61,262 bases of DNA from Terriglobales bacterium (GTDB taxonomy: Bacteria; Acidobacteriota; Terriglobia; Terriglobales; Acidobacteriaceae): assembly GCA_035624455.1 (NCBI GenBank), contig DASPRM010000043.1, positions 1-61,262 on the forward strand, read 5' to 3'. The notes beneath the pieces were generated by a model. The model saw nothing but the letters and a program-made list of their open reading frames with translations, was not told where the DNA came from and searched no databases. A program made the translations under genes and the position numbers. Shown here in pieces: positions 1 to 61,262 of the stretch (position 1 is the first letter of the stretch; each line of letters begins with the position of its first letter).

Positions 1-64
1 TTTTCTCAATGGTTTAGAAAATCCACTCAAAATTTCCCACCCGTGATTTCACAGCTGTGGTTGC

Positions 65-262
65 TCACCTATCGGCGGACGATTTGAATACGGCGAGTGC
101 GACACGAGCGACCTGTTCCAACGCTTTCTTATCTGACTTTAACCTTGCCATTGCTCGCATGCCTTGAATGGTGACGACAAAGAAGCGTGCCAGGCCAGCG
201 GGGTCGTCCTTAGGTGACAGTTCGCGCTGCTTCTGGGCTCTAGTGAGAGCCTGAAGAAAGAT
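65..262 (-). pseudogene. TetR-family regulator, C-terminal fragment
   Basis: Reading the minus strand up to a TGA at 65-67 gives about 65 residues that look like the ligand-binding C-terminal end of a TetR/AcrR repressor: a helix FLQALTRAQKQ, then a GLARFF...IQGMRAMARLKSD-type stretch and a final amphipathic helix LEQVARVALAVF. No helix-turn-helix half is present. The similarity stops near 262-270, exactly where plus-strand amidohydrolase coding starts. The remnant is therefore truncated at its N-terminal side by a rearrangement junction. The family call rests on pattern recognition only, and the exact breakpoint is uncertain by about 15 bases. Confidence 0.6.
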
Positions 263-735
263 TGCTTGCCTGGTTCAACTCGCCTGAAGGCAAGTGGTTC
301 GGAAAAGAAATTGACGAAGACAACACGCCCGACCCGGAAATGCGCCGGGTATTCGACCGCGGGCCCATCCGCCGTGTGCGCCAGGTGGTGGGCTATCTAG
401 CCACCAGGAACGCCAACTTCCTCTTCGGCACCGACACGCCCTCTGCTCCCACGTACGGGAACCTGCCCGGACTGAACGGCTATCTGGAAATGCAGCAACT
501 GCATGAAGCCGGATTATCGTTCGAGCAGATATTCAGAGCTGCAACCATCAATAACGCTCGTGAGTTCAAACTCGACTCGCAAGTGGGAACGATTGAGCCC
601 GGCAAAGTCGCCAACCTCGTTCTGCTGAGAAAATCACCGTTGGAGAGCGTGGAGGCCTACGACAGCATCACCATGGTGTGGGTTCACGGAAAGCCGATCT
701 CCCGAGACAGCCTGGCGGCTAGCTCAAACAAGTAG
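262..735 (+). pseudogene. Amidohydrolase (imidazolonepropionase-like), C-terminal fragment
   Basis: About 157 residues match the last third of a metal-dependent amidohydrolase of the imidazolonepropionase/prolidase-like group. There is a GTDTPSAPTYG segment with the late metal-ligand Asp, a helical FEQIFRAATINNAREF stretch, and the hallmark closing segment GTIEPGKVANLVLL followed by VWVHGKPI. The N-terminal barrel with the HxH metal site is missing. The frame opens with a TTG that has no convincing ribosome-binding site, and upstream sequence reads as a TetR fragment on the other strand. I treat it as a broken gene, although expression of the stub cannot be excluded. Confidence 0.7.
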
Positions 736-943
736 TCCATTGTTCTCGTTGCGATTGCGAATCGATTCGTCGCTAGCCGGAAGTTGGCTGGATTGTCGGA
801 GAGCTGGCATTGCCGGCCCAAACGGAAGCCAAGGTCTCCCAAGTTGTGATATGGCGATGTTACGAAAGCAATTCGAAAGACCCATTTCCCAGCGGGCCTG
901 AATCGTAGGTAAACCTTAACTTGCCGTCCGAAGGCACTGAACC

Positions 944-1945
944 TTACTTGTGACCCTTGCCCCAGATGTAGTCATACCTCACGCTGAAGCCCGTAAGAGC
1001 CGGGCCATTATGATGTACCACTGCCTTGGCGAATTCGAACAACAGTGAGTTTCGGGAATTGATGGACACGTTCATTTCACTGCCTAATACGAAATTGTGT
1101 TGCGCATTGTTCTGATCAACGCCGTTCACGAATGTGGCGGCCCGAAAGGAGTAGCGCGTATCGAGGGAGAACCAGACATTGTCGTTGAAAGAATAGCTGA
1201 TGTGTCCCTCAAGTCCGGGCAGTGGCTCTTGCCGCAGGATCTCCCTTCCATGATAGGAGGTGTTATCCGAGTAGAAATACGCGTTGCCGTAGGCGTCGAA
1301 CTCACATTTCTGTTCGCGTCCAAATGGATGAGACAACGCAATTTCGGGTTTGAAGGACCAGCGATCGGAACCGAGATTGAGAATCTTGTCGGAACGATAT
1401 AGCCCGGTAGGTGCAGTCATCGTGAAGCTTACCCCCAAAGAGGTGGCCGGTTTATAGTTCTGAAATTGCGCCACGCTGAGTGCGGGCCCGCCTTTCAGCA
1501 GCATAGCCACAGAGTAGCTAGAGTCGCCCGCGCCTGTGACGGAGCCCTGGATGTTGGTTCCGGTGATCGAGCCACTGAGACCTGCGATCGGAACGCCCGC
1601 TTCCACCCACATCAAGCGGTGAAGCAACCCAAAATAGCGCGTGTAGTCGATGACTCCCTGATTGAGGTTGAATTTTGCGCCTGCGATGACAAGTGAGGTA
1701 TCAATCGAAGCGTTGGCACGCACGTAAGCGTAGTTGAGCTCGAGCTGATTTGTGCCGACAGGGGTATTTTCGTAAGCGCGAGCGTCGTTGAACTGCGCGA
1801 ATGCCGGGCTGTGAACCAAGGCAACGGCCAACGAAAAGCACGCGAGGAGCAGTCTTCCGTTCAGCGAAATCGTGTGGCGGGCCCGGCACCCGCAGCACAG
1901 CCTCAGCGGGTTCAACTGAGTGAGTTCGGTCGTAGCGCAGGGCAT
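944..1945 (-). CDS. Outer-membrane beta-barrel protein (phenol-degradation MetA-like)
   Basis: A 333-residue protein. Residues about 25-48 form a signal peptide (RLLLACFSLAVALVHSPAFA). A repeated alternating hydrophobic/aromatic beta-strand pattern follows and ends in an aromatic-rich last strand (VRYDYIWGKGHK). The GVPIAGL...GAGDSSY and PTGLYRSDKILNLGSDRWSFKPE stretches resemble the 'putative MetA-pathway of phenol degradation' outer-membrane family, whose function is unproven and may be substrate uptake. The ATG at 1945 lies two bases after the stop of the upstream membrane-protein gene, with GAGG just before it, so the two are probably co-translated. A longer open frame upstream overlaps that gene and is not credible. 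Confidence 0.72.
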   Translation of the reverse strand: MPCATTELTQLNPLRLCCGCRARHTISLNGRLLLACFSLAVALVHSPAFAQFNDARAYENTPVGTNQLELNYAYVRANASIDTSLVIAGAKFNLNQGVIDYTRYFGLLHRLMWVEAGVPIAGLSGSITGTNIQGSVTGAGDSSYSVAMLLKGGPALSVAQFQNYKPATSLGVSFTMTAPTGLYRSDKILNLGSDRWSFKPEIALSHPFGREQKCEFDAYGNAYFYSDNTSYHGREILRQEPLPGLEGHISYSFNDNVWFSLDTRYSFRAATFVNGVDQNNAQHNFVLGSEMNVSINSRNSLLFEFAKAVVHHNGPALTGFSVRYDYIWGKGHK

Positions 1946-1947
1946 CC

Positions 1948-3132
1948 TCAGAAGACGACTTTGATGATTCGCATGATGAGTTCTTCCGGCGACCAGATCG
2001 TCAACAGCAGGGGGAGGAACGGGCTGGCTGTGACCGCCGCCAGACGAGTGATGTCGTCGAGACCGAACGGCGCCATGCGCATGTCGCGCACCAGGCCATA
2101 GCTGTTGCCAAGATCGGCGAGGGACTGGATGTCGCCGGTTCCAAGCAGTTCGTCCGCTGGAAGTGGCCCATCGACCACCCACTTCTGCTGAAAACTCTCC
2201 ACATACCGGGAGGCCAGCAGACCATACTCGGCAGAACCCTTCCTTTTGGCAGCTGCCATCTTTGGACTGAACATGAAGAGCGGCCCAAGAATTGCCACGA
2301 CAAAGAACACTACAAAACCGAAGATCTGCAACTTGAAGGACGGCAAGCTTTCGCCCCTGTAAAGGACGCGACTGGCAACCAGTCCGGCAAGCAGAGCACC
2401 CTGAGCGAAGAGGATTGGGCCGAAGGCATAAGAGGTCTTGCCCAGGAACCCGATACCAGCGCAGCGGTCCGGGTGGCTTGGAATGAGATTCAGGTTTATC
2501 CGGCTGACCTGCCAGAGGAAACGGAACCAGATGAAAAATCTCCAGTACCAGCGCAACAGGATGAACTGCACGATGGGTAGGCTGATGAAGACGTACCAGA
2601 AGCCGGCAGTAGTCAACGACCACCGCCCACCCGCTCCGGCATACCAGGTATCGGTACCGAGGACGACGCGCCCGTGCCAGAGCCACAGACCAAAACCGTA
2701 GGCGCAGGCCAAAACTACGATCTCGGCGGCAATCGAATTGCGCAGCCTCATGGCTGACGCGACGGCACTCTCAAAGCGGGGCAAATCCTGGGGCAAAATG
2801 ATCCGGCGCTCAACGAATCGGCGCACGATAGGACGTAGACGCGAATGTACGACCAGCTCGGCCGCGATCAGGACCGGGAGGGCTACCAGAAATCGCACAT
2901 GCACTTCTACGTCCTGAAAAAACGAGATCCGGCTTCCACTCCCCATGACCGGGCTCAATCCGGCCAGAATCAAAAGCGGCAGCCATGCGATCGCCGCAAT
3001 AAAAAATATGCGGCGATATAAGAGCTCCAGGTGGTCTCCTTCGAGATGCGCTCTCCGCAAGAGCTGATAGAGTGGACCACCGAGCACCAAGGAAAAATCT
3101 TGGGGTTCTCCGAGCAGATTGGGCTCTGCCAT
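1948..3132 (-). CDS. Multi-pass inner-membrane protein of unknown function
   Basis: A 394-residue protein with about seven hydrophobic segments: FFIAAIAWLPLLILAGL, FLVALPVLIAAELVV, IAAEIVVLACAYGFGLWLW, FWYVFISLPIVQFILL, ILFAQGALLAGLVA, a strongly hydrophobic QIFGFVVFFVVAILG segment and a C-terminal FLPLLLTIW. Between helices is a conserved-looking SRINLNLIPSHPDRCAGIGFL loop. There is no signal peptide and no recognisable catalytic domain. It resembles conserved hypothetical membrane proteins but I cannot name a function. It is the first gene of a two-gene operon with the outer-membrane protein just downstream, which suggests an envelope-spanning partnership; that is an inference. Confidence 0.75.
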   Translation of the reverse strand: MAEPNLLGEPQDFSLVLGGPLYQLLRRAHLEGDHLELLYRRIFFIAAIAWLPLLILAGLSPVMGSGSRISFFQDVEVHVRFLVALPVLIAAELVVHSRLRPIVRRFVERRIILPQDLPRFESAVASAMRLRNSIAAEIVVLACAYGFGLWLWHGRVVLGTDTWYAGAGGRWSLTTAGFWYVFISLPIVQFILLRWYWRFFIWFRFLWQVSRINLNLIPSHPDRCAGIGFLGKTSYAFGPILFAQGALLAGLVASRVLYRGESLPSFKLQIFGFVVFFVVAILGPLFMFSPKMAAAKRKGSAEYGLLASRYVESFQQKWVVDGPLPADELLGTGDIQSLADLGNSYGLVRDMRMAPFGLDDITRLAAVTASPFLPLLLTIWSPEELIMRIIKVVF

Positions 3133-3197
3133 TGTGCTGAACCTATCCTCCTCCTCTAAACTGCGTGCTTCTCGTCCTCGCGATGTGGTTCGTCAAT

Positions 3198-3416
3198 CTA
3201 CACCAGCCGCCGAAGCTTCAACGCGTGGGGCCCCACCCTGAATGTATGCCAGGGCTTCTGCAGCCGAGTCGAATCGACAAAAATGCGCACGGCACTCTCA
3301 AGGTCCATATCACCATCTCGCTTGCCGGAGAGAAACTGTTGTTCGGTGTTCCAGAAATCCCATAGAAGGCTGGGCACCGTCTTCACTGAGCTCTTGCACG
3401 TCACGTTGCTAGCCAT
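3198..3416 (-). CDS. Possible small protein, unknown
   Basis: A 72-residue frame starts with ATG at 3416, 66 bases before the membrane-protein gene on the same strand. The composition (SLLWDFWNTEQQFLSG, DLESAVRIFVDSTR) is protein-like rather than random, but no family is recognised and the ribosome-binding site is weak (GGGGCGG). It could equally be a chance frame in a degraded interval. Confidence 0.28.
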   Translation of the reverse strand: MASNVTCKSSVKTVPSLLWDFWNTEQQFLSGKRDGDMDLESAVRIFVDSTRLQKPWHTFRVGPHALKLRRLV

Positions 3417-3717
3417 CGCTTGACCGCCCCTAAGAAGGAGTTTCCTCTTTGGCGCGGATGGGTTGCCCCTTCGAATGAGACCTTTCGAAAAACGAGAGGA
3501 TGTCCGCGTTTCCAGAGGCTACCCCTTCATTGACGCAAAGAATAGTAGAGATTTCTGGACGAAATAGGAGTGTACTCTCTGGTGCAAGCCGTGCGACAGC
3601 GGCATAAACTGGCGCAATCCGGAACACTCGACCGTTTGTCCCGACGACGAACGTGAAAGTTCACCGACACCATCGGAGTCCATCGTACGTCTGCACAGCC
3701 GCTCCGTGTGGGCAGCT

Positions 3718-3924
3718 ATGAGTAAAGCCTTCCCTTCCAATTCCAGCGGGCCCGGCCAAGTCACCCACCTTAACCCCAAGATAGAGGGCCCTGTCTGGAT
3801 TCGTTGGGTTCCTGGATTGAATACGTTTGGTCGCTATGAGCGTTCGTGGTTGCGACACGACCTTGTGGCCGGGTTGGTCATGACCGCTATGCTGGTGCCG
3901 GTAGGCATCGCCTATGCTCGTTGA
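3718..3924 (+). pseudogene. SulP-family anion permease, N-terminal fragment
   Basis: The reading frame ends with the characteristic SulP start: RWVPGLNTFGRYERSWLRHDLVAGL, then AMLVPVGIAYA, the first transmembrane helix of sulfate-permease/SulP carriers. Instead of continuing with the second helix it hits a stop at 3922-3924. The frame overlapping at 3914 codes for an unrelated C-terminal stretch. Only about 10% of a normal SulP protein (around 550 residues) remains, so this is a truncated relic with a breakpoint at about 3912-3918. Confidence 0.68.
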
Positions 3925-4177
3925 CACCTGGAACGACGCCACACATCACTATGAGATCACGCTGATCGATTTGAATACGAAGCAGAGAACCACGCTTATC
4001 GGCAGCACGGAAACGGGAAACGCCGACGTTTGGGATCCTTTGTATACCGGCGGCCCGCTTGTGTGGGTTTCCCCGCGAGACATCAGCCAGAACCAAGAAA
4101 TTCATATGATGAGCTTTAGTCCGCTACAAATTACGCACAATAACGTCGCGGATTACTTTGCGAGCACTCTCCGGTAG
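3914..4177 (+). pseudogene. Beta-propeller-like protein, C-terminal fragment
   Basis: About 87 residues ending in a normal stop. The stretch ITLIDLNTKQRTTLIGST followed by VWDPLYTGGPLVWVSP has the spacing of one propeller blade or TolB-like repeat (a strand, a turn with N/D, then a VW strand). No start with a ribosome-binding site is visible, and the frame opens inside the SulP relic. It is best read as the surviving 3' end of a larger secreted or periplasmic gene joined to the SulP 5' end. Family assignment is tentative. Confidence 0.45.
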
Positions 4178-4211
4178 TCCCTGGAGATACACGAGCCCTG
4201 GAACCATTTCG

Positions 4212-4246
4212 AATAATCGGGGAGCCATGCCATGCTCCCCGTTATT
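4212..4246. terminator. Strong hairpin, probable bidirectional terminator
   Basis: CGGGGAGC (4218-4225) pairs with GCTCCCCG (4234-4241) around an 8-base loop. The stem continues as AATAA/TTATT past a single bulged T, so A/T-rich arms flank a GC-rich stem on both sides. It lies 34 bases after the last fragment of the decayed zone and separates it from the PqqD operon. Confidence 0.6.
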
Positions 4247-4581
4247 TAGTGAATCCCTTGGTATCAGGGGGTAACCGTAGGTCGCTAGAGTGATTGGTTT
4301 TGGGCCCGGGAATCGCACATCCGATGTGGCAGCGTACGACTCGTCCTCAGGCACTCCCATTGAACGGCGTCCCGGCCGCCAACTGAGTTGCAATTTCTTG
4401 CACATCAGGCATGGGAATCACTTACTTTCGAGTGGCTTGTTTCCAGTTAAGCTATGTATTTTATTAATGTTACACGCTGGTGCCGAAGACCGTGGTTTGG
4501 TTAACTAATTGCTCTAACGTAGCCGAACTAACTACTCCGCTGGATTAGATCTTCCCCCCCGCAGAGTTCGAGGGACGGCCC
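4247..4581 (+). promoter_or_regulatory. Long upstream region of the PqqD-kinase operon
   Basis: These 335 bases have no supportable gene. The segment about 4430-4530 is clearly more A/T-rich than its surroundings. It holds a loose promoter-like pair: TTGTTT at 4437-4442, and TATTAA at 4462-4467, spaced wider than ideal. If that promoter is used the leader would be about 110 bases. GAGG at 4570-4573 serves the ATG at 4582. Short frames here (for example 4290-4508 and 4411-4467) were examined as possible precursor peptides and show no convincing signature. Confidence 0.3.
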
Positions 4582-5028
4582 ATGAATCTAAGCACGCAAT
4601 TCCGCGTGAACACTCCGAATGTCACCCATGAAACGATCGATGGCGAAACCGTCATCGTCAATTTGGTTAGCGGCAACTACTACAGCCTGCAAGGCACGGG
4701 AGTGCTGATTTGGCTGCTGGTGGAAAGAGGCTTTTCGGTTGAGGCAGTGATCGATTGGCTAAAACATCGGTATCCAAGCAAGGCGTCTGAAATCGAGCCA
4801 TGTGTCCTCAGCCTGCTGGGCCAGCTCAGTGAGGAGGATCTCATCGTCCCCGGTGCCGTGCCAAGCTCCACCCCGGAGGCGCCGTCGATGAATGAGAGCG
4901 TGGAAGGGCGGTTTGAACCGCAGGCACTGCAGAAGTTCACCGACATGCAGGAACTGTTGCTGCTCGATCCCATTCACGAGGTGGACAGCGCGGGTTGGCC
5001 CCACAAGAAATCGGATGTGACTGTCTGA
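4582..5028 (+). CDS. PqqD-like peptide-recognition protein with C-terminal tail
   Basis: A 148-residue protein. Residues about 10-92 form a PqqD-type winged-helix domain, the fold used as a RiPP recognition element: a beta pair TVIVNLVSGNYYSLQGTG (24-40), then a helix IWLLVERGFSVEAVIDWL and a C-terminal LLGQLSEEDLIV helix. Stand-alone PqqD is around 90 residues. Here a further 55 residues follow: a Pro/Ser linker (91-108), a helix FEPQALQKFTDMQEL and the distinctive LDPIHEVDSAGWP (128-140) near the C-terminus. It is the first gene of a seven-gene operon, 15 bases before the kinase-like gene. By family knowledge it should present a peptide to modifying enzymes; the tail could itself be the substrate (inference). 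Confidence 0.82.
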   Translation: MNLSTQFRVNTPNVTHETIDGETVIVNLVSGNYYSLQGTGVLIWLLVERGFSVEAVIDWLKHRYPSKASEIEPCVLSLLGQLSEEDLIVPGAVPSSTPEAPSMNESVEGRFEPQALQKFTDMQELLLLDPIHEVDSAGWPHKKSDVTV

Positions 5029-5043
5029 ACTAGCCTGCACCCC

Positions 5044-6150
5044 ATGTCCACGGCCCCAGCCAGCACGATTGAAGCCGCGCGAAGTGGCGACCACCTTCCG
5101 CGCTCGTTCTTCGAAGACTGTCAGCGGGCGTTTGAAGCGGCCGCCGAGCTGGTGGGCGAGTTCGACCAGTGCTTTCAATTAGGGGGATACGGCGTACGTC
5201 TCAGGTTCGCAGGAACTGCGCTGCTCGAAAATATGTCAAGAGCATTCGCCCCTGCGGCGTCTGCTTCCGCACACGTCCCCGACCTTACGATCTGCCTTTG
5301 GGACAGCGAATCGAGTGGTTGCCAGCCACCCCGGCCGCAATGGCGGGAACACAGATCGCTTCGAGGTGAAGTAGAAGGCTACAACACCACCCGCTTCTAC
5401 ACCGTCTATGAGCACGAATCTGGTGGCTTCACTCTGTTCGACAGGGAAAGGAATCTCGCCAATGTCTGGGTTCCCGCGGCAAATCGCGTCCCCTATTGGA
5501 TCAAAGGTTCACCCCTGCGAACGGTATTGTATTGGTGGATGGGACTTCACCAGCGGCAGCTGGTTCATGCAGCCGCTGTAGGCAATCGATCCGGTGGAGT
5601 CTTGATTGCTGGAAAAAGCGGTTCTGGCAAATCGACCACGGCGCTGGCCTGCTTGACGGCGGGAATGCAGTATGCGGGTGACGATTACGTGATCGTCGAT
5701 CAGGAACCCACGACATGCGTCTACAACTTGTACAACACCGCCAAGGTCTGCGCTAATCATCTGCATGCATTCCCCCAACTCCGGGATCTGATTGACAATC
5801 CTGGAAAGCTCGACACCGAAAAAGCCCTCATCTTTCTGAGCGACGGGGCATTTGCCAGCCGGATTGTCTCTGGTTTTCCTCTGCGATCGGTTCTGGTTCC
5901 GCGGGTAACTGGCTTGCGCGACACCCGCCTGAAGAAAGCTTCCCCGGCTCTGGCCCTCGCCGCTCTGGCGCCCACAACGATGTTTGCTCATCCTCGGGGA
6001 GGCGAACAGGACTTCAAGCGGGTAGGGGATCTGGTGCGCGCCATTCCTTGCTACCTGCTGGAATGCGGCACCGATCTGCAGCAGATTCCGCTCACCATAA
6101 CTGCTCTGCTGGAAAGCAGCTGTCGAGAGCCCTTGGAGGCGCAAGCGTGA
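5044..6150 (+). CDS. HPr kinase-related P-loop protein
   Basis: A 368-residue protein. The C-terminal half resembles the HPr serine kinase catalytic domain: HAAAV leading into a P-loop GKSGSGKST at residues 190-198, then AGDDYVIV about 20 residues on, as in HPr kinase. The N-terminal half (1-165) is family-specific and contains a WVPAANRVPYWIKGSPLRTVLYWW stretch. The HPr-binding region and PTS genes are absent, so the substrate is unlikely to be HPr. Relatives next to PqqD-like proteins phosphorylate the C-terminal end of lasso peptides (for example paeninodin). Here the PqqD gene is directly upstream and a GT2 start (GTG) overlaps the stop, so a peptide/protein kinase role is likely. Confidence 0.78.
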   Translation: MSTAPASTIEAARSGDHLPRSFFEDCQRAFEAAAELVGEFDQCFQLGGYGVRLRFAGTALLENMSRAFAPAASASAHVPDLTICLWDSESSGCQPPRPQWREHRSLRGEVEGYNTTRFYTVYEHESGGFTLFDRERNLANVWVPAANRVPYWIKGSPLRTVLYWWMGLHQRQLVHAAAVGNRSGGVLIAGKSGSGKSTTALACLTAGMQYAGDDYVIVDQEPTTCVYNLYNTAKVCANHLHAFPQLRDLIDNPGKLDTEKALIFLSDGAFASRIVSGFPLRSVLVPRVTGLRDTRLKKASPALALAALAPTTMFAHPRGGEQDFKRVGDLVRAIPCYLLECGTDLQQIPLTITALLESSCREPLEAQA

Positions 6151-6878
6151 CGGGTCAAACCTTGATCAGCGTCATCATTCCGGCGTACAACGCCGGAGCG
6201 TTTCTTGGCGACGCCATTGAATGTGTTCGGGAGCAGCACTATGAGCCGCTCGAAGTTATCGTTATCGACGACGGATCGACGGACAATACGTTCGAAGTAG
6301 CGGCATCGTTTGGCAATTGGGTGCATATCATCCGTCAGGAAAATCAAGGTCCGGCGGCCGCCCGCAACTCTGGTCTCCGCCTCGCGCAAGGCAACAGCAT
6401 TGCTTTCCTCGATGCCGACGATCTCTGGCCTGCAGGCACATTGAAGATGCTCGCTTCCCAATTGGCCGCTCGTCCAGAACTGGATGTCATTCTCGGCCGC
6501 GTTCAATACATGTGCCAGGTTGCAGCCCCAGGGGATACTCGCCGCTTTGAGCCATTCTCTGAGCCCTGCATCTCCATGAGTCTGGATGCCGGTCTTTTTC
6601 GTAGATCAGCATTCGACCGGGTGGGCTGCTTCAACGCCGCCATACGCTCCGGAGAAGACGTGGACTGGTTCATGCGCGCCCGCGAACAGCAAGTCGGCCT
6701 CAAAGTTCTGTCCGAGGTAACGTTGTTTTACCGCCGCCACGGCTGCAACATGACCCGTGCCCGGGAATCGATCCATGCTGATTTTGTTCGCGTCCTGAAA
6801 AGATCCATTGAACGGCGGAGGAACGCGAACACGCTGGAATCCCTGCCCCCAATGTCTGCGGATGCAGACAGCCGGTAA
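6147..6878 (+). CDS. GT2-family glycosyltransferase, copy 1
   Basis: A 243-residue family 2 glycosyltransferase: VIIPAYNAG at the N-terminus, VIDDGSTDNT nucleotide-binding segment, GPAAARNSG, then a DAD motif at residues 89-91 (FLDADDLW) for metal-sugar nucleotide binding, and GEDVDWF as the acceptor-side motif. The GTG at 6147 overlaps the kinase stop (GTGA) and is preceded by TGGAGG eight bases upstream. A longer frame upstream lies inside the kinase gene and is not used. There is no transmembrane helix, so it should be cytosolic. The end, LKRSIERRR, is shared with the two following paralogues. The sugar and acceptor are unknown. Confidence 0.88.
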   Translation: MTGQTLISVIIPAYNAGAFLGDAIECVREQHYEPLEVIVIDDGSTDNTFEVAASFGNWVHIIRQENQGPAAARNSGLRLAQGNSIAFLDADDLWPAGTLKMLASQLAARPELDVILGRVQYMCQVAAPGDTRRFEPFSEPCISMSLDAGLFRRSAFDRVGCFNAAIRSGEDVDWFMRAREQQVGLKVLSEVTLFYRRHGCNMTRARESIHADFVRVLKRSIERRRNANTLESLPPMSADADSR

Positions 6879-6912
6879 CCTGGCGCAAGGCTATGAGGAA
6901 GGTATCGAAAAT

Positions 6913-7650
6913 ATGAAACCACTGGTAAGCGTCATTATTGCGGTACGAAACGGAGAGCGCTACTTGCCGGCGGCGATCGAAAGTGTGCGCCAGCAGGACT
7001 ATCGGCCCCTGGAACTCATCGTCGTTGACGGCCATTCCAGCGACAACACCGCGGCGATTGCGCGCTCCTATCGCGATTTGCGCTACGTTCCGCAAGTCAA
7101 TCGTGGCGTCGCCGACGCTTGGAACCAGGGAATTGCGGCAGCCAAGGCGGACCTTCTTGCCTTTTTCTCGCATGACGATCTTTGGCTCCCGCACAAACTG
7201 GGCCGTCACATGGACCTTATGTTGAGCCGTCCAGAACTGCAATACACGGTATCGCGGGTAAAGTTTTTCCTGGAACCGGGACACTCCATCCCTTCCGGCT
7301 TTCGCGAAGAACTGCTGGTGGGCGATCGTGTCGCCTATATCCCGGAAACGCTGGTGGCGCGCAAGGCCCTGTTCGCCAGAATCGGAGGCTTCGATCCCCA
7401 GTTGAGCACCGCGGAGGATGTCGACTGGTTTGCCCGGGCAAAGGACCATCACGTGACACATGAGGTCATTCCCGAAGTGCTGGTCCACAAGCGAGTGCAC
7501 GACAGCAATATTTCACTGAACAGCATGACCAATGATCAGATGTTGCTTACAACCTTGCGGCAATCGATCCATCGCAAGCGGACTTTCGATTCAAAGACCA
7601 TGGTTCCAGGGTCTGCGGAAAACGGAAACACAAGGCTGAACCAGAAATGA
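6913..7650 (+). CDS. GT2-family glycosyltransferase, copy 2
   Basis: A 245-residue GT2 enzyme: VSVIIAVRNGERYL, VVDGHSSDNT, NQGIAAAK, then HDD (87-89, in SHDDLW) in place of the DXD of its neighbours, followed by AEDVDWFARAKDH and VHKRVHDSNIS. The ATG at 6913 has GAGGAAGG about ten bases upstream. Extending the frame to 6808 would overlap copy 1, so the shorter start is preferred. The stop overlaps the start of copy 3 (ATGA). The H-D-D variant is common in GT2 but suggests its donor specificity differs from copies 1 and 3. It keeps the basic C-terminal LRQSIHRKR segment. Confidence 0.88.
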   Translation: MKPLVSVIIAVRNGERYLPAAIESVRQQDYRPLELIVVDGHSSDNTAAIARSYRDLRYVPQVNRGVADAWNQGIAAAKADLLAFFSHDDLWLPHKLGRHMDLMLSRPELQYTVSRVKFFLEPGHSIPSGFREELLVGDRVAYIPETLVARKALFARIGGFDPQLSTAEDVDWFARAKDHHVTHEVIPEVLVHKRVHDSNISLNSMTNDQMLLTTLRQSIHRKRTFDSKTMVPGSAENGNTRLNQK

Positions 7651-8351
7651 ACAACACCTCTAACCCGCTCATCAGCGTCATCATTCCGGTCTATAACGCC
7701 GAGCGTTACATCGAGGAAGCGATCTGCAGCGTCCTGGAGCAGGACTTTCGTCCGATTGAGATTGTCTGCATCGCTGACGGCCCCAGCGACCGCAGCCTGG
7801 AGATCGCACAGAAGTATGCTCCGACCGTGCGCACTTACACACAAGCCAATCAAGGCGCCGCTGCGGCTCGCAATCGCGGCGTCGAGATGTCCACCGGAAG
7901 TGTGCTGGCGTTTCTCGATGCCGACGATCGCTGGACGCCGTACAAGTTGCGACTGCAGGCCGATGCCTTGGCTGTCGATCCGGGGCTCGACATGGTCTTC
8001 GGACAGGCCCGTCAACTTCATGACGGAGAGGAATGGAACCTCGGAGTCAGTCAACTCACCTGTGCGCCCGGTGAATTGATGGCGGGCATGATTCCCGGCA
8101 CGTGGATGGTCAGGCGAGACTGCTTCTCCCGGGTCGGACCTCTAAGGACTGATTACCGCATTGGAGAGTTCATAGAGTGGTATGCCCGCGCTATCGACAT
8201 GGGCTGCCGGGCAACCGTTCTGCCCGACCTGTTGCTGTGGCGGCGCATTCACGACTCCAATCTGGGAGTTCGCGAGCGTAAATCAGCTCCGGATTATGCC
8301 CGCGTGTTGAAGTCCGCCCTCGACCGCAGGCGGGCGGCGCAATTGAAATGA
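7647..8351 (+). CDS. GT2-family glycosyltransferase, copy 3
   Basis: A 234-residue GT2 enzyme: SVIIPVYNAERYI, a nucleotide-binding IADGPSDRS where the usual D-D-G-S is altered to A-D-G-P, GAAAARNRG, and DAD at residues 91-93 (FLDADDRW). GEFIEWYARA replaces the EDVDWF motif of its paralogues. It ends with VLKSALDRRR. Its ATG overlaps the previous stop, so translation is coupled. The altered motifs indicate divergence after duplication rather than redundancy. The acceptor is unknown; operon context suggests a peptide or protein modified by the upstream kinase. Confidence 0.87.
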   Translation: MNNTSNPLISVIIPVYNAERYIEEAICSVLEQDFRPIEIVCIADGPSDRSLEIAQKYAPTVRTYTQANQGAAAARNRGVEMSTGSVLAFLDADDRWTPYKLRLQADALAVDPGLDMVFGQARQLHDGEEWNLGVSQLTCAPGELMAGMIPGTWMVRRDCFSRVGPLRTDYRIGEFIEWYARAIDMGCRATVLPDLLLWRRIHDSNLGVRERKSAPDYARVLKSALDRRRAAQLK

Positions 8352-8358
8352 GGAATCA

Positions 8359-9582
8359 GTGCTGACTGCCGAAATGACCGAACCGCGCCTGGGAATCACC
8401 AACGAATCAGGCTGCTGGCCAACCGCTGTGCAGGAATTGGCCCTGCAGGCCGCACTTCTGGAGGGATACGGCGCGCGCAATGCCTGGGCTGCCTGGAAAG
8501 CGGTTGCGGATCTCGATGCCCTCGACTTCGGCATCCATCGCTTACTGCCCCTGATCTACCACAATCTGCGGGCGCAAGGTCTCAGCGATCCTGTCCTGGA
8601 TAAATTCAAGAGTGTTTACCGCTATTATCTTTACAACAACGAAATCATTCTTCATCGAGCCGCCGCGATTCTCAAGGCCCTGCGCGACGCCGGAATTCAG
8701 ACCATGGTGTTGAAAGGTGCGGCCCTCATCCCGCTTTATTATCAGAAGCGGGGGCTGCGCCCCATACAGGACTGCGACATCGCAGTACCTCAATCTCACG
8801 TGTTCGCCGCTATGGCCACTCTCCGGGGCCTCGGTTGGACCTCCACTTGGGAACTTGCGCCAGAACAGTTTGTAACGATTCGCCACTCCGCCCCGTTCGT
8901 TAACCCCGAAGGACACACGTTGGATCTCCACTGGGGAATCCTCTACGAATGTTGGAATCGCAATCAGGATGCCGCGTTCTGGAAGAGATCAATTCCGGTC
9001 ACCATCTGCGATCAACCCACCTGGGCCCTGGAGCCGACCGATCAGTTGTTGCACATCATCTGCCATGGCGCCCGCTGGAACGAGGTGCCGCCTATCCGTT
9101 GGATTGCCGACGCTATGATGGTTTTGCGTGGCCCCGCAGAGATTGATTGGCAACGATTTCTGCGGCTTTGCGAGTTTCACCACCTGAATCTGTTTGTTCA
9201 CCACAGCCTGGAGTGGTTGCGCACGAGACTCGACGCACCTATACCGCAGTTTGTGCTGAACCAGCTACAGTCGTTGCCTGTGCCCCCCATCGAGCAATTT
9301 GGGTACAACTTGATGACTCAGCCGCCGTTGGAAGGGCCGACCAACAAAGAAATCTTCCGAACCCTGCGCTACGAATATCTATGGCTGACCAGCGATGTCC
9401 CCATCTTTCGCAAGCCTTTCATTTTTCTGCACTGGCTCCAGTACAGGTGGAAAATAGGCCAGCTTTGGCAGACCCCCTTAGTTTTGCTGAGCAGCGCAGT
9501 GGCGCGAATTGCGAAGCAGCTAAGAACGCGGCTCGCCAGGGCAAGCTGCTTGAAAATCACCACTCACCCAGCGAACAGGTAG
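8359..9582 (+). CDS. Nucleotidyltransferase-like protein (NTP_transf_5 type)
   Basis: A 407-residue protein with the core of the uncharacterised NTP_transf_5 family: VLKGAALIPLYY (Lys at about 119), then RPIQDCDIAVP with Asp138 and Asp140 forming the DxD metal site, and later LDLHWGI and QLLHIICHGARW. Proteins of this type occur in lasso-peptide and other RiPP-like clusters next to HPr-kinase-like enzymes, and one has been linked to extra modification of a phosphorylated peptide. The GTG start at 8359 has GAGG about six bases upstream and lies seven bases after copy 3. A basic C-terminal helix (residues about 370-400) may contact membrane or nucleic acid. Confidence 0.8.
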   Translation: MLTAEMTEPRLGITNESGCWPTAVQELALQAALLEGYGARNAWAAWKAVADLDALDFGIHRLLPLIYHNLRAQGLSDPVLDKFKSVYRYYLYNNEIILHRAAAILKALRDAGIQTMVLKGAALIPLYYQKRGLRPIQDCDIAVPQSHVFAAMATLRGLGWTSTWELAPEQFVTIRHSAPFVNPEGHTLDLHWGILYECWNRNQDAAFWKRSIPVTICDQPTWALEPTDQLLHIICHGARWNEVPPIRWIADAMMVLRGPAEIDWQRFLRLCEFHHLNLFVHHSLEWLRTRLDAPIPQFVLNQLQSLPVPPIEQFGYNLMTQPPLEGPTNKEIFRTLRYEYLWLTSDVPIFRKPFIFLHWLQYRWKIGQLWQTPLVLLSSAVARIAKQLRTRLARASCLKITTHPANR

Positions 9583-9591
9583 CAGCAGGCG

Positions 9592-10914
9592 ATGACGGCT
9601 CATATCCAATCGAGATGGGAACGTCACTCGCAACAAAGCCTGGATTGGCAGTCAGGATCTAATTTCCGTGGCTGGGCGGATTCCAAAATCGAGGAACTGG
9701 AGCACGTCCTCAAAGAGAACATACTCGGATTCTGGCTGCCGCGCTGTTTGGATTTCGAGCACGGTGGTTACGCCATCAATTTTGACCGTTATGGGCATCC
9801 CAATGGGCGCAGGTCGAAGGGAATCGTCACCCAGGCGCGAATGCTGTGGCTGTTCTCCGCTTCGTTCGTTAACCAGCACGGTGGACCTGAGCTCTTGCAT
9901 GCTGCGGACTCCGGCTACCAGTTCCTGCGTGAACATATGTGGGATCGCGAGCATGGCGGATTTTTCTGGGAAGTGGGCGCCTCCGGAAATTCTGTGCTGG
10001 GCGATGGCAAACACCTGTATGGCCAAGCGTTTGGCTTGTTTGCACTGTCAGCCTATGGATTAGCGACCCGCAACACCGATGCGCTGGCTTTCGCCTGCGA
10101 TTTGTTCGACTTGTTAGAACGGCGCGCGCACGACAGCCGGTATGGGGGATATCGCGAGTTTTTTCGTCGAGATTGGGGTGCCGCCCCAGCGACTGAAATC
10201 GGTTATCTCGGCATGCCTGCCGGTCTCAAGCTGATGAACACCCATCTTCATCTGCTTGAGGCTTATACCCTCTTTTTTCTGGCGACTGCAGTGCCCATGG
10301 CCCGCCAACGAATCCTGGAGCTAATCTCTATACTGAGCCAATCGGTGGTCCGCGAAGAAATCGGGACCTGTACAGATGTCCACCTCTCCGACTGGCAGCC
10401 TCTGCTCACAGGAGACTCTGCCCGGACATCTTACGGGCATGTGCTGGAAAACATCTCGCTGCTGATCAACTCCTCGGAGGCAATAGAAGCATCGACCAGC
10501 CGCATCCTTCCGCTCTGCAACACCCTATTCAATTATTGCTTGAAATATGGATATGACAAACGCAATGGGGGATTCTACGAAAGCGGACCTCTGGGACGGC
10601 CTGCCGACAACCGCAGGAAAACCTGGTGGGTGCAGGCGGAAGCACTTTGGAGCACTTTGCAGATGCACCACCTAACGTGGGATCCGACCTATCTCGAAAT
10701 CTTTAATCACAATTGGGAATTTGTGAAGCGCCATCAGATCGATTGGACTTACGGTGAATGGTATGAGCAAGTCAATCGCTGGCGAGTGGTTAAGAGCGAT
10801 AAGGGTCACATCTGGAAAGCGGGCTACCACCAGGGAAGAGCCATGATCGAATGCATAAGGTTACTGAGGGAGTGTGCCGCGGGTTCCAACCTGGAAACCA
10901 GGCTAAGCGTTTGA
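9592..10914 (+). CDS. N-acylglucosamine 2-epimerase family protein
   Basis: A 440-residue (alpha/alpha)6-barrel protein of the AGE/cellobiose 2-epimerase superfamily. Visible landmarks are HGGYAINFD near the N-terminus, KGIVTQARMLWLF, DREHGGFFWEV, NTHLHLLEAYT, GHVLENISLL, KTWWVQAEALW and the closing GHIWKAGYHQGRAMIE. The three His regions (THLH, GHVLE, GYHQGR) match the catalytic/general-base histidines of the family. Expected activity is C2 epimerisation or ketose-aldose isomerisation of a sugar. It starts nine bases after the nucleotidyltransferase and ends the operon, where it could provide or trim the sugar transferred by the GT2 enzymes. Next-strand genes converge four bases downstream. 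Confidence 0.85.
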   Translation: MTAHIQSRWERHSQQSLDWQSGSNFRGWADSKIEELEHVLKENILGFWLPRCLDFEHGGYAINFDRYGHPNGRRSKGIVTQARMLWLFSASFVNQHGGPELLHAADSGYQFLREHMWDREHGGFFWEVGASGNSVLGDGKHLYGQAFGLFALSAYGLATRNTDALAFACDLFDLLERRAHDSRYGGYREFFRRDWGAAPATEIGYLGMPAGLKLMNTHLHLLEAYTLFFLATAVPMARQRILELISILSQSVVREEIGTCTDVHLSDWQPLLTGDSARTSYGHVLENISLLINSSEAIEASTSRILPLCNTLFNYCLKYGYDKRNGGFYESGPLGRPADNRRKTWWVQAEALWSTLQMHHLTWDPTYLEIFNHNWEFVKRHQIDWTYGEWYEQVNRWRVVKSDKGHIWKAGYHQGRAMIECIRLLRECAAGSNLETRLSV

Positions 10915-10918
10915 CATC

Positions 10919-11248
10919 CTACATAGTCGAGACACGTACGATTGTGCACTCGATTTCCTTGCCGCTTGATCCGGTCACCTTTCCCTTGTTGCCCTTGATC
11001 TCGTATTTCAGATCACTGCCAACAATGAAGTCGGTGGCCTTCACCGACTTGTTCTCCTTGGTGCGGCAGGTGTACTGTTTTTCCTGGGTCGCGAAAGAGA
11101 GATCGTATTGCTGATTCTTATGGTGTTTGTCAGTGGTGCCGGCTGGTTGGAGATCCCTGAGGGTGGTGGTTCCTTTTTCCTTGGAACCTGCGCTTGCGGT
11201 AAGAGCAGCCATCAGTATCAACAACGTGATCGCACGCACCCTGTGCAT
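10919..11248 (-). CDS. Small exported protein, unknown
   Basis: A 109-residue protein starting at an ATG followed by a clean signal peptide (ITLLILMAALTASA). The mature part is Lys/Thr-rich and beta-like (YDLSFATQEKQYTCRTKE, VGSDLKYEIKGNKGKV). It has two cysteines spaced widely enough to form a disulfide. A longer upstream frame to 11362 lacks signal-peptide logic and was not used. No domain is recognised. The gene converges on the sugar-modification operon and is 145 bases downstream of the phosphatase gene on the same strand. Confidence 0.62.
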   Translation of the reverse strand: MHRVRAITLLILMAALTASAGSKEKGTTTLRDLQPAGTTDKHHKNQQYDLSFATQEKQYTCRTKENKSVKATDFIVGSDLKYEIKGNKGKVTGSSGKEIECTIVRVSTM

Positions 11249-11393
11249 GTTCAACCTCCGAAGCGATTGTAGCCTGTTCCGGCTAGCTCTGGAATTTTTG
11301 TGATGCCTGACCAGGCGCTCGGGAAGGGCTTTAGTTGCTGGGGCGTGGGCCTGGCTGGACAATCAGAAAACGATCCCAGCCCAAAGGTGCGGA

Positions 11394-12629
11394 TTACTTT
11401 CCCCTGCATTTGGCAATGATCAGAGTTATGTCGTCGTGTTGATGGTGAGGGCTGAATCGGCGGACCTCATCGACGACGGCTGTGAGCAACGGCTGCGAAG
11501 GCAGCTCACGATTACGCCGCAAAGATTCGATTAAACGCTGCTCTCCGAACTCCTCACCCGCATCGTTGAACGATTCGGTTATCCCGTCGGTGTAGAGGGC
11601 TAGTACGTCTCCGGGGCGAAGTTGCCATTCCGTCATTGTGCACTCCCATTGGCGAAACAGCCCGAGCACGGTGCAGGTGGCATCCAGAAGTTCAATGGCG
11701 TTATCGCGGTGGAGGAGGATAGGAGAATAGTGGCCGCAATTTACGTAGCGCAGGATTTGAGTGGTATCGTCGTATTGACCGAAGAAGAGGGTGGCATAGG
11801 CGCTCTCGGTCGTATTCTCATAAAACAGCTGGTTTACTGATTGCAGAAAACGTTGCGGCTGATCCCAAGCGATCGCACTCTGGCTGCGCAGGTTCGCCTG
11901 CAAGTTGGCCATCAAGAGAGCGGCAGCGATTCCTTTTCCGGAGGTGTCGCCGATCACGAGTCCGAGCCGGTTTCGGCCCAGGTCGAGGAAATCGTAGTAG
12001 TCGCCGCCGACTTCACGAGCTTGAATGCAAATGCCGGCATAATCCAGTGTGTGAAGCGGAGGCAGGGTTTGGGGGAAAAGCCTGGCCTGCACTTGTTTGG
12101 CAATTTCCAACTCCTGAGCGGAACGCCGTTCTGCCTCGAGTTTTTCCGCAGCCGCGCGGCGCTGGGCTTCGATCTCACGAACGAAGTCGTCGCGACCGAC
12201 GAGGGTGAAGGAATTTCCATCCAGGTCGTCAAAGCGAGTGAATATCCCACCCCATAGCGTGGTCTGCGGGGGATGGTGAAAGCGGACACCGCGCCTCTGC
12301 CACTCCTCAAATTTCGCCACCACATCTTCGGTGACAAAAACGGTATGCCGGGAGCGGCCAATCAATTTGTATTCCGCGGAGTTGCGCTTGGGACTGACCA
12401 GGGCCAGCACTGTGCTGCCATCTGGCGGTGCCACCGCCAGCCAACGCCCGCCGGATTCATAGCTTTCATCGACGACCAGGCCGAAGCCGAGCTGGTCTAC
12501 GAAGAAGCGCAAGCTGCGGTCCTGATCGCGGACGAAGAGGTTGACGCATAGGACGCGGAGATAAGGTTCGTGGCGATCTATACCCAGAGCTTGCGGATCG
12601 AAAAGATTTTGCGTGGCAGAGCGGGGCAT
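11394..12629 (-). CDS. VOC domain-SpoIIE-type serine phosphatase
   Basis: A 411-residue two-domain protein. Residues about 22-145 are a glyoxalase/bleomycin-resistance (VOC) fold: NLFVRDQDRSLRFFVDQLGF, then HTVFVTEDV and FDDLDGNSFTLV. A charged coiled-coil linker with repeated Ala/Glu/Arg (147-180) leads into a PP2C/SpoIIE phosphatase: QARLFPQ, GGDYYDF, IGDTSGKGIAAALLMA (metal-binding Asp residues), YTDGITE and DDITLII. RsbU-like phosphatases normally carry PAS, GAF or receiver domains to sense signals; here the VOC domain takes that place. It likely dephosphorylates an anti-sigma antagonist, but no partner gene is seen nearby. The fusion call is firm; the ligand is unknown. Confidence 0.88.
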   Translation of the reverse strand: MPRSATQNLFDPQALGIDRHEPYLRVLCVNLFVRDQDRSLRFFVDQLGFGLVVDESYESGGRWLAVAPPDGSTVLALVSPKRNSAEYKLIGRSRHTVFVTEDVVAKFEEWQRRGVRFHHPPQTTLWGGIFTRFDDLDGNSFTLVGRDDFVREIEAQRRAAAEKLEAERRSAQELEIAKQVQARLFPQTLPPLHTLDYAGICIQAREVGGDYYDFLDLGRNRLGLVIGDTSGKGIAAALLMANLQANLRSQSAIAWDQPQRFLQSVNQLFYENTTESAYATLFFGQYDDTTQILRYVNCGHYSPILLHRDNAIELLDATCTVLGLFRQWECTMTEWQLRPGDVLALYTDGITESFNDAGEEFGEQRLIESLRRNRELPSQPLLTAVVDEVRRFSPHHQHDDITLIIAKCRGK

Positions 12630-12658
12630 TGTGGCGATTATAAGTGGTAGCCCGAATC

Positions 12659-14563
12659 CTAGGTTCCGGTTCCGCGAATGATGTTGATGGGATTCACGCC
12701 AGCCTCGCGTCCATTCGTGTCGGAGCGCTTTTCCTCCTGCTCTATCTTGTCGCCCTCGCCTGGCGCCAGAAAAAGGTTGGCTTCCAAGCCATGTTGCCGG
12801 TTGTAAAGATCGAAATACCGGCCACCCAGGGCATAGAGTGAGGCATGAGTTCCGCGTTCGACAATCTGACCGGACTCGACAACAAGAATTTGATGGGCTC
12901 GCCGAATGGTGGAGAGCCGATGAGCGATCACGAAAGTGGTGCGGCCCTGCATGAGGTACGAGAGGCCTTCCTGAATGAGTTGTTCGGATTCGGAATCGAG
13001 GCTGGAAGTCGCTTCGTCCAAAATCAGGATGCGTGGTTCGGCCAGAATGGCGCGAGCAATCGAGACACGCTGGCGCTGCCCCCCGGATAGCTTCACACCA
13101 CGCTCGCCGATGATGGTGTCATATCCGTCTTGGAAGCGTTCAGCGAATTCGTCGACGCGGGCGATGCGAGCGGCGCGCAGAATCTCCTGTTCACTTGCGC
13201 GCGGGCGAGAAAAAGCGATGTTCTCGCGAATGGTACCGTCGAAGAGGAAGGAATCCTGCAGGACGGTACCGAGATGCGTACGATAAGAATCCAGTCTGAC
13301 GGTGGAAAGGTCGACTCCATCGATCAGCACCTGGCCGGCCTTCGGGGTATGAAAAGCCGCTACCAGACCGATGATTGTCGATTTGCCGGATCCCGAAGAT
13401 CCCACAAGTGCGGTCACTGTGCCCGGCCGGGAGTCAAAGGAGATGTCCTGCAGGACGGGCTTACCGGGCTCGTATTCAAAATAGACATTGCGGAACTCGA
13501 TGTGTCCGGATACTCCGGGCAGAGCGACGACGCGACGAGGGTCCTCATCTTCCGGATGCTCGGTCAGCACTTCGCGAGTGCGCTCCAGGCCGGCGATAGC
13601 TTCGGTGAGTTGGGTCCCGATCTGAACGACACCAAATAGCGGCGCGGCCATGAAGCCCAGGAACATTGTGTAGGTGAAAAACCCGCCCAGGGTGAGCGTG
13701 CCCGCCAGGATCTGATGTACGCCTGCGAACATGACGCAGGCGCCGACCAGTCCTAAGAGCACGCTGGAGGAGAGGCTCATGACGGAAGTGGCGGTCAGGG
13801 TCTTGAGAACGTTCGCCAGCAAGCGCTGGACGCCGGTCTCAAAAACGGCGTGCTCGCGGGCTTCAGCGTGATATCCCTTGACCACGCGGACACCGCCCAG
13901 CGACTCGGCGAGTCTTCCGGTCACCTCGGCATTGATCTTGGAACGCTCGCGAAAGATGGGGCGCATGGTTTTAAAGCCCTTTCGCAAAGCCAGCGCGAAG
14001 ACGCTCAGAAAGCCAATGGCCATCAGGGTCATGCCGGCGCTGATGCGGAACAGAACTACCAGGGCAATAAGCGCTGTCAGCAATCCACCCAGGAAGTCGA
14101 CCAGGCCGGTGCCGAGAAGGTTGCGAACGCCTTCGACGTCGGACATGATGCGGGAGATGAGAACGCCGGTCTTGTTGGAATCGTAGTACGCAAGCGGCAG
14201 CCGTCCAACATGTTCCTGCACCCTCAGGCGCAGTTCGGCAATCAGCCTCTGCGCAGCCTTGGAGAGGAGTTGAGTAAGCGCAAAGGACGTGCTCCCCTGG
14301 ATCAGAGTGGCCAACAGCACGGCTCCGACAATCGGCGTCAGCAGCTTCAACTGGTGCTTGATTACGACGTTGTCGATCAGATAACGGGTCGAGTAGGGAA
14401 GTACCAGTCCTGAGACGCGATTGACGGCCATAAGAAGCAGGCCGAGCGCGAGGAGCCACCTGCGGGGGCGCACCAGCGCCCAGATCTCCGGCATCGCCGC
14501 ACGGAGGTCGGGCTTACGCTTTTCTTGTTGGTTTCCCGATTTTCGGGAAGATAAGTCGCTCAC
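12659..14563 (-). CDS. ABC exporter, fused membrane and ATPase domains
   Basis: A 634-residue half-transporter. Residues about 30-330 are the six-helix ABC exporter membrane domain; the ATPase follows with GSSGSGKST (Walker A), LSGGQRQRVSIARAIL (signature), ILILDEATSSLDSES (Walker B) and VIAHRLSTIRRA (H-loop). All catalytic motifs are intact, so it should act as a homodimer or with a related subunit. A 40-residue charged tail follows the ATPase, which is longer than usual. It belongs to the lipid/peptide/multidrug exporter group; substrate is not predictable. It lies 29 bases upstream of the VOC-SpoIIE gene on the same strand. Confidence 0.92.
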   Translation of the reverse strand: MSDLSSRKSGNQQEKRKPDLRAAMPEIWALVRPRRWLLALGLLLMAVNRVSGLVLPYSTRYLIDNVVIKHQLKLLTPIVGAVLLATLIQGSTSFALTQLLSKAAQRLIAELRLRVQEHVGRLPLAYYDSNKTGVLISRIMSDVEGVRNLLGTGLVDFLGGLLTALIALVVLFRISAGMTLMAIGFLSVFALALRKGFKTMRPIFRERSKINAEVTGRLAESLGGVRVVKGYHAEAREHAVFETGVQRLLANVLKTLTATSVMSLSSSVLLGLVGACVMFAGVHQILAGTLTLGGFFTYTMFLGFMAAPLFGVVQIGTQLTEAIAGLERTREVLTEHPEDEDPRRVVALPGVSGHIEFRNVYFEYEPGKPVLQDISFDSRPGTVTALVGSSGSGKSTIIGLVAAFHTPKAGQVLIDGVDLSTVRLDSYRTHLGTVLQDSFLFDGTIRENIAFSRPRASEQEILRAARIARVDEFAERFQDGYDTIIGERGVKLSGGQRQRVSIARAILAEPRILILDEATSSLDSESEQLIQEGLSYLMQGRTTFVIAHRLSTIRRAHQILVVESGQIVERGTHASLYALGGRYFDLYNRQHGLEANLFLAPGEGDKIEQEEKRSDTNGREAGVNPINIIRGTGT

Positions 14564-14659
14564 TTAGCCAATTGGACGCGATGGACATTGCTGCTGGTAC
14601 AAAATCTTAGGTCGGCGGCATCGCCAGGGGGGCGAGAGGCTTCTAAGTTGGTTGCCGGG

Positions 14660-15604
14660 CTATCGTTGGATTTCGCCGGAGTCGATAGTGCGGCCGGCGC
14701 GAGAGATGGTCTGAAAGTAGAGTTTGTCGCCAGCAATTTCGACGATCATGAAAGCCTCGTCGGTATCAAAAGCCGCGTCCAGATCGCTGTTGGAACCAAA
14801 ATCATGGGTCATGAGCTTCCCGGAATTTCCCAGCACGAAATAATGGATGTTGTCTTTGGGCTTGATGCGCTGGTAGACGTGCTCGTGGCCGGAGAAGACC
14901 ACATTGACGCTGTAACGTTGAAAGAGCGGCAAAAGCTGCGATCGCAGGTCGAGATCCGCACCATGATGAACCCCGGCAGAATAAAGAGGATGATGGAAGT
15001 AACAAATCTTCCATTTTGCATCTGATGCTTCCAGAGCCTCACGCACCCAGCGCAACTGGTCAGGATCCATGTAGTTGCTGTCCAGCACGAAGAACTCTAC
15101 CGGGCCCTTGCGGAAGGTGTAATAGCGTTCTCCTTTCATGTTGAAGGGTTTGTAGAGGCGCTCATCGTTAGGATCGTCGTGATTGCCGAGGGAGGCGTAG
15201 AACTTGACGCCCGCATCCAGCAGGGGCTTGTAAGGAAGCTCGAATTTCTTGACGAAGTCCTGGGGACGGTGGCCACCATAGATATTGTCTCCGAGCATAA
15301 TCACGAAATCGTATTTCACCTGCTGCCAATAGGTTTCCATTTCCTTGGCAATGTCGTACTGGGCGGAGGTGCCGCTACCGCTATCACCGATTACAGCAAA
15401 CCGCACCGACCGCGATTCCAAAGGCAAGCGAACATCAAGTGACGTTGTACTGGAAGTGCCCGCAACGGACGCCTGCGCGCTTCCCTCACTGCGGTATAGG
15501 CGCGCCGCAGAAGAGATGGCGAGGATGGAAAAAGGACAACAGAGAATAGCGGAAGCAAGAATGAGGATCGGTAATGCGGTTCGACGCATGTTGTTCGTCC
15601 TCAC
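14660..15604 (-). CDS. Exported metallophosphoesterase
   Basis: A 314-residue calcineurin-like phosphoesterase. An N-terminal signal peptide (ALPILILASAILCCPFSIL) is followed by all five metal-binding blocks: GDSGSG (Asp74), LGDNIYG, GNHDD, the downstream CYFHHPLYS and GHEHVYQR. This arrangement is close to purple acid phosphatase/alkaline phosphatase D-like hydrolases. It should hydrolyse phosphomonoesters in the periplasm or at the surface. The adjacent same-strand gene (15609-16196) codes for an exported protein and ends four bases before this start, so they form an operon. Confidence 0.9.
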   Translation of the reverse strand: MRTNNMRRTALPILILASAILCCPFSILAISSAARLYRSEGSAQASVAGTSSTTSLDVRLPLESRSVRFAVIGDSGSGTSAQYDIAKEMETYWQQVKYDFVIMLGDNIYGGHRPQDFVKKFELPYKPLLDAGVKFYASLGNHDDPNDERLYKPFNMKGERYYTFRKGPVEFFVLDSNYMDPDQLRWVREALEASDAKWKICYFHHPLYSAGVHHGADLDLRSQLLPLFQRYSVNVVFSGHEHVYQRIKPKDNIHYFVLGNSGKLMTHDFGSNSDLDAAFDTDEAFMIVEIAGDKLYFQTISRAGRTIDSGEIQR

Positions 15605-15608
15605 TGCT

Positions 15609-16196
15609 TCAAGAGCCTGGAATGGCTCCCGGAATGTAGTCCACGATCATATTGGGCACGGTGTCATACAAAATCAAATCGCGGCCGACAATGCGGTATT
15701 CAAGCTCTTTGGGCAGCTTGGGAAGCTTCATTAACAGGGTAGGCGGCATCGATTGCAACGGCACTCCGTCAGGATACGGCTGGTTCGCTTGGAGCGATAG
15801 GCCGCGAACAGGTTCGGCGTGCTGCAAGCTCTTGCGTGGGTTAGCGCCGTTGGGCCCGTCCAGCGAAGCGGCGATCTGGCGTTTGAAGTAGTTGGAGATT
15901 TGCGGCGTGAAGATGTCCCCCTGCTTGGCATCTGACCGCGCTTCACGCAACCTGGCTGCCAGGGAATGACGTTGATCGGCGAGTTGATCGGGTGAACTGG
16001 TGGGCTTCGGCGAATTTCCAGCCTGGTTTTTTCGCAGCCTGAGATATTTCCCGACTCGATTCTCAAAGTCTTTGGCGATCAGGCTATCGGCCTGACCGGC
16101 TGAAGGAGCCGGCGCCTGCGTGGAGGCCAGAACGGAGCTTGTCTGCAAAAGTATGGCAAACCAGAGTCCCAGGCAGATTTTGATATGGACCAGCAA
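15609..16196 (-). CDS. Exported protein of unknown function
   Basis: A 195-residue protein if the TTG at 16196 is used; AGGAGA lies nine bases upstream and a hydrophobic signal-like segment follows (ICLGLWFAILLQTSSVLA). The mature part has a basic helix-rich middle (DFENRVGKYLRLRKNQ, QRHSLAARLREARSD) and a hydrophobic end, LEYRIVGRDLILYDTVPNMIVDYI. A far longer open frame continues upstream through the antisense of the next gene but carries no protein-like features. No family recognised. Its position just before the metallophosphoesterase suggests a joint envelope function. Confidence 0.6.
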   Translation of the reverse strand: MLVHIKICLGLWFAILLQTSSVLASTQAPAPSAGQADSLIAKDFENRVGKYLRLRKNQAGNSPKPTSSPDQLADQRHSLAARLREARSDAKQGDIFTPQISNYFKRQIAASLDGPNGANPRKSLQHAEPVRGLSLQANQPYPDGVPLQSMPPTLLMKLPKLPKELEYRIVGRDLILYDTVPNMIVDYIPGAIPGS

Positions 16197-16322
16197 AAGG
16201 CTGTTTCTCCTGACTCTGTGGTTGGATGCAAAACAACCTCCAAGCGAAGTCCATACGGGGATTGCCGGAGAGCCTGAACCGGCCATCCAGAGCGGGGATT
16301 CTGGCATCTGAGTTGTACTCGA

Positions 16323-17390
16323 ATGCTGACCAACACTGCCGATCTGATCAGCCAGGCAAGCCGCAAGCCGCTGCGCACACGCCGCCATGTCAAGTGGCTT
16401 TCGACATTCGCCATTCTGGTTCTTGTCCTGGTGCCGGTGGCGGGACGTGGGCAGGCGTTCAGAGACGCCACTGCAACGCCCACAGCTACTGCAACTCTGT
16501 GGAAGGATCCCGGCGACATCCGGGCCCGAGACCTGTACTACGGCGTCGGAGGCAAGGAAGATGAGCCCCGGGGTGCGATGACGTTTTTGAAGGAGGATAT
16601 GGGCGGCACGCAACCTAAGTTTGATGCACGCGATGAAGCGGGCAGAAAGTGGAAGGCCAAACTGGGAGTCGAGGCCCAGCCGGAAACCGTAGCCACGCGA
16701 CTGCTTTGGGCAGTGGGTTACTTCGCAAATGAAAATTACTACCTCAAGGTTGTCGAGGTGAATGGTCTGCCAAAGCACCTCCACAGAGGACAGAATTTCG
16801 CTACTTCCGATGGAACCGTAAAAGGGGCGCGCTTGCAGCGACACCCCAAGGATTATAAGAAAGCAGGGGATTGGAGCTGGAAGCATAATCCGTTCCGCGG
16901 GCAGCGCGAATTTAATGGCCTGCGAGTGATGATGGCCCTGATCGACAACTGGGACCTCACGCATAAGAACAACGCGGTTTTCGAGGATCGCGATAGCGGA
17001 GAAGTCATGTACGAAGTGAGCGATGTTGGCGCCAGCTTTGGACCGCCGGGGCAGAGCTACACGAACAAAAAGTCGAAGAATAACCTTGATGCCTACGGGC
17101 GCAAGAAATTTATCTCTAAAATCACTCCTAAGTATGTCGACTTCAATTTTCCGACGCACCCTCCGTTGCTCTACTTTTTCGATCTGCCGTTGTTTTTTGG
17201 GGGAGTGAGCCATCACTGGATCGGAAAACACATCCCACGCCAGGATGCCAAGTGGGTGGGATCGCTGCTGGCGCAGCTTTCGCATGAACAGATTTGCAAT
17301 GCATTCCGAGCCGCGGGATATACGCCTGAGCAGGTGGAGGCTTACTCCGCGGCGGTGCAAGCGCGCATCGATTCGTTGAACCGCCTGTAA
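16323..17390 (+). CDS. Exported protein with kinase-fold-like motifs
   Basis: A 355-residue protein with an N-terminal membrane/signal segment (residues 25-42). No family is certain, but the motif order resembles atypical protein/lipid kinases of the HipA, CotH or Fam20 type: Lys residues in KWKAKLG (109-115), Glu121 heading a helix ETVATRLLWAVGY, DNWDLTHKNNAVF (208-220) in the position of the catalytic loop D..H..N, and YEVSDVGASFG (230-240) in the position of the metal-binding D-x-G. It lacks tandem repeats or other known domains. It is divergent from the metallophosphoesterase operon and convergent with an ABC exporter, and would act outside the cytoplasm. Kinase function is an inference from motif spacing. 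Confidence 0.7.
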   Translation: MLTNTADLISQASRKPLRTRRHVKWLSTFAILVLVLVPVAGRGQAFRDATATPTATATLWKDPGDIRARDLYYGVGGKEDEPRGAMTFLKEDMGGTQPKFDARDEAGRKWKAKLGVEAQPETVATRLLWAVGYFANENYYLKVVEVNGLPKHLHRGQNFATSDGTVKGARLQRHPKDYKKAGDWSWKHNPFRGQREFNGLRVMMALIDNWDLTHKNNAVFEDRDSGEVMYEVSDVGASFGPPGQSYTNKKSKNNLDAYGRKKFISKITPKYVDFNFPTHPPLLYFFDLPLFFGGVSHHWIGKHIPRQDAKWVGSLLAQLSHEQICNAFRAAGYTPEQVEAYSAAVQARIDSLNRL

Positions 17391-17404
17391 TCACGCGGGT
17401 ATCG

Positions 17405-19222
17405 CTAGCGGGGCTCCAGGCTCTCGTCTCCCACGAATTGCAAGTGATAGAGCTCGGCGTACAGGCCGCCGCGGTGCAGCAGCTCGTCGTGCTTGCCCCG
17501 TTCGACGATTTCACCGTCCTGGATGACAAAGATGACATCAGCCTTGCGGATGGTGGAGAGACGATGCGCAATGACAATCGCGGTTTTACCCTGGATGAGG
17601 CGATCAAGCGCCTCGAACACGAGTCGTTCAGAAGCTGAATCGAGGCCGGTGGTGGGTTCGTCGAGAATGAGGATGGAATTTTTTCGCAGGATGGCGCGGG
17701 CGATGGCGACGCTCTGGCGCTGGCCGCCAGAGAGCGTCATGCCGCGTTCGCCGATGATGGTGTCGTACCCTTCAGGCAATTTTTCGATGAAGTCGCTGGC
17801 ATTGGCGAGTTCTGCGGCTCGAATAATCTCGGAACGGGTCGCTTCCGGTCTGCCATAAGCAACGTTCTGCCAAACCGGGGCATGAAAGAGCATGGTCTCC
17901 TGCAGCACAAAGCTGATCTGCTGACGCAGGGATCGCTGGCGGTAGCGGCGGATGTCCATGCCATCAATCTTGACGGCTCCGGCGGTTGGTTCATAGAAGC
18001 GCGGAATCAGGCTAATGATGCTGGTTTTGCCGGCGCCAGTGGGCCCTACCAGGGCCGCGAGTTCTCCTGCCTTGATAGTGAAGCTTACGTCCTTAAGAAC
18101 GGGAGTGTCCGGCGTGTAAGAGAACGAGACGTTATCGAATTCGATATCCCCGCGAAAGCGCGGCGCCGCGATGGCGCGAAGAGAATCTTTGATCTCCTTA
18201 TCGTTAGCCAGAATTTCCTGGATGCGCTCGTAACCCACAGCCGCCTTGGAGTAACTGTCGGTCATCTTGGAGAGTTCCTGCATCGGCTTGTACATCTTCT
18301 TCAAGTAAAGGATGAAGACCACGAGGGAGCCGGCGGAGAGGCTGCCACTTAATATCAGTCGCGCGCCAAACCAGAGAACCAGTCCGGTGCCCACTGCAAC
18401 AATTAGATCGACTATAGGGGTGAGTTTGGCTTTGAGACCGCGCGCCCGGAGGGCAATCTCGATTCCTTCCAGGCTTTCTTGCTCCAGGCGGCGTACTTCG
18501 TAGTCTTCGCGGGCGAACGCCTTCACTACTCGGATCGACGAGAGCACTTCTTCCACAACCGAAGTAATCTCTCCTTCTTTCTTGCGAACAGCGCGCGCGG
18601 CCTTCTTGATCCGCCGGGTATAGGAATAGACGACGATGAACAGTGGCGGTGCGATGGAAAGGGCGATCAGAGTGAAGCGCCAGTTCAAATAGAACATCAC
18701 ACCGATCATGCCGAAGAGCGTGATGATGTTGATCAACGAACTGAGCAGCCCGGAAGTGATGAAGCTTTGAATGGAGTCGATATCGTTCGTGACCCGGCTG
18801 ATGAGATCGCCAGTCTGCTTCTGGTCATGGAAGGCGAGTGACAGCCGCTGGATATGGGCGTAGATGGTTCGCCGCAACTCGTAGGCGATCCACTGGCCAA
18901 CATTTGTGGTGATGTATTTCTCGGAGTAAGTGCATACTGCATCGAGAGCAGCGATTGCCAAAACCGCCAGGCAAGCGAACTTGAGCATGCCGATCTGGTC
19001 AGAGCCGGTGATGGGCTGCAGCCAGCGAAGCATGGAGGCGTGGGTGTCACGTCCGCGCAGGACGTTATCCAGGACGATTTTCAGAGGCCAGGGATCGAGA
19101 AGATTGGCGGCGCCCTCGCCGGTTACAGCCAGGAGGCCGAGAAGCAATGAAGTCCGATGTGGGGCAAGAAGCTGGGCGATGGTGAGCTTTTTGCGTTTCT
19201 GAGTGACAATCGCATCCTGCAC
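17405..19222 (-). CDS. ABC exporter, fused membrane and ATPase domains
   Basis: A 605-residue half-transporter from the GTG at 19222 (GGAG eight bases upstream); an alternative start at 19321 would add 33 residues that look non-coding. The membrane domain (about 20-310) contains WIAYELRRTIYAHIQRLSLAFHDQKQTGDLISRVTNDID-type intracellular loops. The ATPase has GPTGAGKTS, LSGGQRQSVAIARAIL, ILILDEPTTGLDSAS and VIAHRLSTIRKA. It is closest to MsbA/multidrug-type exporters. It ends 15 bases from the stop of the kinase-like gene on the other strand, and with the exporter at 12.7-14.6 kb it brackets three exported-protein genes. Confidence 0.92.
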   Translation of the reverse strand: MQDAIVTQKRKKLTIAQLLAPHRTSLLLGLLAVTGEGAANLLDPWPLKIVLDNVLRGRDTHASMLRWLQPITGSDQIGMLKFACLAVLAIAALDAVCTYSEKYITTNVGQWIAYELRRTIYAHIQRLSLAFHDQKQTGDLISRVTNDIDSIQSFITSGLLSSLINIITLFGMIGVMFYLNWRFTLIALSIAPPLFIVVYSYTRRIKKAARAVRKKEGEITSVVEEVLSSIRVVKAFAREDYEVRRLEQESLEGIEIALRARGLKAKLTPIVDLIVAVGTGLVLWFGARLILSGSLSAGSLVVFILYLKKMYKPMQELSKMTDSYSKAAVGYERIQEILANDKEIKDSLRAIAAPRFRGDIEFDNVSFSYTPDTPVLKDVSFTIKAGELAALVGPTGAGKTSIISLIPRFYEPTAGAVKIDGMDIRRYRQRSLRQQISFVLQETMLFHAPVWQNVAYGRPEATRSEIIRAAELANASDFIEKLPEGYDTIIGERGMTLSGGQRQSVAIARAILRKNSILILDEPTTGLDSASERLVFEALDRLIQGKTAIVIAHRLSTIRKADVIFVIQDGEIVERGKHDELLHRGGLYAELYHLQFVGDESLEPR

Positions 19223-19528
19223 AGGATTCGCTCCGCGCCGACTCCGTCCCGGCCATGCGTCCGCCACGGGGCAGCGGAGACGTAGCAATCGCATGGGATG
19301 GATGTCGATGCCAGCCGTCAAGTTGCTTGGCGCACCGGCTACGCCGTATCCCAGGGCCTAATGCTCTAAGTTCAGTCTGGTGGCTGGATTCGGGGCGTAG
19401 GGGCGGAGGGGGAATACCACCGGGAAGGTCAAGTCAGTCTTCCCTTGTAAGTAAAGTTCTGCTTTAGCTCTGGGCCTGAGCCGTTACAATGTTCGGCAAC
19501 TTAATCGCATTGAAAGATAGGAAGGCTC

Positions 19529-20329
19529 TTGCACGCCAAAGCTCATAAACCCGTGCTATCCCTGTCCGGCAAACGAATCCTGGTTTCCCGCGCGCGCGAA
19601 CAGGCGTCCGTCCTTTCTGAGGGCTTGCAGGCGGCGGGCGCGGAGGTCGTGGAGATTCCGTTCATTGAGATTCGTGAGCCGAAGTCTTACGCCACCCTGG
19701 ATTACGCGATTCACAGTCTGCCCAATTACGACTGGCTGATCGTTACCAGCGTGAACGGGGTCGAGGCTTTGATGAAACGGATGGAGAAGCTTGGCAAGTC
19801 AGAAGCTGATCTGCTGCACCTGAACATTGCCGCCATAGGCCCGGCTACGCGGAAGGCGATTGAAGACTATGGTCTGCCAGTTGACGTTGAGCCGGAAGAA
19901 TACATTGCCGAGGCGGTGGTGGAAGCGCTGCGCGATAGGGTCAGAGGGAAACGCGTGCTGCTGGCGCGCGCTAAAGTCGCGCGGGATGTGATTCCTAACG
20001 AACTGGATAAGCTGGGGGCGCGCGTCGATGTGGTGGTTGCATATGAAACGGTTCTGCCCGAGTCTTCGCGTACCGCGCTACTCGAAGCGCTGCAAGACCG
20101 AAAACACAAGCTATACGCCATTACTTTTACCAGCTCCTCCACTGCCCGCAATTTTGTCGAGTTGTTGGGAGACGATAAAGCGCATTCCGCGCTGCTGGAT
20201 GGAGTAAAGTTGGCTTCGATCGGCCCAGTGACCTCCAGCACGCTGCGTGAGCTGGGCCTGCGGGTGGATGTCGAGGCCAGCGAGTACACCATACCTGGGC
20301 TGATCAAGGCGCTGAGCGAGGCGAAGTAG
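19529..20329 (+). CDS. hemD: Uroporphyrinogen-III synthase
   Basis: A 266-residue HemD-family protein, the usual length. It opens with LSGKRILVSRAREQASVLSEGLQAAGAEVVEIPFIEI, followed by YDWLIVTSVNGVEALMKRM, IAAIGPATRKAIEDYG, the mid-protein KRVLLARAKVARDVIPNELDKLGARVDVVVAYETV and the final ITFTSSSTARNFVELLG and LASIGPVTSSTLRELGL. The enzyme cyclises hydroxymethylbilane to uroporphyrinogen III. The start is a TTG at 19529 with GGAAGG just upstream; no nearby ATG gives the full N-terminal strand. It stands alone, although another heme-pathway gene (HemQ-like) lies 3.3 kb away. Confidence 0.85.
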   Translation: MHAKAHKPVLSLSGKRILVSRAREQASVLSEGLQAAGAEVVEIPFIEIREPKSYATLDYAIHSLPNYDWLIVTSVNGVEALMKRMEKLGKSEADLLHLNIAAIGPATRKAIEDYGLPVDVEPEEYIAEAVVEALRDRVRGKRVLLARAKVARDVIPNELDKLGARVDVVVAYETVLPESSRTALLEALQDRKHKLYAITFTSSSTARNFVELLGDDKAHSALLDGVKLASIGPVTSSTLRELGLRVDVEASEYTIPGLIKALSEAK

Positions 20330-20427
20330 GCGGCGCGGAGGCCGGATGCAAGCTGTCACAGTTACAGGTGATCGCGCTCACAGACGCTTTCCGATGCACC
20401 AGGTAAAGTATCTTAAAATTAAAACGA

Positions 20428-20486
20428 AGGCGCGCACCGATGCCATCCTCACCCCACATCTTCTCGGTGCGCGCTTCTCTTTTGGG
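20428..20486. terminator. Bidirectional intrinsic terminator
   Basis: GCGCGCACCGA (20430-20440) pairs perfectly with TCGGTGCGCGC (20464-20474) around a 23-base loop. TTCTCTTTT follows on the plus strand and a T-rich run (CTTCGTTTTAATTTT) follows on the minus strand. It sits between convergent hemD and the S9 peptidase gene, fitting both. Confidence 0.65.
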
Positions 20487-20521
20487 ATGAATCAGATTGC
20501 AGGAGCGTCCGCGTCACGAAG

Positions 20522-22492
20522 TTATTCCAACGTGCATCCGCAGCCGGGTGAGGGTACCTGCATGCGCAGGAAATCTCCCACTCGCTTGGAGGCGTCGAGG
20601 CGGTTTTCCAACCGCCCAAACACGTGCCCTTCGTCGTCGTAGATTTTCAGTTGCGCAGTTCCGCCGCGCTTCTTAATGGCCTCAGCTACCTGTTCGGCCT
20701 CTGACTTGGGGCAGCGCGGGTCGTTACCTCCGGCGATGAGCAGGAGTGGGGCTTTGATCTTGTCAATGAAGTTAATGGGCGAGCGCTCTTCCCAGAGCGC
20801 CTTGTTCTTCTCCGGATCGCCCATGGTGGCGAAGTCATACTCGCGCAGCAGCGGATCCTCGTGACGGAATTCTGTGAACCAGTTCACGAAAGGAACGATG
20901 GCCACTGCCGCTGCCCACATTTCAGGCGCCTTGGTCACGGCCATCATAGTCATGTAGCCGCCGTAGCTGCGCCCCATCACGATCATCTTCTTGGGATCGA
21001 CGTAGCCTGTCTGCTTGGCAAAATCGGCCGCCGCGAGTACGTCCTGAAGATCGCCGCCACCCATGTCCAAGAGGTTGGCATCCTGAAATTGTTTGCCGTA
21101 TCCGGTGGAGCCGCGGTAATTGGGCGCGATGACTACGTACCCCTGATTGATCATGTATTGCACGATAGGCTGAAAGGAGTTCTGGTACTGCAAATCGGGC
21201 CCGCCGTGAATGTAGACTATCGCCGGATAGCGGCCGTCTTTGGCGATGTTGTTGGGCATGTAGAGGAAGGCGGAGATCTGGTATTTGCTATCGTGGCTGG
21301 GCAAGTGCACGAGATAAGGTTGGACAAGGAATTCGCTCTCGAGACCAGCGGTCATCGAGCGCGTCAACTGCGTGGTCTTGCGGTCCGCGATGGAATAGAC
21401 CCAGAGGTCGATGGGCACATCTGGACCTTCATGTGTGTACAAGAGCCGGGTTCCGTCTCTGGAGAACGCTGTCCGGGCCCCGGCAAGAGCGTTTACTCCT
21501 GCGGGAAGCGCTATGCGTTGGGCTCGTTTTGCCGCCAGGTCATTCAAATACAAGTCGGTATTTCCATCCACATTGGCCGTGAAGGAAATCAGCTTCCCGT
21601 CGGGAGAAAAGCTGCCGGGCGTAATTTCCCACTTCTCGTGTGTCAGCCATTCGATGTTCTGGCTGGCGATGTCCAGGATTCCAATGTTCTGATAACCGTT
21701 TTCAGCATTGGACCGGATGAGGAGTTTCTTGCCATCCGGTGACCAGGCTGCGGCGGAATACGGTTTTTCGCCGTCGTGTGGTGTCAGGTTCGTGCTTTTG
21801 CCAGCGGCAAGTTCCGCAATCATTACCCGGCTGTCTTTTTCGTCGGCGCGCTGCTGGGTGTAGGCGATCCACTTGCCGTCGGGCGACCACAGCGGGTTCA
21901 CGTTGCTCCACTCTTTGGCGGTGCCGGTGGTCAGTTTGGTCACGCTGCGGGTCAGGACGTTGAAGATGACGATCTCATAGGTGGAGGCGTCCCGCGGCTT
22001 CACCTGATAGGCCAACTTCCTGCTGTCCGGGGACCAGGCTGGATTCTCCTCGGAGACCTCGGGCGTGCTGGTGAGGTTGAGGACGTCGCCGGTCTTAGGC
22101 GAGACGATGAAAACGTCCCACTGTTCATCGCCATCATGGTCGGACTGGTAGGCGATCCATGCGCCATCGCGTGACCAAGCGGGATTCGTTTGGCGCTGCT
22201 CACTGATGGTCAGTTGCGCAGGCCAGCCTCCCTGCGCGGGCACCAGCCACAGGTTCTCGCGACCGCTGAGATTCGTGACCACCGCCACCGTTTTACCATC
22301 CGGCGACCAGGCACTCGCTCCGATCTCGCGCGTCAGGAAGAACTGTTCCAGCGAATAGTTGGGAAGATCGGCGACCGTCTTGCTGGCCGCTTGTTTAGGA
22401 TCGGTGATGGCAGTGGGAGGCTGGAGGATTTGTTGGGCCGAGGCCAGCAGGGAAGAGCAGCCAAGAAAAATGCAAAGTATAAGAGAGCGCAT
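20522..22492 (-). CDS. S9 prolyl oligopeptidase-family peptidase
   Basis: A 656-residue exported peptidase: signal peptide LILCIFLGCSSLLASA, then a seven-bladed TolB/WD40-like propeller (repeated WSPDGK/WSPDSRK blades between about 55 and 370), then an alpha/beta-hydrolase. The nucleophile is Ser509 in GRSYGGY; the Asp is in AGGNDPRCP and the His in DDEGHVF. It fits acylaminoacyl-peptidase/dipeptidyl-peptidase-like members of family S9 that trim short peptides in the periplasm. It stands alone, with a terminator on its 3' side and a repeat-bearing intergenic region on its 5' side. Confidence 0.92.
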   Translation of the reverse strand: MRSLILCIFLGCSSLLASAQQILQPPTAITDPKQAASKTVADLPNYSLEQFFLTREIGASAWSPDGKTVAVVTNLSGRENLWLVPAQGGWPAQLTISEQRQTNPAWSRDGAWIAYQSDHDGDEQWDVFIVSPKTGDVLNLTSTPEVSEENPAWSPDSRKLAYQVKPRDASTYEIVIFNVLTRSVTKLTTGTAKEWSNVNPLWSPDGKWIAYTQQRADEKDSRVMIAELAAGKSTNLTPHDGEKPYSAAAWSPDGKKLLIRSNAENGYQNIGILDIASQNIEWLTHEKWEITPGSFSPDGKLISFTANVDGNTDLYLNDLAAKRAQRIALPAGVNALAGARTAFSRDGTRLLYTHEGPDVPIDLWVYSIADRKTTQLTRSMTAGLESEFLVQPYLVHLPSHDSKYQISAFLYMPNNIAKDGRYPAIVYIHGGPDLQYQNSFQPIVQYMINQGYVVIAPNYRGSTGYGKQFQDANLLDMGGGDLQDVLAAADFAKQTGYVDPKKMIVMGRSYGGYMTMMAVTKAPEMWAAAVAIVPFVNWFTEFRHEDPLLREYDFATMGDPEKNKALWEERSPINFIDKIKAPLLLIAGGNDPRCPKSEAEQVAEAIKKRGGTAQLKIYDDEGHVFGRLENRLDASKRVGDFLRMQVPSPGCGCTLE

Positions 22493-22527
22493 TGGAATGA
22501 ATTGTAATCGGGCAGTCAGGAAAGTGA

Positions 22528-22555
22528 GAAGTTAGATCGGGTGAAGGAAGTAAGA
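22528..22555. repeat. Short dispersed repeat, copy A
   Basis: GAAGTTAGATCGGGTGA followed by AGGA and AGTAAGA. The reverse complement of the same 17-mer plus AGTAAGA, without the four-base insert, occurs at 27486-27509. Both copies lie between genes. The origin is unknown. Confidence 0.55.
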
Positions 22556-22654
22556 GTACGACCTGAGATCGGATGATCGCGTGACGTAAGAGCGTGTCGA
22601 GGCTGCGCCTGACCTGAACGGACGAGACGAGTATTGCCAGGACGAACAAAACAC

Positions 22655-22708
22655 AAGGTCCTTCGAATCGGGCCTCGTCTTCGTACTCGGCCCTCCCTCA
22701 GGATGACA
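22655..22708. repeat. REP-like dispersed element
   Basis: Begins GGTCCTTCGAATC and ends CCTCAGGATGACA, the same bounding words seen at 38266, 53226 and 56734. The centre differs between copies. It lies in the 270-base interval between the S9 peptidase and nth genes. A 15-mer, TGAACGGACGAGACG, 40 bases before it (22615-22629), recurs at 39668-39682. Confidence 0.6.
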
Positions 22709-22762
22709 GTGGTTGCTGTCTTCCTCGATGTAGCTTCGTGTCCTTTGTAGTTGGAAAGGGAC

Positions 22763-23644
22763 CTAGGGCTTGGCGTCTTCGTGGATATCGACTGTGCTCC
22801 AGGTTTTGTCGGCGGCGTGGCAGATATCCTCGAGTGGGCAATCCACGCACTTGGGTTTGCGGGCAATGCAGAGAGCGCGGCCGTGCAGGATAACGGCGTG
22901 CGAGAAGATGGTCCACTTATCGCGTGGAATCACCTTCATCAGGTCCTGTTCCACCTTTTCGGGAACTTGTTGTTTGCTCAATTCCAGGCGATGCGAGATG
23001 CGATAGACGTGAGTGTCGACCACCACGCCTTCATTCTTGCCAAACCATGTTCCCAGCACGACATTGGCAGTTTTGCGGGCGACTCCGGGCAGGGTGAGCA
23101 GTGAGTCCATATCGCTGGGAACCTGCCCACCGAAGTCGCTCATGATCTTCCGAGCGGCGCCTACCACGGCTTTGCTTTTGTTGCGATAGAAACCGGTGGA
23201 ATAGAGATCGGGCTCGAGCTGCTCGGGCTTAAGGGCGGCGAAATCCTGGAGGGTGGGATATTTTCGGAATAGCTCGGGCGTCACCATGTTTACGCGCACG
23301 TCGGTGCTCTGCGCGGAGAGGATGGTTGCGACCAGCAACTCCCACGCGTTGCGGTGATGCAGAGCGCATGTGGCTCCGGGATAGCGCGCCTGCAGACGGC
23401 TGAGAATTTCCGCGATTCGTTGGGGCGCTAACGGGTTGTAGCCCTTGGGAGCTTTGCCTGGCTTGATGGCGCCAGCGTTTATGGGCTTTGCAGCTTTCTT
23501 ACACGCTCCGGGAAGTACGGCAGCCCGCAAGCGAGGACTCTTGGGAGCTGACGGGCTGATGGATAGGCGACCACCGCGACCTGCGCCGACACGATCCTGG
23601 CGTCCGCTCTTCGTGGGCTGGCGGGGAATGAGTCCACGCGGCAT
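22763..23644 (-). CDS. nth: Endonuclease III
   Basis: A 293-residue DNA glycosylase/AP lyase for oxidised pyrimidines. The catalytic core (about 80-285) has WELLVATILSAQSTD, the helix-hairpin-helix LPGVARKTANVVL with the catalytic Lys, VDTHVYRISHRL with the catalytic Asp, and a [4Fe-4S] site CIARKPKCVDCPLEDIC with the normal C-x6-C-x2-C-x5-C spacing. Compared with about 210 residues in E. coli Nth, it has an extra N-terminal 75 residues rich in Arg, Lys and Pro. The ATG shares its A with the stop of the HemQ-like gene (TGATG), so translation is coupled. Confidence 0.93.
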   Translation of the reverse strand: MPRGLIPRQPTKSGRQDRVGAGRGGRLSISPSAPKSPRLRAAVLPGACKKAAKPINAGAIKPGKAPKGYNPLAPQRIAEILSRLQARYPGATCALHHRNAWELLVATILSAQSTDVRVNMVTPELFRKYPTLQDFAALKPEQLEPDLYSTGFYRNKSKAVVGAARKIMSDFGGQVPSDMDSLLTLPGVARKTANVVLGTWFGKNEGVVVDTHVYRISHRLELSKQQVPEKVEQDLMKVIPRDKWTIFSHAVILHGRALCIARKPKCVDCPLEDICHAADKTWSTVDIHEDAKP

Positions 23645-24372
23645 CAGCCCAGCCTCTCCAGCATTTCCTGAGGGGAAGTCTGCAGGCAGGTAAACACGGG
23701 ACCCTCGCTTTCGGTGTAAGAGGCAGCGTCGGTCTCTCGCATTCTCATGGCAAGATCGAGCATCTGCTCCGGGCGGTCGGTCTCGTAAGCCAGCATGAGA
23801 TCCTGAGCATCGATGCCAAAGGAATACATCACGTGCAAGCGGACATTGCGAAACTCATCGCCGACCTCAATCTGCTCGTTGATCATGCGCTGGCGCTCTT
23901 CCAACGGAAGCTGGTACCAGGAGCGGGTTTTCACCAGCGGAACGACGAACAGGTATTTTCCAGCACCCGGCCGAATCACGCCCTTGGGATCGAAGAACTT
24001 GTGGTGCTCTTGATCGATCAGATAGACGGAGCGCCTGGTCATGCTCAGATAAGAATGGGCTACCTGCAGATACGAACCGAGGCGGGTGTGCATGAAGTCG
24101 GCATGAGCGGAGCTCAGGCAGTCCAGCGAATAGCAGATGCGCCATAGCATCATCTGGCAATCACTGCGCAAGCCGACCATGGAATAGGTCAGCATCCGCA
24201 TGTCGGGATTGCACCAGCGCTTCAGGGTGTCCAGGGCTTCGCCCTTCTGCCATTCCCGTTCTTCCTTGGGCAGGCCTCGCCACTCGGGCGCAATTCGAAA
24301 GAAGCTGAAGTTTACGAACTGGCGCTTTTGATCGCCGCTCCTGCCATCGTCCATGCGGTTTGTGTCCCCCAC
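23644..24372 (-). CDS. hemQ: Chlorite dismutase-family protein, probable heme synthase HemQ
   Basis: A 242-residue member of the chlorite dismutase superfamily: QFVNFSFFRIAPEWRGLP at the N-terminus, a double ferredoxin-like layout, and the family signature MYSFGIDAQDLMLAYETD near residue 200, preceded by His in RLHVMYS. Length and the lack of a signal peptide favour coproheme decarboxylase (HemQ), which makes protoheme in the coproporphyrin-dependent route, over true chlorite dismutase. The gene overlaps nth by one base. A hemD gene lies 3 kb downstream. No other heme gene touches it, so the symbol is a family-level call. Confidence 0.75.
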   Translation of the reverse strand: MGDTNRMDDGRSGDQKRQFVNFSFFRIAPEWRGLPKEEREWQKGEALDTLKRWCNPDMRMLTYSMVGLRSDCQMMLWRICYSLDCLSSAHADFMHTRLGSYLQVAHSYLSMTRRSVYLIDQEHHKFFDPKGVIRPGAGKYLFVVPLVKTRSWYQLPLEERQRMINEQIEVGDEFRNVRLHVMYSFGIDAQDLMLAYETDRPEQMLDLAMRMRETDAASYTESEGPVFTCLQTSPQEMLERLG

Positions 24373-24500
24373 TCGCCCCGTCAGATTCTAGCAAAGCTGC
24401 GGGAGTTGGCAGGCGGCGCACGGTCCTCCCGCAGGCGGGTTTCGTCGACCTCACAGAGTTGCCAGGCAGAAACGATTGCGATGAAGGCTTCAGGGGGAGG

Positions 24501-25568
24501 CTAGACTTCGGTGCCTCCCAGCACCTTGCCTTGAACGTCCCAAGCCAGGCGGTGGACGGCACCGGTCGTCGCCAGCACGGCGGAACGTCCGGGGGCGAAG
24601 GCAAGACCCACTAATCCCTGCCCAGCCACCGCCAGTGCGGGTTTCTTGTCAGGAGAGATTTTGACGATGCCGCGCCGTCCGGAAAGGGAAGCGGCAACGT
24701 AAAGATTCCCGTCCAGATCGAATGCGATTCCCTGCGGCCGCCCCAATCCGCGATAAAACAATGAAACATCTCCCGCCGGCGTGACACGGTAAATAGCGTC
24801 GAAGCTGGAGGTGGTGGGTCCGGAAACATACAGATCACCCGAGGGGCTGAAAGCGAGGTGATAAGCGGAGACGCTGGGCTCCAGCGTGGCGAACACATAG
24901 GTCTGACGGTCACGGGAAATCTTGAAAATGGTGCCACTGCGATCGCCGACGTAGAGGTTCTGCTCACGATCGAACGCAATTCCGGTCGCGATGCCCATGC
25001 CCTCGGCGAATGCGGCCATGGTTCCATTGCGTGCCACGCGATAAACCGTGCCATCGTGGCGTGAGGAGACGTACATCTGCCCTTCGGAGTCGAAAGCGAT
25101 GGAGGTGGCGTTCATCATGTCGTTGATGAACGGCTTCATGTTGTAGTCGGTATCGATTTTGTAGATGGCAACCGGAACCTTTTGGCCTCGCGGTCCGGAG
25201 AAGGTCACGTAGATGTTGCCTTCGGCATCGAGTGCGGGATTGGTGACGGGATGGAGATTCTCCGCAATCAGCGCGGCAACCCGCATATCCAGAGCGTTGC
25301 TGGACCGGCCGTTGGTGGAAACTGTTACCGGCCCTGACGTGGCAGTCTCAGGGACACGCACTACAACCAGATCGTCGGTACTCACGACCACGGAACCGTC
25401 AATCTCGCCGCCAAAGCGCACGCGCGGGCGGCGCAGTTCCACGGGGCTGAGCCCGCTGCCCAGGATGCGGATTTCGCCCCCAGGCAAAGCGGCGCTGGGG
25501 TCCAGCGTGTCGATGCGCGGGTGTCCATTCACATTCTTCTTGCCAATCAAGCGATCTCTGATCCCCAT
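24501..25568 (-). CDS. IPT/TIG plus NHL-type beta-propeller protein
   Basis: A 355-residue protein without a signal peptide. Residues about 15-95 form an immunoglobulin-like IPT/TIG domain (ALPGGEIRILGSGL, VVRVPETATSGPVTVST). The rest is a six-bladed NHL/SMP-30-type propeller with repeated phrases IAFDSEGQMYVSS, IAFDREQNLYVGD, LAFSPSGDLYVSG and IAFDLDGNLYVAA. Such propellers bind proteins or ligands, or act as lactonases, but I see no metal-site signature. It ends 15 bases before the pgpA stop region of the neighbouring transcription unit on the same strand and probably shares its mRNA. Confidence 0.8.
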   Translation of the reverse strand: MGIRDRLIGKKNVNGHPRIDTLDPSAALPGGEIRILGSGLSPVELRRPRVRFGGEIDGSVVVSTDDLVVVRVPETATSGPVTVSTNGRSSNALDMRVAALIAENLHPVTNPALDAEGNIYVTFSGPRGQKVPVAIYKIDTDYNMKPFINDMMNATSIAFDSEGQMYVSSRHDGTVYRVARNGTMAAFAEGMGIATGIAFDREQNLYVGDRSGTIFKISRDRQTYVFATLEPSVSAYHLAFSPSGDLYVSGPTTSSFDAIYRVTPAGDVSLFYRGLGRPQGIAFDLDGNLYVAASLSGRRGIVKISPDKKPALAVAGQGLVGLAFAPGRSAVLATTGAVHRLAWDVQGKVLGGTEV

Positions 25569-25582
25569 GGATGAGTTTTCAA

Positions 25583-26110
25583 TTAAAGTATGCCCAGCCG
25601 TAACAGGATCTGCATCACCATCAACGCGTACAGACCTGCTGCTACATCATCGAGCACAATACCGGTGCCCTCCGGCAGTCTCTCCAGGTCGCGCACCGGA
25701 GGAGGCTTGATGATGTCGAAGGCACGAAAAAGTATAAGGCTCGCTAATAGCGATTGCCAACGGAGTGGAACGGCAATCAGGGCGATCATCTGACCCGCGA
25801 CCTCGTCAATTACCACGTGCCCGGGATCTTTTTGACCCGATGCGCGCGCAACCCGTGTGGCAGCAGGTATGCCGAGCAGTGCGACCGCGATTGCAATGAT
25901 GCCAGCGGCAGTAATGCGAGTAACGGGTTCGAAGTATTCACCCAGCCATCCCCAGAGAAGCACAGTGGCCAGCGATGCCCAAGTGCCGGGGCCAGGCTTG
26001 AGGTAACCGATCCCAAAGAAGGTTGCTATCAGGCGAGCCCAGGCAGGCGCCTGCGAGCCGGTCTCGGATGTTTGTCCCTGAGGCGCCTCAGTTTGGCTTT
26101 GGCTTGGCAT
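25583..26110 (-). CDS. pgpA: Phosphatidylglycerophosphatase A
   Basis: A 175-residue membrane enzyme with [16 protein letters not shown] at the N-terminus and the diagnostic catalytic segments [11 protein letters not shown] and [16 protein letters not shown], plus four hydrophobic helices. It dephosphorylates phosphatidylglycerophosphate to phosphatidylglycerol. The ATG at 26110 lies within the last 23 bases of yacG; an upstream start at 26203 would run deep into yacG and is unlikely. A gene order yacG-pgpA-propeller on one strand suggests a single transcript. Confidence 0.92.
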
Positions 26111-26330
26111 TGGAATGAGATGAATCTGTTTGCCGGAACGAACGTTTCGCGGGCGCTTCGCCCTCCTCGGGGTCATTGATGGGAGTGGAAACAACATAAC
26201 CACCGCTCGCCCATTTGCCTAAGTCGATCAGCCGGCAACGTTCGCTGCAAAAGGGAAATTCAGGATCCGAGCGCAGCACAATCTTGCGGCACGTGGGACA
26301 GTGGAGAGCGGAAATACGTTTCTTCGCCAT
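26088..26330 (-). CDS. yacG: YacG-type zinc-ribbon DNA gyrase inhibitor
   Basis: An 80-residue protein with four zinc ligands: CPTC near residue 13 and CSERC about 18 residues later, followed by [14 protein letters not shown], the classic YacG/DUF329 ending. In E. coli YacG binds gyrase and blocks its activity. The C-terminal 25 residues ([16 protein letters not shown]) are hydrophilic and variable. The ATG at 26330 opens just before the zinc ribbon; a longer frame upstream has no family sequence. Its 3' end overlaps pgpA. Confidence 0.88.
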
Positions 26331-26421
26331 GCGGCAACTCCAATTGTATGAGATGAATCGGAGGACGTGAATGGCGGCATGGCCATGAAAGTCGGATAAT
26401 CGTGCGACAGCGAGGTGCAAG

Positions 26422-27465
26422 GTGCCGGAAAGCATGCAATCAGGCGCGGAGCGTAGCGAAGAGACAAGTTCAAGTTTGAACCGCCGTCAATTTTTGAATC
26501 TGGCGGTAACGGCCGCTGGGGTGGCGGGTGTTTCGCGGTTCGCCGGTGCAGCGGATGTTGCGGGAGGGATTCCAACCCGAACCCTGGGTCGCACCGGAGA
26601 GAAAGTCTCCATGGTCGGCCTGGGCGGTTATCACATCGGCGTGCAGGCGGACGAACAGGAGAGCATTCGCATCATTCGCAGCGCGATTGATCAGGGCATC
26701 CATTTTCTGGACAACTGCTGGGACTATAACGGTGGCGAGAGTGAAGTTCGTATGGGCAAGGCGTTGCGAGACGGATATCGCAAGCGCGTCTTTCTGATGA
26801 CAAAACTCGATGGACGAGACCGCGCCACCGCCGCGAAACAGATTGATGAGTCGCTGAAACGCTTACAGACAGACGTGATCGATCTGCTGCAGGTGCATGA
26901 GGTCATCCGCATGAGCGATCCGGATCGGGTTTTTGCGCCCGATGGAGCTATGGAGGCGCTTTTGGCGGCGAAAAAAGCAGGCAAGATCCGCTATATCGGG
27001 TTTACCGGTCACAAGAGTCCGGATATTCATTTGAAAATGCTAGAAACTTGCTTGGCTCACAATTTCACGCCCGACACCGTGCAGATGCCTCTCAATGTGA
27101 TGGACGCGCACTATGACAGCTTTGAGAAAAAAGTTCTTCCCGTGCTGGTGAAGCACAACATTGGGGTGCTGGGGATGAAGCCGATGGGCGACAAGCTGAT
27201 TCTCCGGAGCCAGACTGCGACTCCGGTGGAGTGCCTGCATTATGCGATGAACCTGCCGACCAGCGTGGTGATCACGGGAATCGATTCCATGCAGGTTCTG
27301 GACCAGGCGGTCAATGCCGCGCGAAGCTTCCGTCCCATGAGCGAGCAACAGGTCGCGGGAATTCTGGCAAAGACCGCGCCAGCAGCAAAGAATGGCGAAT
27401 TTGAAAAATACAAGACCTCGACACAGTTCGATGGCACCACCCACAACCCTGAGTGGTTGGGGTAG
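26422..27465 (+). CDS. Tat-exported aldo/keto reductase
   Basis: A 347-residue protein. A twin-arginine signal is visible at about 20-45 ([17 protein letters not shown] followed by AGA). The rest is an aldo/keto reductase barrel: [19 protein letters not shown], catalytic Asp/Tyr in DNCWDYNGG, Lys in TKLDGRD, His in LLQVHEV, and [10 protein letters not shown] toward the end. Export by Tat is expected because the NADPH-type cofactor must bind before transport, unless the signal only marks a divergent member. The start is a GTG at 26422; an ATG at 26434 is an alternative. It is divergent from yacG. Confidence 0.85.
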
Positions 27466-27485
27466 AAGAAGAAGGTCGAAGTAAT

Positions 27486-27509
27486 TCTTACTTCACCCGA
27501 TCTAACTTC
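27486..27509. repeat. Short dispersed repeat, copy B
   Basis: TCTTACT followed by TCACCCGATCTAACTTC, the reverse complement of the element at 22528-22555 minus four bases. It lies between the convergent aldo/keto reductase and rimO genes and next to a small inverted repeat, GAAGTAA/TTACTTC (27478-27494). Confidence 0.55.
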
Positions 27510-27522
27510 GTACTTGCTTTGC

Positions 27523-29040
27523 TTACAGGAGCTTCACTACCAGGTCGTAGTCCTTGGCTTCAGTTACTTCACAGCGATAGAACTCGCCCGGGTGGGCGGT
27601 ATTCTCGTGCGGGCCGAAATCGTTGACGAAAACCTTGCCGTCAATTTCGGGAGCATGCATCTCGGTGCGGCCCTCCCAGAGGAGTTCGGTTTCGCTGGAT
27701 GGGCCTTCCAGAAGCAGATCAAACTCTTTTCCTAGCAATGTCTTTTTCTTACGGCGGCTGATCCGCTTCTGCATCTGCATCAGCTTGCGGCGGCGCTGCT
27801 CAATTTCACGAGAGGGGACTTTGTCATGCAGGGAATGGGCGTGGGCGCCCTCCTGGTCGGAATACGCGAAGGTCCCCAGCCAATCGAACTCGGCCTCGCG
27901 CACGAAGTCGCAGAGTTCTGCGAACTCTTTTTCGGTCTCGCCAGGAAATCCTACGATGAATGAGCTGCGCAGGGTCAGGTTGGGAATGATGCGCCGCATC
28001 TTCTCGATCGAGCGCAGGAAAATCTCAGCTCCCGCGCCGCGCTTCATGCGTTTCAGGGCGCCGGGTGACGCGTGCTGCAGCGGCACATCGATGTAGGAGC
28101 AGATCTTGTCATGGCCCGCGATCGTATCCAGGAGCCGTGGAGTGATCTTATTGGGATAGGCGTACAGAAACCGGATCCAGCGGAGGTCGGAAATCTGGGC
28201 GAGTTTGTCCAGCAAAAGGGCCAGGCCATCCTGCAGTCCGAAGTCTTCCCCATAACAGGTGGTGTCCTGGCCGATGAGAGTAATCTCGCGCACCCCACGG
28301 CGCGCCAAGCGTTCAGCTTCGGCGATTACCGACTCGAAGCGGCGCGAGCGAAATTTTCCGCGCAATTGCGGAATGATGCAGAAGGTGCAGGGATGATCGC
28401 AGCCTTCCGCGATCTTGATATACGCACTGTAGCCGGGAGTGGCGAGAATCCGCGGAGTGGCGTCGGTGTAGAGATAGTCTGGCAGGTCGGCGATGGCGCC
28501 GTCCCAGTCCTCGCGCGAAAAGCGGCCTCGAGATTCGCGGGAGTCGCCTTCCGCGCGGCTGGAGAGAATACGGAAAGGCGAAGGGCTGGTGGCTGGACGC
28601 GATGGCAATTCGATGCCCGCCGCTTGCAGGATATGCTCCAACTCGCCCGTGCCTACGACGGCATCAACTTCGGGTATCTGCTGCTGAATTTGATTGCGGT
28701 AGCGCTCCACGAGACAGCCGGCGACCACAAGCTTCCTGGCCTTGCCGTTCGTCTTGTGCTGGGCCATTTCCAGGATGGTGTTGACAGACTCCTGTTGCGC
28801 CGAATCGATAAACGAGCAGGTGTTGACGACGATGATGTCTGCCTGATCGGCCCGATTGGTGAGCACCGCCCCCGCTTCAACCAGCATGCCCATCATGACC
28901 TCGCTATCGACCAGGTTCTTCGGGCATCCGAGGCTGACGAATCCTACCTTGGTGGGCGCAGGGTCAGGTCTTCCGGCGGTGTCGTTGGCGCCGGAAGGAT
29001 TCTCAGCGGGAGCTTCCAGGGTGAGCGAGTTATCGGGCAT
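27523..29040 (-). CDS. rimO: Ribosomal protein S12 methylthiotransferase RimO
   Basis: A 505-residue radical-SAM methylthiotransferase. The N-terminal domain has Cys39, Cys75 and Cys109 (SLGCPKNLVDSE, NTCSFID, VAGCLVERY) for the auxiliary cluster. The radical-SAM cluster is C214-x3-C218-x2-C221 in EGCDHPCTFC. A TRAM domain closes the protein. SLGCPKN and PQLRGKFRSR favour RimO over MiaB. It is about 60 residues longer than typical: an N-terminal 30-residue extension, and a 40-residue insert (about 148-188) between the first domain and the radical-SAM domain containing ILSSRAEGDSRESRG. Confidence 0.93.
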   Translation of the reverse strand: MPDNSLTLEAPAENPSGANDTAGRPDPAPTKVGFVSLGCPKNLVDSEVMMGMLVEAGAVLTNRADQADIIVVNTCSFIDSAQQESVNTILEMAQHKTNGKARKLVVAGCLVERYRNQIQQQIPEVDAVVGTGELEHILQAAGIELPSRPATSPSPFRILSSRAEGDSRESRGRFSREDWDGAIADLPDYLYTDATPRILATPGYSAYIKIAEGCDHPCTFCIIPQLRGKFRSRRFESVIAEAERLARRGVREITLIGQDTTCYGEDFGLQDGLALLLDKLAQISDLRWIRFLYAYPNKITPRLLDTIAGHDKICSYIDVPLQHASPGALKRMKRGAGAEIFLRSIEKMRRIIPNLTLRSSFIVGFPGETEKEFAELCDFVREAEFDWLGTFAYSDQEGAHAHSLHDKVPSREIEQRRRKLMQMQKRISRRKKKTLLGKEFDLLLEGPSSETELLWEGRTEMHAPEIDGKVFVNDFGPHENTAHPGEFYRCEVTEAKDYDLVVKLL

Positions 29041-29173
29041 GCGGTACTTTCATTTTATCAGTCCAGGAGGTGGCCTACGGTTGGGAAGGGATGCATAGAT
29101 CCTTGGCTTCGCTCCGGATGACCCACCAGGATGTTTAGGCAAGTCCAGGGGATTGAGGCAACGACTAAGCGAC

Positions 29174-31384
29174 TTATCTGGAGCGGATTTCTTCGTACAG
29201 TTCAGGAAGGCGGCGCGCATCGTCGGCGGATTGACCGAAGCGTGCGCGAGAATAGTGTCGAGTAAACTGAGCCACCGACTCGCGAAGCTGCGATTCCGGA
29301 ATCTGGGAAACAAATTCGGCAGGGGTTTGTGCAGGAGTTTTGGAATAGCCCTGGCGAGCCAGGGATTTTGTCATTCGCTGGTACCAGATGCTGGCCGCTA
29401 ATTGCGGCGAATTCTGAGGATGCCGGGCTGCCCGCGAATGCACCATGGCACGCCAGATGCGGGTGACATTCACTGTAAGCAGCAGCATGCACAGACATCC
29501 GACCGCCAGCGCAATCCAACGCCGCGGAGAGCTTGCAATACGGAAATAGGTGTCTCTTGCCCAACGGAGGAAGGCATCATAATAGCGGGCCAGTGAAAGC
29601 CGAGCCGCGCGCGTGACGCGCTGCGATTCGGTGACTGCCCGCGTTCCCAATTGCCGCTGATGACCGAAATCGTAGTTGATCACCCATTCCCGCCAGAATT
29701 CCTGCAGAGCGTCAAGATAGAGCAACATGCGATTCCAACGATTGGGGACAACCCTGGGATCAGGAGGGGTGGGATCGAAGCTCATCCAGCCGACATTGGG
29801 AATATAGGCTTCCACCCAGGAGTGGGCGTCACGCGCGCGCACGATGTAGTTTCCGGTGAGATCGTTGTACTCGCCCATGTGGAACCCATTCACGATGCGG
29901 GACGGAATTCCCAAAGTGCGCAGCATTACTGCCATAGATGAGGCAAAGTACTCGCAGTGCCCAGCCTTGCGCTCGAAGAGGAAGTAGGCCAGGGGATCGG
30001 CAACGCGCTGCGAAGGAAGCTGCAGGGTGTAGGTGAAGTTGGTCTTCAGATATCTCTCGAGGGCGAGAGCTTTGGCGTAGGGAGTCGAAGCCTGGGCCGT
30101 GATACGCTCCGCCAGCGGGGCAATGCGGGGGTCAATCGATGGCAGTTGGATAGGAAATCGGCTGGGGTAATGGTCCCCGGAATTTCGCAGCATCTCGGCG
30201 GAGGGCAGAGGGATCTGCGAGAGGGCCAGATAGCTTTCTGTCATGCGATTGTGATCGATGTTGGTGAGCGATCCCGCGCCATCCACGCCGATTTTCTGGA
30301 AGTTCCCCATGATTTCCACGGGGACCGAAGCCGCGAAAATGACGGTGGTGCCGATGGGCTCCATCACTACCCGGTAACGCAGCAGGCGCGAACCGCGCAG
30401 CGTGTAAGAATCCTCCGGAAGATTCCCTTTGCGGATCTGGACATCACGCAACAAGAAGCGACCCGTAGTAGCGATCTCTTCATATTCGGGGACTTCGTTG
30501 GACCAGACATTATTCTCAAATCGGCTAAGGGCGACGCCGCGCCATCTCAGGTCCTGGGGCTGAGCGTTACCTTCCAATTGCTGGATGTGCATCACCACCG
30601 TGTCCAACTGCTTGATTTGTCCGATCTCACCCAGGCGCACGTGGTCGCTGAAGCCGCTCACAAATTCGTTCTTGGGTGAATAGGCGCTGAGATAACCGGC
30701 CGAAAATCGCGGCAGGATAAAGAAGAGCAGGAGCGCGACAGCGGTAATGGCGAAGACGAGAATGATCGTGGCGGTCGAAAGCAGCAGAGGAAGCCGGCGT
30801 CCGGGACGAGGCCAGGTGGATTGTGCCTGGGCAGTGGACTTTTTGAGCGAGCGCTTCATCTCCATGCTTATAAACGTGCTGACAGCGAGCAACAGGAAAA
30901 TGCAGAAGGAGACGAGAAAAGTTGTGTCCACCGTTAACACCGAGGCCGCCAGGACAGCCAGGAAAGCCAGGATGGCGAGATAAACGTTGTCGCGCTCACG
31001 GTGGACGGAGAAAACCTTCACCACCATGCTGAACAGCACAAGGTGGACGGTGGCAGCCACAAAGTTTGCCGATAACAGGAAAAGATCCGCCACGTATACG
31101 GCTACGTAGGCGAGCGTGAGATAGGTAGTCCAGCGGTCCGGAATTTTCCAGGTGAGGTTACGCAGCAGCATGTAAGCGCGCAACAGCAAAGCTGCTGAGA
31201 CAAACACGATGGAGCCCAGGTCCAGCCGGCCAGTAGAGGCCAGGGTGATGAATCCGGTCACCAGGAGCAAAAAGAGTGAGATATCAAAATAGCGTTCGAT
31301 CGCTATGGGAGCATCGGCTGGCGAAGACCTTTCAGGATGGGCGCGAAGCCGGCGGAAGCCGCCGATATGGGAGGAATCCGGCAC
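29174..31384 (-). CDS. TgpA-like membrane transglutaminase
   Basis: A 736-residue protein if the GTG at 31384 is used. There are six to seven N-terminal helices (DISLFLLLVTGFITLAS, IVFVSAALLLRAYML, YLTLAYVAVYVADLFLL and further), then a periplasmic transglutaminase core with the triad Cys in AGHCEYFASSMAVML, His in ARDAHSWVEAYIP and Asp in SFDPTPPD, then one more helix (WIALAVGCLCMLLLTV) and a DUF4129-like cytosolic end. The same architecture is known for TgpA/DUF3488 proteins. A longer frame upstream to 31678 would run antisense through the SRP RNA gene and has no protein-like sequence. The start is the least certain point. Confidence 0.85.
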   Translation of the reverse strand: MPDSSHIGGFRRLRAHPERSSPADAPIAIERYFDISLFLLLVTGFITLASTGRLDLGSIVFVSAALLLRAYMLLRNLTWKIPDRWTTYLTLAYVAVYVADLFLLSANFVAATVHLVLFSMVVKVFSVHRERDNVYLAILAFLAVLAASVLTVDTTFLVSFCIFLLLAVSTFISMEMKRSLKKSTAQAQSTWPRPGRRLPLLLSTATIILVFAITAVALLLFFILPRFSAGYLSAYSPKNEFVSGFSDHVRLGEIGQIKQLDTVVMHIQQLEGNAQPQDLRWRGVALSRFENNVWSNEVPEYEEIATTGRFLLRDVQIRKGNLPEDSYTLRGSRLLRYRVVMEPIGTTVIFAASVPVEIMGNFQKIGVDGAGSLTNIDHNRMTESYLALSQIPLPSAEMLRNSGDHYPSRFPIQLPSIDPRIAPLAERITAQASTPYAKALALERYLKTNFTYTLQLPSQRVADPLAYFLFERKAGHCEYFASSMAVMLRTLGIPSRIVNGFHMGEYNDLTGNYIVRARDAHSWVEAYIPNVGWMSFDPTPPDPRVVPNRWNRMLLYLDALQEFWREWVINYDFGHQRQLGTRAVTESQRVTRAARLSLARYYDAFLRWARDTYFRIASSPRRWIALAVGCLCMLLLTVNVTRIWRAMVHSRAARHPQNSPQLAASIWYQRMTKSLARQGYSKTPAQTPAEFVSQIPESQLRESVAQFTRHYSRARFGQSADDARRLPELYEEIRSR

Positions 31385-31521
31385 CTGTTTATTGTTGGCT
31401 ATTTGGAGAAAGAAGGGAAGTGCCGGCGGTGGGTGGCCCAGAAAATCAGCGAGCGCGGTGCGACTGAAATTTTCGCTGGAAGCGCAGCAGGTGAGAGCAA
31501 GGGGGCGAAAATCCGTTTTGT

Positions 31522-31527
31522 TAAAAT
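31522..31527 (+). promoter_or_regulatory. Candidate -10 box of the SRP RNA gene
   Basis: TAAAAT lies seven to eight bases before the predicted 5' end of the SRP RNA, the normal distance from a -10 element to the start of transcription. No good -35 box is seen 17 bases upstream. Confidence 0.45.
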
Positions 31528-31532
31528 TGCAA

Positions 31533-31643
31533 GGGTCGGACATCGGTCCCGCGCGACGCAATCCCGCCAACCCCGCCAGGTCCGGAAGGAAGCAACGGCA
31601 ACGGGCTCGTGCGTGTGCAGCGGGGGCGCCGGTGTCCGGCTTA
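31533..31643 (+). ncRNA. ffs: Signal recognition particle RNA, bacterial small type (4.5S)
   Basis: The plus strand carries the near-invariant SRP domain IV signature CCAGGTCCGGAAGGAAGCA (31576-31594), which forms the Ffh-binding internal loop with GGAA tetraloop. The flanks fold into one long hairpin: GTCGGACA at 31535-31542 pairs with TGTCCGGC at 31633-31640, TCGG pairs with CCGG next to it, and CCCGC pairs with GCGGG further in. This gives an RNA of about 105-110 bases, the size of 4.5S RNA without an Alu domain. Ends are estimated from the stem. It lies upstream of fabH. Confidence 0.93.
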
Positions 31644-31745
31644 ACCGGTTTACTCTTGCCCCAATTGGAACGAGTCAACTCCCACGCGCATAGACTTTCT
31701 ATTGCCCATCCTGCAAAATAAACGATTCGAAACTGGAGACAGACA

Positions 31746-32741
31746 TTGAACGATGGTGTGCGAGTAAAGATTTCGGCTCTGGGAACCTACGTACCGCCCC
31801 GCCTGCTTACCAATTTCGATCTGGAAAAAATGGTGGACACCAGCAACGAATGGATCATGGAGCGGACCGGCATTCGTGAACGGCACATAGTGGATAAAGG
31901 TGTGGCTACCAGCGATCTGGGTGCGGCGGCAACGGCCAAAGCCCTGGCAAAGCGAGGTCTTAAGCCCTCCGACGTCGAAGCGCTGATCGTGGCGACGGTC
32001 ACACCCGACATGATGTTTCCCGCATCTGCTTGTCTGATTCAGCACAAAATAGGCGCCAGCGGGATGTGGGGATTCGATCTGAGCGCCGCTTGTTCTTCCT
32101 TCCTGTTTGCATTGCAAACGGGGAGCCAGTTTATAGCTACTGGCGTACACAAACATGTGCTGGTGGTGGGAGCGGACGTGATGTCTTCCATCATCGACTA
32201 CACCGACCGGGCTACCTGTGTAATCTTCGGTGATGGTGCGGGAGCGGTAGTTCTGGAAGCGGCGGATGAAGGGCTCGGGTTCATTGACTTTCTCCACGAG
32301 ATCGACGGCTCCGGAGCCTGCTCGCTCTACATGCCAGGTGGCGGAAGCCTGAATCCGCCGACCCATGAGACAGTCGATAAGAAGATGCACTACGTTCACC
32401 AGGATGGTCAGGCGGTGTTTAAGTATGCTGTCCGCAAGATGTCGGAGCTCTGCGACAACCTGCTCAAACGCAACGGCCTGACCGGTCACGATATCGATAT
32501 CTTTATTCCTCATCAGGCAAATCGGCGCATTATCACCGCCACGGCTGAGCGGTTGGGAATGGATCTGGGCAAAGTCGTGATCAACATCGAGCGCTACGGT
32601 AATACGACTTCCGGCACCATCCCGCTGGGCATGCAGACCGCACTCGACGAAGGCCGACTCAAGAAAGGCGACCTGGTTCTGCTGGCTGCAGTGGGGGCAG
32701 GCTTCACCGTAGGCGCTACTCTGCTGCGCTGGGCGTATTAG
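31746..32741 (+). CDS. fabH: 3-oxoacyl-ACP synthase III
   Basis: A 331-residue KAS III. The catalytic triad is present at the expected spacing: Cys116 in [12 protein letters not shown], His256 in [10 protein letters not shown] and Asn286 in [12 protein letters not shown]. The N-terminal [29 protein letters not shown] stretch is typical. The enzyme condenses acetyl-CoA or branched acyl-CoA with malonyl-ACP to start fatty-acid synthesis. The TTG at 31746 is preceded by GGAG about ten bases upstream, and no closer ATG opens the family N-terminus. No other fab genes adjoin it; the SRP RNA is 100 bases upstream. Confidence 0.95.
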
Positions 32742-32928
32742 GGATTTCGATGCAAGAGAGCCGTCTGTCACTGCCTCAAAAGGTCTCTTGTCCCAGTCTT
32801 ACTTACAGAAGGTGCCCACACTCATGAGCGCGTCAGATCTCTCACTTGTACAAGAAGAAGACCGAGTTGGGATGAAACTGAAATCGATTCCGTTTGCCGA
32901 ACTTGTGTCTTTGGACTAGCCTTGAGCT

Positions 32929-32934
32929 TATAAT
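32929..32934 (+). promoter_or_regulatory. Perfect -10 box close to a start codon
   Basis: TATAAT ends only eight bases before the ATG at 32943, so transcription would begin at or next to the start codon. No ribosome-binding site precedes that ATG. This fits a leaderless mRNA. The only -35-like word, TTGTGT at 32903-32908, is spaced 20 bases away. Confidence 0.42.
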
Positions 32935-32942
32935 TTGCCTTC

Positions 32943-33413
32943 ATGCCAAGTTTGGATCACACGATCGTTGTTGTACGTCACATCCCGGACTCTCCGCCGG
33001 GAGTTTTCGCCAGCCTGACTCGTCCCGAAAAGATGTTGGAATGGTGGGGCCATCGCGAACGCTGGTGGCTTACCTCTGCAAATGTCGATCTGCGGGTGGG
33101 TGGGCGATTCCATCTTGATTGGCGTGACACCCAGGGCAAGTTGGGAAGTATGCATGGCGTGTATTTGGAGATTGAGGCGCCGACCCGGCTGTGCTCAACC
33201 TGGGTGGGATCGCACGAGAAGAGTCACGCGGAAGAAGTTGAGTTTTTGCTGGAAGCGGAAGTCAGCGGGACCCGGCTCGAGATTCGACATACCGGTCTGC
33301 AAGGGCGGCCGGAGGCTCAGGCGGATTACCAGCGCGGCTGGGAGTTGATTTCAGAGTGGCTGTGCGACTACCACAAGAATCATCACGGCAGGAGCGGACC
33401 CTTCGCCGCCTGA
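32943..33413 (+). CDS. SRPBCC/AHSA1-family protein
   Basis: A 156-residue START-like protein of the Aha1-homologous group: RHIPDSPPGVFASLTRPEKMLEWWG at the N-terminus (residues 11-35), then LRVGGRFHLDWRD, a TRLCSTWV strand and a closing helix GWELISEWLCDYH. These proteins bind small hydrophobic ligands; in some bacteria they pair with ArsR regulators, but none is adjacent here. The ATG at 32943 lacks a Shine-Dalgarno sequence and sits eight bases after a TATAAT box. Confidence 0.8.
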   Translation: MPSLDHTIVVVRHIPDSPPGVFASLTRPEKMLEWWGHRERWWLTSANVDLRVGGRFHLDWRDTQGKLGSMHGVYLEIEAPTRLCSTWVGSHEKSHAEEVEFLLEAEVSGTRLEIRHTGLQGRPEAQADYQRGWELISEWLCDYHKNHHGRSGPFAA

Positions 33414-33588
33414 AAAAGACCCCGATTTACAAAGACCGTTCCTCAAGGTTTTGCTGTTCATCCGGACTAATTGTGAAAGAACCTCCTTGTTGGGGAAACC
33501 CCACAGGGCAAAAGCCGAACGACCTCGCTATTACGGCTCGGCTAAGGCCGAGCCCTTTCAAAGCGGCTCGCTCGACAACTGATGATGG

Positions 33589-34011
33589 CTAGTTGCTCCG
33601 TTCCGGCGGCGACCACAGAATTTCCATGCCCACAATTCGACCAATCAGATCAAGGTCAAGGTGGGCGGAGGCGCGGATCACCGCGTCACCGTTGTTTCCG
33701 GGGAAGTCAACAAAGAGGCGAGGGGCGACATAGTTGACTCCTTCATGCTTGCGGACGAAGCTGAGGGCGTGATCGCTGCGACAAGACTTAGGAACTTCAA
33801 AGGTGAAATCAGCCAGTTCGCCGCTTTCACTTACGGAGACAGCGGTTTCGATGGGCATGCGTGTATGGACGTGCCCACCTTCTTCTTCCATGTGGGGCTT
33901 GAAGTAAACGTAGTACTGAAAACCCACGCTGGGATCGAATTCGCTGCGCTCAACCTGGATCGGCATTTCGCTTGTTCTGCCGGTTCGTGTACCCACCATC
34001 TTTCGACGCAT
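33589..34011 (-). CDS. DUF2283-like small protein
   Basis: A 140-residue protein starting at the ATG at 34011, which has GGAGG seven bases upstream. The C-terminal segment HLDLDLIGRIVGMEILWSP matches the DUF2283 closing pattern (D-x-D-x-x-G-R-x-V-G-x-E-I-L). The middle has YYVYFKPHMEEEGGHVHTRMP, which is unusual for that family and contains three His. Function of the family is unknown. A longer upstream frame (to 34077) is not supported by a ribosome-binding site. Confidence 0.6.
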   Translation of the reverse strand: MRRKMVGTRTGRTSEMPIQVERSEFDPSVGFQYYVYFKPHMEEEGGHVHTRMPIETAVSVSESGELADFTFEVPKSCRSDHALSFVRKHEGVNYVAPRLFVDFPGNNGDAVIRASAHLDLDLIGRIVGMEILWSPPERSN

Positions 34012-34305
34012 TTTGGGCCTCCTTGGAAAGCAAAAACCAGGGAGCGAAGCGAACTTTTTACCACAAGCCGGGGTCATCGGACAGGCAAAAACTCACGGCT
34101 AAGCTGCGATTTTTTCCCCTTTTGTTTCTATGGGATGAAGCGTCTTGCAATCTGGTTGAAGAGCACGGCAGACTACTTGCACTCAGTAGGGCACAACAGT
34201 ACAGGCCTCAAGGCGGTGCCTTGCTGGCAACCCCAAACTAAGGCAGTATTCCATGTTCTCGGTGCATCTAATTCGGTGTCTGCCCAAACAAAAAGAGGTG
34301 ACGTT

Positions 34306-35355
34306 ATGAAGGCGAGATTCCCCGTAGCCGTGATCATGCTGTCGCTATTGCTGGCTCTGACCGCGGCAGTGGGCTGTTCGAAGACACGTACAGACGCGCA
34401 ACTCATTGGCGACGTGCAAAACAAGATTCAGTCTGACGCCGGGATACAGAGCAAGCAACAGATTGCGGTTCAGGCAGCCAACGGAGTGGTTACGCTGACC
34501 GGCACGGTAGCTAACGATGCAGAGCGTGAACTGGCGGCGAATGACGCTGGCCAGATTCCGGGCGTACGGACAGTGGTGAACAGCCTGCAAGTGGCGCCAC
34601 CAGTAGCCCAGACGCCGCCTCCGCAAGAGACTCCTGCTCCTGCGCCCGAGGTGAAGAAGGCACCGGCCAAGCCTGCTGCTGGAAGGGCTCGCCCCAAGCC
34701 GACATCCCAGGTTGCGCACAACAATACCGACAACGGTACGCAGGCTGCCGAGCAACCACCCGCGACTTCGGCAGCGCCGCCTCCGCCACCCCCTCCGCCT
34801 CCACCGCAGCCGGTTACGATTTCTGAGGGTACGCCGATACAGGTCCGCCTGATTGACAGCCTGGATAGCGACAAGAACAAGGTCGGTGACACCTTCCGCG
34901 CTACCTTGGACCAGCCACTCACAAACGGGGAACAGGTCGTGGTGCCTGCTGGAGCGGATATCACCGGCCGTGTGGTAGCGGCAAAAGATGCTGCCCACTT
35001 CGCCGGCAGTTCGGAACTGGCAGTGGAGTTGACGCAAATCACTGTAGGCGGGAAGAACTACGATCTGCACACTGATTCTTGGAAAAAGGAAGGAGCTGGC
35101 CGCGGCAAGAACACCGCAGCTAAAGTCGGTGGCGGCGCAGCCCTCGGTGCTCTGATCGGTGGTCTGGCTGGTGGAGGTAAAGGCGCTGCTATCGGAGCTG
35201 GGGTTGGAGCTGGCGCGGGGACCACGGTGCAGGGAGTCACCAAGGGACAGCAGATCAAATTGCCACCCGAAACCCAGCTGAACTTCCGGCTTGCGTCCGC
35301 GCTGAGCGTGTTTCCCGCGAAGAATCCGAATGCGGGGCGGCAGCGAGTGGACTAA
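34306..35355 (+). CDS. BON-domain lipoprotein with glycine-zipper domain
   Basis: A 349-residue envelope protein. The signal peptide ends at a lipobox-like AAVGC. A BON domain follows (DAQLIGDVQNKIQSDAGI, VVTLTGTVANDAERELA), then a Pro/Ala/Lys linker including a run of nine prolines, then a domain starting EGTPIQVRLIDSLDSDKNKVGD and ending in a glycine zipper GGGAALGALIGGLAGGGKG. The second domain is shared with 38417-39067. BON domains bind membranes or phospholipids; glycine zippers insert in or pack on membranes. GAGGTG precedes the ATG, and a terminator follows the stop. Confidence 0.8.
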   Translation: MKARFPVAVIMLSLLLALTAAVGCSKTRTDAQLIGDVQNKIQSDAGIQSKQQIAVQAANGVVTLTGTVANDAERELAANDAGQIPGVRTVVNSLQVAPPVAQTPPPQETPAPAPEVKKAPAKPAAGRARPKPTSQVAHNNTDNGTQAAEQPPATSAAPPPPPPPPPPQPVTISEGTPIQVRLIDSLDSDKNKVGDTFRATLDQPLTNGEQVVVPAGADITGRVVAAKDAAHFAGSSELAVELTQITVGGKNYDLHTDSWKKEGAGRGKNTAAKVGGGAALGALIGGLAGGGKGAAIGAGVGAGAGTTVQGVTKGQQIKLPPETQLNFRLASALSVFPAKNPNAGRQRVD

Positions 35356-35377
35356 CAGCACAAACGTGAATTAAACG

Positions 35378-35405
35378 AAACGGCAGCCGAAAGGTCGCCG
35401 TTTTT
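35378..35405 (+). terminator. Intrinsic terminator after the BON lipoprotein gene
   Basis: AAACGGC (35378-35384) pairs with GCCGTTT (35397-35403), with an inner CC-GAAA-GG loop, and runs directly into TTTTTG. It lies 22 bases after the stop. Confidence 0.75.
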
Positions 35406-35498
35406 GTTGTGGGGCACAGCGACGTCAGTGCGCATTTGGTCCGCTTTTCAACGCCTCAGGGGTGCCCGGTAGTCCCGCGTCGAAACCATCGCGCTCTG

Positions 35499-36884
35499 TC
35501 AATCCTCCACCTGTTCCTTGCGCAGCCGCCGGAGCAGGGAAGTGGGATGAATTCCCAGAATGCGGGCGGCCTGGGCCTTATTGTTGCCGGTCAGCGAGAG
35601 TACCTCGTGGATGTAGCGTTCCTCGAGTTCGCGCAGACTGACGAACTGGTGGCCGGTGGGAGACAGGTCGAGAGAGGAGAGCGGTTCGAGCGGCTCCGGC
35701 TCGGGTTGGTGATCGCGGATTTCCTCGGGGAGATAAGCGGCGTCGATCTCGCCTTCGGGAGCGAGAATCATCGTCCGCTCGATGACATTCTTCAATTCGC
35801 GGATGTTTCCCGGCCAGGGATAGCGCACCAGCAGATCGCCGGCGGCGGGAGTGAAGCCGGTGAAGTTCTTCTTGAGCTCGCGGTTGAAGCGTTGAACCAT
35901 GTCGAGGGCGAGCGGAAGGATATCTTCTTTGCGGTCGCGGAGCGGCGGAATGTAGAGGGGGACAACGTTCAGTCGATAAAAAAGATCTTCCCGAAACTTG
36001 CCCTGGGCGATGGATTCTTTGAGGCGAGCATTGGTGGCGGCCACGATACGAACATCGACGCGAATGGGCTTGGTGCCGCCCAGGCGCATGAAGGTTCCTT
36101 CCTCCAACACGCGGAGTAGCTTGGCCTGAACGCTTGAGGACATGTTGCCGATCTCGTCGAGAAAGACCGTACCGCCACTAGCGCGCTCGAGCAGGCCCTC
36201 CTTGCGGCGGCGGGCGTCGGTGAAGGCACCTGGCTCGAAGCCGAAAAGTTCGCTTTCCAGCAGGGTGTCGGGGAGGGAAGCGCAATTCAGCTCCAGAAGC
36301 GGCATTTGCGCGCGGGGACTGTTGTAGTGAATGGCCTTGGCCAGTACACCCTTGCCCGTGCCACTCTCACCCTGAATCAGGATGGTAGTGCGATCCGATT
36401 CAGCAGCTTTGTGAGCGATTTCCAGCATCTCGGCGACTTTGGGATTGCGAGTCACGACGCGGCCAAAATCGTAACGGCCCCTGGCCGTCTCCACCGTCTC
36501 GTGGACACGTACCCGGAGGGAAAGCATTTCCGTGGCCCGGCGAATGGTGTTGACCATATCGGCGAGATGGAAGGGCTTGATCAGGTAGTCGTAGGCGCCC
36601 AGCTTCATGGATTCCACAGCCCGATCCACCATGCGGTATGCGCTCATCATCACCACCACGGTGTCCGGCGCAAGACGCTTGATCTGGCGCAAGACTTCGA
36701 TGCCGTCAATGCCGGGGAGCACGACATCCACCAGGGCGATCTCCGGTTTTTCCTGATTGAAGACCTCAATCCCCTCTTCCCCTGACATGGCAACAAAGAC
36801 GTCGAACTCTTCCTCGCGCAAGGCTCGGCTGATGGTACGCACGGTCAGCGCTTCGTCGTCGATTACCAGGATGGAATGGGGCAT
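35499..36884 (-). CDS. NtrC-family sigma-54 response regulator
   Basis: A 461-residue protein from ATG 36884. A receiver domain (ILVIDDE, phospho-acceptor Asp53 in ALVDVVLPG, Lys in LIKPFH) is followed by a sigma-54 AAA+ domain: GESGTGKG (Walker A), a GAFTDA loop where GAFTGA is the norm, GGTVFLDEIG (Walker B) and RLNVVPLYIPPLRDR. A Fis-type helix-turn-helix ends it (NNKAQAARILGIHPTSLLRRL). It should activate sigma-54 promoters when phosphorylated. The histidine kinase encoded 124 bases upstream on the same strand is the likely partner. Confidence 0.93.
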   Translation of the reverse strand: MPHSILVIDDEALTVRTISRALREEEFDVFVAMSGEEGIEVFNQEKPEIALVDVVLPGIDGIEVLRQIKRLAPDTVVVMMSAYRMVDRAVESMKLGAYDYLIKPFHLADMVNTIRRATEMLSLRVRVHETVETARGRYDFGRVVTRNPKVAEMLEIAHKAAESDRTTILIQGESGTGKGVLAKAIHYNSPRAQMPLLELNCASLPDTLLESELFGFEPGAFTDARRRKEGLLERASGGTVFLDEIGNMSSSVQAKLLRVLEEGTFMRLGGTKPIRVDVRIVAATNARLKESIAQGKFREDLFYRLNVVPLYIPPLRDRKEDILPLALDMVQRFNRELKKNFTGFTPAAGDLLVRYPWPGNIRELKNVIERTMILAPEGEIDAAYLPEEIRDHQPEPEPLEPLSSLDLSPTGHQFVSLRELEERYIHEVLSLTGNNKAQAARILGIHPTSLLRRLRKEQVED

Positions 36885-37008
36885 GGCTTCCAATTCTCGC
36901 TTTTGGCCAGAATGGCTCTCTGGTTCTGGATCCTGCCCTCCGCCGGCAGAAGGCGAAGGCGTTGCGTGTCACTTTCAGCAATTGAGGACGGTAACTGCGG
37001 CGATGCGT

Positions 37009-38097
37009 TCATACGACGACTTCCTCGTCTTCCAGCACGGGGGCATCCTGCGGTCGAACAGGCAGATCCAGCGTGACCTCGGTCCCGTGGGGAGGGGAGT
37101 TTTTGATGTGGATATCGCCTCCGTGGCTGCGCGCGTAAGCCTGGCTGATGCTGAGGCCGAGCCCTGTCCCCTTGCCGCGCTTGGTGGTGAAGAACGGCTC
37201 GAAAACGTGCGGCAGGATGTCGGCGGGAATACCACAGCCGGTGTCGCGTATGTGAATTTGGATCGAATCGTCGCCTTTCTTCTCGGCGGAAATGGTGATG
37301 GAGCCGCCTTCCGAGATTGCTTCCGCAGCGTTCAGCAGCAAGTTCATGAAGATCTGCGAGAGCTGGTTAGCATCGGCGCTGATGTCGGGAAGGTCAGCCG
37401 GAATCTGTTTCTCCAGACGAATGACGCGGAACAGCGGCTGATGACAGAGGAAAGCGAGGGTTTCATCAATCAGGCGCTGCACATTTAGCTGGCTCAGCCA
37501 CAGCGGCGTGGGACGCGTGTAGTTGAGCAGTCCGTGCACGGTGGAGGAGATGCGCTTGGTGCCCTGGATGCACTGCTCGATCTCGAGACGTTGCTCGGGA
37601 TTGCGGGCATCGCGGAGTTCCAGTTCGAGGTGGGAGAGGATGCCCAGCAATGGATTATTGATCTCGTGGGCGGCACCCAAAGCCAGTTGCGCCAAGGCAG
37701 CGTATTTTTCGTATTCCGCAAGCTGGGCCTCGAACTGGACCTTCTTGCGCTCGAGTTCGCGCTCCTGCTGCAGTTTGCGGATCAGCTCCTGCTGGGCCAG
37801 GTCGCGCTCATGTTCGCGAATTTCGGCCAGTTCCAGGGCTTTGGCGGTCTGGCGGATCAGATTGTGCAGATAGCGTACGGCATGAGTGCTGGCCAGCGCG
37901 GTCAGCACCAGACCGATACCAGCACAAGGCAGGGCGTTGAGCAGAATAGTGCGCTTGAGGGCCGGTTGGGTGTTGAAGATCAGGAAGAACAAAGCGAATG
38001 GAATGAGGAAAATAGCCCCCACCATGACGGTGCTGGCCAGCCAGACACGCCAGTAGTAGCGCGGATCGCGCAGACGCGTGGACTCGGAATTCACCAA
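37009..38097 (-). CDS. Membrane histidine kinase, partner of the NtrC regulator
   Basis: A 362-residue kinase. Two N-terminal membrane helices ([21 protein letters not shown] and a second around [16 protein letters not shown]) are followed by a charged coiled coil with repeated Glu/Arg (about 85-145), [15 protein letters not shown] (phospho-acceptor His), then N-box [11 protein letters not shown]1 RDTGCGIP and G2 [10 protein letters not shown] of the ATPase. There is almost no periplasmic loop, so it probably senses a membrane or cytosolic cue through the coiled coil. It is encoded directly before the sigma-54 regulator. Confidence 0.92.
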
Positions 38098-38265
38098 TTC
38101 TAGGATTCACCCTGCACGTACATCGGGGCAGTGAGCGCGGGCACGGGAGGACGTGATGGAGAACCGGGGTAGAGTGTCGCGATTTCAGACGATTCAGCTC
38201 CGAGAGTTCTCACACAGACTCTCACGCGTGCGCTGTGCTGTGGAAGCAAGGGGTGAGAAAACGCA

Positions 38266-38344
38266 AGATCCTTCGACTCCGCGCCCGCGACCCGCAACAA
38301 ACGCGGGTCGGGAAAGACAGTCGGGCGCGTCGCTCAGGATGACA
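38266..38344. repeat. REP-like dispersed element in a 319-base gap
   Basis: AGATCCTTCGACTC at one end and GCTCAGGATGACA at the other; inside are GACCCGC/GCGGGTC (hairpin with a CAACAAAC loop) and GCGCCCGC/GTCGGGCGC-type arms. It fills part of the 38098-38416 interval between the kinase and glycine-zipper genes; the rest of that interval shows no gene. Confidence 0.65.
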
Positions 38345-38416
38345 ACCTCAAGTCAACGGGAAGGACGAAGTCCCAATGCGCGGCTCCGTGCATTGGGACT
38401 TACTGGCGCGAAGAGT

Positions 38417-39067
38417 CTAGCGAAAGGGCACTTCGAGCGGCCGATCGAGCCTGAGTTCCAACTGCTGACCTTTTTCGAGCTTAAGATTGCGATCAGTCAG
38501 AATACCGGTGCCAGCTCCCAGCCCGGCTCCCGCTGCGGCACCGATGGCGGCTCCCTTTCCACCACCCGCAGCCGCGCCGGCAATCGCACCGACACCTGCG
38601 CCGACGGCAGCGGCCTCGGCAACATGGACCTTGTCGCGTCCCTTGCGCTCGATCTGGCCTTCCTCATCTTCGGTCTTCATGGCGTGCTCGCCAGGGACAT
38701 CGGTAACCGTAGCTGCGAGCGGCATCCAGCCATGGGGAGTGTTGATCTCGTCGAAGCTGAGCAATATGCGCCCATGGAGTCCGCGCTCGACGTCGCTGAC
38801 GTGCCCCTTAATTTTTGCCCCACGCGGAATGATGGCTCCGTTTGGAGCCGTGAGATCTTCGGCAAGCTTGACGTTGAAGTGCTTGCCACGGTCGATCTTG
38901 GCGGTGTCTAAGGAATTGTCCAGGCGCACGATGAAATGGGTTCCATCGGGAATCCAGTTGGGTCCCGGGGAGGTGCTGGGTTCCCGGGTGCTGAACTGCG
39001 CGGTAACCGGCAGCGCCGCTAAAAGCAACATCGACAACGCTATGACCGCAGGCCGAGTTGGGCTCAT
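38417..39067 (-). CDS. Exported glycine-zipper protein, paralogue of the BON lipoprotein tail
   Basis: A 216-residue protein: signal peptide IALSMLLLAALPVTAQ, a beta domain DGTHFIVRLDNSLDTAKIDRG with APNGAIIPRGAKIKGHV, and a glycine zipper (AAAVGAGVGAIAGAAAGGGKG) before the closing LEKGQQLELRLDRPLEV. The order and wording match residues about 180-340 of the BON lipoprotein at 34306-35355. The earlier gene uses PIQVRLIDSLDSDKNKVGD and VVPAGADITGRV at equivalent points. No catalytic residues are seen, so a structural or membrane-associated role is likely. Confidence 0.75.
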   Translation of the reverse strand: MSPTRPAVIALSMLLLAALPVTAQFSTREPSTSPGPNWIPDGTHFIVRLDNSLDTAKIDRGKHFNVKLAEDLTAPNGAIIPRGAKIKGHVSDVERGLHGRILLSFDEINTPHGWMPLAATVTDVPGEHAMKTEDEEGQIERKGRDKVHVAEAAAVGAGVGAIAGAAAGGGKGAAIGAAAGAGLGAGTGILTDRNLKLEKGQQLELRLDRPLEVPFR

Positions 39068-39270
39068 GGCTTCAACCTCGAAGTTCTTGATTTCAGGGTC
39101 TATAAGTTGGATGTGTCCCCCAGCGCAAAGTGCTGCTTTGGGGCCGCATCATTTCGGATATATAAAACACGCGAAAGTAATGAAAGTTACCAAAGATGGG
39201 TGGCTACCCGTCCCCGGTGCTGGGTAGCATCTGGAGGTACGCAGGCCACAATCGGCCCGGGGAGATCACG

Positions 39271-39492
39271 ATGCGCAAATGGTACGTGCCGGTTACGCTG
39301 CTGGGAATTGGCGGGCTGGGTGCGCTGTTTCTTACGGAACGCGGTCAGCGGTTCCTCAACTGGCTGGGGCAAGAAGTGCCCAGCACTCCGCAAGAGCTGC
39401 TGGGGTGGAACGAATCGGCGCAAGAGCAATTGGAACGCATTCAGGCCACCCTGGACCGCATGGCCGAATCGATGCAACTGGCGATGCGCTGA
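39271..39492 (+). CDS. Small single-helix membrane protein
   Basis: A 73-residue protein from ATG 39271 (GGGGAG about nine bases upstream). One N-terminal membrane helix (YVPVTLLGIGGLGALFLTE) is followed by a cytosolic amphipathic helix (AQEQLERIQATLDRMAESMQLAM). It resembles YtxH-like small proteins in layout, but similarity is too weak for a family call. It faces the glycine-zipper gene divergently across a 200-base gap. Confidence 0.6.
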   Translation: MRKWYVPVTLLGIGGLGALFLTERGQRFLNWLGQEVPSTPQELLGWNESAQEQLERIQATLDRMAESMQLAMR

Positions 39493-39667
39493 AAACCAGC
39501 AATCAGAGTCAGCAAGCAGTAGTGAGCATTCGACAAGCAGGTCCCAGCCTCCGCCGAAGGGGGCGAGGTGGCAGTCCATCCTTCAGAAGTTTTCCTTTGA
39601 CAGATCATCGAAGAGTGTATTCAGCGGGATAGGAGCGGATCCCGGCTGCTGTCGAGCTCCGCTCGAC

Positions 39668-39688
39668 TGAACGGACGAGACGTCCGTT
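39668..39688. repeat. Perfect 8-base hairpin carrying a repeated 15-mer
   Basis: AACGGACG, AGA, CGTCCGTT folds perfectly (39670-39688). The 15-mer TGAACGGACGAGACG (39668-39682) also occurs at 22615-22629 near another dispersed element. It sits in the 225-base gap before the HD-GYP gene, in which nothing else is visible. Confidence 0.5.
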
Positions 39689-39717
39689 CCTACGTGTTCC
39701 TGATTACTGACTGCTTT

Positions 39718-40827
39718 TCACACCGACACAAATTTGCCAGGTTTGGGCGGAGGGGTTTCTGTGAAGCGGTAGATTTTGGAATTGATTTCCTTGCGCAGGT
39801 CCATCCAGATGGTTTCCGGCATCTGCAGAAAGACTTTCACGATCTGCGGATCGAATTGCCGGCCCGACCAGCGCACGATTTCGTCGCGTGCTGCGGAAAA
39901 AGGTTGTGCCGGACGATAGGGGCGGTCCGACATGATGGCGTCCATGGTATCGGCGAGGGCGAAAATGCGCGCCCCTAAGGGGATTTCGTCTCCCTTGAGC
40001 TTTCGGGGATAGCCGGAGCCATCATAGCGCTCCTGGTGGGCGTAAACGATGTCAGCCGCTTCGGCCAGGAAGGGGATCTTGCGCAGAATCTGAAAACCAT
40101 GCCAGCAGTGCTCACGCATGATCTCAATCTCTTCCGGAGTGAGCGCACCCGGTTTGCGCAGAATGGCATCAGGGATGGCCATTTTTCCAATGTCGTGGAG
40201 GAAGGCACCACGGGCGATCACGCGAATTTTCTCCGCGCTTAGTCCCATGGCACGGGCCACGGCGATGGTGAAAGCGGTTACCCGTTTGGAGTGGCCTTCG
40301 GTCTCGGCATCCTTCAGATCGAGCGCGTCTCCCAGCGCTTCCAGAGTGATGTCGTAAGAGCGCTCCAGATCGGTCATTGCCTGGCGGAGTTGGTCGGTGC
40401 GCGCCGCCACCAGGGATTCCAGATTCGTCTGGTAGGCACGGTTTTCCAGCTTGAGCCGGCGGTTTTCCATCGCCCGGCGGACGGTGGCCAGCAGTTGCTC
40501 ACGCTCGAAGGGTTTCAGCAGATAGTCGTAGGCGCCATTGCGGATCGCCGCCAGAGCTACCGAGATGTCGTGCACGGCGGTGACCATCACCACCGGCATG
40601 TCGGGATATTTTTCCTTGGTGCGTTCCAGGAGGCCGATGCCGTCCAACTCGGCCATCATCAGATCGGAGAGGATGAGCTCAAATTGCTCGCCCGAGTCCA
40701 GGATGGCGAGGGCTTCCATACCCGAACCGGCCTGGCGGGTCTGGTATCCCGCCATCGTGAGCATCGAAGCAACGATTTCGCGAATTGCTTCCTCGTCATC
40801 AACGACGAGAATTCGATCCGAAGGCAT
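39718..40827 (-). CDS. Response regulator with HD-GYP phosphodiesterase domain
   Basis: A 369-residue protein. The receiver (ILVVDDE, Asp55 in LILSDLMMAELDG, Lys in LLKPFE) is joined by a coiled-coil linker (about 120-160) to an HD-GYP domain: HDIGKMAIPD, HCWHGFQIL and YDGSGYPRKLKGDEIP with the GYP signature intact. HD-GYP proteins hydrolyse cyclic di-GMP; the metal ligands visible here are complete. It is divergent from the large hybrid kinase gene across a 140-base gap, which suggests a shared control region and possibly a phosphorelay between them. Confidence 0.93.
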   Translation of the reverse strand: MPSDRILVVDDEEAIREIVASMLTMAGYQTRQAGSGMEALAILDSGEQFELILSDLMMAELDGIGLLERTKEKYPDMPVVMVTAVHDISVALAAIRNGAYDYLLKPFEREQLLATVRRAMENRRLKLENRAYQTNLESLVAARTDQLRQAMTDLERSYDITLEALGDALDLKDAETEGHSKRVTAFTIAVARAMGLSAEKIRVIARGAFLHDIGKMAIPDAILRKPGALTPEEIEIMREHCWHGFQILRKIPFLAEAADIVYAHQERYDGSGYPRKLKGDEIPLGARIFALADTMDAIMSDRPYRPAQPFSAARDEIVRWSGRQFDPQIVKVFLQMPETIWMDLRKEINSKIYRFTETPPPKPGKFVSV

Positions 40828-40967
40828 TCCCCGATCCTGTGGTGAACGGGCATTGTACCTCAGTTCCCAATTTGTTAACCCTGCCCCTTGTAATTACCAA
40901 AGTTACCATTAGCATGCATGATATAGAGAGACGTTGAGTGAGTACTCCGTAGAATTTACGGGACTCA

Positions 40968-43900
40968 ATGGCCATCGTTATCCCCTGCACTGCCGAATGG
41001 TTAGGTTGGGCCGGCGGGCGTCTGGGCTTGCAAGCATTGACCGGCGGGGCCAGCGCACTGATCCTGCTGGCGGCTGCAGTGCTTATCCTGCGCGCCTTCC
41101 GCGAGCGCTATCTTTTCTTCTGGATTCTGGGCTGGTCGACTTACCTGGCGTACCAGTTGCTGCTAGAGCAGCCCGGCGACGCCCTGCCGGCGGCAAATCT
41201 GGTGGCTGTCATCCGCGCGTCCTTTATTCTCTGTGTTGTCTTCCTCGCAGTAGCGGTGATGCTGTACATCCAGCAGCGCCGCAAACTGACGCTGGTGCTC
41301 TCCCTTGGCGCGCTGGCACTTCTGCTGACCCTGCTGAACTCATGGATATGGCCTCACTCCGCGGCTCTAACCATGGCCGTAGAGTGCATTTATCACGGCC
41401 TCACCATCGGTACCGCGTTATGCATTCTGCGCTTCAGCTGGGCGCGAAGCGAGCCCGGTCTGTGGCTGATGGCCATCATGCTGGCGCTGTTGCAGATGGA
41501 CCCTTCTCCTGGGGTGCCCCACGCGTTGGCAGGGACGGAGGTGGCGGTCGAAGTTCTGCTCGGGCTGAGCATGCTGGTGGTGGTACTGGACAACTCCAAC
41601 AAGCGCACCCAGCGCCTGGAGGTAGTAAACCAGATCACGACTGCCATTGCCCACGCGCAGAACTATGAGCCGGTGGTGGTGGTGGCTTTGGAAGAACTCA
41701 AGCAACTGATGCGAGCGCGGGCAGCCTGGTTTCGGCTGCTGGAGCACGATCAGTTGGTCATCAAGCATCAGACCGGGCTGTCGAATCAATTCACCGCCAA
41801 CTACCGCGATACCGATATTTCGTCGGACCACGGAGCTATGCTGATCCGCGCAGGTGAGCCTTTGGTGTTGCAGCACAACTATCCTGACCCCATGGTGCGG
41901 CGGGGATTGCAGGAAGAACACCTGAATCACATCATTGTGCTGCCCGTGAAAGGCAAGAGCTCAGTGATCGGAACCTTATCGCTGGGTTGCTCCTACGCCC
42001 GTACGTACCGCCCGGAAGAAATGGAATTCCTGGCAGCCACTGCCAACCAGCTGGGCATCGCCATGGAAAATCTGCAGCTGCTCGATCAGATCAAGCGATC
42101 GCAGCGGCAGTGGGTGAACACCTTCGATTCCATTTCCGATCCAATTCTGGTTCACGATGCCGAGTTCAAGGTGATTCGCACCAACCGCGCGCTTCTGGAG
42201 CGGGTAGGCAAGCCTATCAACGAGGTGATTTACCAGCCCTGTGAAGCGGTGTTGCCGCAAAATTTCGCGGGATGGAAGAAGTGCCCTTATTGTTTCACTG
42301 CCAAGGCCGCCAGCGGCGATGCTCCCGATCCCTGCTTCGGAGGCTTCTCGAGTGTTTCTACATCGGTGTATACCGAAGAAGACGCCGCCGCCGGCACCAT
42401 TCACATCATCCGCGATATCACCGAGCGGCGCGTTGCCGAACAGCGCTATCGCACCCTCTTCGAGCAGGTTCAGGAGGGTGTGTTCGTTTCGACCCCCGAC
42501 GGACGCTTAATGGATTGCAACGATGCCTTTGTCCGCATGATGGGATATGACCGACGCGAAGAGGTGTTGTCGCTAAATATAGCGCCTACGTTCTATCTGC
42601 ATCCCGAGGACCGAGACGCGTTTCTCCGTAAGACCGCGGAGCAAGGCTACGTTAAGAACCTCGAAGTCCCACTACGGCGTAAAGACGGTTCCAAGATGAC
42701 GGTGCTGGAGAACAGTTTTGCCACGCGCGATGCCTCTGGGCGCATCGTCCGCTATCAGGGTGTGCTGCTGGATATCACTGAGAAGAAGCGGGCGGAAGAG
42801 GAGATGAGCCGCCGCAACCGGGAGCTGCACGCACTGAATACCATTGCCGTGGCGGCCAACCAGTCTTTTGATCTGGATGAGATCCTTAACATTGCTCTTC
42901 GGCAGGTGGTAGACCTATTTGCGGCGGACACGGGCTCCGTTTTTCTTCTTGATCACGAAAGCTGCACTTTGCGACGCTGTGCGGCATTTGGGCATACATC
43001 GGAACTGGGGCAGAAGCTCCCGAATATCGAGCTTTCGCAAGAGCTGCTGGACACAGTTATGCGTACCCACCTGGAGGTGGTGACCGAGCGGCAGAACCTG
43101 GAACTGTGCGCGGTGCCCCGCCAATTCATCATCGAGGAAGGGCTCCAATCGTGGCTGTGGGTGGTGATGTGGGCTGGCGACAAGATGGTAGGCGTACTAG
43201 GGGTGAGCAGCCGCGAGCCACAGCACTTTTCGCCCTTTGACGAAAAACTCATGGTCGCGATCAGCCGGCAACTGGCCAACACGACTGAGAAAGTGCGGCT
43301 GTACGACGAAACCGTGCACGCCTACGACAACCTGCGGCGCACGCAGGAACAACTGCTGCAAAGCGAAAAGATGTCTGCCGTCGGGCAATTGATTTCCGGC
43401 GTGGCACATGAACTGAACAATCCCCTGACCGCCATCCTGGGATACGCCCAGCTGCTGGAAGGGGAAGCGCTGGAGCCTCGCATCCGCGACTACATCGAGA
43501 AGATGCACAAGCAGGCGCAGCGCACCCAGCGCATCGTGCATAACTTGCTTTCGTTCGCGCGCCAGCGTAAGCCGGCGAAGATGCCGGTTGATCTCTGCCG
43601 GGTGCTGGAGGACACGCTGGCGCTGCGGGAATATGACCTCAACGTCAACAACATCGTCGTGATAAGGAACCTCGACGCGGATTTGCCGCCGGTGGTCGCG
43701 GACGCGCACCAGATGGAGCAGGTCTTTCTGAATATCATCAACAACGCCGTGGATGCGATTCTGGAAAAATGCAAGGGCGGACATCTTGAGGTGCGCGTGC
43801 ATCGCGAAGGGGCACAGGTGTCGGCGGAATTTCGCGACAGCGGCCCAGGCATTCGCGAGGTCAACCGCATTTTTGACCCCTTCTACACCACTAAGAGCAT

Positions 43901-44495
43901 AGGCAAAGGCACCGGTCTGGGGCTGAGTATCTGCTATGGCATCGTGAAGGAACATGGCGGAGACATCCGTGCGTACAACCATCCCCAGGGAGGTGCGGTG
44001 GTTGAGGTGAAGCTTCCGGTCGCTGCGGCGGAACCCAAAGCCGACGAAACACATGCGGCGGCACACGTGGTGCCACTGCGCGGCAGGGTTTTGATCATCG
44101 ATGACGAGGAGGCAGTGCTGGATTTCGAGCAGGAAGTGCTCAAGGGAGCCGGAGCAGAGGTGGTCGTCTTCGACAATGGCAGGGAAGCGGTGGCTCGGCT
44201 GCGAGAAGAGAGTTTCGATGCCGTGCTGCTGGACAGCAGCATGCCAGGTGGTTGGAGCGGTCCGGACGTCTATCGCTGGATTCGTGCCAACGCTCCTCAA
44301 CTCAAAGACCGGGTGATCTTTACGGTGTCGAATCTTACCGATCCGACAATCCGCAATTTCCTGGACGAAAATGGCATTCTCTACATCAGCAAGCCATTTG
44401 AAGTAACTGATCTGATTGCGCTGATTCGCCAGATCCTGCAACATCTGCGCGCCAATGAACCGGAAGAGCCTGCCAAGGCGCCGGCAGGCACATAA
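40968..44495 (+). CDS. Hybrid sensor histidine kinase, 1175 residues
   Basis: Order of domains: six or seven N-terminal helices (1-215), GAF (about 230-390), a PAS (about 395-500) with CEAVLP...KCPYC...DPCFGG cysteines, a second PAS (505-625), a second GAF (640-790), HisKA with His814 in SGVAHELNNPLTAI, an ATPase ([26 protein letters not shown]) and a C-terminal receiver with Asp1089 in LLDSSMPGG. Sensing is therefore likely both membrane-bound and cytosolic, with phosphotransfer to its own receiver. The output partner is not fused; the divergent HD-GYP response regulator is a candidate. GAF/PAS ligands are unknown; the Cys-rich PAS is a possible redox or metal sensor (inference). Confidence 0.92.
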   Translation: MAIVIPCTAEWLGWAGGRLGLQALTGGASALILLAAAVLILRAFRERYLFFWILGWSTYLAYQLLLEQPGDALPAANLVAVIRASFILCVVFLAVAVMLYIQQRRKLTLVLSLGALALLLTLLNSWIWPHSAALTMAVECIYHGLTIGTALCILRFSWARSEPGLWLMAIMLALLQMDPSPGVPHALAGTEVAVEVLLGLSMLVVVLDNSNKRTQRLEVVNQITTAIAHAQNYEPVVVVALEELKQLMRARAAWFRLLEHDQLVIKHQTGLSNQFTANYRDTDISSDHGAMLIRAGEPLVLQHNYPDPMVRRGLQEEHLNHIIVLPVKGKSSVIGTLSLGCSYARTYRPEEMEFLAATANQLGIAMENLQLLDQIKRSQRQWVNTFDSISDPILVHDAEFKVIRTNRALLERVGKPINEVIYQPCEAVLPQNFAGWKKCPYCFTAKAASGDAPDPCFGGFSSVSTSVYTEEDAAAGTIHIIRDITERRVAEQRYRTLFEQVQEGVFVSTPDGRLMDCNDAFVRMMGYDRREEVLSLNIAPTFYLHPEDRDAFLRKTAEQGYVKNLEVPLRRKDGSKMTVLENSFATRDASGRIVRYQGVLLDITEKKRAEEEMSRRNRELHALNTIAVAANQSFDLDEILNIALRQVVDLFAADTGSVFLLDHESCTLRRCAAFGHTSELGQKLPNIELSQELLDTVMRTHLEVVTERQNLELCAVPRQFIIEEGLQSWLWVVMWAGDKMVGVLGVSSREPQHFSPFDEKLMVAISRQLANTTEKVRLYDETVHAYDNLRRTQEQLLQSEKMSAVGQLISGVAHELNNPLTAILGYAQLLEGEALEPRIRDYIEKMHKQAQRTQRIVHNLLSFARQRKPAKMPVDLCRVLEDTLALREYDLNVNNIVVIRNLDADLPPVVADAHQMEQVFLNIINNAVDAILEKCKGGHLEVRVHREGAQVSAEFRDSGPGIREVNRIFDPFYTTKSIGKGTGLGLSICYGIVKEHGGDIRAYNHPQGGAVVEVKLPVAAAEPKADETHAAAHVVPLRGRVLIIDDEEAVLDFEQEVLKGAGAEVVVFDNGREAVARLREESFDAVLLDSSMPGGWSGPDVYRWIRANAPQLKDRVIFTVSNLTDPTIRNFLDENGILYISKPFEVTDLIALIRQILQHLRANEPEEPAKAPAGT

Positions 44496-44661
44496 AGCGG
44501 ACCGGAAACTGGCCAAGCCACGGCGGTCCTTCGGCTGCGCTATGTCCCAAGCAAATGGCGACGAAATGCACTGAGTCGTCCCACGCCACCTCCAGTTCCG
44601 CCGGTAACCGTCACTGAATCCGTCGCTGTTGTTTATACTCATCGGTCACTGGAGATATGGC

Positions 44662-46530
44662 ATGAGATGCTGTCGTATGTTCACCCTGCTCGCGCTGTTG
44701 GTCATAGGCACGCTCGCGAGCGCTCAAGAAGGAAAAGTGAGTGACGCGAAAAGTAAGAAGCAAGTCCTGCGGACCGCCCAGGCGAAGGATTTCTCGGAAT
44801 TGGCAGACCGCTTCATGAAGGAGTCGCTGGCGCTCTCCCCGGTAAATGCCTCGCAGGCCGGCTACCACAAACACGCGCTGCCGGGTGGCCGGGTTATCGA
44901 ACTGGACGCTCTGCTGGATGACTATAGCGAGCATGGCTTCGAGGAAAAGCGCCAGTTCTATCGCCAGTGGCAGACCACCTTCCACGGCGTCGATCGAAAT
45001 AAGCTGAACCCGGAAGAGGATGCTGATTGGCAGATCATAGATGACAACATCTCGCTCTCTCTCCTCGACCTACAGCGGGTTGAAAAGTACAAGCACAACC
45101 CTACGATCTACGTGGAAGATATTGGCAATGCCCTCTTCCTTCCGATGACCCAGGCGTACGCATCCAAAGAGGTCCGCCTGGGACATGTGCTGGCACGCGT
45201 CGGCGAGATTCCCACTGCGGTCAAGCAGGCGAAGACGGTTCTGGTTGATGCCGATCCCATCTTCGTCAGCACCGCGATCGAAGAGAACGATGGCAATGTC
45301 GATCTGATTGAAACAACTTTGAAAGAGGAGATTCCGGCAGCGTCGCCGCTGGCAGAAAAATATGCCGCCGTGGCGCCATCAGCAATTCAGGCATTACAGG
45401 ACTTTTCCCAGTGGCTTAAAGACGATCTCGGGAAGCGGCCCCCTTCGCGAACCTGGCGTTTGGGCAAAGAGTTTTATCCCGACAAGTTTCGTTACGTTCT
45501 GGAGACCCCAGTCACACCCGAGCAAATCCTTGCCGACGCCGAGCGCGAACTGAAGGAAGTGCGCGCGGAGATGCTGCGACTGGCGATGCCGATGCACAAG
45601 CAGATGTATCCCGATCACTCCGAGCATGCGGAGTTGTCGCCGCATGACCGAGAGAACACGATCATCGGCGAAGTTCTCTATCGCATCTCGGATGATCATC
45701 CTGACCGGGACAAGCTGATGGATGCGGTTAAGGCGGATCTGGTCGAGATTACGCAATTCATCCGGGAAAAGAAGATCGTGGCGCTCAGCGATCGCGAAAA
45801 CCTAAAGGTCATTCCCACACCGGTATTCATGCGGGGGATTTATTCCGTGGCGGGTTTCCACGGCTCGCCGCCCCTGGAGCCGACAGCGGAGGCGCAATAC
45901 TGGGTCACGCCGATCGATCCCAAAATGCCGGCGGAAAAAGCGGAATCCAAGTTGCGCGAGTACAACAGTTATACGCTGAAGTGGCTGAGCATTCATGAGG
46001 CGCTTCCCGGGCATTACATCCAGGCGGAACACGCCAACAACCTGCAACCGGAAACCCGGCGTGTGCTGCGCGCCCAGTTCGGTAACGGCCCATACATCGA
46101 GGGGTGGGCGGAGTACATCGCGCAGGTCATGATGGACGAGGGATTTCTCAATAACGATCCGCGTTTCCGCATGGTGATGCGCAAGCTGCGGCTGCGTCTG
46201 CTCGCCAATACCATTCTCGACGTACGCATGCACACTATGAACATGACCGACCAGCAGGCTCTGGACCTGATGACCAAGGAGTGCTTCCAAACCCAGGCAG
46301 AAGCTGACGGTAAGTTGCGCCGCGCGAAGCTCGAGTCAGTGCAACTGCCGATGTATTACGTGGGGCTGCGAGAGTGGTTCAAGCTGCGCCAAGAATACCA
46401 GGCCCGCATGGGCGACAAGTTCAACATGATGGAGTATCACAATCGGGTTCTGGACGAAGGGGCATTGCCAGTGCCGGTGTTGAGGCAGATTGTGCTATCG
46501 CAGAAGACGATGGCTTCGGCGGGACGGTAA
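44662..46530 (+). CDS. DUF885-family metallopeptidase-like protein
   Basis: A 622-residue exported protein from ATG 44662 (GGAG seven bases upstream): signal peptide FTLLALLVIGTLASA, then a DUF885 domain with the zinc motif HEALPGHYIQ near residue 450 (HExxxGH) and a downstream Glu in GWAEYIAQVMMDEG. DUF885 proteins are predicted zinc peptidases related to M3-type folds, acting on peptides in the periplasm; few have been tested. It stands alone, 167 bases after the hybrid-kinase gene on the same strand. Confidence 0.85.
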   Translation: MRCCRMFTLLALLVIGTLASAQEGKVSDAKSKKQVLRTAQAKDFSELADRFMKESLALSPVNASQAGYHKHALPGGRVIELDALLDDYSEHGFEEKRQFYRQWQTTFHGVDRNKLNPEEDADWQIIDDNISLSLLDLQRVEKYKHNPTIYVEDIGNALFLPMTQAYASKEVRLGHVLARVGEIPTAVKQAKTVLVDADPIFVSTAIEENDGNVDLIETTLKEEIPAASPLAEKYAAVAPSAIQALQDFSQWLKDDLGKRPPSRTWRLGKEFYPDKFRYVLETPVTPEQILADAERELKEVRAEMLRLAMPMHKQMYPDHSEHAELSPHDRENTIIGEVLYRISDDHPDRDKLMDAVKADLVEITQFIREKKIVALSDRENLKVIPTPVFMRGIYSVAGFHGSPPLEPTAEAQYWVTPIDPKMPAEKAESKLREYNSYTLKWLSIHEALPGHYIQAEHANNLQPETRRVLRAQFGNGPYIEGWAEYIAQVMMDEGFLNNDPRFRMVMRKLRLRLLANTILDVRMHTMNMTDQQALDLMTKECFQTQAEADGKLRRAKLESVQLPMYYVGLREWFKLRQEYQARMGDKFNMMEYHNRVLDEGALPVPVLRQIVLSQKTMASAGR

Positions 46531-46595
46531 TTCGGTGGTCCTGAGTCAATGGGCCCTCGCTCCGCTGTGAAGTCAATGAAGCGGTCAAGAAAGGA

Positions 46596-46634
46596 AGCAG
46601 ATCCCTCGTCGGCTGCGCCGACTCGTGATGACAA
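46596..46634. repeat. REP-like dispersed element
   Basis: AGATCCCTCGTCGGCTGCGCCGACTC followed by GTGATGACA. GTCGGC and GCCGAC form a stem around TGC. The outer words resemble those of the elements at 53226 and 38266. It lies between the convergent DUF885 and glmU genes. Confidence 0.5.
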
Positions 46635-46681
46635 TCGAGTGCCGGGTATGGTCTTTCGAGCGCTGGCCCCGACACCACTCT

Positions 46682-48163
46682 TCACTTATTGCCGTTCTTC
46701 GCAGCCAACTTTGACCTGCGCTCTTTCACCCAGCCTTCCTTGTTGACCTGGCGTCCACGGCCGATGGCGAGTGCGCCTTCCGGAACGTCCGCAGTGATGC
46801 AAGAGGCAGCTCCCACGTAGGCGCCGCGGCCGAGTTTTACCGGCGCTACCAGGGTGCTGTCGCTGCCCACAAAAACCTGGTCCTCGATGACTGTCTGGTG
46901 CTTTTGCACGCCATCGTAGTTGCAGGTGATGGTCCCAGCGCCGATGTTCACGTTATCGCCGATTACGGAGTCTCCCAGATAGGTCAGATGGTTCGCCTTA
47001 GAGCCCTGGCCGATTTTGGTTTTCTTCAGCTCCACAAAGTTTCCGATGTGGGCTTCGGGACCAACCTGGTTTCCCGGCCGCAGATGCGAAAACGGACCGA
47101 TGCTCGATTTGCGCTCGATGCGCGAGCGTTCGAGCACGGAATAAGGCCGGATGACGGTCTCCTCTCCGATCTCGCAACTCACGATCACGCTACCGGAATG
47201 AATGTGGCAATCGGCGCTAATACGAGTCTTGCCCAGCAGCTGCACGTAAGGCTCGATAATCGTGTCCGGTCCGACCGTGACGTCGCTGTCAATCACGCAG
47301 GTCTCAGGCTTGTAGATGGTTACGCCTGCATCCATCAACTCAGCGCACTTTTGTAAACGCAGCTGGGTATCCAGGCGGGCGAGTTCCGCACGGGTATTGA
47401 TGCCCAGGGTCTCGGCAATCTCGCCTTCCTTGAACGCAAGCACTCTGGCGCCTGCTTTGTTCAAGATTTGGGCCATATCTGTGAGGTAGTACTCACGGTG
47501 GGGATTATTGGTGGAGAGCTGATCGATGTTAGCGAACAGGGGTTTGGCCGCAAAGGCGTAAATTCCAGAATTGATCTCGCGCAACTTCTGTTGCGTATCG
47601 CTTAATTGCTTTTGTTCCACAATCGCGCTGACTTCGTCGCTCGGCTTCCCATTCTTCGCCTTGCGGATGACGCGGCCATAACCGGTGGGATCCGGCGGTT
47701 CGGCGGTAAGCAAGGTCATCGCGGATTGCCGCTGAAGATGGAAATCGCGCAACCGCCCAATGATCTCGGGACGAATCAGGGGAGTATCGCCAGAAAGCAC
47801 GAGCACATGGTCGTACTTTGCCAACGCATCCCGCCCCACGATGATGGCGTGGCCGGTCCCTTGCTGCTCGGGTTGTTCGATGAAGCAGACGCCGGTGTCA
47901 GCCACGGCTTGGCGAACCCGGTCTGCCTCAAACCCGATAATTGCGTAAACGTCATCCGCCGGCACTACTTGTATTGCGGCATCAATCACGTGCCGCAACA
48001 GCGATTTGCCTCCGATTTCATGGAGCACTTTAGGGTGTTTGGACTTCAATCGAGTGCCTTTGCCTGCGGCCATAATCGCGATGGCAATCTTTGGCTCACC
48101 GGGCGCTTTGACGGGGTTCTGCTTCTTCGAAGAAGGATTTTGCCTCTGTGACATTGGGGCCAT
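46682..48163 (-). CDS. glmU: Bifunctional GlmU: GlcN-1-P acetyltransferase and UDP-GlcNAc pyrophosphorylase
   Basis: A 493-residue enzyme from ATG 48163 (an ATG at 48154 is also possible). The N-terminal half is a nucleotidyltransferase (AAGKGTRLKSKHPKVL, QQGTGHAI, VLSGDTPLI, TGYGRVI). The C-terminal half is a left-handed beta-helix with many I/V-x-x-x-x hexads, NFVELKKTKIG, HLTYLGDSVIG and NIGAGTITCNYDG. It makes UDP-GlcNAc for peptidoglycan and LPS. An N-terminal 25-residue Lys/Pro/Gln-rich extension is unusual. It lies downstream of yvcK on the same strand and may be co-transcribed. Confidence 0.95.
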   Translation of the reverse strand: MAPMSQRQNPSSKKQNPVKAPGEPKIAIAIMAAGKGTRLKSKHPKVLHEIGGKSLLRHVIDAAIQVVPADDVYAIIGFEADRVRQAVADTGVCFIEQPEQQGTGHAIIVGRDALAKYDHVLVLSGDTPLIRPEIIGRLRDFHLQRQSAMTLLTAEPPDPTGYGRVIRKAKNGKPSDEVSAIVEQKQLSDTQQKLREINSGIYAFAAKPLFANIDQLSTNNPHREYYLTDMAQILNKAGARVLAFKEGEIAETLGINTRAELARLDTQLRLQKCAELMDAGVTIYKPETCVIDSDVTVGPDTIIEPYVQLLGKTRISADCHIHSGSVIVSCEIGEETVIRPYSVLERSRIERKSSIGPFSHLRPGNQVGPEAHIGNFVELKKTKIGQGSKANHLTYLGDSVIGDNVNIGAGTITCNYDGVQKHQTVIEDQVFVGSDSTLVAPVKLGRGAYVGAASCITADVPEGALAIGRGRQVNKEGWVKERRSKLAAKNGNK

Positions 48164-48244
48164 ATTAAAGGAGGGGCACACGAGGTCGCCAGTAGCTGGA
48201 CGAGGCAGGGTGTTACTGAAGTGGAGAGTGCCGGAACCTACGAA

Positions 48245-49318
48245 CTAGGAATGGACGGTGGCACCAACGCCTTGGTTCACCGCCAGCTGAAGCAGTTCCT
48301 GAGCCACGCGGTCGGTATCGTGACGAGCTACCCCACGATCTTCGATGAGGAAGTCTCCAAAAATCGGCCGCACACCGAGGGCTTCGATGGTTTCAGGCTG
48401 GATTACGATCTGCGATGCGCCTTCTAAGGCGTACTTCGCCTGCATATCCGCTGAGGCCGGTTTCACATTGATCAGCGCGTAGTCAAAAACTTCCAGCCCT
48501 GCATGTTCGTAGATGGCACGAATGTGATCCGCTGCGGAGAGCCCCAGGCTCTCATTGGCCTGGGTCATCAGGTTACAGACAAAAACCTTAATAGCGTCTG
48601 ATTTGGCGATGGCCTCCGGAATACCCCGAACCAGGACATTGGGGATCAGGCTGGTGAAAAGCGAGCCCGGGCCGATGGTGATCAGATCGGCATGGCGGAT
48701 CGCGTCCAGGGTTTGCGGCATAGGCTTCACGTCACCGGGGATCATAGTGAGTTGGCGGATGCGGCGCTTGCTGGCAGTGATGCTGGTCTCGCCGCGGACC
48801 CGGGTGCCATCATCCATCTGCGCTTCCAGTTCGCAGTTCGCAGTGGTCGCGGGGTAGATGTGGCCGCGGCTTACCAGGACTCCCGCGGATAGCCGAACCG
48901 CCTCCGCGAAGTCGCCGGTGATGGCAGTAAGCGCCGTGAGAAACAGATTGCCGAAATTGTGGCCGGCCAGTCCTGACTGCGCAGGAAAGCGGTATTTGAA
49001 CAACCGCGAAAGCAGCGCCTCATCTTCGGAGAGTGCCACGATGCAGTTGCGGATGTCCCCAGGGGGGAGAATATTAAACTCTTTGCGCAGTTTGCCACTG
49101 GATCCGCCATCGTCGGTTACGGTTACTACCGCTGTCAGGTCGGCGATGGCAGGCTTAAGCGCGGATGAATGCAGTTCGCTTTCCTGAACATGGGACCCGG
49201 CAGGAATAACGAAGTGTTTGAGCCCACGAAGCAGCGTGGATAAACCGGTGCCCCCTCCAATGGAGACGACTTTCAGCGCCCCGTCGTCCTGCCTCGATTT
49301 TTGTTTTCCTCCGGTCAC
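48245..49318 (-). CDS. yvcK: YvcK-family gluconeogenesis factor
   Basis: A 357-residue protein: KVVSIGGGTGLSTLLRGLK near the N-terminus, VTVTDDGGSSGKLRKEF (CofD/YvcK substrate loop), PPGDIRNC, LAGHNFGNLFLTALT and the closing GPGSLFTSLIPNVLV. YvcK proteins bind UDP-sugars and are needed for cell shape and growth on gluconeogenic carbon sources. The neighbour glmU makes UDP-GlcNAc, a known type of YvcK ligand, which fits the operon. It begins eight bases after the TPR gene stop. Confidence 0.92.
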   Translation of the reverse strand: MTGGKQKSRQDDGALKVVSIGGGTGLSTLLRGLKHFVIPAGSHVQESELHSSALKPAIADLTAVVTVTDDGGSSGKLRKEFNILPPGDIRNCIVALSEDEALLSRLFKYRFPAQSGLAGHNFGNLFLTALTAITGDFAEAVRLSAGVLVSRGHIYPATTANCELEAQMDDGTRVRGETSITASKRRIRQLTMIPGDVKPMPQTLDAIRHADLITIGPGSLFTSLIPNVLVRGIPEAIAKSDAIKVFVCNLMTQANESLGLSAADHIRAIYEHAGLEVFDYALINVKPASADMQAKYALEGASQIVIQPETIEALGVRPIFGDFLIEDRGVARHDTDRVAQELLQLAVNQGVGATVHS

Positions 49319-49326
49319 TGCTGGGC

Positions 49327-49980
49327 CTAACGCGGGGAGCCGCTCTGGTTCCAGGGCGAAGAGTCGGTGGGTTCGGGATAAAGCAATTCAGTAAAGCGTG
49401 GATCGTCTGCCATGTTGTTGAAGTCGGCGTCGCTGCGAGCCTGGAAGCGATTGGCTGGGTTTAGCCGGATGGCTTCGCCGAGCCGCTTCAGGGAATCCTC
49501 CACGTGACCTGTCAGGCACTCCAGGACGGCCAGTCCGTACCAGACGTAGTCGGCGGTGGGGTGTTTCTTCACCAGTTCTTCAAGGTGCTCCCGCGCGGTC
49601 ACGTAATCTCCTATATTCATCAAGGAGATGGAGTAATCGTAGTGCTCTTCCAGAGTCTTGAAATTGATGCTGGACTTGGCCATGTGCTGGTCACAGGCAT
49701 TCAGATGCACACGTGCGCGATCCGCTAGCTCCTTGCTGGTTCCGGACACAACTTTCTGAAATAACCCTTTTGCTTTCTCGAACTTACGCTCCTGCATGGC
49801 GCGGAGACCAGCTTCGTAGTTTTGCACGATCTGTGCCAATTGCGGGTCTTCACTCAAAGAGCGTTCTCGCTGGCCGGGGCGTTTCATCCCTATTACTTTT
49901 GCTGAATCAGGCTTAACCATATTATTTTTCTGCTGTTTAAATGATGAAGGTTTAACTTTTTCCGGTGGTTTCTTCTTCAT
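49327..49980 (-). CDS. TPR-repeat protein upstream of yvcK
   Basis: A 217-residue protein from ATG 49980 (GAGGCGG upstream). After a basic N-terminus (KKKPPEKVKPSSFKQQKNN) it has at least three TPR helical pairs: EAGLRAMQERKFEKAKGLFQK, YDYSISLMNIGDYVTAREHLEELVKKHP and YVWYGLAVLECLTGHVEDSLKRLGEAI. It ends with a disordered Ser/Pro tail. TPR proteins bind other proteins; position just before yvcK and glmU suggests a link to cell-wall synthesis, but the partner is unknown. Confidence 0.75.
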   Translation of the reverse strand: MKKKPPEKVKPSSFKQQKNNMVKPDSAKVIGMKRPGQRERSLSEDPQLAQIVQNYEAGLRAMQERKFEKAKGLFQKVVSGTSKELADRARVHLNACDQHMAKSSINFKTLEEHYDYSISLMNIGDYVTAREHLEELVKKHPTADYVWYGLAVLECLTGHVEDSLKRLGEAIRLNPANRFQARSDADFNNMADDPRFTELLYPEPTDSSPWNQSGSPR

Positions 49981-50176
49981 CAGGTTGCCGCCTCGGAGAT
50001 GCCGAAGAGCGCTCGTGATCCAGATCTGTGGAAAAAGCCGGGGTCGCAAGCACGTTACAACCAATCTCCAATACGCGTCAACCTATCGCGGGGATTTGTT
50101 CACCAGAAGCATAAGTTCGACCAATCTCCACCGGGCAACACCAATTTTCTGAATCTGCCTCGCGATTAGACGCAAT

Positions 50177-50629
50177 TCAATTGATCTGATCCGCAGTCTC
50201 GAGATCGACCTTTTCCCACTCTCCCGCGATGATTCCCGTGCGGATCTGTGCTGCAGTCTTGCCCCGCTTGTGCATCAGGTAGGAGTAGTAGAGTTCTTTG
50301 AGACAGGCGCCGCAGTGCGCCGCATGCGTGTTCTCGTAACAGGTGTGCAGGCTGCTGTGACCGATTCGCTCGCAGTAGCAGTAGCACGGTTGTTGATAGA
50401 GAATTGCGGGAATGCGGGCTGCCAGCTCATAAGCGTGGACCTGATAGGCGTGCTGAAATGATGGTCCCCAGAGCTGTTCCTTGGGGAGAATTGGTGGCAG
50501 TTGCTCCCCCTTCTTTGGAGGCGCGGTGTGGTGAGCCGGCACTTGCGAACTATTACTCTCGGCAAGCATCCCCATGGCCAGGATCATCAGAAGCAGCAGC
50601 AGAACGGTGGCCGGTCTTTTCATGCTCAA
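50177..50629 (-). CDS. Exported PCYC-motif protein
   Basis: A 150-residue exported protein: a strong signal peptide TVLLLLLMILAMGMLA, a His/Pro linker, and a Cys-rich block PCYCYCERIGHSSLHTC with further HC and C residues (HCGAC). This is the layout of the PCYC(G)C family, thought to bind metal and found in surface or spore proteins. The block HAAHCGACLKE places a CxxC near the end. No metal or partner can be deduced. It is divergent from lepB. Confidence 0.7.
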   Translation of the reverse strand: MSMKRPATVLLLLLMILAMGMLAESNSSQVPAHHTAPPKKGEQLPPILPKEQLWGPSFQHAYQVHAYELAARIPAILYQQPCYCYCERIGHSSLHTCYENTHAAHCGACLKELYYSYLMHKRGKTAAQIRTGIIAGEWEKVDLETADQIN

Positions 50630-50706
50630 GCCTCCCCAATATATTAACCCGAGTTTCCCGTCGGGAGCGTTGACCAGTAGCCTGCCTGCAAGTCGCTAGC
50701 ACAGTT

Positions 50707-51309
50707 GTGGAGTTAAGCGTCAAACGATTTGAATTTCGTATTAGAATTGCTGCCGTGGGAGATGCGGGCACATCAGAAGCGACACCTCCGCAGCGGCGTA
50801 AGCCACTCCTGGAGATGTGGGTGCGCGACGTTCTCATTTCGCTTCTCATCTCCACCTTCATCATCGTGTTTCTTTACCAACCGGTGAAGGTTGAGGGCAC
50901 CAGCATGATGCCCGGCCTCGATGACCAGGAACGCATCTTCATAAACAAATTTGTTTACCGCTTTGGCTCGATCGAACGCGGAGACATCGTGGTTTTCCAA
51001 TATCCGCGGGATCTCTCGAAGCGCTATATCAAGCGCGTAATCGGCCTGGCGGGGGACCGGGTGAGGATTGATGACGGCAAGGTATACGTGAACGGCCAGT
51101 CACTGGACGAGCCTTACGTTCCCGCCGAATATGCCGATCTCCGTTCCATGCCGGAGATCACCGTTCCCGCCAATTCCTATTTCCTGCTGGGTGATCATCG
51201 CACCAGTTCGAACGACAGCCGCGATTTCGGTCCGGTTCCCGGACAATTCATCTATGGCAAGGCGGTGTTCGTATACTGGCCGATGGACAAGCTGGGCATA
51301 CTTCGTTAG
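50707..51309 (+). CDS. lepB: Signal peptidase I
   Basis: A 200-residue leader peptidase from a GTG at 50707. One membrane helix (DVLISLLISTFIIVFLYQP) is followed by catalytic Ser66 in EGTSMMPGL and Lys109 in YIKRVIGLAGD; GDHRTSSNDSRDFG matches the box E region. It cleaves signal peptides at the outer face of the inner membrane. Shorter than the E. coli enzyme and with a single helix, as in many non-proteobacteria. The N-terminal 40 residues before the helix are variable, so the start is uncertain. Confidence 0.92.
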   Translation: MELSVKRFEFRIRIAAVGDAGTSEATPPQRRKPLLEMWVRDVLISLLISTFIIVFLYQPVKVEGTSMMPGLDDQERIFINKFVYRFGSIERGDIVVFQYPRDLSKRYIKRVIGLAGDRVRIDDGKVYVNGQSLDEPYVPAEYADLRSMPEITVPANSYFLLGDHRTSSNDSRDFGPVPGQFIYGKAVFVYWPMDKLGILR

Positions 51310-51362
51310 AACCGCGGCGGGTTAGCTGAACGTGGATGTTCTTCCGGACCGGATACCTCCAA

Positions 51363-51405
51363 TCATCCTGAGGACAAGAACGTTCGCAAGGCGAACGATC
51401 TTCGC
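51363..51405. repeat. REP-like dispersed element
   Basis: TCATCCTGAGGAC, then CGTTCGC-AAG-GCGAACG hairpin and ATCTTCGC. The same CGTTCGC/GCGAACG hairpin occurs at 53246-53270. It lies between lepB and a DUF4440-like gene. Confidence 0.5.
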
Positions 51406-51472
51406 AGTTGAAAGAGCTACTTTTGCGCTATTCACGGGACTCGGATTCCTGGCCCTCTACTCGGAGGCTTGC

Positions 51473-51928
51473 ATGTACAAAATTTGCATTCTGCCTGTCA
51501 GTTTCTTGCTTCTCGCAACCGCCTTTGCCCAGCGCCCGGAGCAGGCTCTGCTGAACGCGGATCGCAATTTTGCCAAGGCGACGGCGGAAAAGCGGCTTGA
51601 GGGCTGGATGTCGTTCTTTGGCGAGGATGCAGTCGTGCTCCGCAAGCAGCCGATCGTCGGCATCCGGGGAATAAGGGACTTTTATCAGCAGGTGTTCGGT
51701 GATCCTGATTTCAAGCTGGAATGGGAGCCGGCTCGCGGAGAGATTTTTCCCTCCGGCGACCTCGGTTACACGGCAGGAAAGTTTCTCGCCACGTACAAAA
51801 CGGAGAAGGGGGAAATCGGAAGGCAGCGAGGAACGTATATTACGATCTGGAAAAAGCAAGCCGACGGCAGTTGGAAGGTTGCGGCCGATGGAGGAACGCC
51901 CGACGAGCAGCCGACACCGACGAAGTAA
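51473..51928 (+). CDS. Exported SnoaL/DUF4440-like protein
   Basis: A 151-residue protein from ATG 51473 (GGAGG six bases upstream). The signal peptide ILPVSFLLLATAFAQ is followed by an NTF2-like fold: ALLNADRNFAKATAEKRLEGWMSFFGEDAVVL, IRGIRDFYQQVF and a C-terminal beta sheet YTAGKFLATYKTEKG and GTYITIWKKQADGSWKVAADGG. DUF4440/SnoaL-like proteins have varied small-molecule roles; no active-site residues can be assigned. A longer frame upstream reads through the repeat and was rejected. Confidence 0.75.
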   Translation: MYKICILPVSFLLLATAFAQRPEQALLNADRNFAKATAEKRLEGWMSFFGEDAVVLRKQPIVGIRGIRDFYQQVFGDPDFKLEWEPARGEIFPSGDLGYTAGKFLATYKTEKGEIGRQRGTYITIWKKQADGSWKVAADGGTPDEQPTPTK

Positions 51929-52026
51929 TGGGCGAGGATCGCCCCATCCGCAAGTTCCGAGTTTCGAGCATGGACCCGCTGACAACGTCCTGATAAAATT
52001 TGAAAAATTCATTCGTGGGAGAGTCA

Positions 52027-53160
52027 ATGCAAGCAGTCCTTGCGCTGGAAGATGGACGAATCTTCCGCGGCAAAGGTTATGGCGCCAACGGCGAGTGCTA
52101 CGGCGAAGTCGTTTTCAATACTTCCATCACCGGCTATCAGGAAATCTTTACTGATCCCTCCTATGCCGGGCAAATAGTTGTTCTGACCAATCCCGAAATC
52201 GGCAACTACGGAACCAATCCCGACGACAACGAAGCCACCCGTCCCTACATCGAAGGGTTGGTGGTGCGCGAGTTTTCTCGCATCAGCTCAAACTGGCGCT
52301 CGCAGCAGGTGACTGACGAATACCTGGAACGCTACAAGATTCCGGTCATCGGCGACATTGATACGCGGGCGCTGGTGCGGCACCTGCGGGACAACGGGGT
52401 GATGCGCGGGGTTATCTCTTCGATCGAGAGCGATCCCGAAAAACTGATCGCCAAAGCGCGCTCGATTCCCAAGATGGATGGTACCGACCTGGCGAAAGTC
52501 GTCTCTACCAAGCAACGCTACATATGGGAGACGGGGGAGCGCTCGCACGAACCAACAGAAATTGTTGGCGTAAAGGACCTCGAACCTCAGTTTCACGTTG
52601 TGGCCTACGACTACGGCATCAAGCACAACATTCTGCGTAAACTCGCCTCCGAAGGATGCCGAGTCACAGTCGTGCCTGCGGAAACCATGGCCGAAGATGT
52701 GCTCACCTTGAAGCCCGATGGCATCTTCCTCTCCAATGGCCCCGGCGATCCTGAGCCTTGCAACTATGCCGTCGAGAACATTCGCGTGCTGATGGGTCGG
52801 GTTCCGGTTTTTGGGATCTGCCTGGGCCATCAGCTTACCGGACTTGCGCTGGGGGGCAAGACTTACAAACTCAAGTTTGGACATCACGGGGGAAACCATC
52901 CGGTGAAGCAGTTGGCGACCGGCAAAGTCGAGATCACGGCGCATAATCACAACTTCGCCGTCGATCCCGACTCGCTTCCCGCCAGCGAGGTCGAATTAAC
53001 GCACATCGATCTGAACGACAGCACGCTGGAGGGACTGCGGCACCGCAACCTGCCGTTGTTTAGCGTGCAATATCATCCCGAGGCTTCGCCCGGCCCACAC
53101 GATTCCCACTATCTGTTCAAGGATTTTGTGAAGATGATGGAGGATTGGAAGGGGAGATGA
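52027..53160 (+). CDS. carA: Carbamoyl phosphate synthase, small subunit
   Basis: A 377-residue glutamine amidotransferase subunit from ATG 52027 (GGGAG six bases upstream). The N-terminal half is CarA-specific ([37 protein letters not shown]); the C-terminal class-I GATase has [16 protein letters not shown] with the nucleophile Cys and [13 protein letters not shown] with the His-Glu pair. It supplies ammonia to CarB for pyrimidine and arginine synthesis. carB follows after 244 bases carrying a repeat. Confidence 0.96.
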
Positions 53161-53225
53161 AGCGTGGTCGGAAGCAGCCAGGCGGAGATCGGCGTTGCAT
53201 AGTGTTGAGCAGGGCCCACGAGGAC

Positions 53226-53374
53226 TGTCATCCCGAGCGGAAAGGATCGTTCGCGCTGCGAACGATCCTCGAAGTCGAGGGACCTGCCTTTGAACATGTC
53301 GCATCAGCCAGGACAGCAGATCCCTCCACGCGCGATGAGATCGCCCGCAATCTCATTGCTTGGTCGGGATGACA
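53226..53374. repeat. Long REP-like element between carA and carB
   Basis: Outer ends are CTGTCATCCCGA and TCGGGATGACA, an inverted pair. Inside are GGATCGTTCGC-GCT-GCGAACGATCC (53246-53270), a perfect 11-base stem, then TCGAAGTCGAGGGA. It fills most of the carA-carB spacer, so carB may be transcribed through a strong RNA hairpin. Confidence 0.7.
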
Positions 53375-53404
53375 AAACGGGGAGTTGGGAATTCAAACTG
53401 ATCC

Positions 53405-56400
53405 ATGCCCAAACGCACTGACGTTTCCAAGATTCTGATCATCGGCTCTGGCCCGATCGTCATCGGCCAGTCGGCGGAGTTTGATTACTCCGGGGCGCAG
53501 GCTTGCAAGGCGCTGCGCGCGGAAGGATTCGAAGTGGTACTGGTGAACTCGAATCCGGCCACCATCATGACCGATCCCGAGTTTGCCCATCGCACTTACA
53601 TCGAGCCGCTCACGCGGCAATATCTGGAAGAGGTAATCCGGCGAGAATCGGAGTTCTCCGGCGGCAAGAATTTCGCCCTGCTGCCCACGGTTGGCGGTCA
53701 GACTGCGCTGAACCTGGCGGTCGAACTGGCCGATGGCGGGGTGCTTGAGCGTTATGGTGTACAACTTATCGGCGCGCAACTCGAAGCCATCAAGAAAGCC
53801 GAAGACCGGCTGATGTTTAAAGACGCCATGACCCGCATCGGCCTGGACGTCCCCAAATCTGCGCTGATCAACAATCTCAAAGACGGGCTCGATTTCAGCG
53901 GCAAGATCGGTTTCCCGGTCATTCTCCGTCCGTCGTTCACTCTGGGCGGCACCGGGGGTGGCATCGCATACAACCGCGAAGAGTTGCTGGATCTTCTGGC
54001 GCGCGGGCTCGATCTCTCGCCAGTGCACGAGGTGTTGCTGGAAGAATCGGTACTGGGATGGAAGGAGTACGAACTGGAAGTCGTGCGCGACTTCCACGAC
54101 AACGTCATCATCGTGTGCTCGATCGAGAACTTCGATCCCATGGGAGTGCATACCGGTGATTCCATCACGGTGGCGCCCGCACAAACGTTGACCGACCGTG
54201 AATACCAGGCGATGCGCGATGCGGCTATCAAAGTGATCCGCGAGATCGGGGTGGAAACGGGCGGATCAAATATTCAATTCGCCGTTCATCCCACCAATGG
54301 GCGCATGGTGGTGATCGAGATGAACCCGCGCGTTTCGCGCTCCTCGGCACTGGCGTCGAAAGCTACCGGCTTTCCGATCGCGAAAATCGCGGCCCGGCTG
54401 GCCGTCGGATACACGCTGGACGAGCTGCGCAACGAGATTACGCGTAAAACGCCGGCCTGCTTCGAGCCGACGCTCGATTACGTGGTCGTCAAGATTCCTA
54501 AGTGGCAGTTCGAAAAGTTTCCCGGCGCCGACGAGAGCCTGGGTCCCCAGATGAAATCGGTTGGGGAAGCGATGGCCATCGGCCGCACGTTCAAGGAAGC
54601 GCTGCTTAAGGGCGTGCGTTCGCTTGAGACGGGCAAATCACTCGCCGCGGAACGCATTGAACCAAAGATCCTTGTTCAGCGGCTGGTGACGCCGCATCCT
54701 GAGCGCCTGGCCTATCTGCGCTACGCCTTGCGCCAGGGCATGACGGTGAAAGAGCTGGCCAAAATGACCTCTATCGACCCGTGGTTCATTTTCCAGCTCA
54801 AGGAAGTCGACGACACCTGGCAGGAAATCGCCAAACATCCCATGGAATCTGCGCCACCGGAGGTCGTGCGCGACGCCAAGCGTGCGGGCATTTCAGATCG
54901 CAGGCTGGCCGAGATCTGGCGGCTGCGCGACGGTCATGGAGCCGCGGAGCGTGTACGACACTTTCGCCACAAACACGGGCTTCGCCCCGTGTACAAGCAC
55001 GTGGACACCTGCGCTGCCGAATTTGAAAGCTATACCCCGTACCTGTATTCAACCTACGAAGACGAAGACGAAGCCAAACCCACGGATCGCAAGAAGGTCA
55101 TCATCCTGGGAAGTGGTCCCAACCGCATAGGGCAGGGAATTGAATTCGATTACTGCTGTTGCCACGCGGCTTTCGCGCTGCGTGAGGATGGCTATGAGAC
55201 CGTCATGGTCAACTGCAATCCGGAAACGGTCTCTACGGATTACGACACCAGCGACCGGCTGTATTTCGAGCCGCTCACGCTGGAGGATGTGCTTGCGGTT
55301 TATGAGCACGAAGCACAATCCGGAGCGCCCATCGGCATGATCGTGCAGTTCGGCGGACAAACTCCGCTGAATCTGGCGTTGCCCCTGAAGGCGGCGGGTG
55401 TGCCTATCATTGGAACTTCGCCAGAGTCCATCGATTTGGCCGAGGACCGCAAGCGCTTTGGCAAGCTGCTCGATGAGCTGCAGATCCCACAGCCGCCTGG
55501 CGCGACTGCCGCATCGGTCGAGGAAGCGGTAGCGGCTGCGAACCAGGTTGGCTATCCCGTGCTGCTCCGTCCTTCTTACGTGCTTGGCGGCCGCGCCATG
55601 CAAATCGTCTACGACGACGAATCCGTCGTGCACTACATGAAGGAGGCGGTGGAGTATTCCCAGGAGCGGCCCGTCCTCATCGATCACTTTCTCGAAGACG
55701 CGGTGGAAGTCGATGTGGATGCCATCTCAGATGGCGAAGACGTAGTTATCGGCGGCATCATGCAGCACATCGAGGAGGCCGGCATTCATTCCGGCGATTC
55801 CTCCTGCGTTCTGCCTTCGGTGGATATCGCCGGCCACTTGCTGGACACCATGCGCCAGTACACTTTCAAGCTGGCGCGCTCGCTCAAGGTAATCGGGGTG
55901 ATGAACATCCAGTTCGCCATCCGCCGCGACCAGATCTATGTGCTGGAAGTGAATCCGCGCGCTTCGCGGACCGTTCCCTACGTCTCCAAGGCCACTGGGA
56001 TTCAGCTGGCCAAGATCGCCGCCCGTCTTATGACCGGCCGCAAACTGCGTGAGTTCCTGCCTGAGAACATCGAGCGCATGAGCGATCTCGATACCGGGAG
56101 TTGCTACTACGTGAAGTCGCCAGTTTTTCCCTGGGCGAAGTTTCCCGGCGTCGATACGGTGCTGGGACCGGAGATGAAGTCTACGGGAGAAGTGATGGGG
56201 GTGGCCGAGAGCTTTGGCGAAGCCTTTGCCAAGGCGCAGATCGCCTCTGGCGCGCGGCTGCCTACCTCTGGCCGCGTGTTCATCAGTGTGACCGATCGCG
56301 ATAAGCCAAACGTGGCGGAAGTGGCGAAGCGTTTCGTTGAACTAGGGTTCAAGCTTATTGCCACTACTGGCACCGCCGCCGTTCTGGAAGCCGCCGGGCT

Positions 56401-56689
56401 GAAGGTGGAGCGCGTCTACAAGGTCAAGGAAGGGCGGCCCAATGTGGTGGACCTGATCAAGGGCGACCGCATCCAGCTTATTGTCAACACTCCCCACGGA
56501 CCGGAGCCCTGGTTTGACGAAAAGGCCATCCGCCGGGCGGCGGTGAATGCCCATGTGCAGACGATCACCACCCTGAGCGCGGCACGGGCGGCGGCGGAGG
56601 GAATCGCCGCCCTACAGCGGGGCGAGATCACCGTGTACGCGCTGCAGCAGTTGCATGCGGAGCGCGGAACAGCGGCCGCGGCGCTCTAG
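53405..56689 (+). CDS. carB: Carbamoyl phosphate synthase, large subunit
   Basis: A 1094-residue synthetase with two homologous ATP-grasp halves: [16 protein letters not shown] in the first and [17 protein letters not shown] in the second, each followed by [25 protein letters not shown] and ATP-grasp signatures ([23 protein letters not shown]). The allosteric MGS domain closes it ([38 protein letters not shown]). Length matches the family (about 1070 residues). It forms carbamoyl phosphate from bicarbonate, ATP and the ammonia delivered by CarA. Confidence 0.97.
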
Positions 56690-56733
56690 GCATCATGGGC
56701 GCAGGTTCCTTAAGCCGTTGGGAACGGGAAACA

Positions 56734-56825
56734 GACTCCTTCGACTCCACTGCGGGCGATGCCATGAACAAGCAGGTCCTTCGACTCGGACGGGTTTCTT
56801 ATGCCCGTCCTCGCTCAGGATGACA
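56734..56825. repeat. Double REP-like element after carB
   Basis: Two CCTTCGACTC words in tandem (about 56739 and 56778), then GACGGG...CCCGTC arms and the ending CTCAGGATGACA. It lies between convergent carB and the GH20 gene, where it could also act as a transcript-end hairpin. Confidence 0.65.
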
Positions 56826-56852
56826 TCAGGGTTTGGCTAAGATTTCTTAAAA

Positions 56853-58907
56853 TCACCGTCCTGCAGAAGAAGCTGCAGCGTGCGCGCTGGCTTCCACCAG
56901 TTTTTGCACGGATGGCGCCACCATCAATAGCAGTGCCGCCTTTGGCTTTTTGGCCTGTTCGATAAGGGCGAGTTGCTGCCTGCTCCAGGCATCCGGCAGG
57001 CGAGTTCCAGACTGCAGTGAATCGAGCGCTTGCAGGCCCGCGCTCCCCAGCATTGAGAGATCCTCAGAAAGCGGCCCCACTTCCTTCAGCAGCGCGGAAT
57101 TCTCGATTTGCGGCATCAGGCGGGCATGATTGTCGCGCCAGAGGGTGAGCATCGCGCGCACTTTCATTCTTGTGGTCTCGTCCGCGCGCCCCGAGAGAAT
57201 CGCGTCTACCATTGACGCGAACCGACGTCCCGTTTCACTCTCCGGCCGGGCGGCGTCCACCAGATGGTTCAGCGGGGTAAAGCTGGTGTATTCCGCCATC
57301 TGACTGCGCGCGTACTCCTTCACCGGCTCCACTACGTCCGCCAGAACCCGCAAAGCTCTGGTGTCTTCATTCCCAACTAAGCGGCTCAGCATGGGATCGT
57401 AGTTCGAGCGATGCTTAAGCCCGAGCCAGTCGAGCCGTTCGCTGATCGCGTCCATCCGCTGGTACATGGAGTCAACATCGCGCACAGACTGAGCTGACCA
57501 GAGCCGCTCCGCAATCACCGCCAGGCGGGGCCAGATGCGCGAGTCGATAGTCTCAGGTGAGACATACTCCGACCACATGCAGGCCTCACCACCCAGAATG
57601 CGGGCCTTTTCTTCCGGATTCAGGTCGGCTGCACCATTCGCCAGCGGCTCGACCGAATAGTGATACGACGCGGACTGCATCAGGTCTAGGTAATAGCCGT
57701 GCGAAAGAATTCCGCGATAGCCCTGGCGCGCGGCGGCAGCCAGTGAGCTCTGGCCGCGCCAGGATTGCACCACGATGTCCTTGGGTAAATTGGGGTGCAG
57801 GATTTCGTCCCAGCCCACCATGATCTTGCCGTGCTTTTTGACGATCTCGAGAATCCGTTGGTTAAAGTAAGCCTGCAGATCATCATTGTTCTTCATGCCA
57901 TGCGACCGCAGGAAGTGCTGGATCTGAGGATTCGCACTCCACTGTTTCCCATTGACCTCGTCGCCGCCGACGTGGAAGTAGGCGTCAGGAAAGAGGGAGG
58001 CCATTTCGCCGATCAGTTTGTCGAGGAAATGATAGGTGTCGTCGCGGGTAGGATCGATCGTGGGATCGAAGATGCCCCACTTGCGCTCGATCTGATATGG
58101 CCCCGGGGCACTGGCCAGCTCGGGGTAGCCGACGAACCAGGCGGTAGTGTGACCCGGCATGTCGAATTCCGGGATCACGCGGATGCCGCGCTCCGCGGCG
58201 TACTCGATCACTTCGCGGATTTCCTTTTGTGAGTAGTACTGCCCGTCGGAGCCGGTTTCCTGCAGCTTGGGAAATTTCTTGCTCTCCACGCGGAAGCCCT
58301 GATCATCGGAGAGGTGCCAATGCAGCACGTTCAGCTTGACCGCTGCCATGCCATCCAGGTTGCGCTTCAGAACCTCCACAGGCATGAAGTGCCGGGAGAC
58401 GTCGATCAGCAAGCCGCGCCAGGGAAATCGGGGCTGATCGTGGACGGTAACCGCTGGAAGTGCGAATCCTTGCGGGCCGATATCAACCATCTGCCGAAAT
58501 GTCTCCAGCCCGCGCAATACGCCGAGTGTGGTAGGCGCAGTCAGCATCGCTGCTGCAGGAGTGACCACAAGTGAATAGGATTCGTCCTCACCCAATTGCG
58601 GGATCTCGTGGCTCGCCTGCTCGGCATGGATGGTTAGAGCAGCCTGCGAAGCACTGCCAATTCCGGCGGGAAATCGCATTCCGGTCTGACGTGACAGGTT
58701 CTCGAGGAAGTGCTCGACCGCATGCTGGAGTCTCGCATCGTTAGCGCCGCTGATGGCAACACTGAACGACTGGTTAATGATGAATTGCCCGCTGCCGAGG
58801 GTCACATTAGCGGGCATGGGCATCAAGGGCGGCATAGTTTCTTGACCGGGAGCAGCGAGCGCAGTGAACATGAACCAGAGAGCTGACAACATATAAGCGA
58901 TTCGCAT
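56853..58907 (-). CDS. GH20 beta-N-acetylhexosaminidase
   Basis: A 684-residue exported glycosidase. After a signal peptide (YMLSALWFMFTALAAPG) come a GH20b domain (LMPMPANVTLGSGQFIINQ) and the catalytic barrel: WRGLLIDVSRHFMPVEVLKRNLDGMA, LNVLHWHLSDDQGFRVE, RVIPEFDMPGHTTAW and HVGGDEVNGKQW, which carries the catalytic Asp-Glu pair. It removes terminal GlcNAc or GalNAc from glycans, chitobiose or wall fragments by substrate-assisted catalysis. The C-terminal 100 residues are helical and outside the known fold. It stands alone. Confidence 0.94.
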   Translation of the reverse strand: MRIAYMLSALWFMFTALAAPGQETMPPLMPMPANVTLGSGQFIINQSFSVAISGANDARLQHAVEHFLENLSRQTGMRFPAGIGSASQAALTIHAEQASHEIPQLGEDESYSLVVTPAAAMLTAPTTLGVLRGLETFRQMVDIGPQGFALPAVTVHDQPRFPWRGLLIDVSRHFMPVEVLKRNLDGMAAVKLNVLHWHLSDDQGFRVESKKFPKLQETGSDGQYYSQKEIREVIEYAAERGIRVIPEFDMPGHTTAWFVGYPELASAPGPYQIERKWGIFDPTIDPTRDDTYHFLDKLIGEMASLFPDAYFHVGGDEVNGKQWSANPQIQHFLRSHGMKNNDDLQAYFNQRILEIVKKHGKIMVGWDEILHPNLPKDIVVQSWRGQSSLAAAARQGYRGILSHGYYLDLMQSASYHYSVEPLANGAADLNPEEKARILGGEACMWSEYVSPETIDSRIWPRLAVIAERLWSAQSVRDVDSMYQRMDAISERLDWLGLKHRSNYDPMLSRLVGNEDTRALRVLADVVEPVKEYARSQMAEYTSFTPLNHLVDAARPESETGRRFASMVDAILSGRADETTRMKVRAMLTLWRDNHARLMPQIENSALLKEVGPLSEDLSMLGSAGLQALDSLQSGTRLPDAWSRQQLALIEQAKKPKAALLLMVAPSVQKLVEASAHAAASSAGR

Positions 58908-59015
58908 GCGCGTTCCAATGATTGAAGGCAGAATGATCGATCGGAATCCGGAGCATAATGAAGATGCGGGGTGGTGAGCAAATTTTCGTGAGATCCAGAA
59001 GCGGAGGCGTTCCCC

Positions 59016-59312
59016 TTGGCTAAGTTCGTAATTTTCTTTAAGCCTGGCCCGGCCTGGATTCGGGGGAAATCGATCTTCGAACAGCCGCTAGACGAGCACG
59101 TCCGTTATCTGACGAAGGTGTACAAGAGCGGAAAGCTGGTCATGGCAGGACCATTTCATGACAGCTCGGGCGGAATGACGATTCTTGAGGTCGTGGATGA
59201 AGCCGAGGCGCGTCAGATCGCTCTCGAAGATCCGGTTGTACAGAGCGGAATTCTTACTGCGGAATGGAAGTCGTGGAGACCGTTGCCATGGGAAGAGTAT
59301 GCGCGACGATGA
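59016..59312 (+). CDS. YCII-related small protein
   Basis: A 98-residue protein with the YCII fold: KFVIFFKPGPAWIRGKSIFEQP, DEHVRYLTKVYKSGKLVMAGPF (with the conserved HxxYL-like segment and GPF), DSSGGMTILEVVDEAEARQIALEDPVVQSGI and EWKSWRP. The family is related to ferredoxin-like small-molecule binding proteins; in some cases it acts in dehalogenation or oxygenase fusion. The start is a TTG at 59016 with GGAGG nine bases upstream. The neighbouring threonine-dehydratase-like gene converges 19 bases downstream. Confidence 0.82.
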   Translation: MAKFVIFFKPGPAWIRGKSIFEQPLDEHVRYLTKVYKSGKLVMAGPFHDSSGGMTILEVVDEAEARQIALEDPVVQSGILTAEWKSWRPLPWEEYARR

Positions 59313-59331
59313 AGGTCCTTCGCAACGACGG

Positions 59332-60309
59332 TCAGTCTGTCTGCAGGGCGCGCCGCAATATTTCGCGCGAGATATTCGCGCCGCTTACGATCAGAACAAT
59401 GTTGTCGCCGCAACGATCAGCCAGCTTCGGAAGTGCCGCCGCCGGGACTGCGCCTGCCGGTTCGGCGACCACGTGCTCGTCAATCAGCAGGGCTGCGATT
59501 GCGTCGAGCATCTCTTGCTCGCTCACCAGCACCATGTCATCAACGATCGCCTGCAGCATTTTCACATTCGCCGGGTCGGGCATGCGCGTGGCCAATCCGT
59601 CCGCGATGGTGTCGCAGGTCTCGGTAGGCACAGGCCGGCCTTGCTTCCAGGATAGGTAATAGGAAGGAGCCAGCCCGGCTTGCACTCCAAAGATCCTTGT
59701 GCCGGGAGAGATCTGCTTGACCGCAGTCCCGATTCCACGAATCAGGGCCGTGTCGCCCACGGGCACGATGATCGAACTGACCTCAGGCAAATGCTCCAGA
59801 ATTTCGCAGGCAATGGTCGCCGGTCCGGCCGGCAGGTCAGGATCGGTGGCGTCATTCAGAAAATAAGCCCCGTTTCTGCTGGCGTACTCGCCGGCCAACC
59901 TGAATCCGTCGACGATATCGCCCTTCTGCACCAGAGTCGCGCCGAGACCTGCGATGCGCGCACGCTTAATCGGATTATTCACCTCCGGCAGGAAGATTCT
60001 GGCCTTCACTCCGAGTAACTTCGCGGCATAGGCCACAGCCGCGCCGTGATTCCCGGTGCTATGGGCGACCACCTCCTCAATCTTTCGCTTCTTCAGGTTC
60101 AAAGCCAAGGTGTAAATTGCTCCCCGCACTTTGAAGGAAGCAGTGGGCAATTCCGTCTCCAGCTTTAAGTAGACTTTCTTTCGGGTGCCTCGGCTTAAGG
60201 AAGCGGCATTCACCAATCGAGTCGGTTGCAGGTACTGGGAAAGGAGTTTTTGTGCTTCCTCAACCTCTTGAAGCTGAGGCCTTATCGTTTCATGGTCTTT
60301 GATATTCAT
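59332..60309 (-). CDS. Threonine dehydratase-like PLP enzyme
   Basis: A 325-residue fold-type II PLP enzyme: the cofactor-binding Lys in TASFKVRGA, phosphate-binding STGNHGAAVAYAAK, and SSIIVPVGDTALIRG and AGAVPAAAL later. It lacks the regulatory ACT domain, so it is closer to biodegradative threonine/serine dehydratase or serine racemase than to IlvA. The usual GGGGL cofactor-binding segment reads VPVGDT, a departure that may change specificity. It is divergent from the DapA-family gene. Confidence 0.8.
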   Translation of the reverse strand: MNIKDHETIRPQLQEVEEAQKLLSQYLQPTRLVNAASLSRGTRKKVYLKLETELPTASFKVRGAIYTLALNLKKRKIEEVVAHSTGNHGAAVAYAAKLLGVKARIFLPEVNNPIKRARIAGLGATLVQKGDIVDGFRLAGEYASRNGAYFLNDATDPDLPAGPATIACEILEHLPEVSSIIVPVGDTALIRGIGTAVKQISPGTRIFGVQAGLAPSYYLSWKQGRPVPTETCDTIADGLATRMPDPANVKMLQAIVDDMVLVSEQEMLDAIAALLIDEHVVAEPAGAVPAAALPKLADRCGDNIVLIVSGANISREILRRALQTD

Positions 60310-60385
60310 CGCCGAATCCCGTCCAGCCCCTACATGCTCTCTAGTTTGACTTGAAAGTTGCCGGGCGAAGCCGGAAACTAATTAC

Positions 60386-61262
60386 ATGCTCCTTCACGGC
60401 ATTTTCCCGCCGATTACCACGCCCTTCTATCCCGACGGAAGCATTTATTACAAAAAGCTGGAGCACAATCTCGAGCGCTACTCCAAGACCCCGATCGCCG
60501 GCATTGTAGTCCAGGGTTCGACTGGCGAAGCCATCATGCTCTCCGACCAGGAGAAGCGCGATGTTCTCAAGGCCTCGCGTGAGGCGACAGCGGCGCACAA
60601 GGTGCTGATCGCCGGGACCGGGGTCGAGTCGGCGATTGAGACTCTGCGGCTCACCGAGTACGCGGCCGAGATCGGATACGACGCCGTCATGGTGCGCACG
60701 CCGCATTATTACAAGATGGCCATGCACCCGGAGAACATGCTGGCCTTCTACCGCACGGTGGCCGACCGCTCGCCGTTGCCGATCATCATCTATAACTTTC
60801 CGCAGGCGACCGGCTACGACATCCCGGCAGAAGTTGTAATTGCACTCGCCGATCACGGAAACATCATCGCTATTAAGGAATCTTCGGGGAATCTGGAGAA
60901 GGTGAAGACAATTATCGCCGGCACGCGCCAGGTAAAACGCAGCGTGTTGACGACCGAAACCTTCGAGGCTTTCACTGGCCGCATGATGGTGGAAGCCACC
61001 AGCCCGGTCGCCGCCGGGGATATGGTTTCTGTCGGCGCGCTTGCAGGCACCGCCCGTCCGAAGCCATCTTCTTCGGAAGTGCAGGTAATCGGCGCCATGA
61101 AGGCTCGCAAGAAGGAGGTCGGATTCCAGGTGATGGTTGGCGCGGCTCATCAATTAAACAGCTCACTCGAACTGGGCGCGGTAGGTGCGATTCTCGCGTT
61201 TGCCTGCGCTGCCCCGACTGCCTGTTTCGAGATCTACCAGGCGTGGAAAGAGAAGGCGCACG
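60386..61262 (+). CDS. DapA-family (dihydrodipicolinate synthase/NAL) protein, 3' end cut by window
   Basis: The frame opens with ATG 60386 and runs without a stop to the last base, giving 292 residues so far. It begins LHGIFPPITTPFYPDGSIYY and contains GSTGEAIMLSDQEKRDVL (carboxylate-binding TG), IIYNFPQATGYDIP (catalytic Tyr) and IAIKESSGNLEKV (Schiff-base Lys). Members of this family make or cleave pyruvate aldols (DapA, NanA, KDG aldolase). The substrate cannot be chosen from sequence alone; PHYYKMAMHPENMLAFYRTVAD is typical. The C-terminal part, GAAHQLNSSLELGAVGAILAFACAAPTACFEIYQAW, is preserved. The true end is beyond the window. Confidence 0.85.
   Translation, partial: MLLHGIFPPITTPFYPDGSIYYKKLEHNLERYSKTPIAGIVVQGSTGEAIMLSDQEKRDVLKASREATAAHKVLIAGTGVESAIETLRLTEYAAEIGYDAVMVRTPHYYKMAMHPENMLAFYRTVADRSPLPIIIYNFPQATGYDIPAEVVIALADHGNIIAIKESSGNLEKVKTIIAGTRQVKRSVLTTETFEAFTGRMMVEATSPVAAGDMVSVGALAGTARPKPSSSEVQVIGAMKARKKEVGFQVMVGAAHQLNSSLELGAVGAILAFACAAPTACFEIYQAWKEKAH

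Follow-up and report, generated by a model that had tools for sequence, protein, structure and literature searches.

A conserved, leader-like tail fused to a PqqD-type recognition domain recurs with kinase, nucleotidyltransferase and glycosyltransferase genes but no lasso cyclase

What does an HprK-like kinase act on when its gene lies beside those for a PqqD-type recognition protein, a nucleotidyltransferase and several glycosyltransferases, with neither a lasso cyclase nor a separate precursor gene in sight? Such an operon lies near the start of the window (the whole stretch of DNA that we analysed, the 61-kb Terriglobales contig C43, 61,262 nucleotides). The seven co-directional and partly overlapping genes that the initial annotation placed at positions 4582–10914 are present, and with gene starts refined from the reading frames they are as follows:

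4582..5028, + strand: gene A, PqqD-type RiPP recognition element (RRE) with a C-terminal fused putative leader/core, 148 amino acids (PF05402, 3e-12)
5044..6150, + strand: gene B, HprK-like kinase of the PEPCK/HprK fold (Pfam, motif conservation, structure comparison)
6147..6878, + strand: gene C, GT2 glycosyltransferase, GTG start (PF00535, 1e-32)
6913..7650, + strand: gene D, GT2 glycosyltransferase (PF00535, 3e-26)
7647..8351, + strand: gene E, GT2 glycosyltransferase (PF00535, 5e-30)
8359..9582, + strand: gene F, NTP_transf_5 nucleotidyltransferase-like protein, GTG start (PF14907, 1e-41; K119/D138/D140 conserved)
9592..10914, + strand: gene G, AGE-family epimerase, an occasional accessory (PF07221, 4e-43)

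Genes B and C overlap by 4 nt, as do genes D and E. Pfam scores bear out the families (47.1 bits for gene A, cut-off 23.4; 93–113 bits for genes C, D and E; 143 bits for gene F, cut-off 31.2; 149 bits for gene G), with the kinase falling below its cut-off (PF07475, 28.0 bits; cut-off 33.3). The P-loop at kinase residues 190–198 and K119 and D138/D140 of the NTP_transf_5 protein are all where they had been reported, and relatives retain these residues: kinase H175, G190 and G193 in 75/75, K196 and S197 in 74/74 and D213 and D214 in 72/75 each, which leaves the catalytic residues intact, and nucleotidyltransferase K119 in 62/68 and D138 and D140 in 65/68. The epimerase had been counted as an operon member; its gene is present but is no core part, since AGE proteins occur at only 3 of 88 related loci, plus locus L207.

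The absence of a lasso macrolactam synthetase and leader peptidase also held up. Neither a cyclase nor a B2 peptidase was found on the contig with Pfam or with our own profiles; elsewhere in the same genome PF00733 matched on contigs C141, C92 and C95, and PF13471 (B2) on C141 only. Across the 88 related loci we found no macrolactam cyclase and no B2 transglutaminase-like leader peptidase, using profiles that did match control loci (the cyclase profile L020 and L025; the B2 profile L020, L023, L026 and L027). A weak B2-profile match (E<=1e-4) occurs at L158, a short locus with a variant core.

No precursor was found as a separate gene either, in keeping with the initial annotation, but a candidate precursor is present in fused form, as residues 111–148 of gene A. 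The PqqD protein has an extension of 60 residues ending in FEPQALQKFTDMQELLLLDPIHEVDSAGWPHKK, and it divides as follows:

4594..4848, + strand: RRE domain, about residues 5–89 (pLDDT 92–98 per ten-residue block; aligned to 5v1v over model residues 5–93)
4849..4911, + strand: variable linker, residues 90–110 (mean conservation 0.81 bits)
4912..4971, + strand: lasso-type leader motif, residues 111–130, consensus FxxPxLxKYTDMQDLLLLDP (strong conservation, score matrix)
4972..5025, + strand: putative core, residues 131–148, consensus IHxVDExGWPxxK (near-invariant residues)

The boundary between leader and core is uncertain within residues 127–131. The tail is more conserved than the PqqD domain that carries it, with means of 3.40 bits for the tail, 2.07 for the RRE and 0.81 for the linker; even when the columns of our scan pattern are left out, the tail averages 3.06 bits and the RRE is still lower at 2.07. 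Among the core residues, V134, G138, W139 and P140 are each kept in 87/88 loci; I131 and H132 are kept in 88/88, both lying inside the scan pattern, and the invariance of [DE]LLL[LA]DPIH in the 80 loci from genome contigs is likewise partly built in by that pattern. The Pro of the leader motif is kept in 85/88, the window's own tail having Gln there. Two further loci, L162 and L199, keep the leader and have a different core. A tail profile run against the sequences of solved structures gave no match at E<=10.

How closely is this tail tied to the enzymes beside it? A protein-based scan of genome contigs had at first given no match, whereas the tail alignment matched 243 stretches, of which 226 were confirmed and 80 kept. 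At 79 of these 80 loci the tail is fused in frame behind an RRE (RRE-only profile; window RRE alone), and the tailed loci span at least 16 phyla (16 NCBI phyla among 75 placeable titles). Of the 54 loci with 7 kb or more of sequence downstream, 49 encode a kinase, 46 an NTP_transf_5 protein, 49 a GT2, 31 an ABC protein and none a cyclase or B2 peptidase; kinase, NTP_transf_5 and GT2 occur together at 44. Kinase and GT2 are fused at 15 loci. Nine control loci with untailed PqqD proteins had three kinases, three NTP_transf_5 proteins, one GT2, two cyclases, four B2 peptidases and three ABC proteins. Other neighbours vary among the relatives and include glycosyltransferase, epimerase and sulfotransferase genes. 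The tailed protein of the Crinalium epipsammum plasmid NC_019735 is annotated merely as 'PqqD family protein'. Viral spread was considered and set aside, with just two weak matches among viral contigs.

Among 396 Acidobacteriota genomes, the tail alone matched 17 at E<=0.1 and 12 at E<=1e-4. Kinase and tailed PqqD protein occurred together in 11, the kinase only in three and the tail only in one (Fisher p 5e-18, counting five weak tail matches with E 0.01–0.1 as absent and the remnant in G330 as present). Searches that began from the kinase are less biased than the tail-pattern scan, and their tail counts cover the stretch read around each kinase: at E<=1e-20, a tailed RRE with canonical or variant core accompanied the kinase at 13/14 loci in Acidobacteriota (11 canonical; G343 and G400 with a variant core), 19/23 in Cyanobacteriota and 4/11 in Chloroflexota, and at E<=1e-60 at 12/13, 7/9 and 4/6, respectively. 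In the sequence read around them, the strong kinases of G438, L177, L178, L195 and L197 showed no tailed RRE; of these five misses at E<=1e-60, three (G438, L195 and L197) sit no more than 1.6 kb from where a contig begins. Five weaker Chloroflexota kinases also had no tail, two of them adjoining untailed PqqD proteins.

Structure prediction suggests how the tail might be presented. The AF2 model of gene A matched the TbiB1–leader complex 5v1v with Z 12.7 (12.7/12.6/11.4 over the TbiB1 and TfuB1 leader complexes), and the first half of the tail is predicted to lie as a beta strand where the crystallised leaders bind (strand at 117–119; pLDDT 91 for residues 111–120). Confidence is low for residues 121–148, with block means of 64 (121–130), 56 and 58. 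In the crystal complex of the PbaA leader, residues -9 to -7 form the corresponding strand, and PbaA W-15, P-12 and L-10 map by spacing onto gene A positions 111, 114 and 116 (PMC13381572 for PbaA). The N-terminal half of the tail is also similar to lasso leaders in sequence, and one of these leaders belongs to a distinct lasso-type cluster of the same genome: our leader score matrix placed the precursor of this cluster first of 192,554 sequence windows, and second of 198,894 once pattern-influenced columns were removed. In the 13-column matrix an unrelated sequence window outranks both leaders, and an 18-column leader HMM found no significant lasso precursor in the control loci; only the position-specific score ranked lasso leaders top. 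The same-genome lasso precursor carries Thr two residues before its cleavage site; the residue aligned to it in gene A is Leu126, which is Leu in 87/88 loci at a position inside the scan pattern. The lasso cluster adjoins ORFs that read like glycan genes.

Computation shows that the tail is fused, conserved and co-occurs with its partner genes, that it contains a leader-like motif predicted to dock, and that cyclase and B2 peptidase are absent; from these results we infer that the tail is a covalent substrate, in what order the enzymes act, that cleavage does not occur and what the product does. We consider it fairly likely that the operon encodes a lasso-derived, RiPP-like system in which the RRE carries leader and core in cis as its own extension, and that these are probably phosphorylated and glycosylated with neither cleavage nor cyclisation. 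The RRE would be followed by a flexible linker and then by a lasso-type leader, which would fold back to occupy the cleft of the RRE and leave the short conserved core beside it; the HprK-like kinase would add phosphate to the presented tail, the NTP_transf_5 protein would put a sugar or nucleotide onto the phosphate, and the GT2 enzymes would lengthen the glycan, which probably differs between genomes on a conserved anchor. The lack of B2 peptidase and macrolactam synthetase, together with the Leu that replaces Thr ahead of the lasso cleavage site, makes it probable that the product is linear and still attached to the RRE protein. An ABC transporter is encoded next to these genes in many relatives. 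The initial annotation had proposed phosphorylation followed by glycosylation or nucleotidylation with no cyclisation; the cyclase-free gene set and the intact kinase motifs agree with this, but the tail alignment across relatives holds no invariant Ser or Thr, so both the phosphorylation site and the peptide substrate are ones that we infer. Position 120 is Ser or Thr in 78/87 loci; some loci have Glu, Asp, Gly, Val or Asn there together with intact kinases, and we therefore rejected T120 as the sole kinase acceptor.

This lack of an invariant acceptor is the main weakness of the fused-precursor reading, and the core, though conserved, may serve for docking and not as a substrate. The tail might then be a docking or scaffold element that fills the RRE cleft and, through its invariant segment, unites kinase, nucleotidyltransferase and GT2 enzymes while itself staying unmodified, the substrate being a glycan or lipid-linked sugar of a surface polysaccharide. 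Conserved residues of the tail include the non-nucleophilic D129, P130 and W139, the neighbouring glycosyltransferase, epimerase and sulfotransferase genes are variable, and the lasso cluster of the same genome adjoins glycan-like ORFs. The kinase model fits PEP carboxykinases better than HPr kinases overall (whole chain, best match 1j3b, Z 17.8, rmsd 5.2, 306 residues aligned; catalytic domain, HPr kinase 1ko7, Z 14.6, rmsd 3.5, 141 aligned), so that a non-protein substrate is possible, and this PEPCK-like fold and the kinase–GT2 fusions at 15 loci would also suit a kinase acting on sugars. However, in its docked part the tail looks like a substrate-delivering leader, the leader is kept in core-swapped relatives, and related kinases and nucleotidyltransferases target RiPP precursors or lasso peptides. 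On balance we regard a pure scaffold as rather unlikely.

We judge it unlikely, too, that the fused peptide is an ordinary RiPP precursor from which an unlinked protease frees a short linear phosphoglycopeptide, as in the linear polyphosphorylated peptides (LPP). In favour of this reading, LPP systems employ a signal-peptidase-like leader peptidase, the window encodes a type I signal peptidase at 50707–51309, the genome has an archaeal-type one (TIGR02228) on contig C36 only, and ABC proteins match at 31 of the 54 loci with enough sequence. Yet no peptidase family recurred (in two or more ORFs, E<=1e-5) among 63 of 79 unlabelled operon ORFs or 94 of 250 nearby ORFs, the scans having left out short or very long ORFs, and Leu stands where Thr precedes the lasso cleavage site. 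ABC proteins match in 46/88 relatives and are full-length and adjoin the cassette genes at 36 loci. The window has two ABC genes in its first 20 kb (12659–14563 and 17405–19321), neither of cassette type; we rejected them as the operon's exporter, their best identities to cassette ABC proteins being 34% and 33% and their median scores (174 and 184 bits) falling below the 378 bits that cassette members reach among themselves. That the locus is a decayed, functionless lasso cluster is highly improbable: cyclase and B2 are absent and relative L056 has cassette remnants only, but 16 phyla share the architecture with conserved active sites, which contradicts decay.

The closest known system to the fused-precursor operon is LPP, a cyclase-free kinase/NTP-transferase/RRE class of RiPPs (Nat Commun 2026; PMC13381572), and with that class in print the general concept can no longer be called new. 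Both types combine an RRE, an HprK-like kinase (here with intact catalytic residues), an NTP transferase (here PF14907) and a [YW]xxPx[LV]-type leader, and both lack a cyclase; many members of each also encode an ABC protein, the LPP exporter being MsbA-like. In LPP loci the RRE is discrete, the precursor has a gene of its own and the core is variable, whereas here RRE and precursor form one protein with a conserved core. LPP has an SpI-like leader peptidase, in contrast to the TIGR02228 protein on C36 alone and none recurrent in the relatives' scanned ORFs. The LPP acceptor is core Ser3, and LppK accepts Ser but not Thr or Tyr (PMC13381572); our tail has no conserved Ser. In the LPP system as published, no effect of LppN could be seen (PMC13381572). 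LPP is described as restricted to Bacillota, whereas the fused type occurs in 16 phyla and has GT2 enzymes in its cassette. Lasso peptides of the paeninodin/pseudomycoidin type share HprK-like kinase and nucleotidyltransferase tailoring, a PqqD-type B1 protein and a YxxP/WxxP leader with our operon, which differs in having no macrolactam synthetase, B2 peptidase, separate precursor or conserved C-terminal Ser. Putative clusters with RRE–glycosyltransferase fusions also associate an RRE with a glycosyltransferase, but there it is the enzyme that carries the fused RRE (RRE-Finder, PMC7470986; PMC12710340) and not, as here, a peptide.

Gene B scored 38.1 bits against TIGR04352 (cut-off 200), which we take to be the NCBIfam model of the HPr-rel-A system; the two share an HprK-related kinase, and we rejected membership on a score so far under the cut-off. 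Membership in a defence system was rejected as well, PADLOC having matched nothing but the P-loop of the kinase, and that weakly.

The recurring cyclase-free set with its fused tail points to a kind of small-protein decoration that has yet to be described. Tentatively, and with rather less confidence than in the fused precursor itself, we suggest that the protein may be a cis-presented carrier RRE whose invariant tail anchors a species-variable, phosphate-linked glycan and is never cleaved, in at least 16 phyla and in cyanobacteria with very small genomes as well. Gene A with the kinase, the nucleotidyltransferase and one GT2 would make a minimal system for HprK-like and NTP_transf_5 function, and the natural 649-residue chain of L179/L207, which joins RRE, tail and kinase, offers in L207 a ready single-protein assay. 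If the fused-precursor reading is true, an overlooked extension of a 'PqqD family protein' would turn out to be what a widespread modification pathway acts on, and a RiPP precursor would be able to fuse to its recognition domain, losing cleavage and cyclisation.

All seven genes of the operon (A–G, 4582–10914) were found as the initial annotation had described them, confirming the operon itself; its decisive feature is a C-terminal stretch inside gene A. Gene A encodes 148 residues, its PqqD-type recognition domain (RRE) stops near residue 89, and comparison with one distant relative (L019) divided the remainder into a variable linker and a strongly conserved end, F..M..L..LDPIHEVD..GWP. Mean information over 88 sequences was 2.07 bits for the RRE, 0.81 for the linker and 3.40 for residues 111–140, and the tail averaged 3.06 bits without the nine columns of the pattern used in our genome scan. 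The window carries Gln114 where the motif Pro is expected (Pro in 85 of the 88).

Searching 396 Acidobacteriota genomes with the 32-residue tail alone returned matches in 17 at E ≤ 0.1, and the stricter cut-off of E ≤ 1e-4 left 12. One of these 12 (G330, locus L056) is a remnant: L056:8432–9529 holds a tail fragment with a stop and a piece resembling NTP_transf_5, which from their sequence appear to reflect decay of the cassette in one relative. We aligned 11 tails and scanned the named species genomes with this alignment; 243 stretches fitted the pattern, 226 of them were confirmed, and the best 80 were kept. Among these 80 the tail lay in frame behind an RRE in 79 (L091 being the sole exception), as judged in agreement by a tail-less RRE profile and the window RRE alone. 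Titles allowed 75 of the best 80 to be assigned to a phylum, with 16 NCBI phyla represented in all. Most records were metagenome-assembled, and a tailed RRE also occurs on a cyanobacterial plasmid. In a recognition-domain tree that excluded the tail and left most branches unresolved, the tailed proteins grouped (3 changes versus a shuffled mean of 9.7).

Table. NCBI phyla of tailed loci (75 assigned among the best 80 of 226 confirmed)
Chloroflexota, 21
Bacteroidota, 10
Acidobacteriota, 7
Cyanobacteriota, 6
Thermodesulfobacteriota, 6
Nitrospirota, 6
Myxococcota, 3
Planctomycetota, 3
Pseudomonadota, 3
Ignavibacteriota, 2
Bacillota, 2
Gemmatimonadota, 2
Lentisphaerota, 1
Bipolaricaulota, 1
Verrucomicrobiota, 1
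Balneolota, 1

The tail looks like a lasso-type leader (about residues 111–130) plus a putative core (about 131–148). Contig C141 of the window's genome holds a lasso-type cluster of its own (L020:6330–12693), comprising PqqD, leader peptidase (B2), NTP_transf_5, HprK-like kinase and macrolactam synthetase (cyclase) genes. A small precursor ORF lies between the kinase and cyclase genes; its leader, YCKPELVRYGDVAELT, aligns gap-free to the tail FEPQALQKFTDMQELL (FTAPVLQKYTDMQDLL at locus L063). Scored with a matrix built from the 88 tails, the C141 leader ranked first of the 192,554 windows that nine control loci supplied, and another candidate leader, at L026, ranked third; without two pattern-influenced columns they ranked second and third of 198,894 windows, below one unrelated window. 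Of 20,000 column shuffles, none attained the score of the C141 leader and one that of the L026 leader. Neither leader was significant in the control loci by a short leader profile HMM. The C141 cluster adjoins ORFs that read like exopolysaccharide genes.

An AlphaFold2 model of gene A (79 sequences) placed residues 111–120 at pLDDT 91, with a strand at 117–119, residues 121–130 at 64 and the remainder at 56–58, and its nearest solved folds were the lasso B1–leader complexes 5v1v, 5v1u and 6jx3 (Z 12.7, 12.6 and 11.4). According to PMC13381572, the cleft in the PbaB1–PbaA crystal complex is filled by W-15, P-12 and L-10, with residues -9 to -7 forming the strand, a spacing equal to that of 111, 114, 116 and 117–119 in gene A. 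From this spacing and the predicted secondary structure, we infer that the tail may contact the RRE cleft. At four loci (L093, L112, L116 and L117) the tail end is duplicated, with a second GWP, DWP or AWP unit, which in sequence reads as though the core were repeatable.

Sequence reached 7 kb or more beyond the tail in 54 of the named-genome loci; of these, 49 had this type of kinase, 46 NTP_transf_5, 49 a GT2 and 31 an ABC match, with kinase, NTP_transf_5 and GT2 all present in 44. Profiles each grown from a single sequence found the lasso cyclase in 0 of the 54 and B2 in 0 of the 54; the cyclase profile detects control loci L020 and L025 (untailed PqqD), and the B2 profile L020, L023, L026 and L027. 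The part of the initial interpretation that invoked a cyclase-free kinase, nucleotidyltransferase and glycosyltransferase cassette stood, and the part that needed revision concerns the precursor, which appears to be fused to the gene A RRE. No peptidase family matched at least two of the neighbouring ORFs scanned. A GT2 domain is fused to the kinase in 15 loci, and neighbouring genes differ between loci (group-1 glycosyltransferases, 11 of 63 operon ORFs; sulfotransferases, 10 of 63). Across the 396 Acidobacteriota genomes, the kinase profile matched 14, the tail 12 and both 11 (Fisher p = 5e-18). Of the three kinase-only genomes, G343 encodes a PqqD that keeps this leader part but carries a different core (YDPPKLTAYHDMADLLALDPPIPGLMPDAW), a core type also found in L199 from a Chloroflexota-sample genome; G400 has WDAPTV and then an unrelated end; and G438 has no PqqD within the stretch read. 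Upstream of the operon, a short ORF (3706–3924) reads like a truncated SulP-type transporter N-terminus, possibly a sign of gene decay.

Leu126, which aligns with the lasso leader Thr, is Leu in 87 of 88, though this position lies within the scan pattern. The parsimonious reading is that the precursor is captured by its own recognition domain and modified but neither cleaved nor cyclised; the cassette would act on the gene A tail while it stays on its RRE. In known relatives, the kinase phosphorylates a precursor Ser, and in pseudomycoidin a nucleotidyltransferase then decorates that phosphate with one hexose or two (PMC8498205, PMC13381572). In L179/L207, from a Cyanobacteriota-sample genome, the RRE, tail, partial second RRE and kinase form a single 649-residue chain (L207:7171–9120), adjoining a GT2, two NTP_transf_5 matches and an AGE gene, which places kinase and tail within the same molecule. 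The main rival holds that the tail is a scaffold element rather than a substrate. It draws on the tail having no invariant Ser or Thr and on the kinase model, whose full length resembles PEP carboxykinases and whose catalytic domain resembles HPr kinases, making a non-protein substrate possible. Ser or Thr occupies position 120 in 78 of 87 sequences; wherever an exception has a kinase, that kinase is intact. Other Cyanobacteriota-sample genomes (1.6–2.1 Mb; L180–L191, L205 and L206) carry a version with a ~500-residue kinase and a tail extending past ...EETGWTPEKDSIGYTKEET; in the two checked (L180 and L181), a second PqqD-like domain lies behind the kinase.

The closest published system is that of the linear polyphosphorylated peptides (LPP; PMC13381572). 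Like the tailed loci, it has a recognition domain, a kinase and an NTP transferase and no cyclase, and an ABC exporter is common to it and many of these loci; it differs in its separate precursor, signal-peptidase-like leader peptidase and Ser acceptor, and is described there as restricted to Bacillota. The open-access literature, with most subscription papers outside its scope, yielded in its available text no description of an RRE–precursor fusion in such a cassette, and the strings LLLLDPIH and DPIHEVD were absent from the open-access literature searched. A 2025 survey reports that 21% of PF05402 proteins exceed the discrete size without other annotation (PMC12710340), which fits a tailed family having been overlooked. 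On contig C36 of the window's genome (L218:8423–11182), archaeal-type signal-peptidase-like, PEPCK/HprK-like, PqqD and putative radical SAM genes lie in a row, accompanied by a small, divergent ORF whose sequence (KPYHKPEFRFERVFETTALACGK) is similar to the LPP precursor motif, possibly an LPP-like cluster outside Bacillota. The window also encodes a type I signal peptidase (PF10502; 50707–51309), 40 kb from the operon.

We consider it reasonably probable that this is a lasso-derived, RiPP-like pathway whose precursor, fused to its own RRE, is probably phosphorylated and glycosylated without cleavage or cyclisation, a confidence slightly lowered because the PEPCK-like overall kinase fold counts against it. 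The operon belongs to the lasso/LPP kind, and its unusual element is the fusion of the precursor in cis to the recognition domain.
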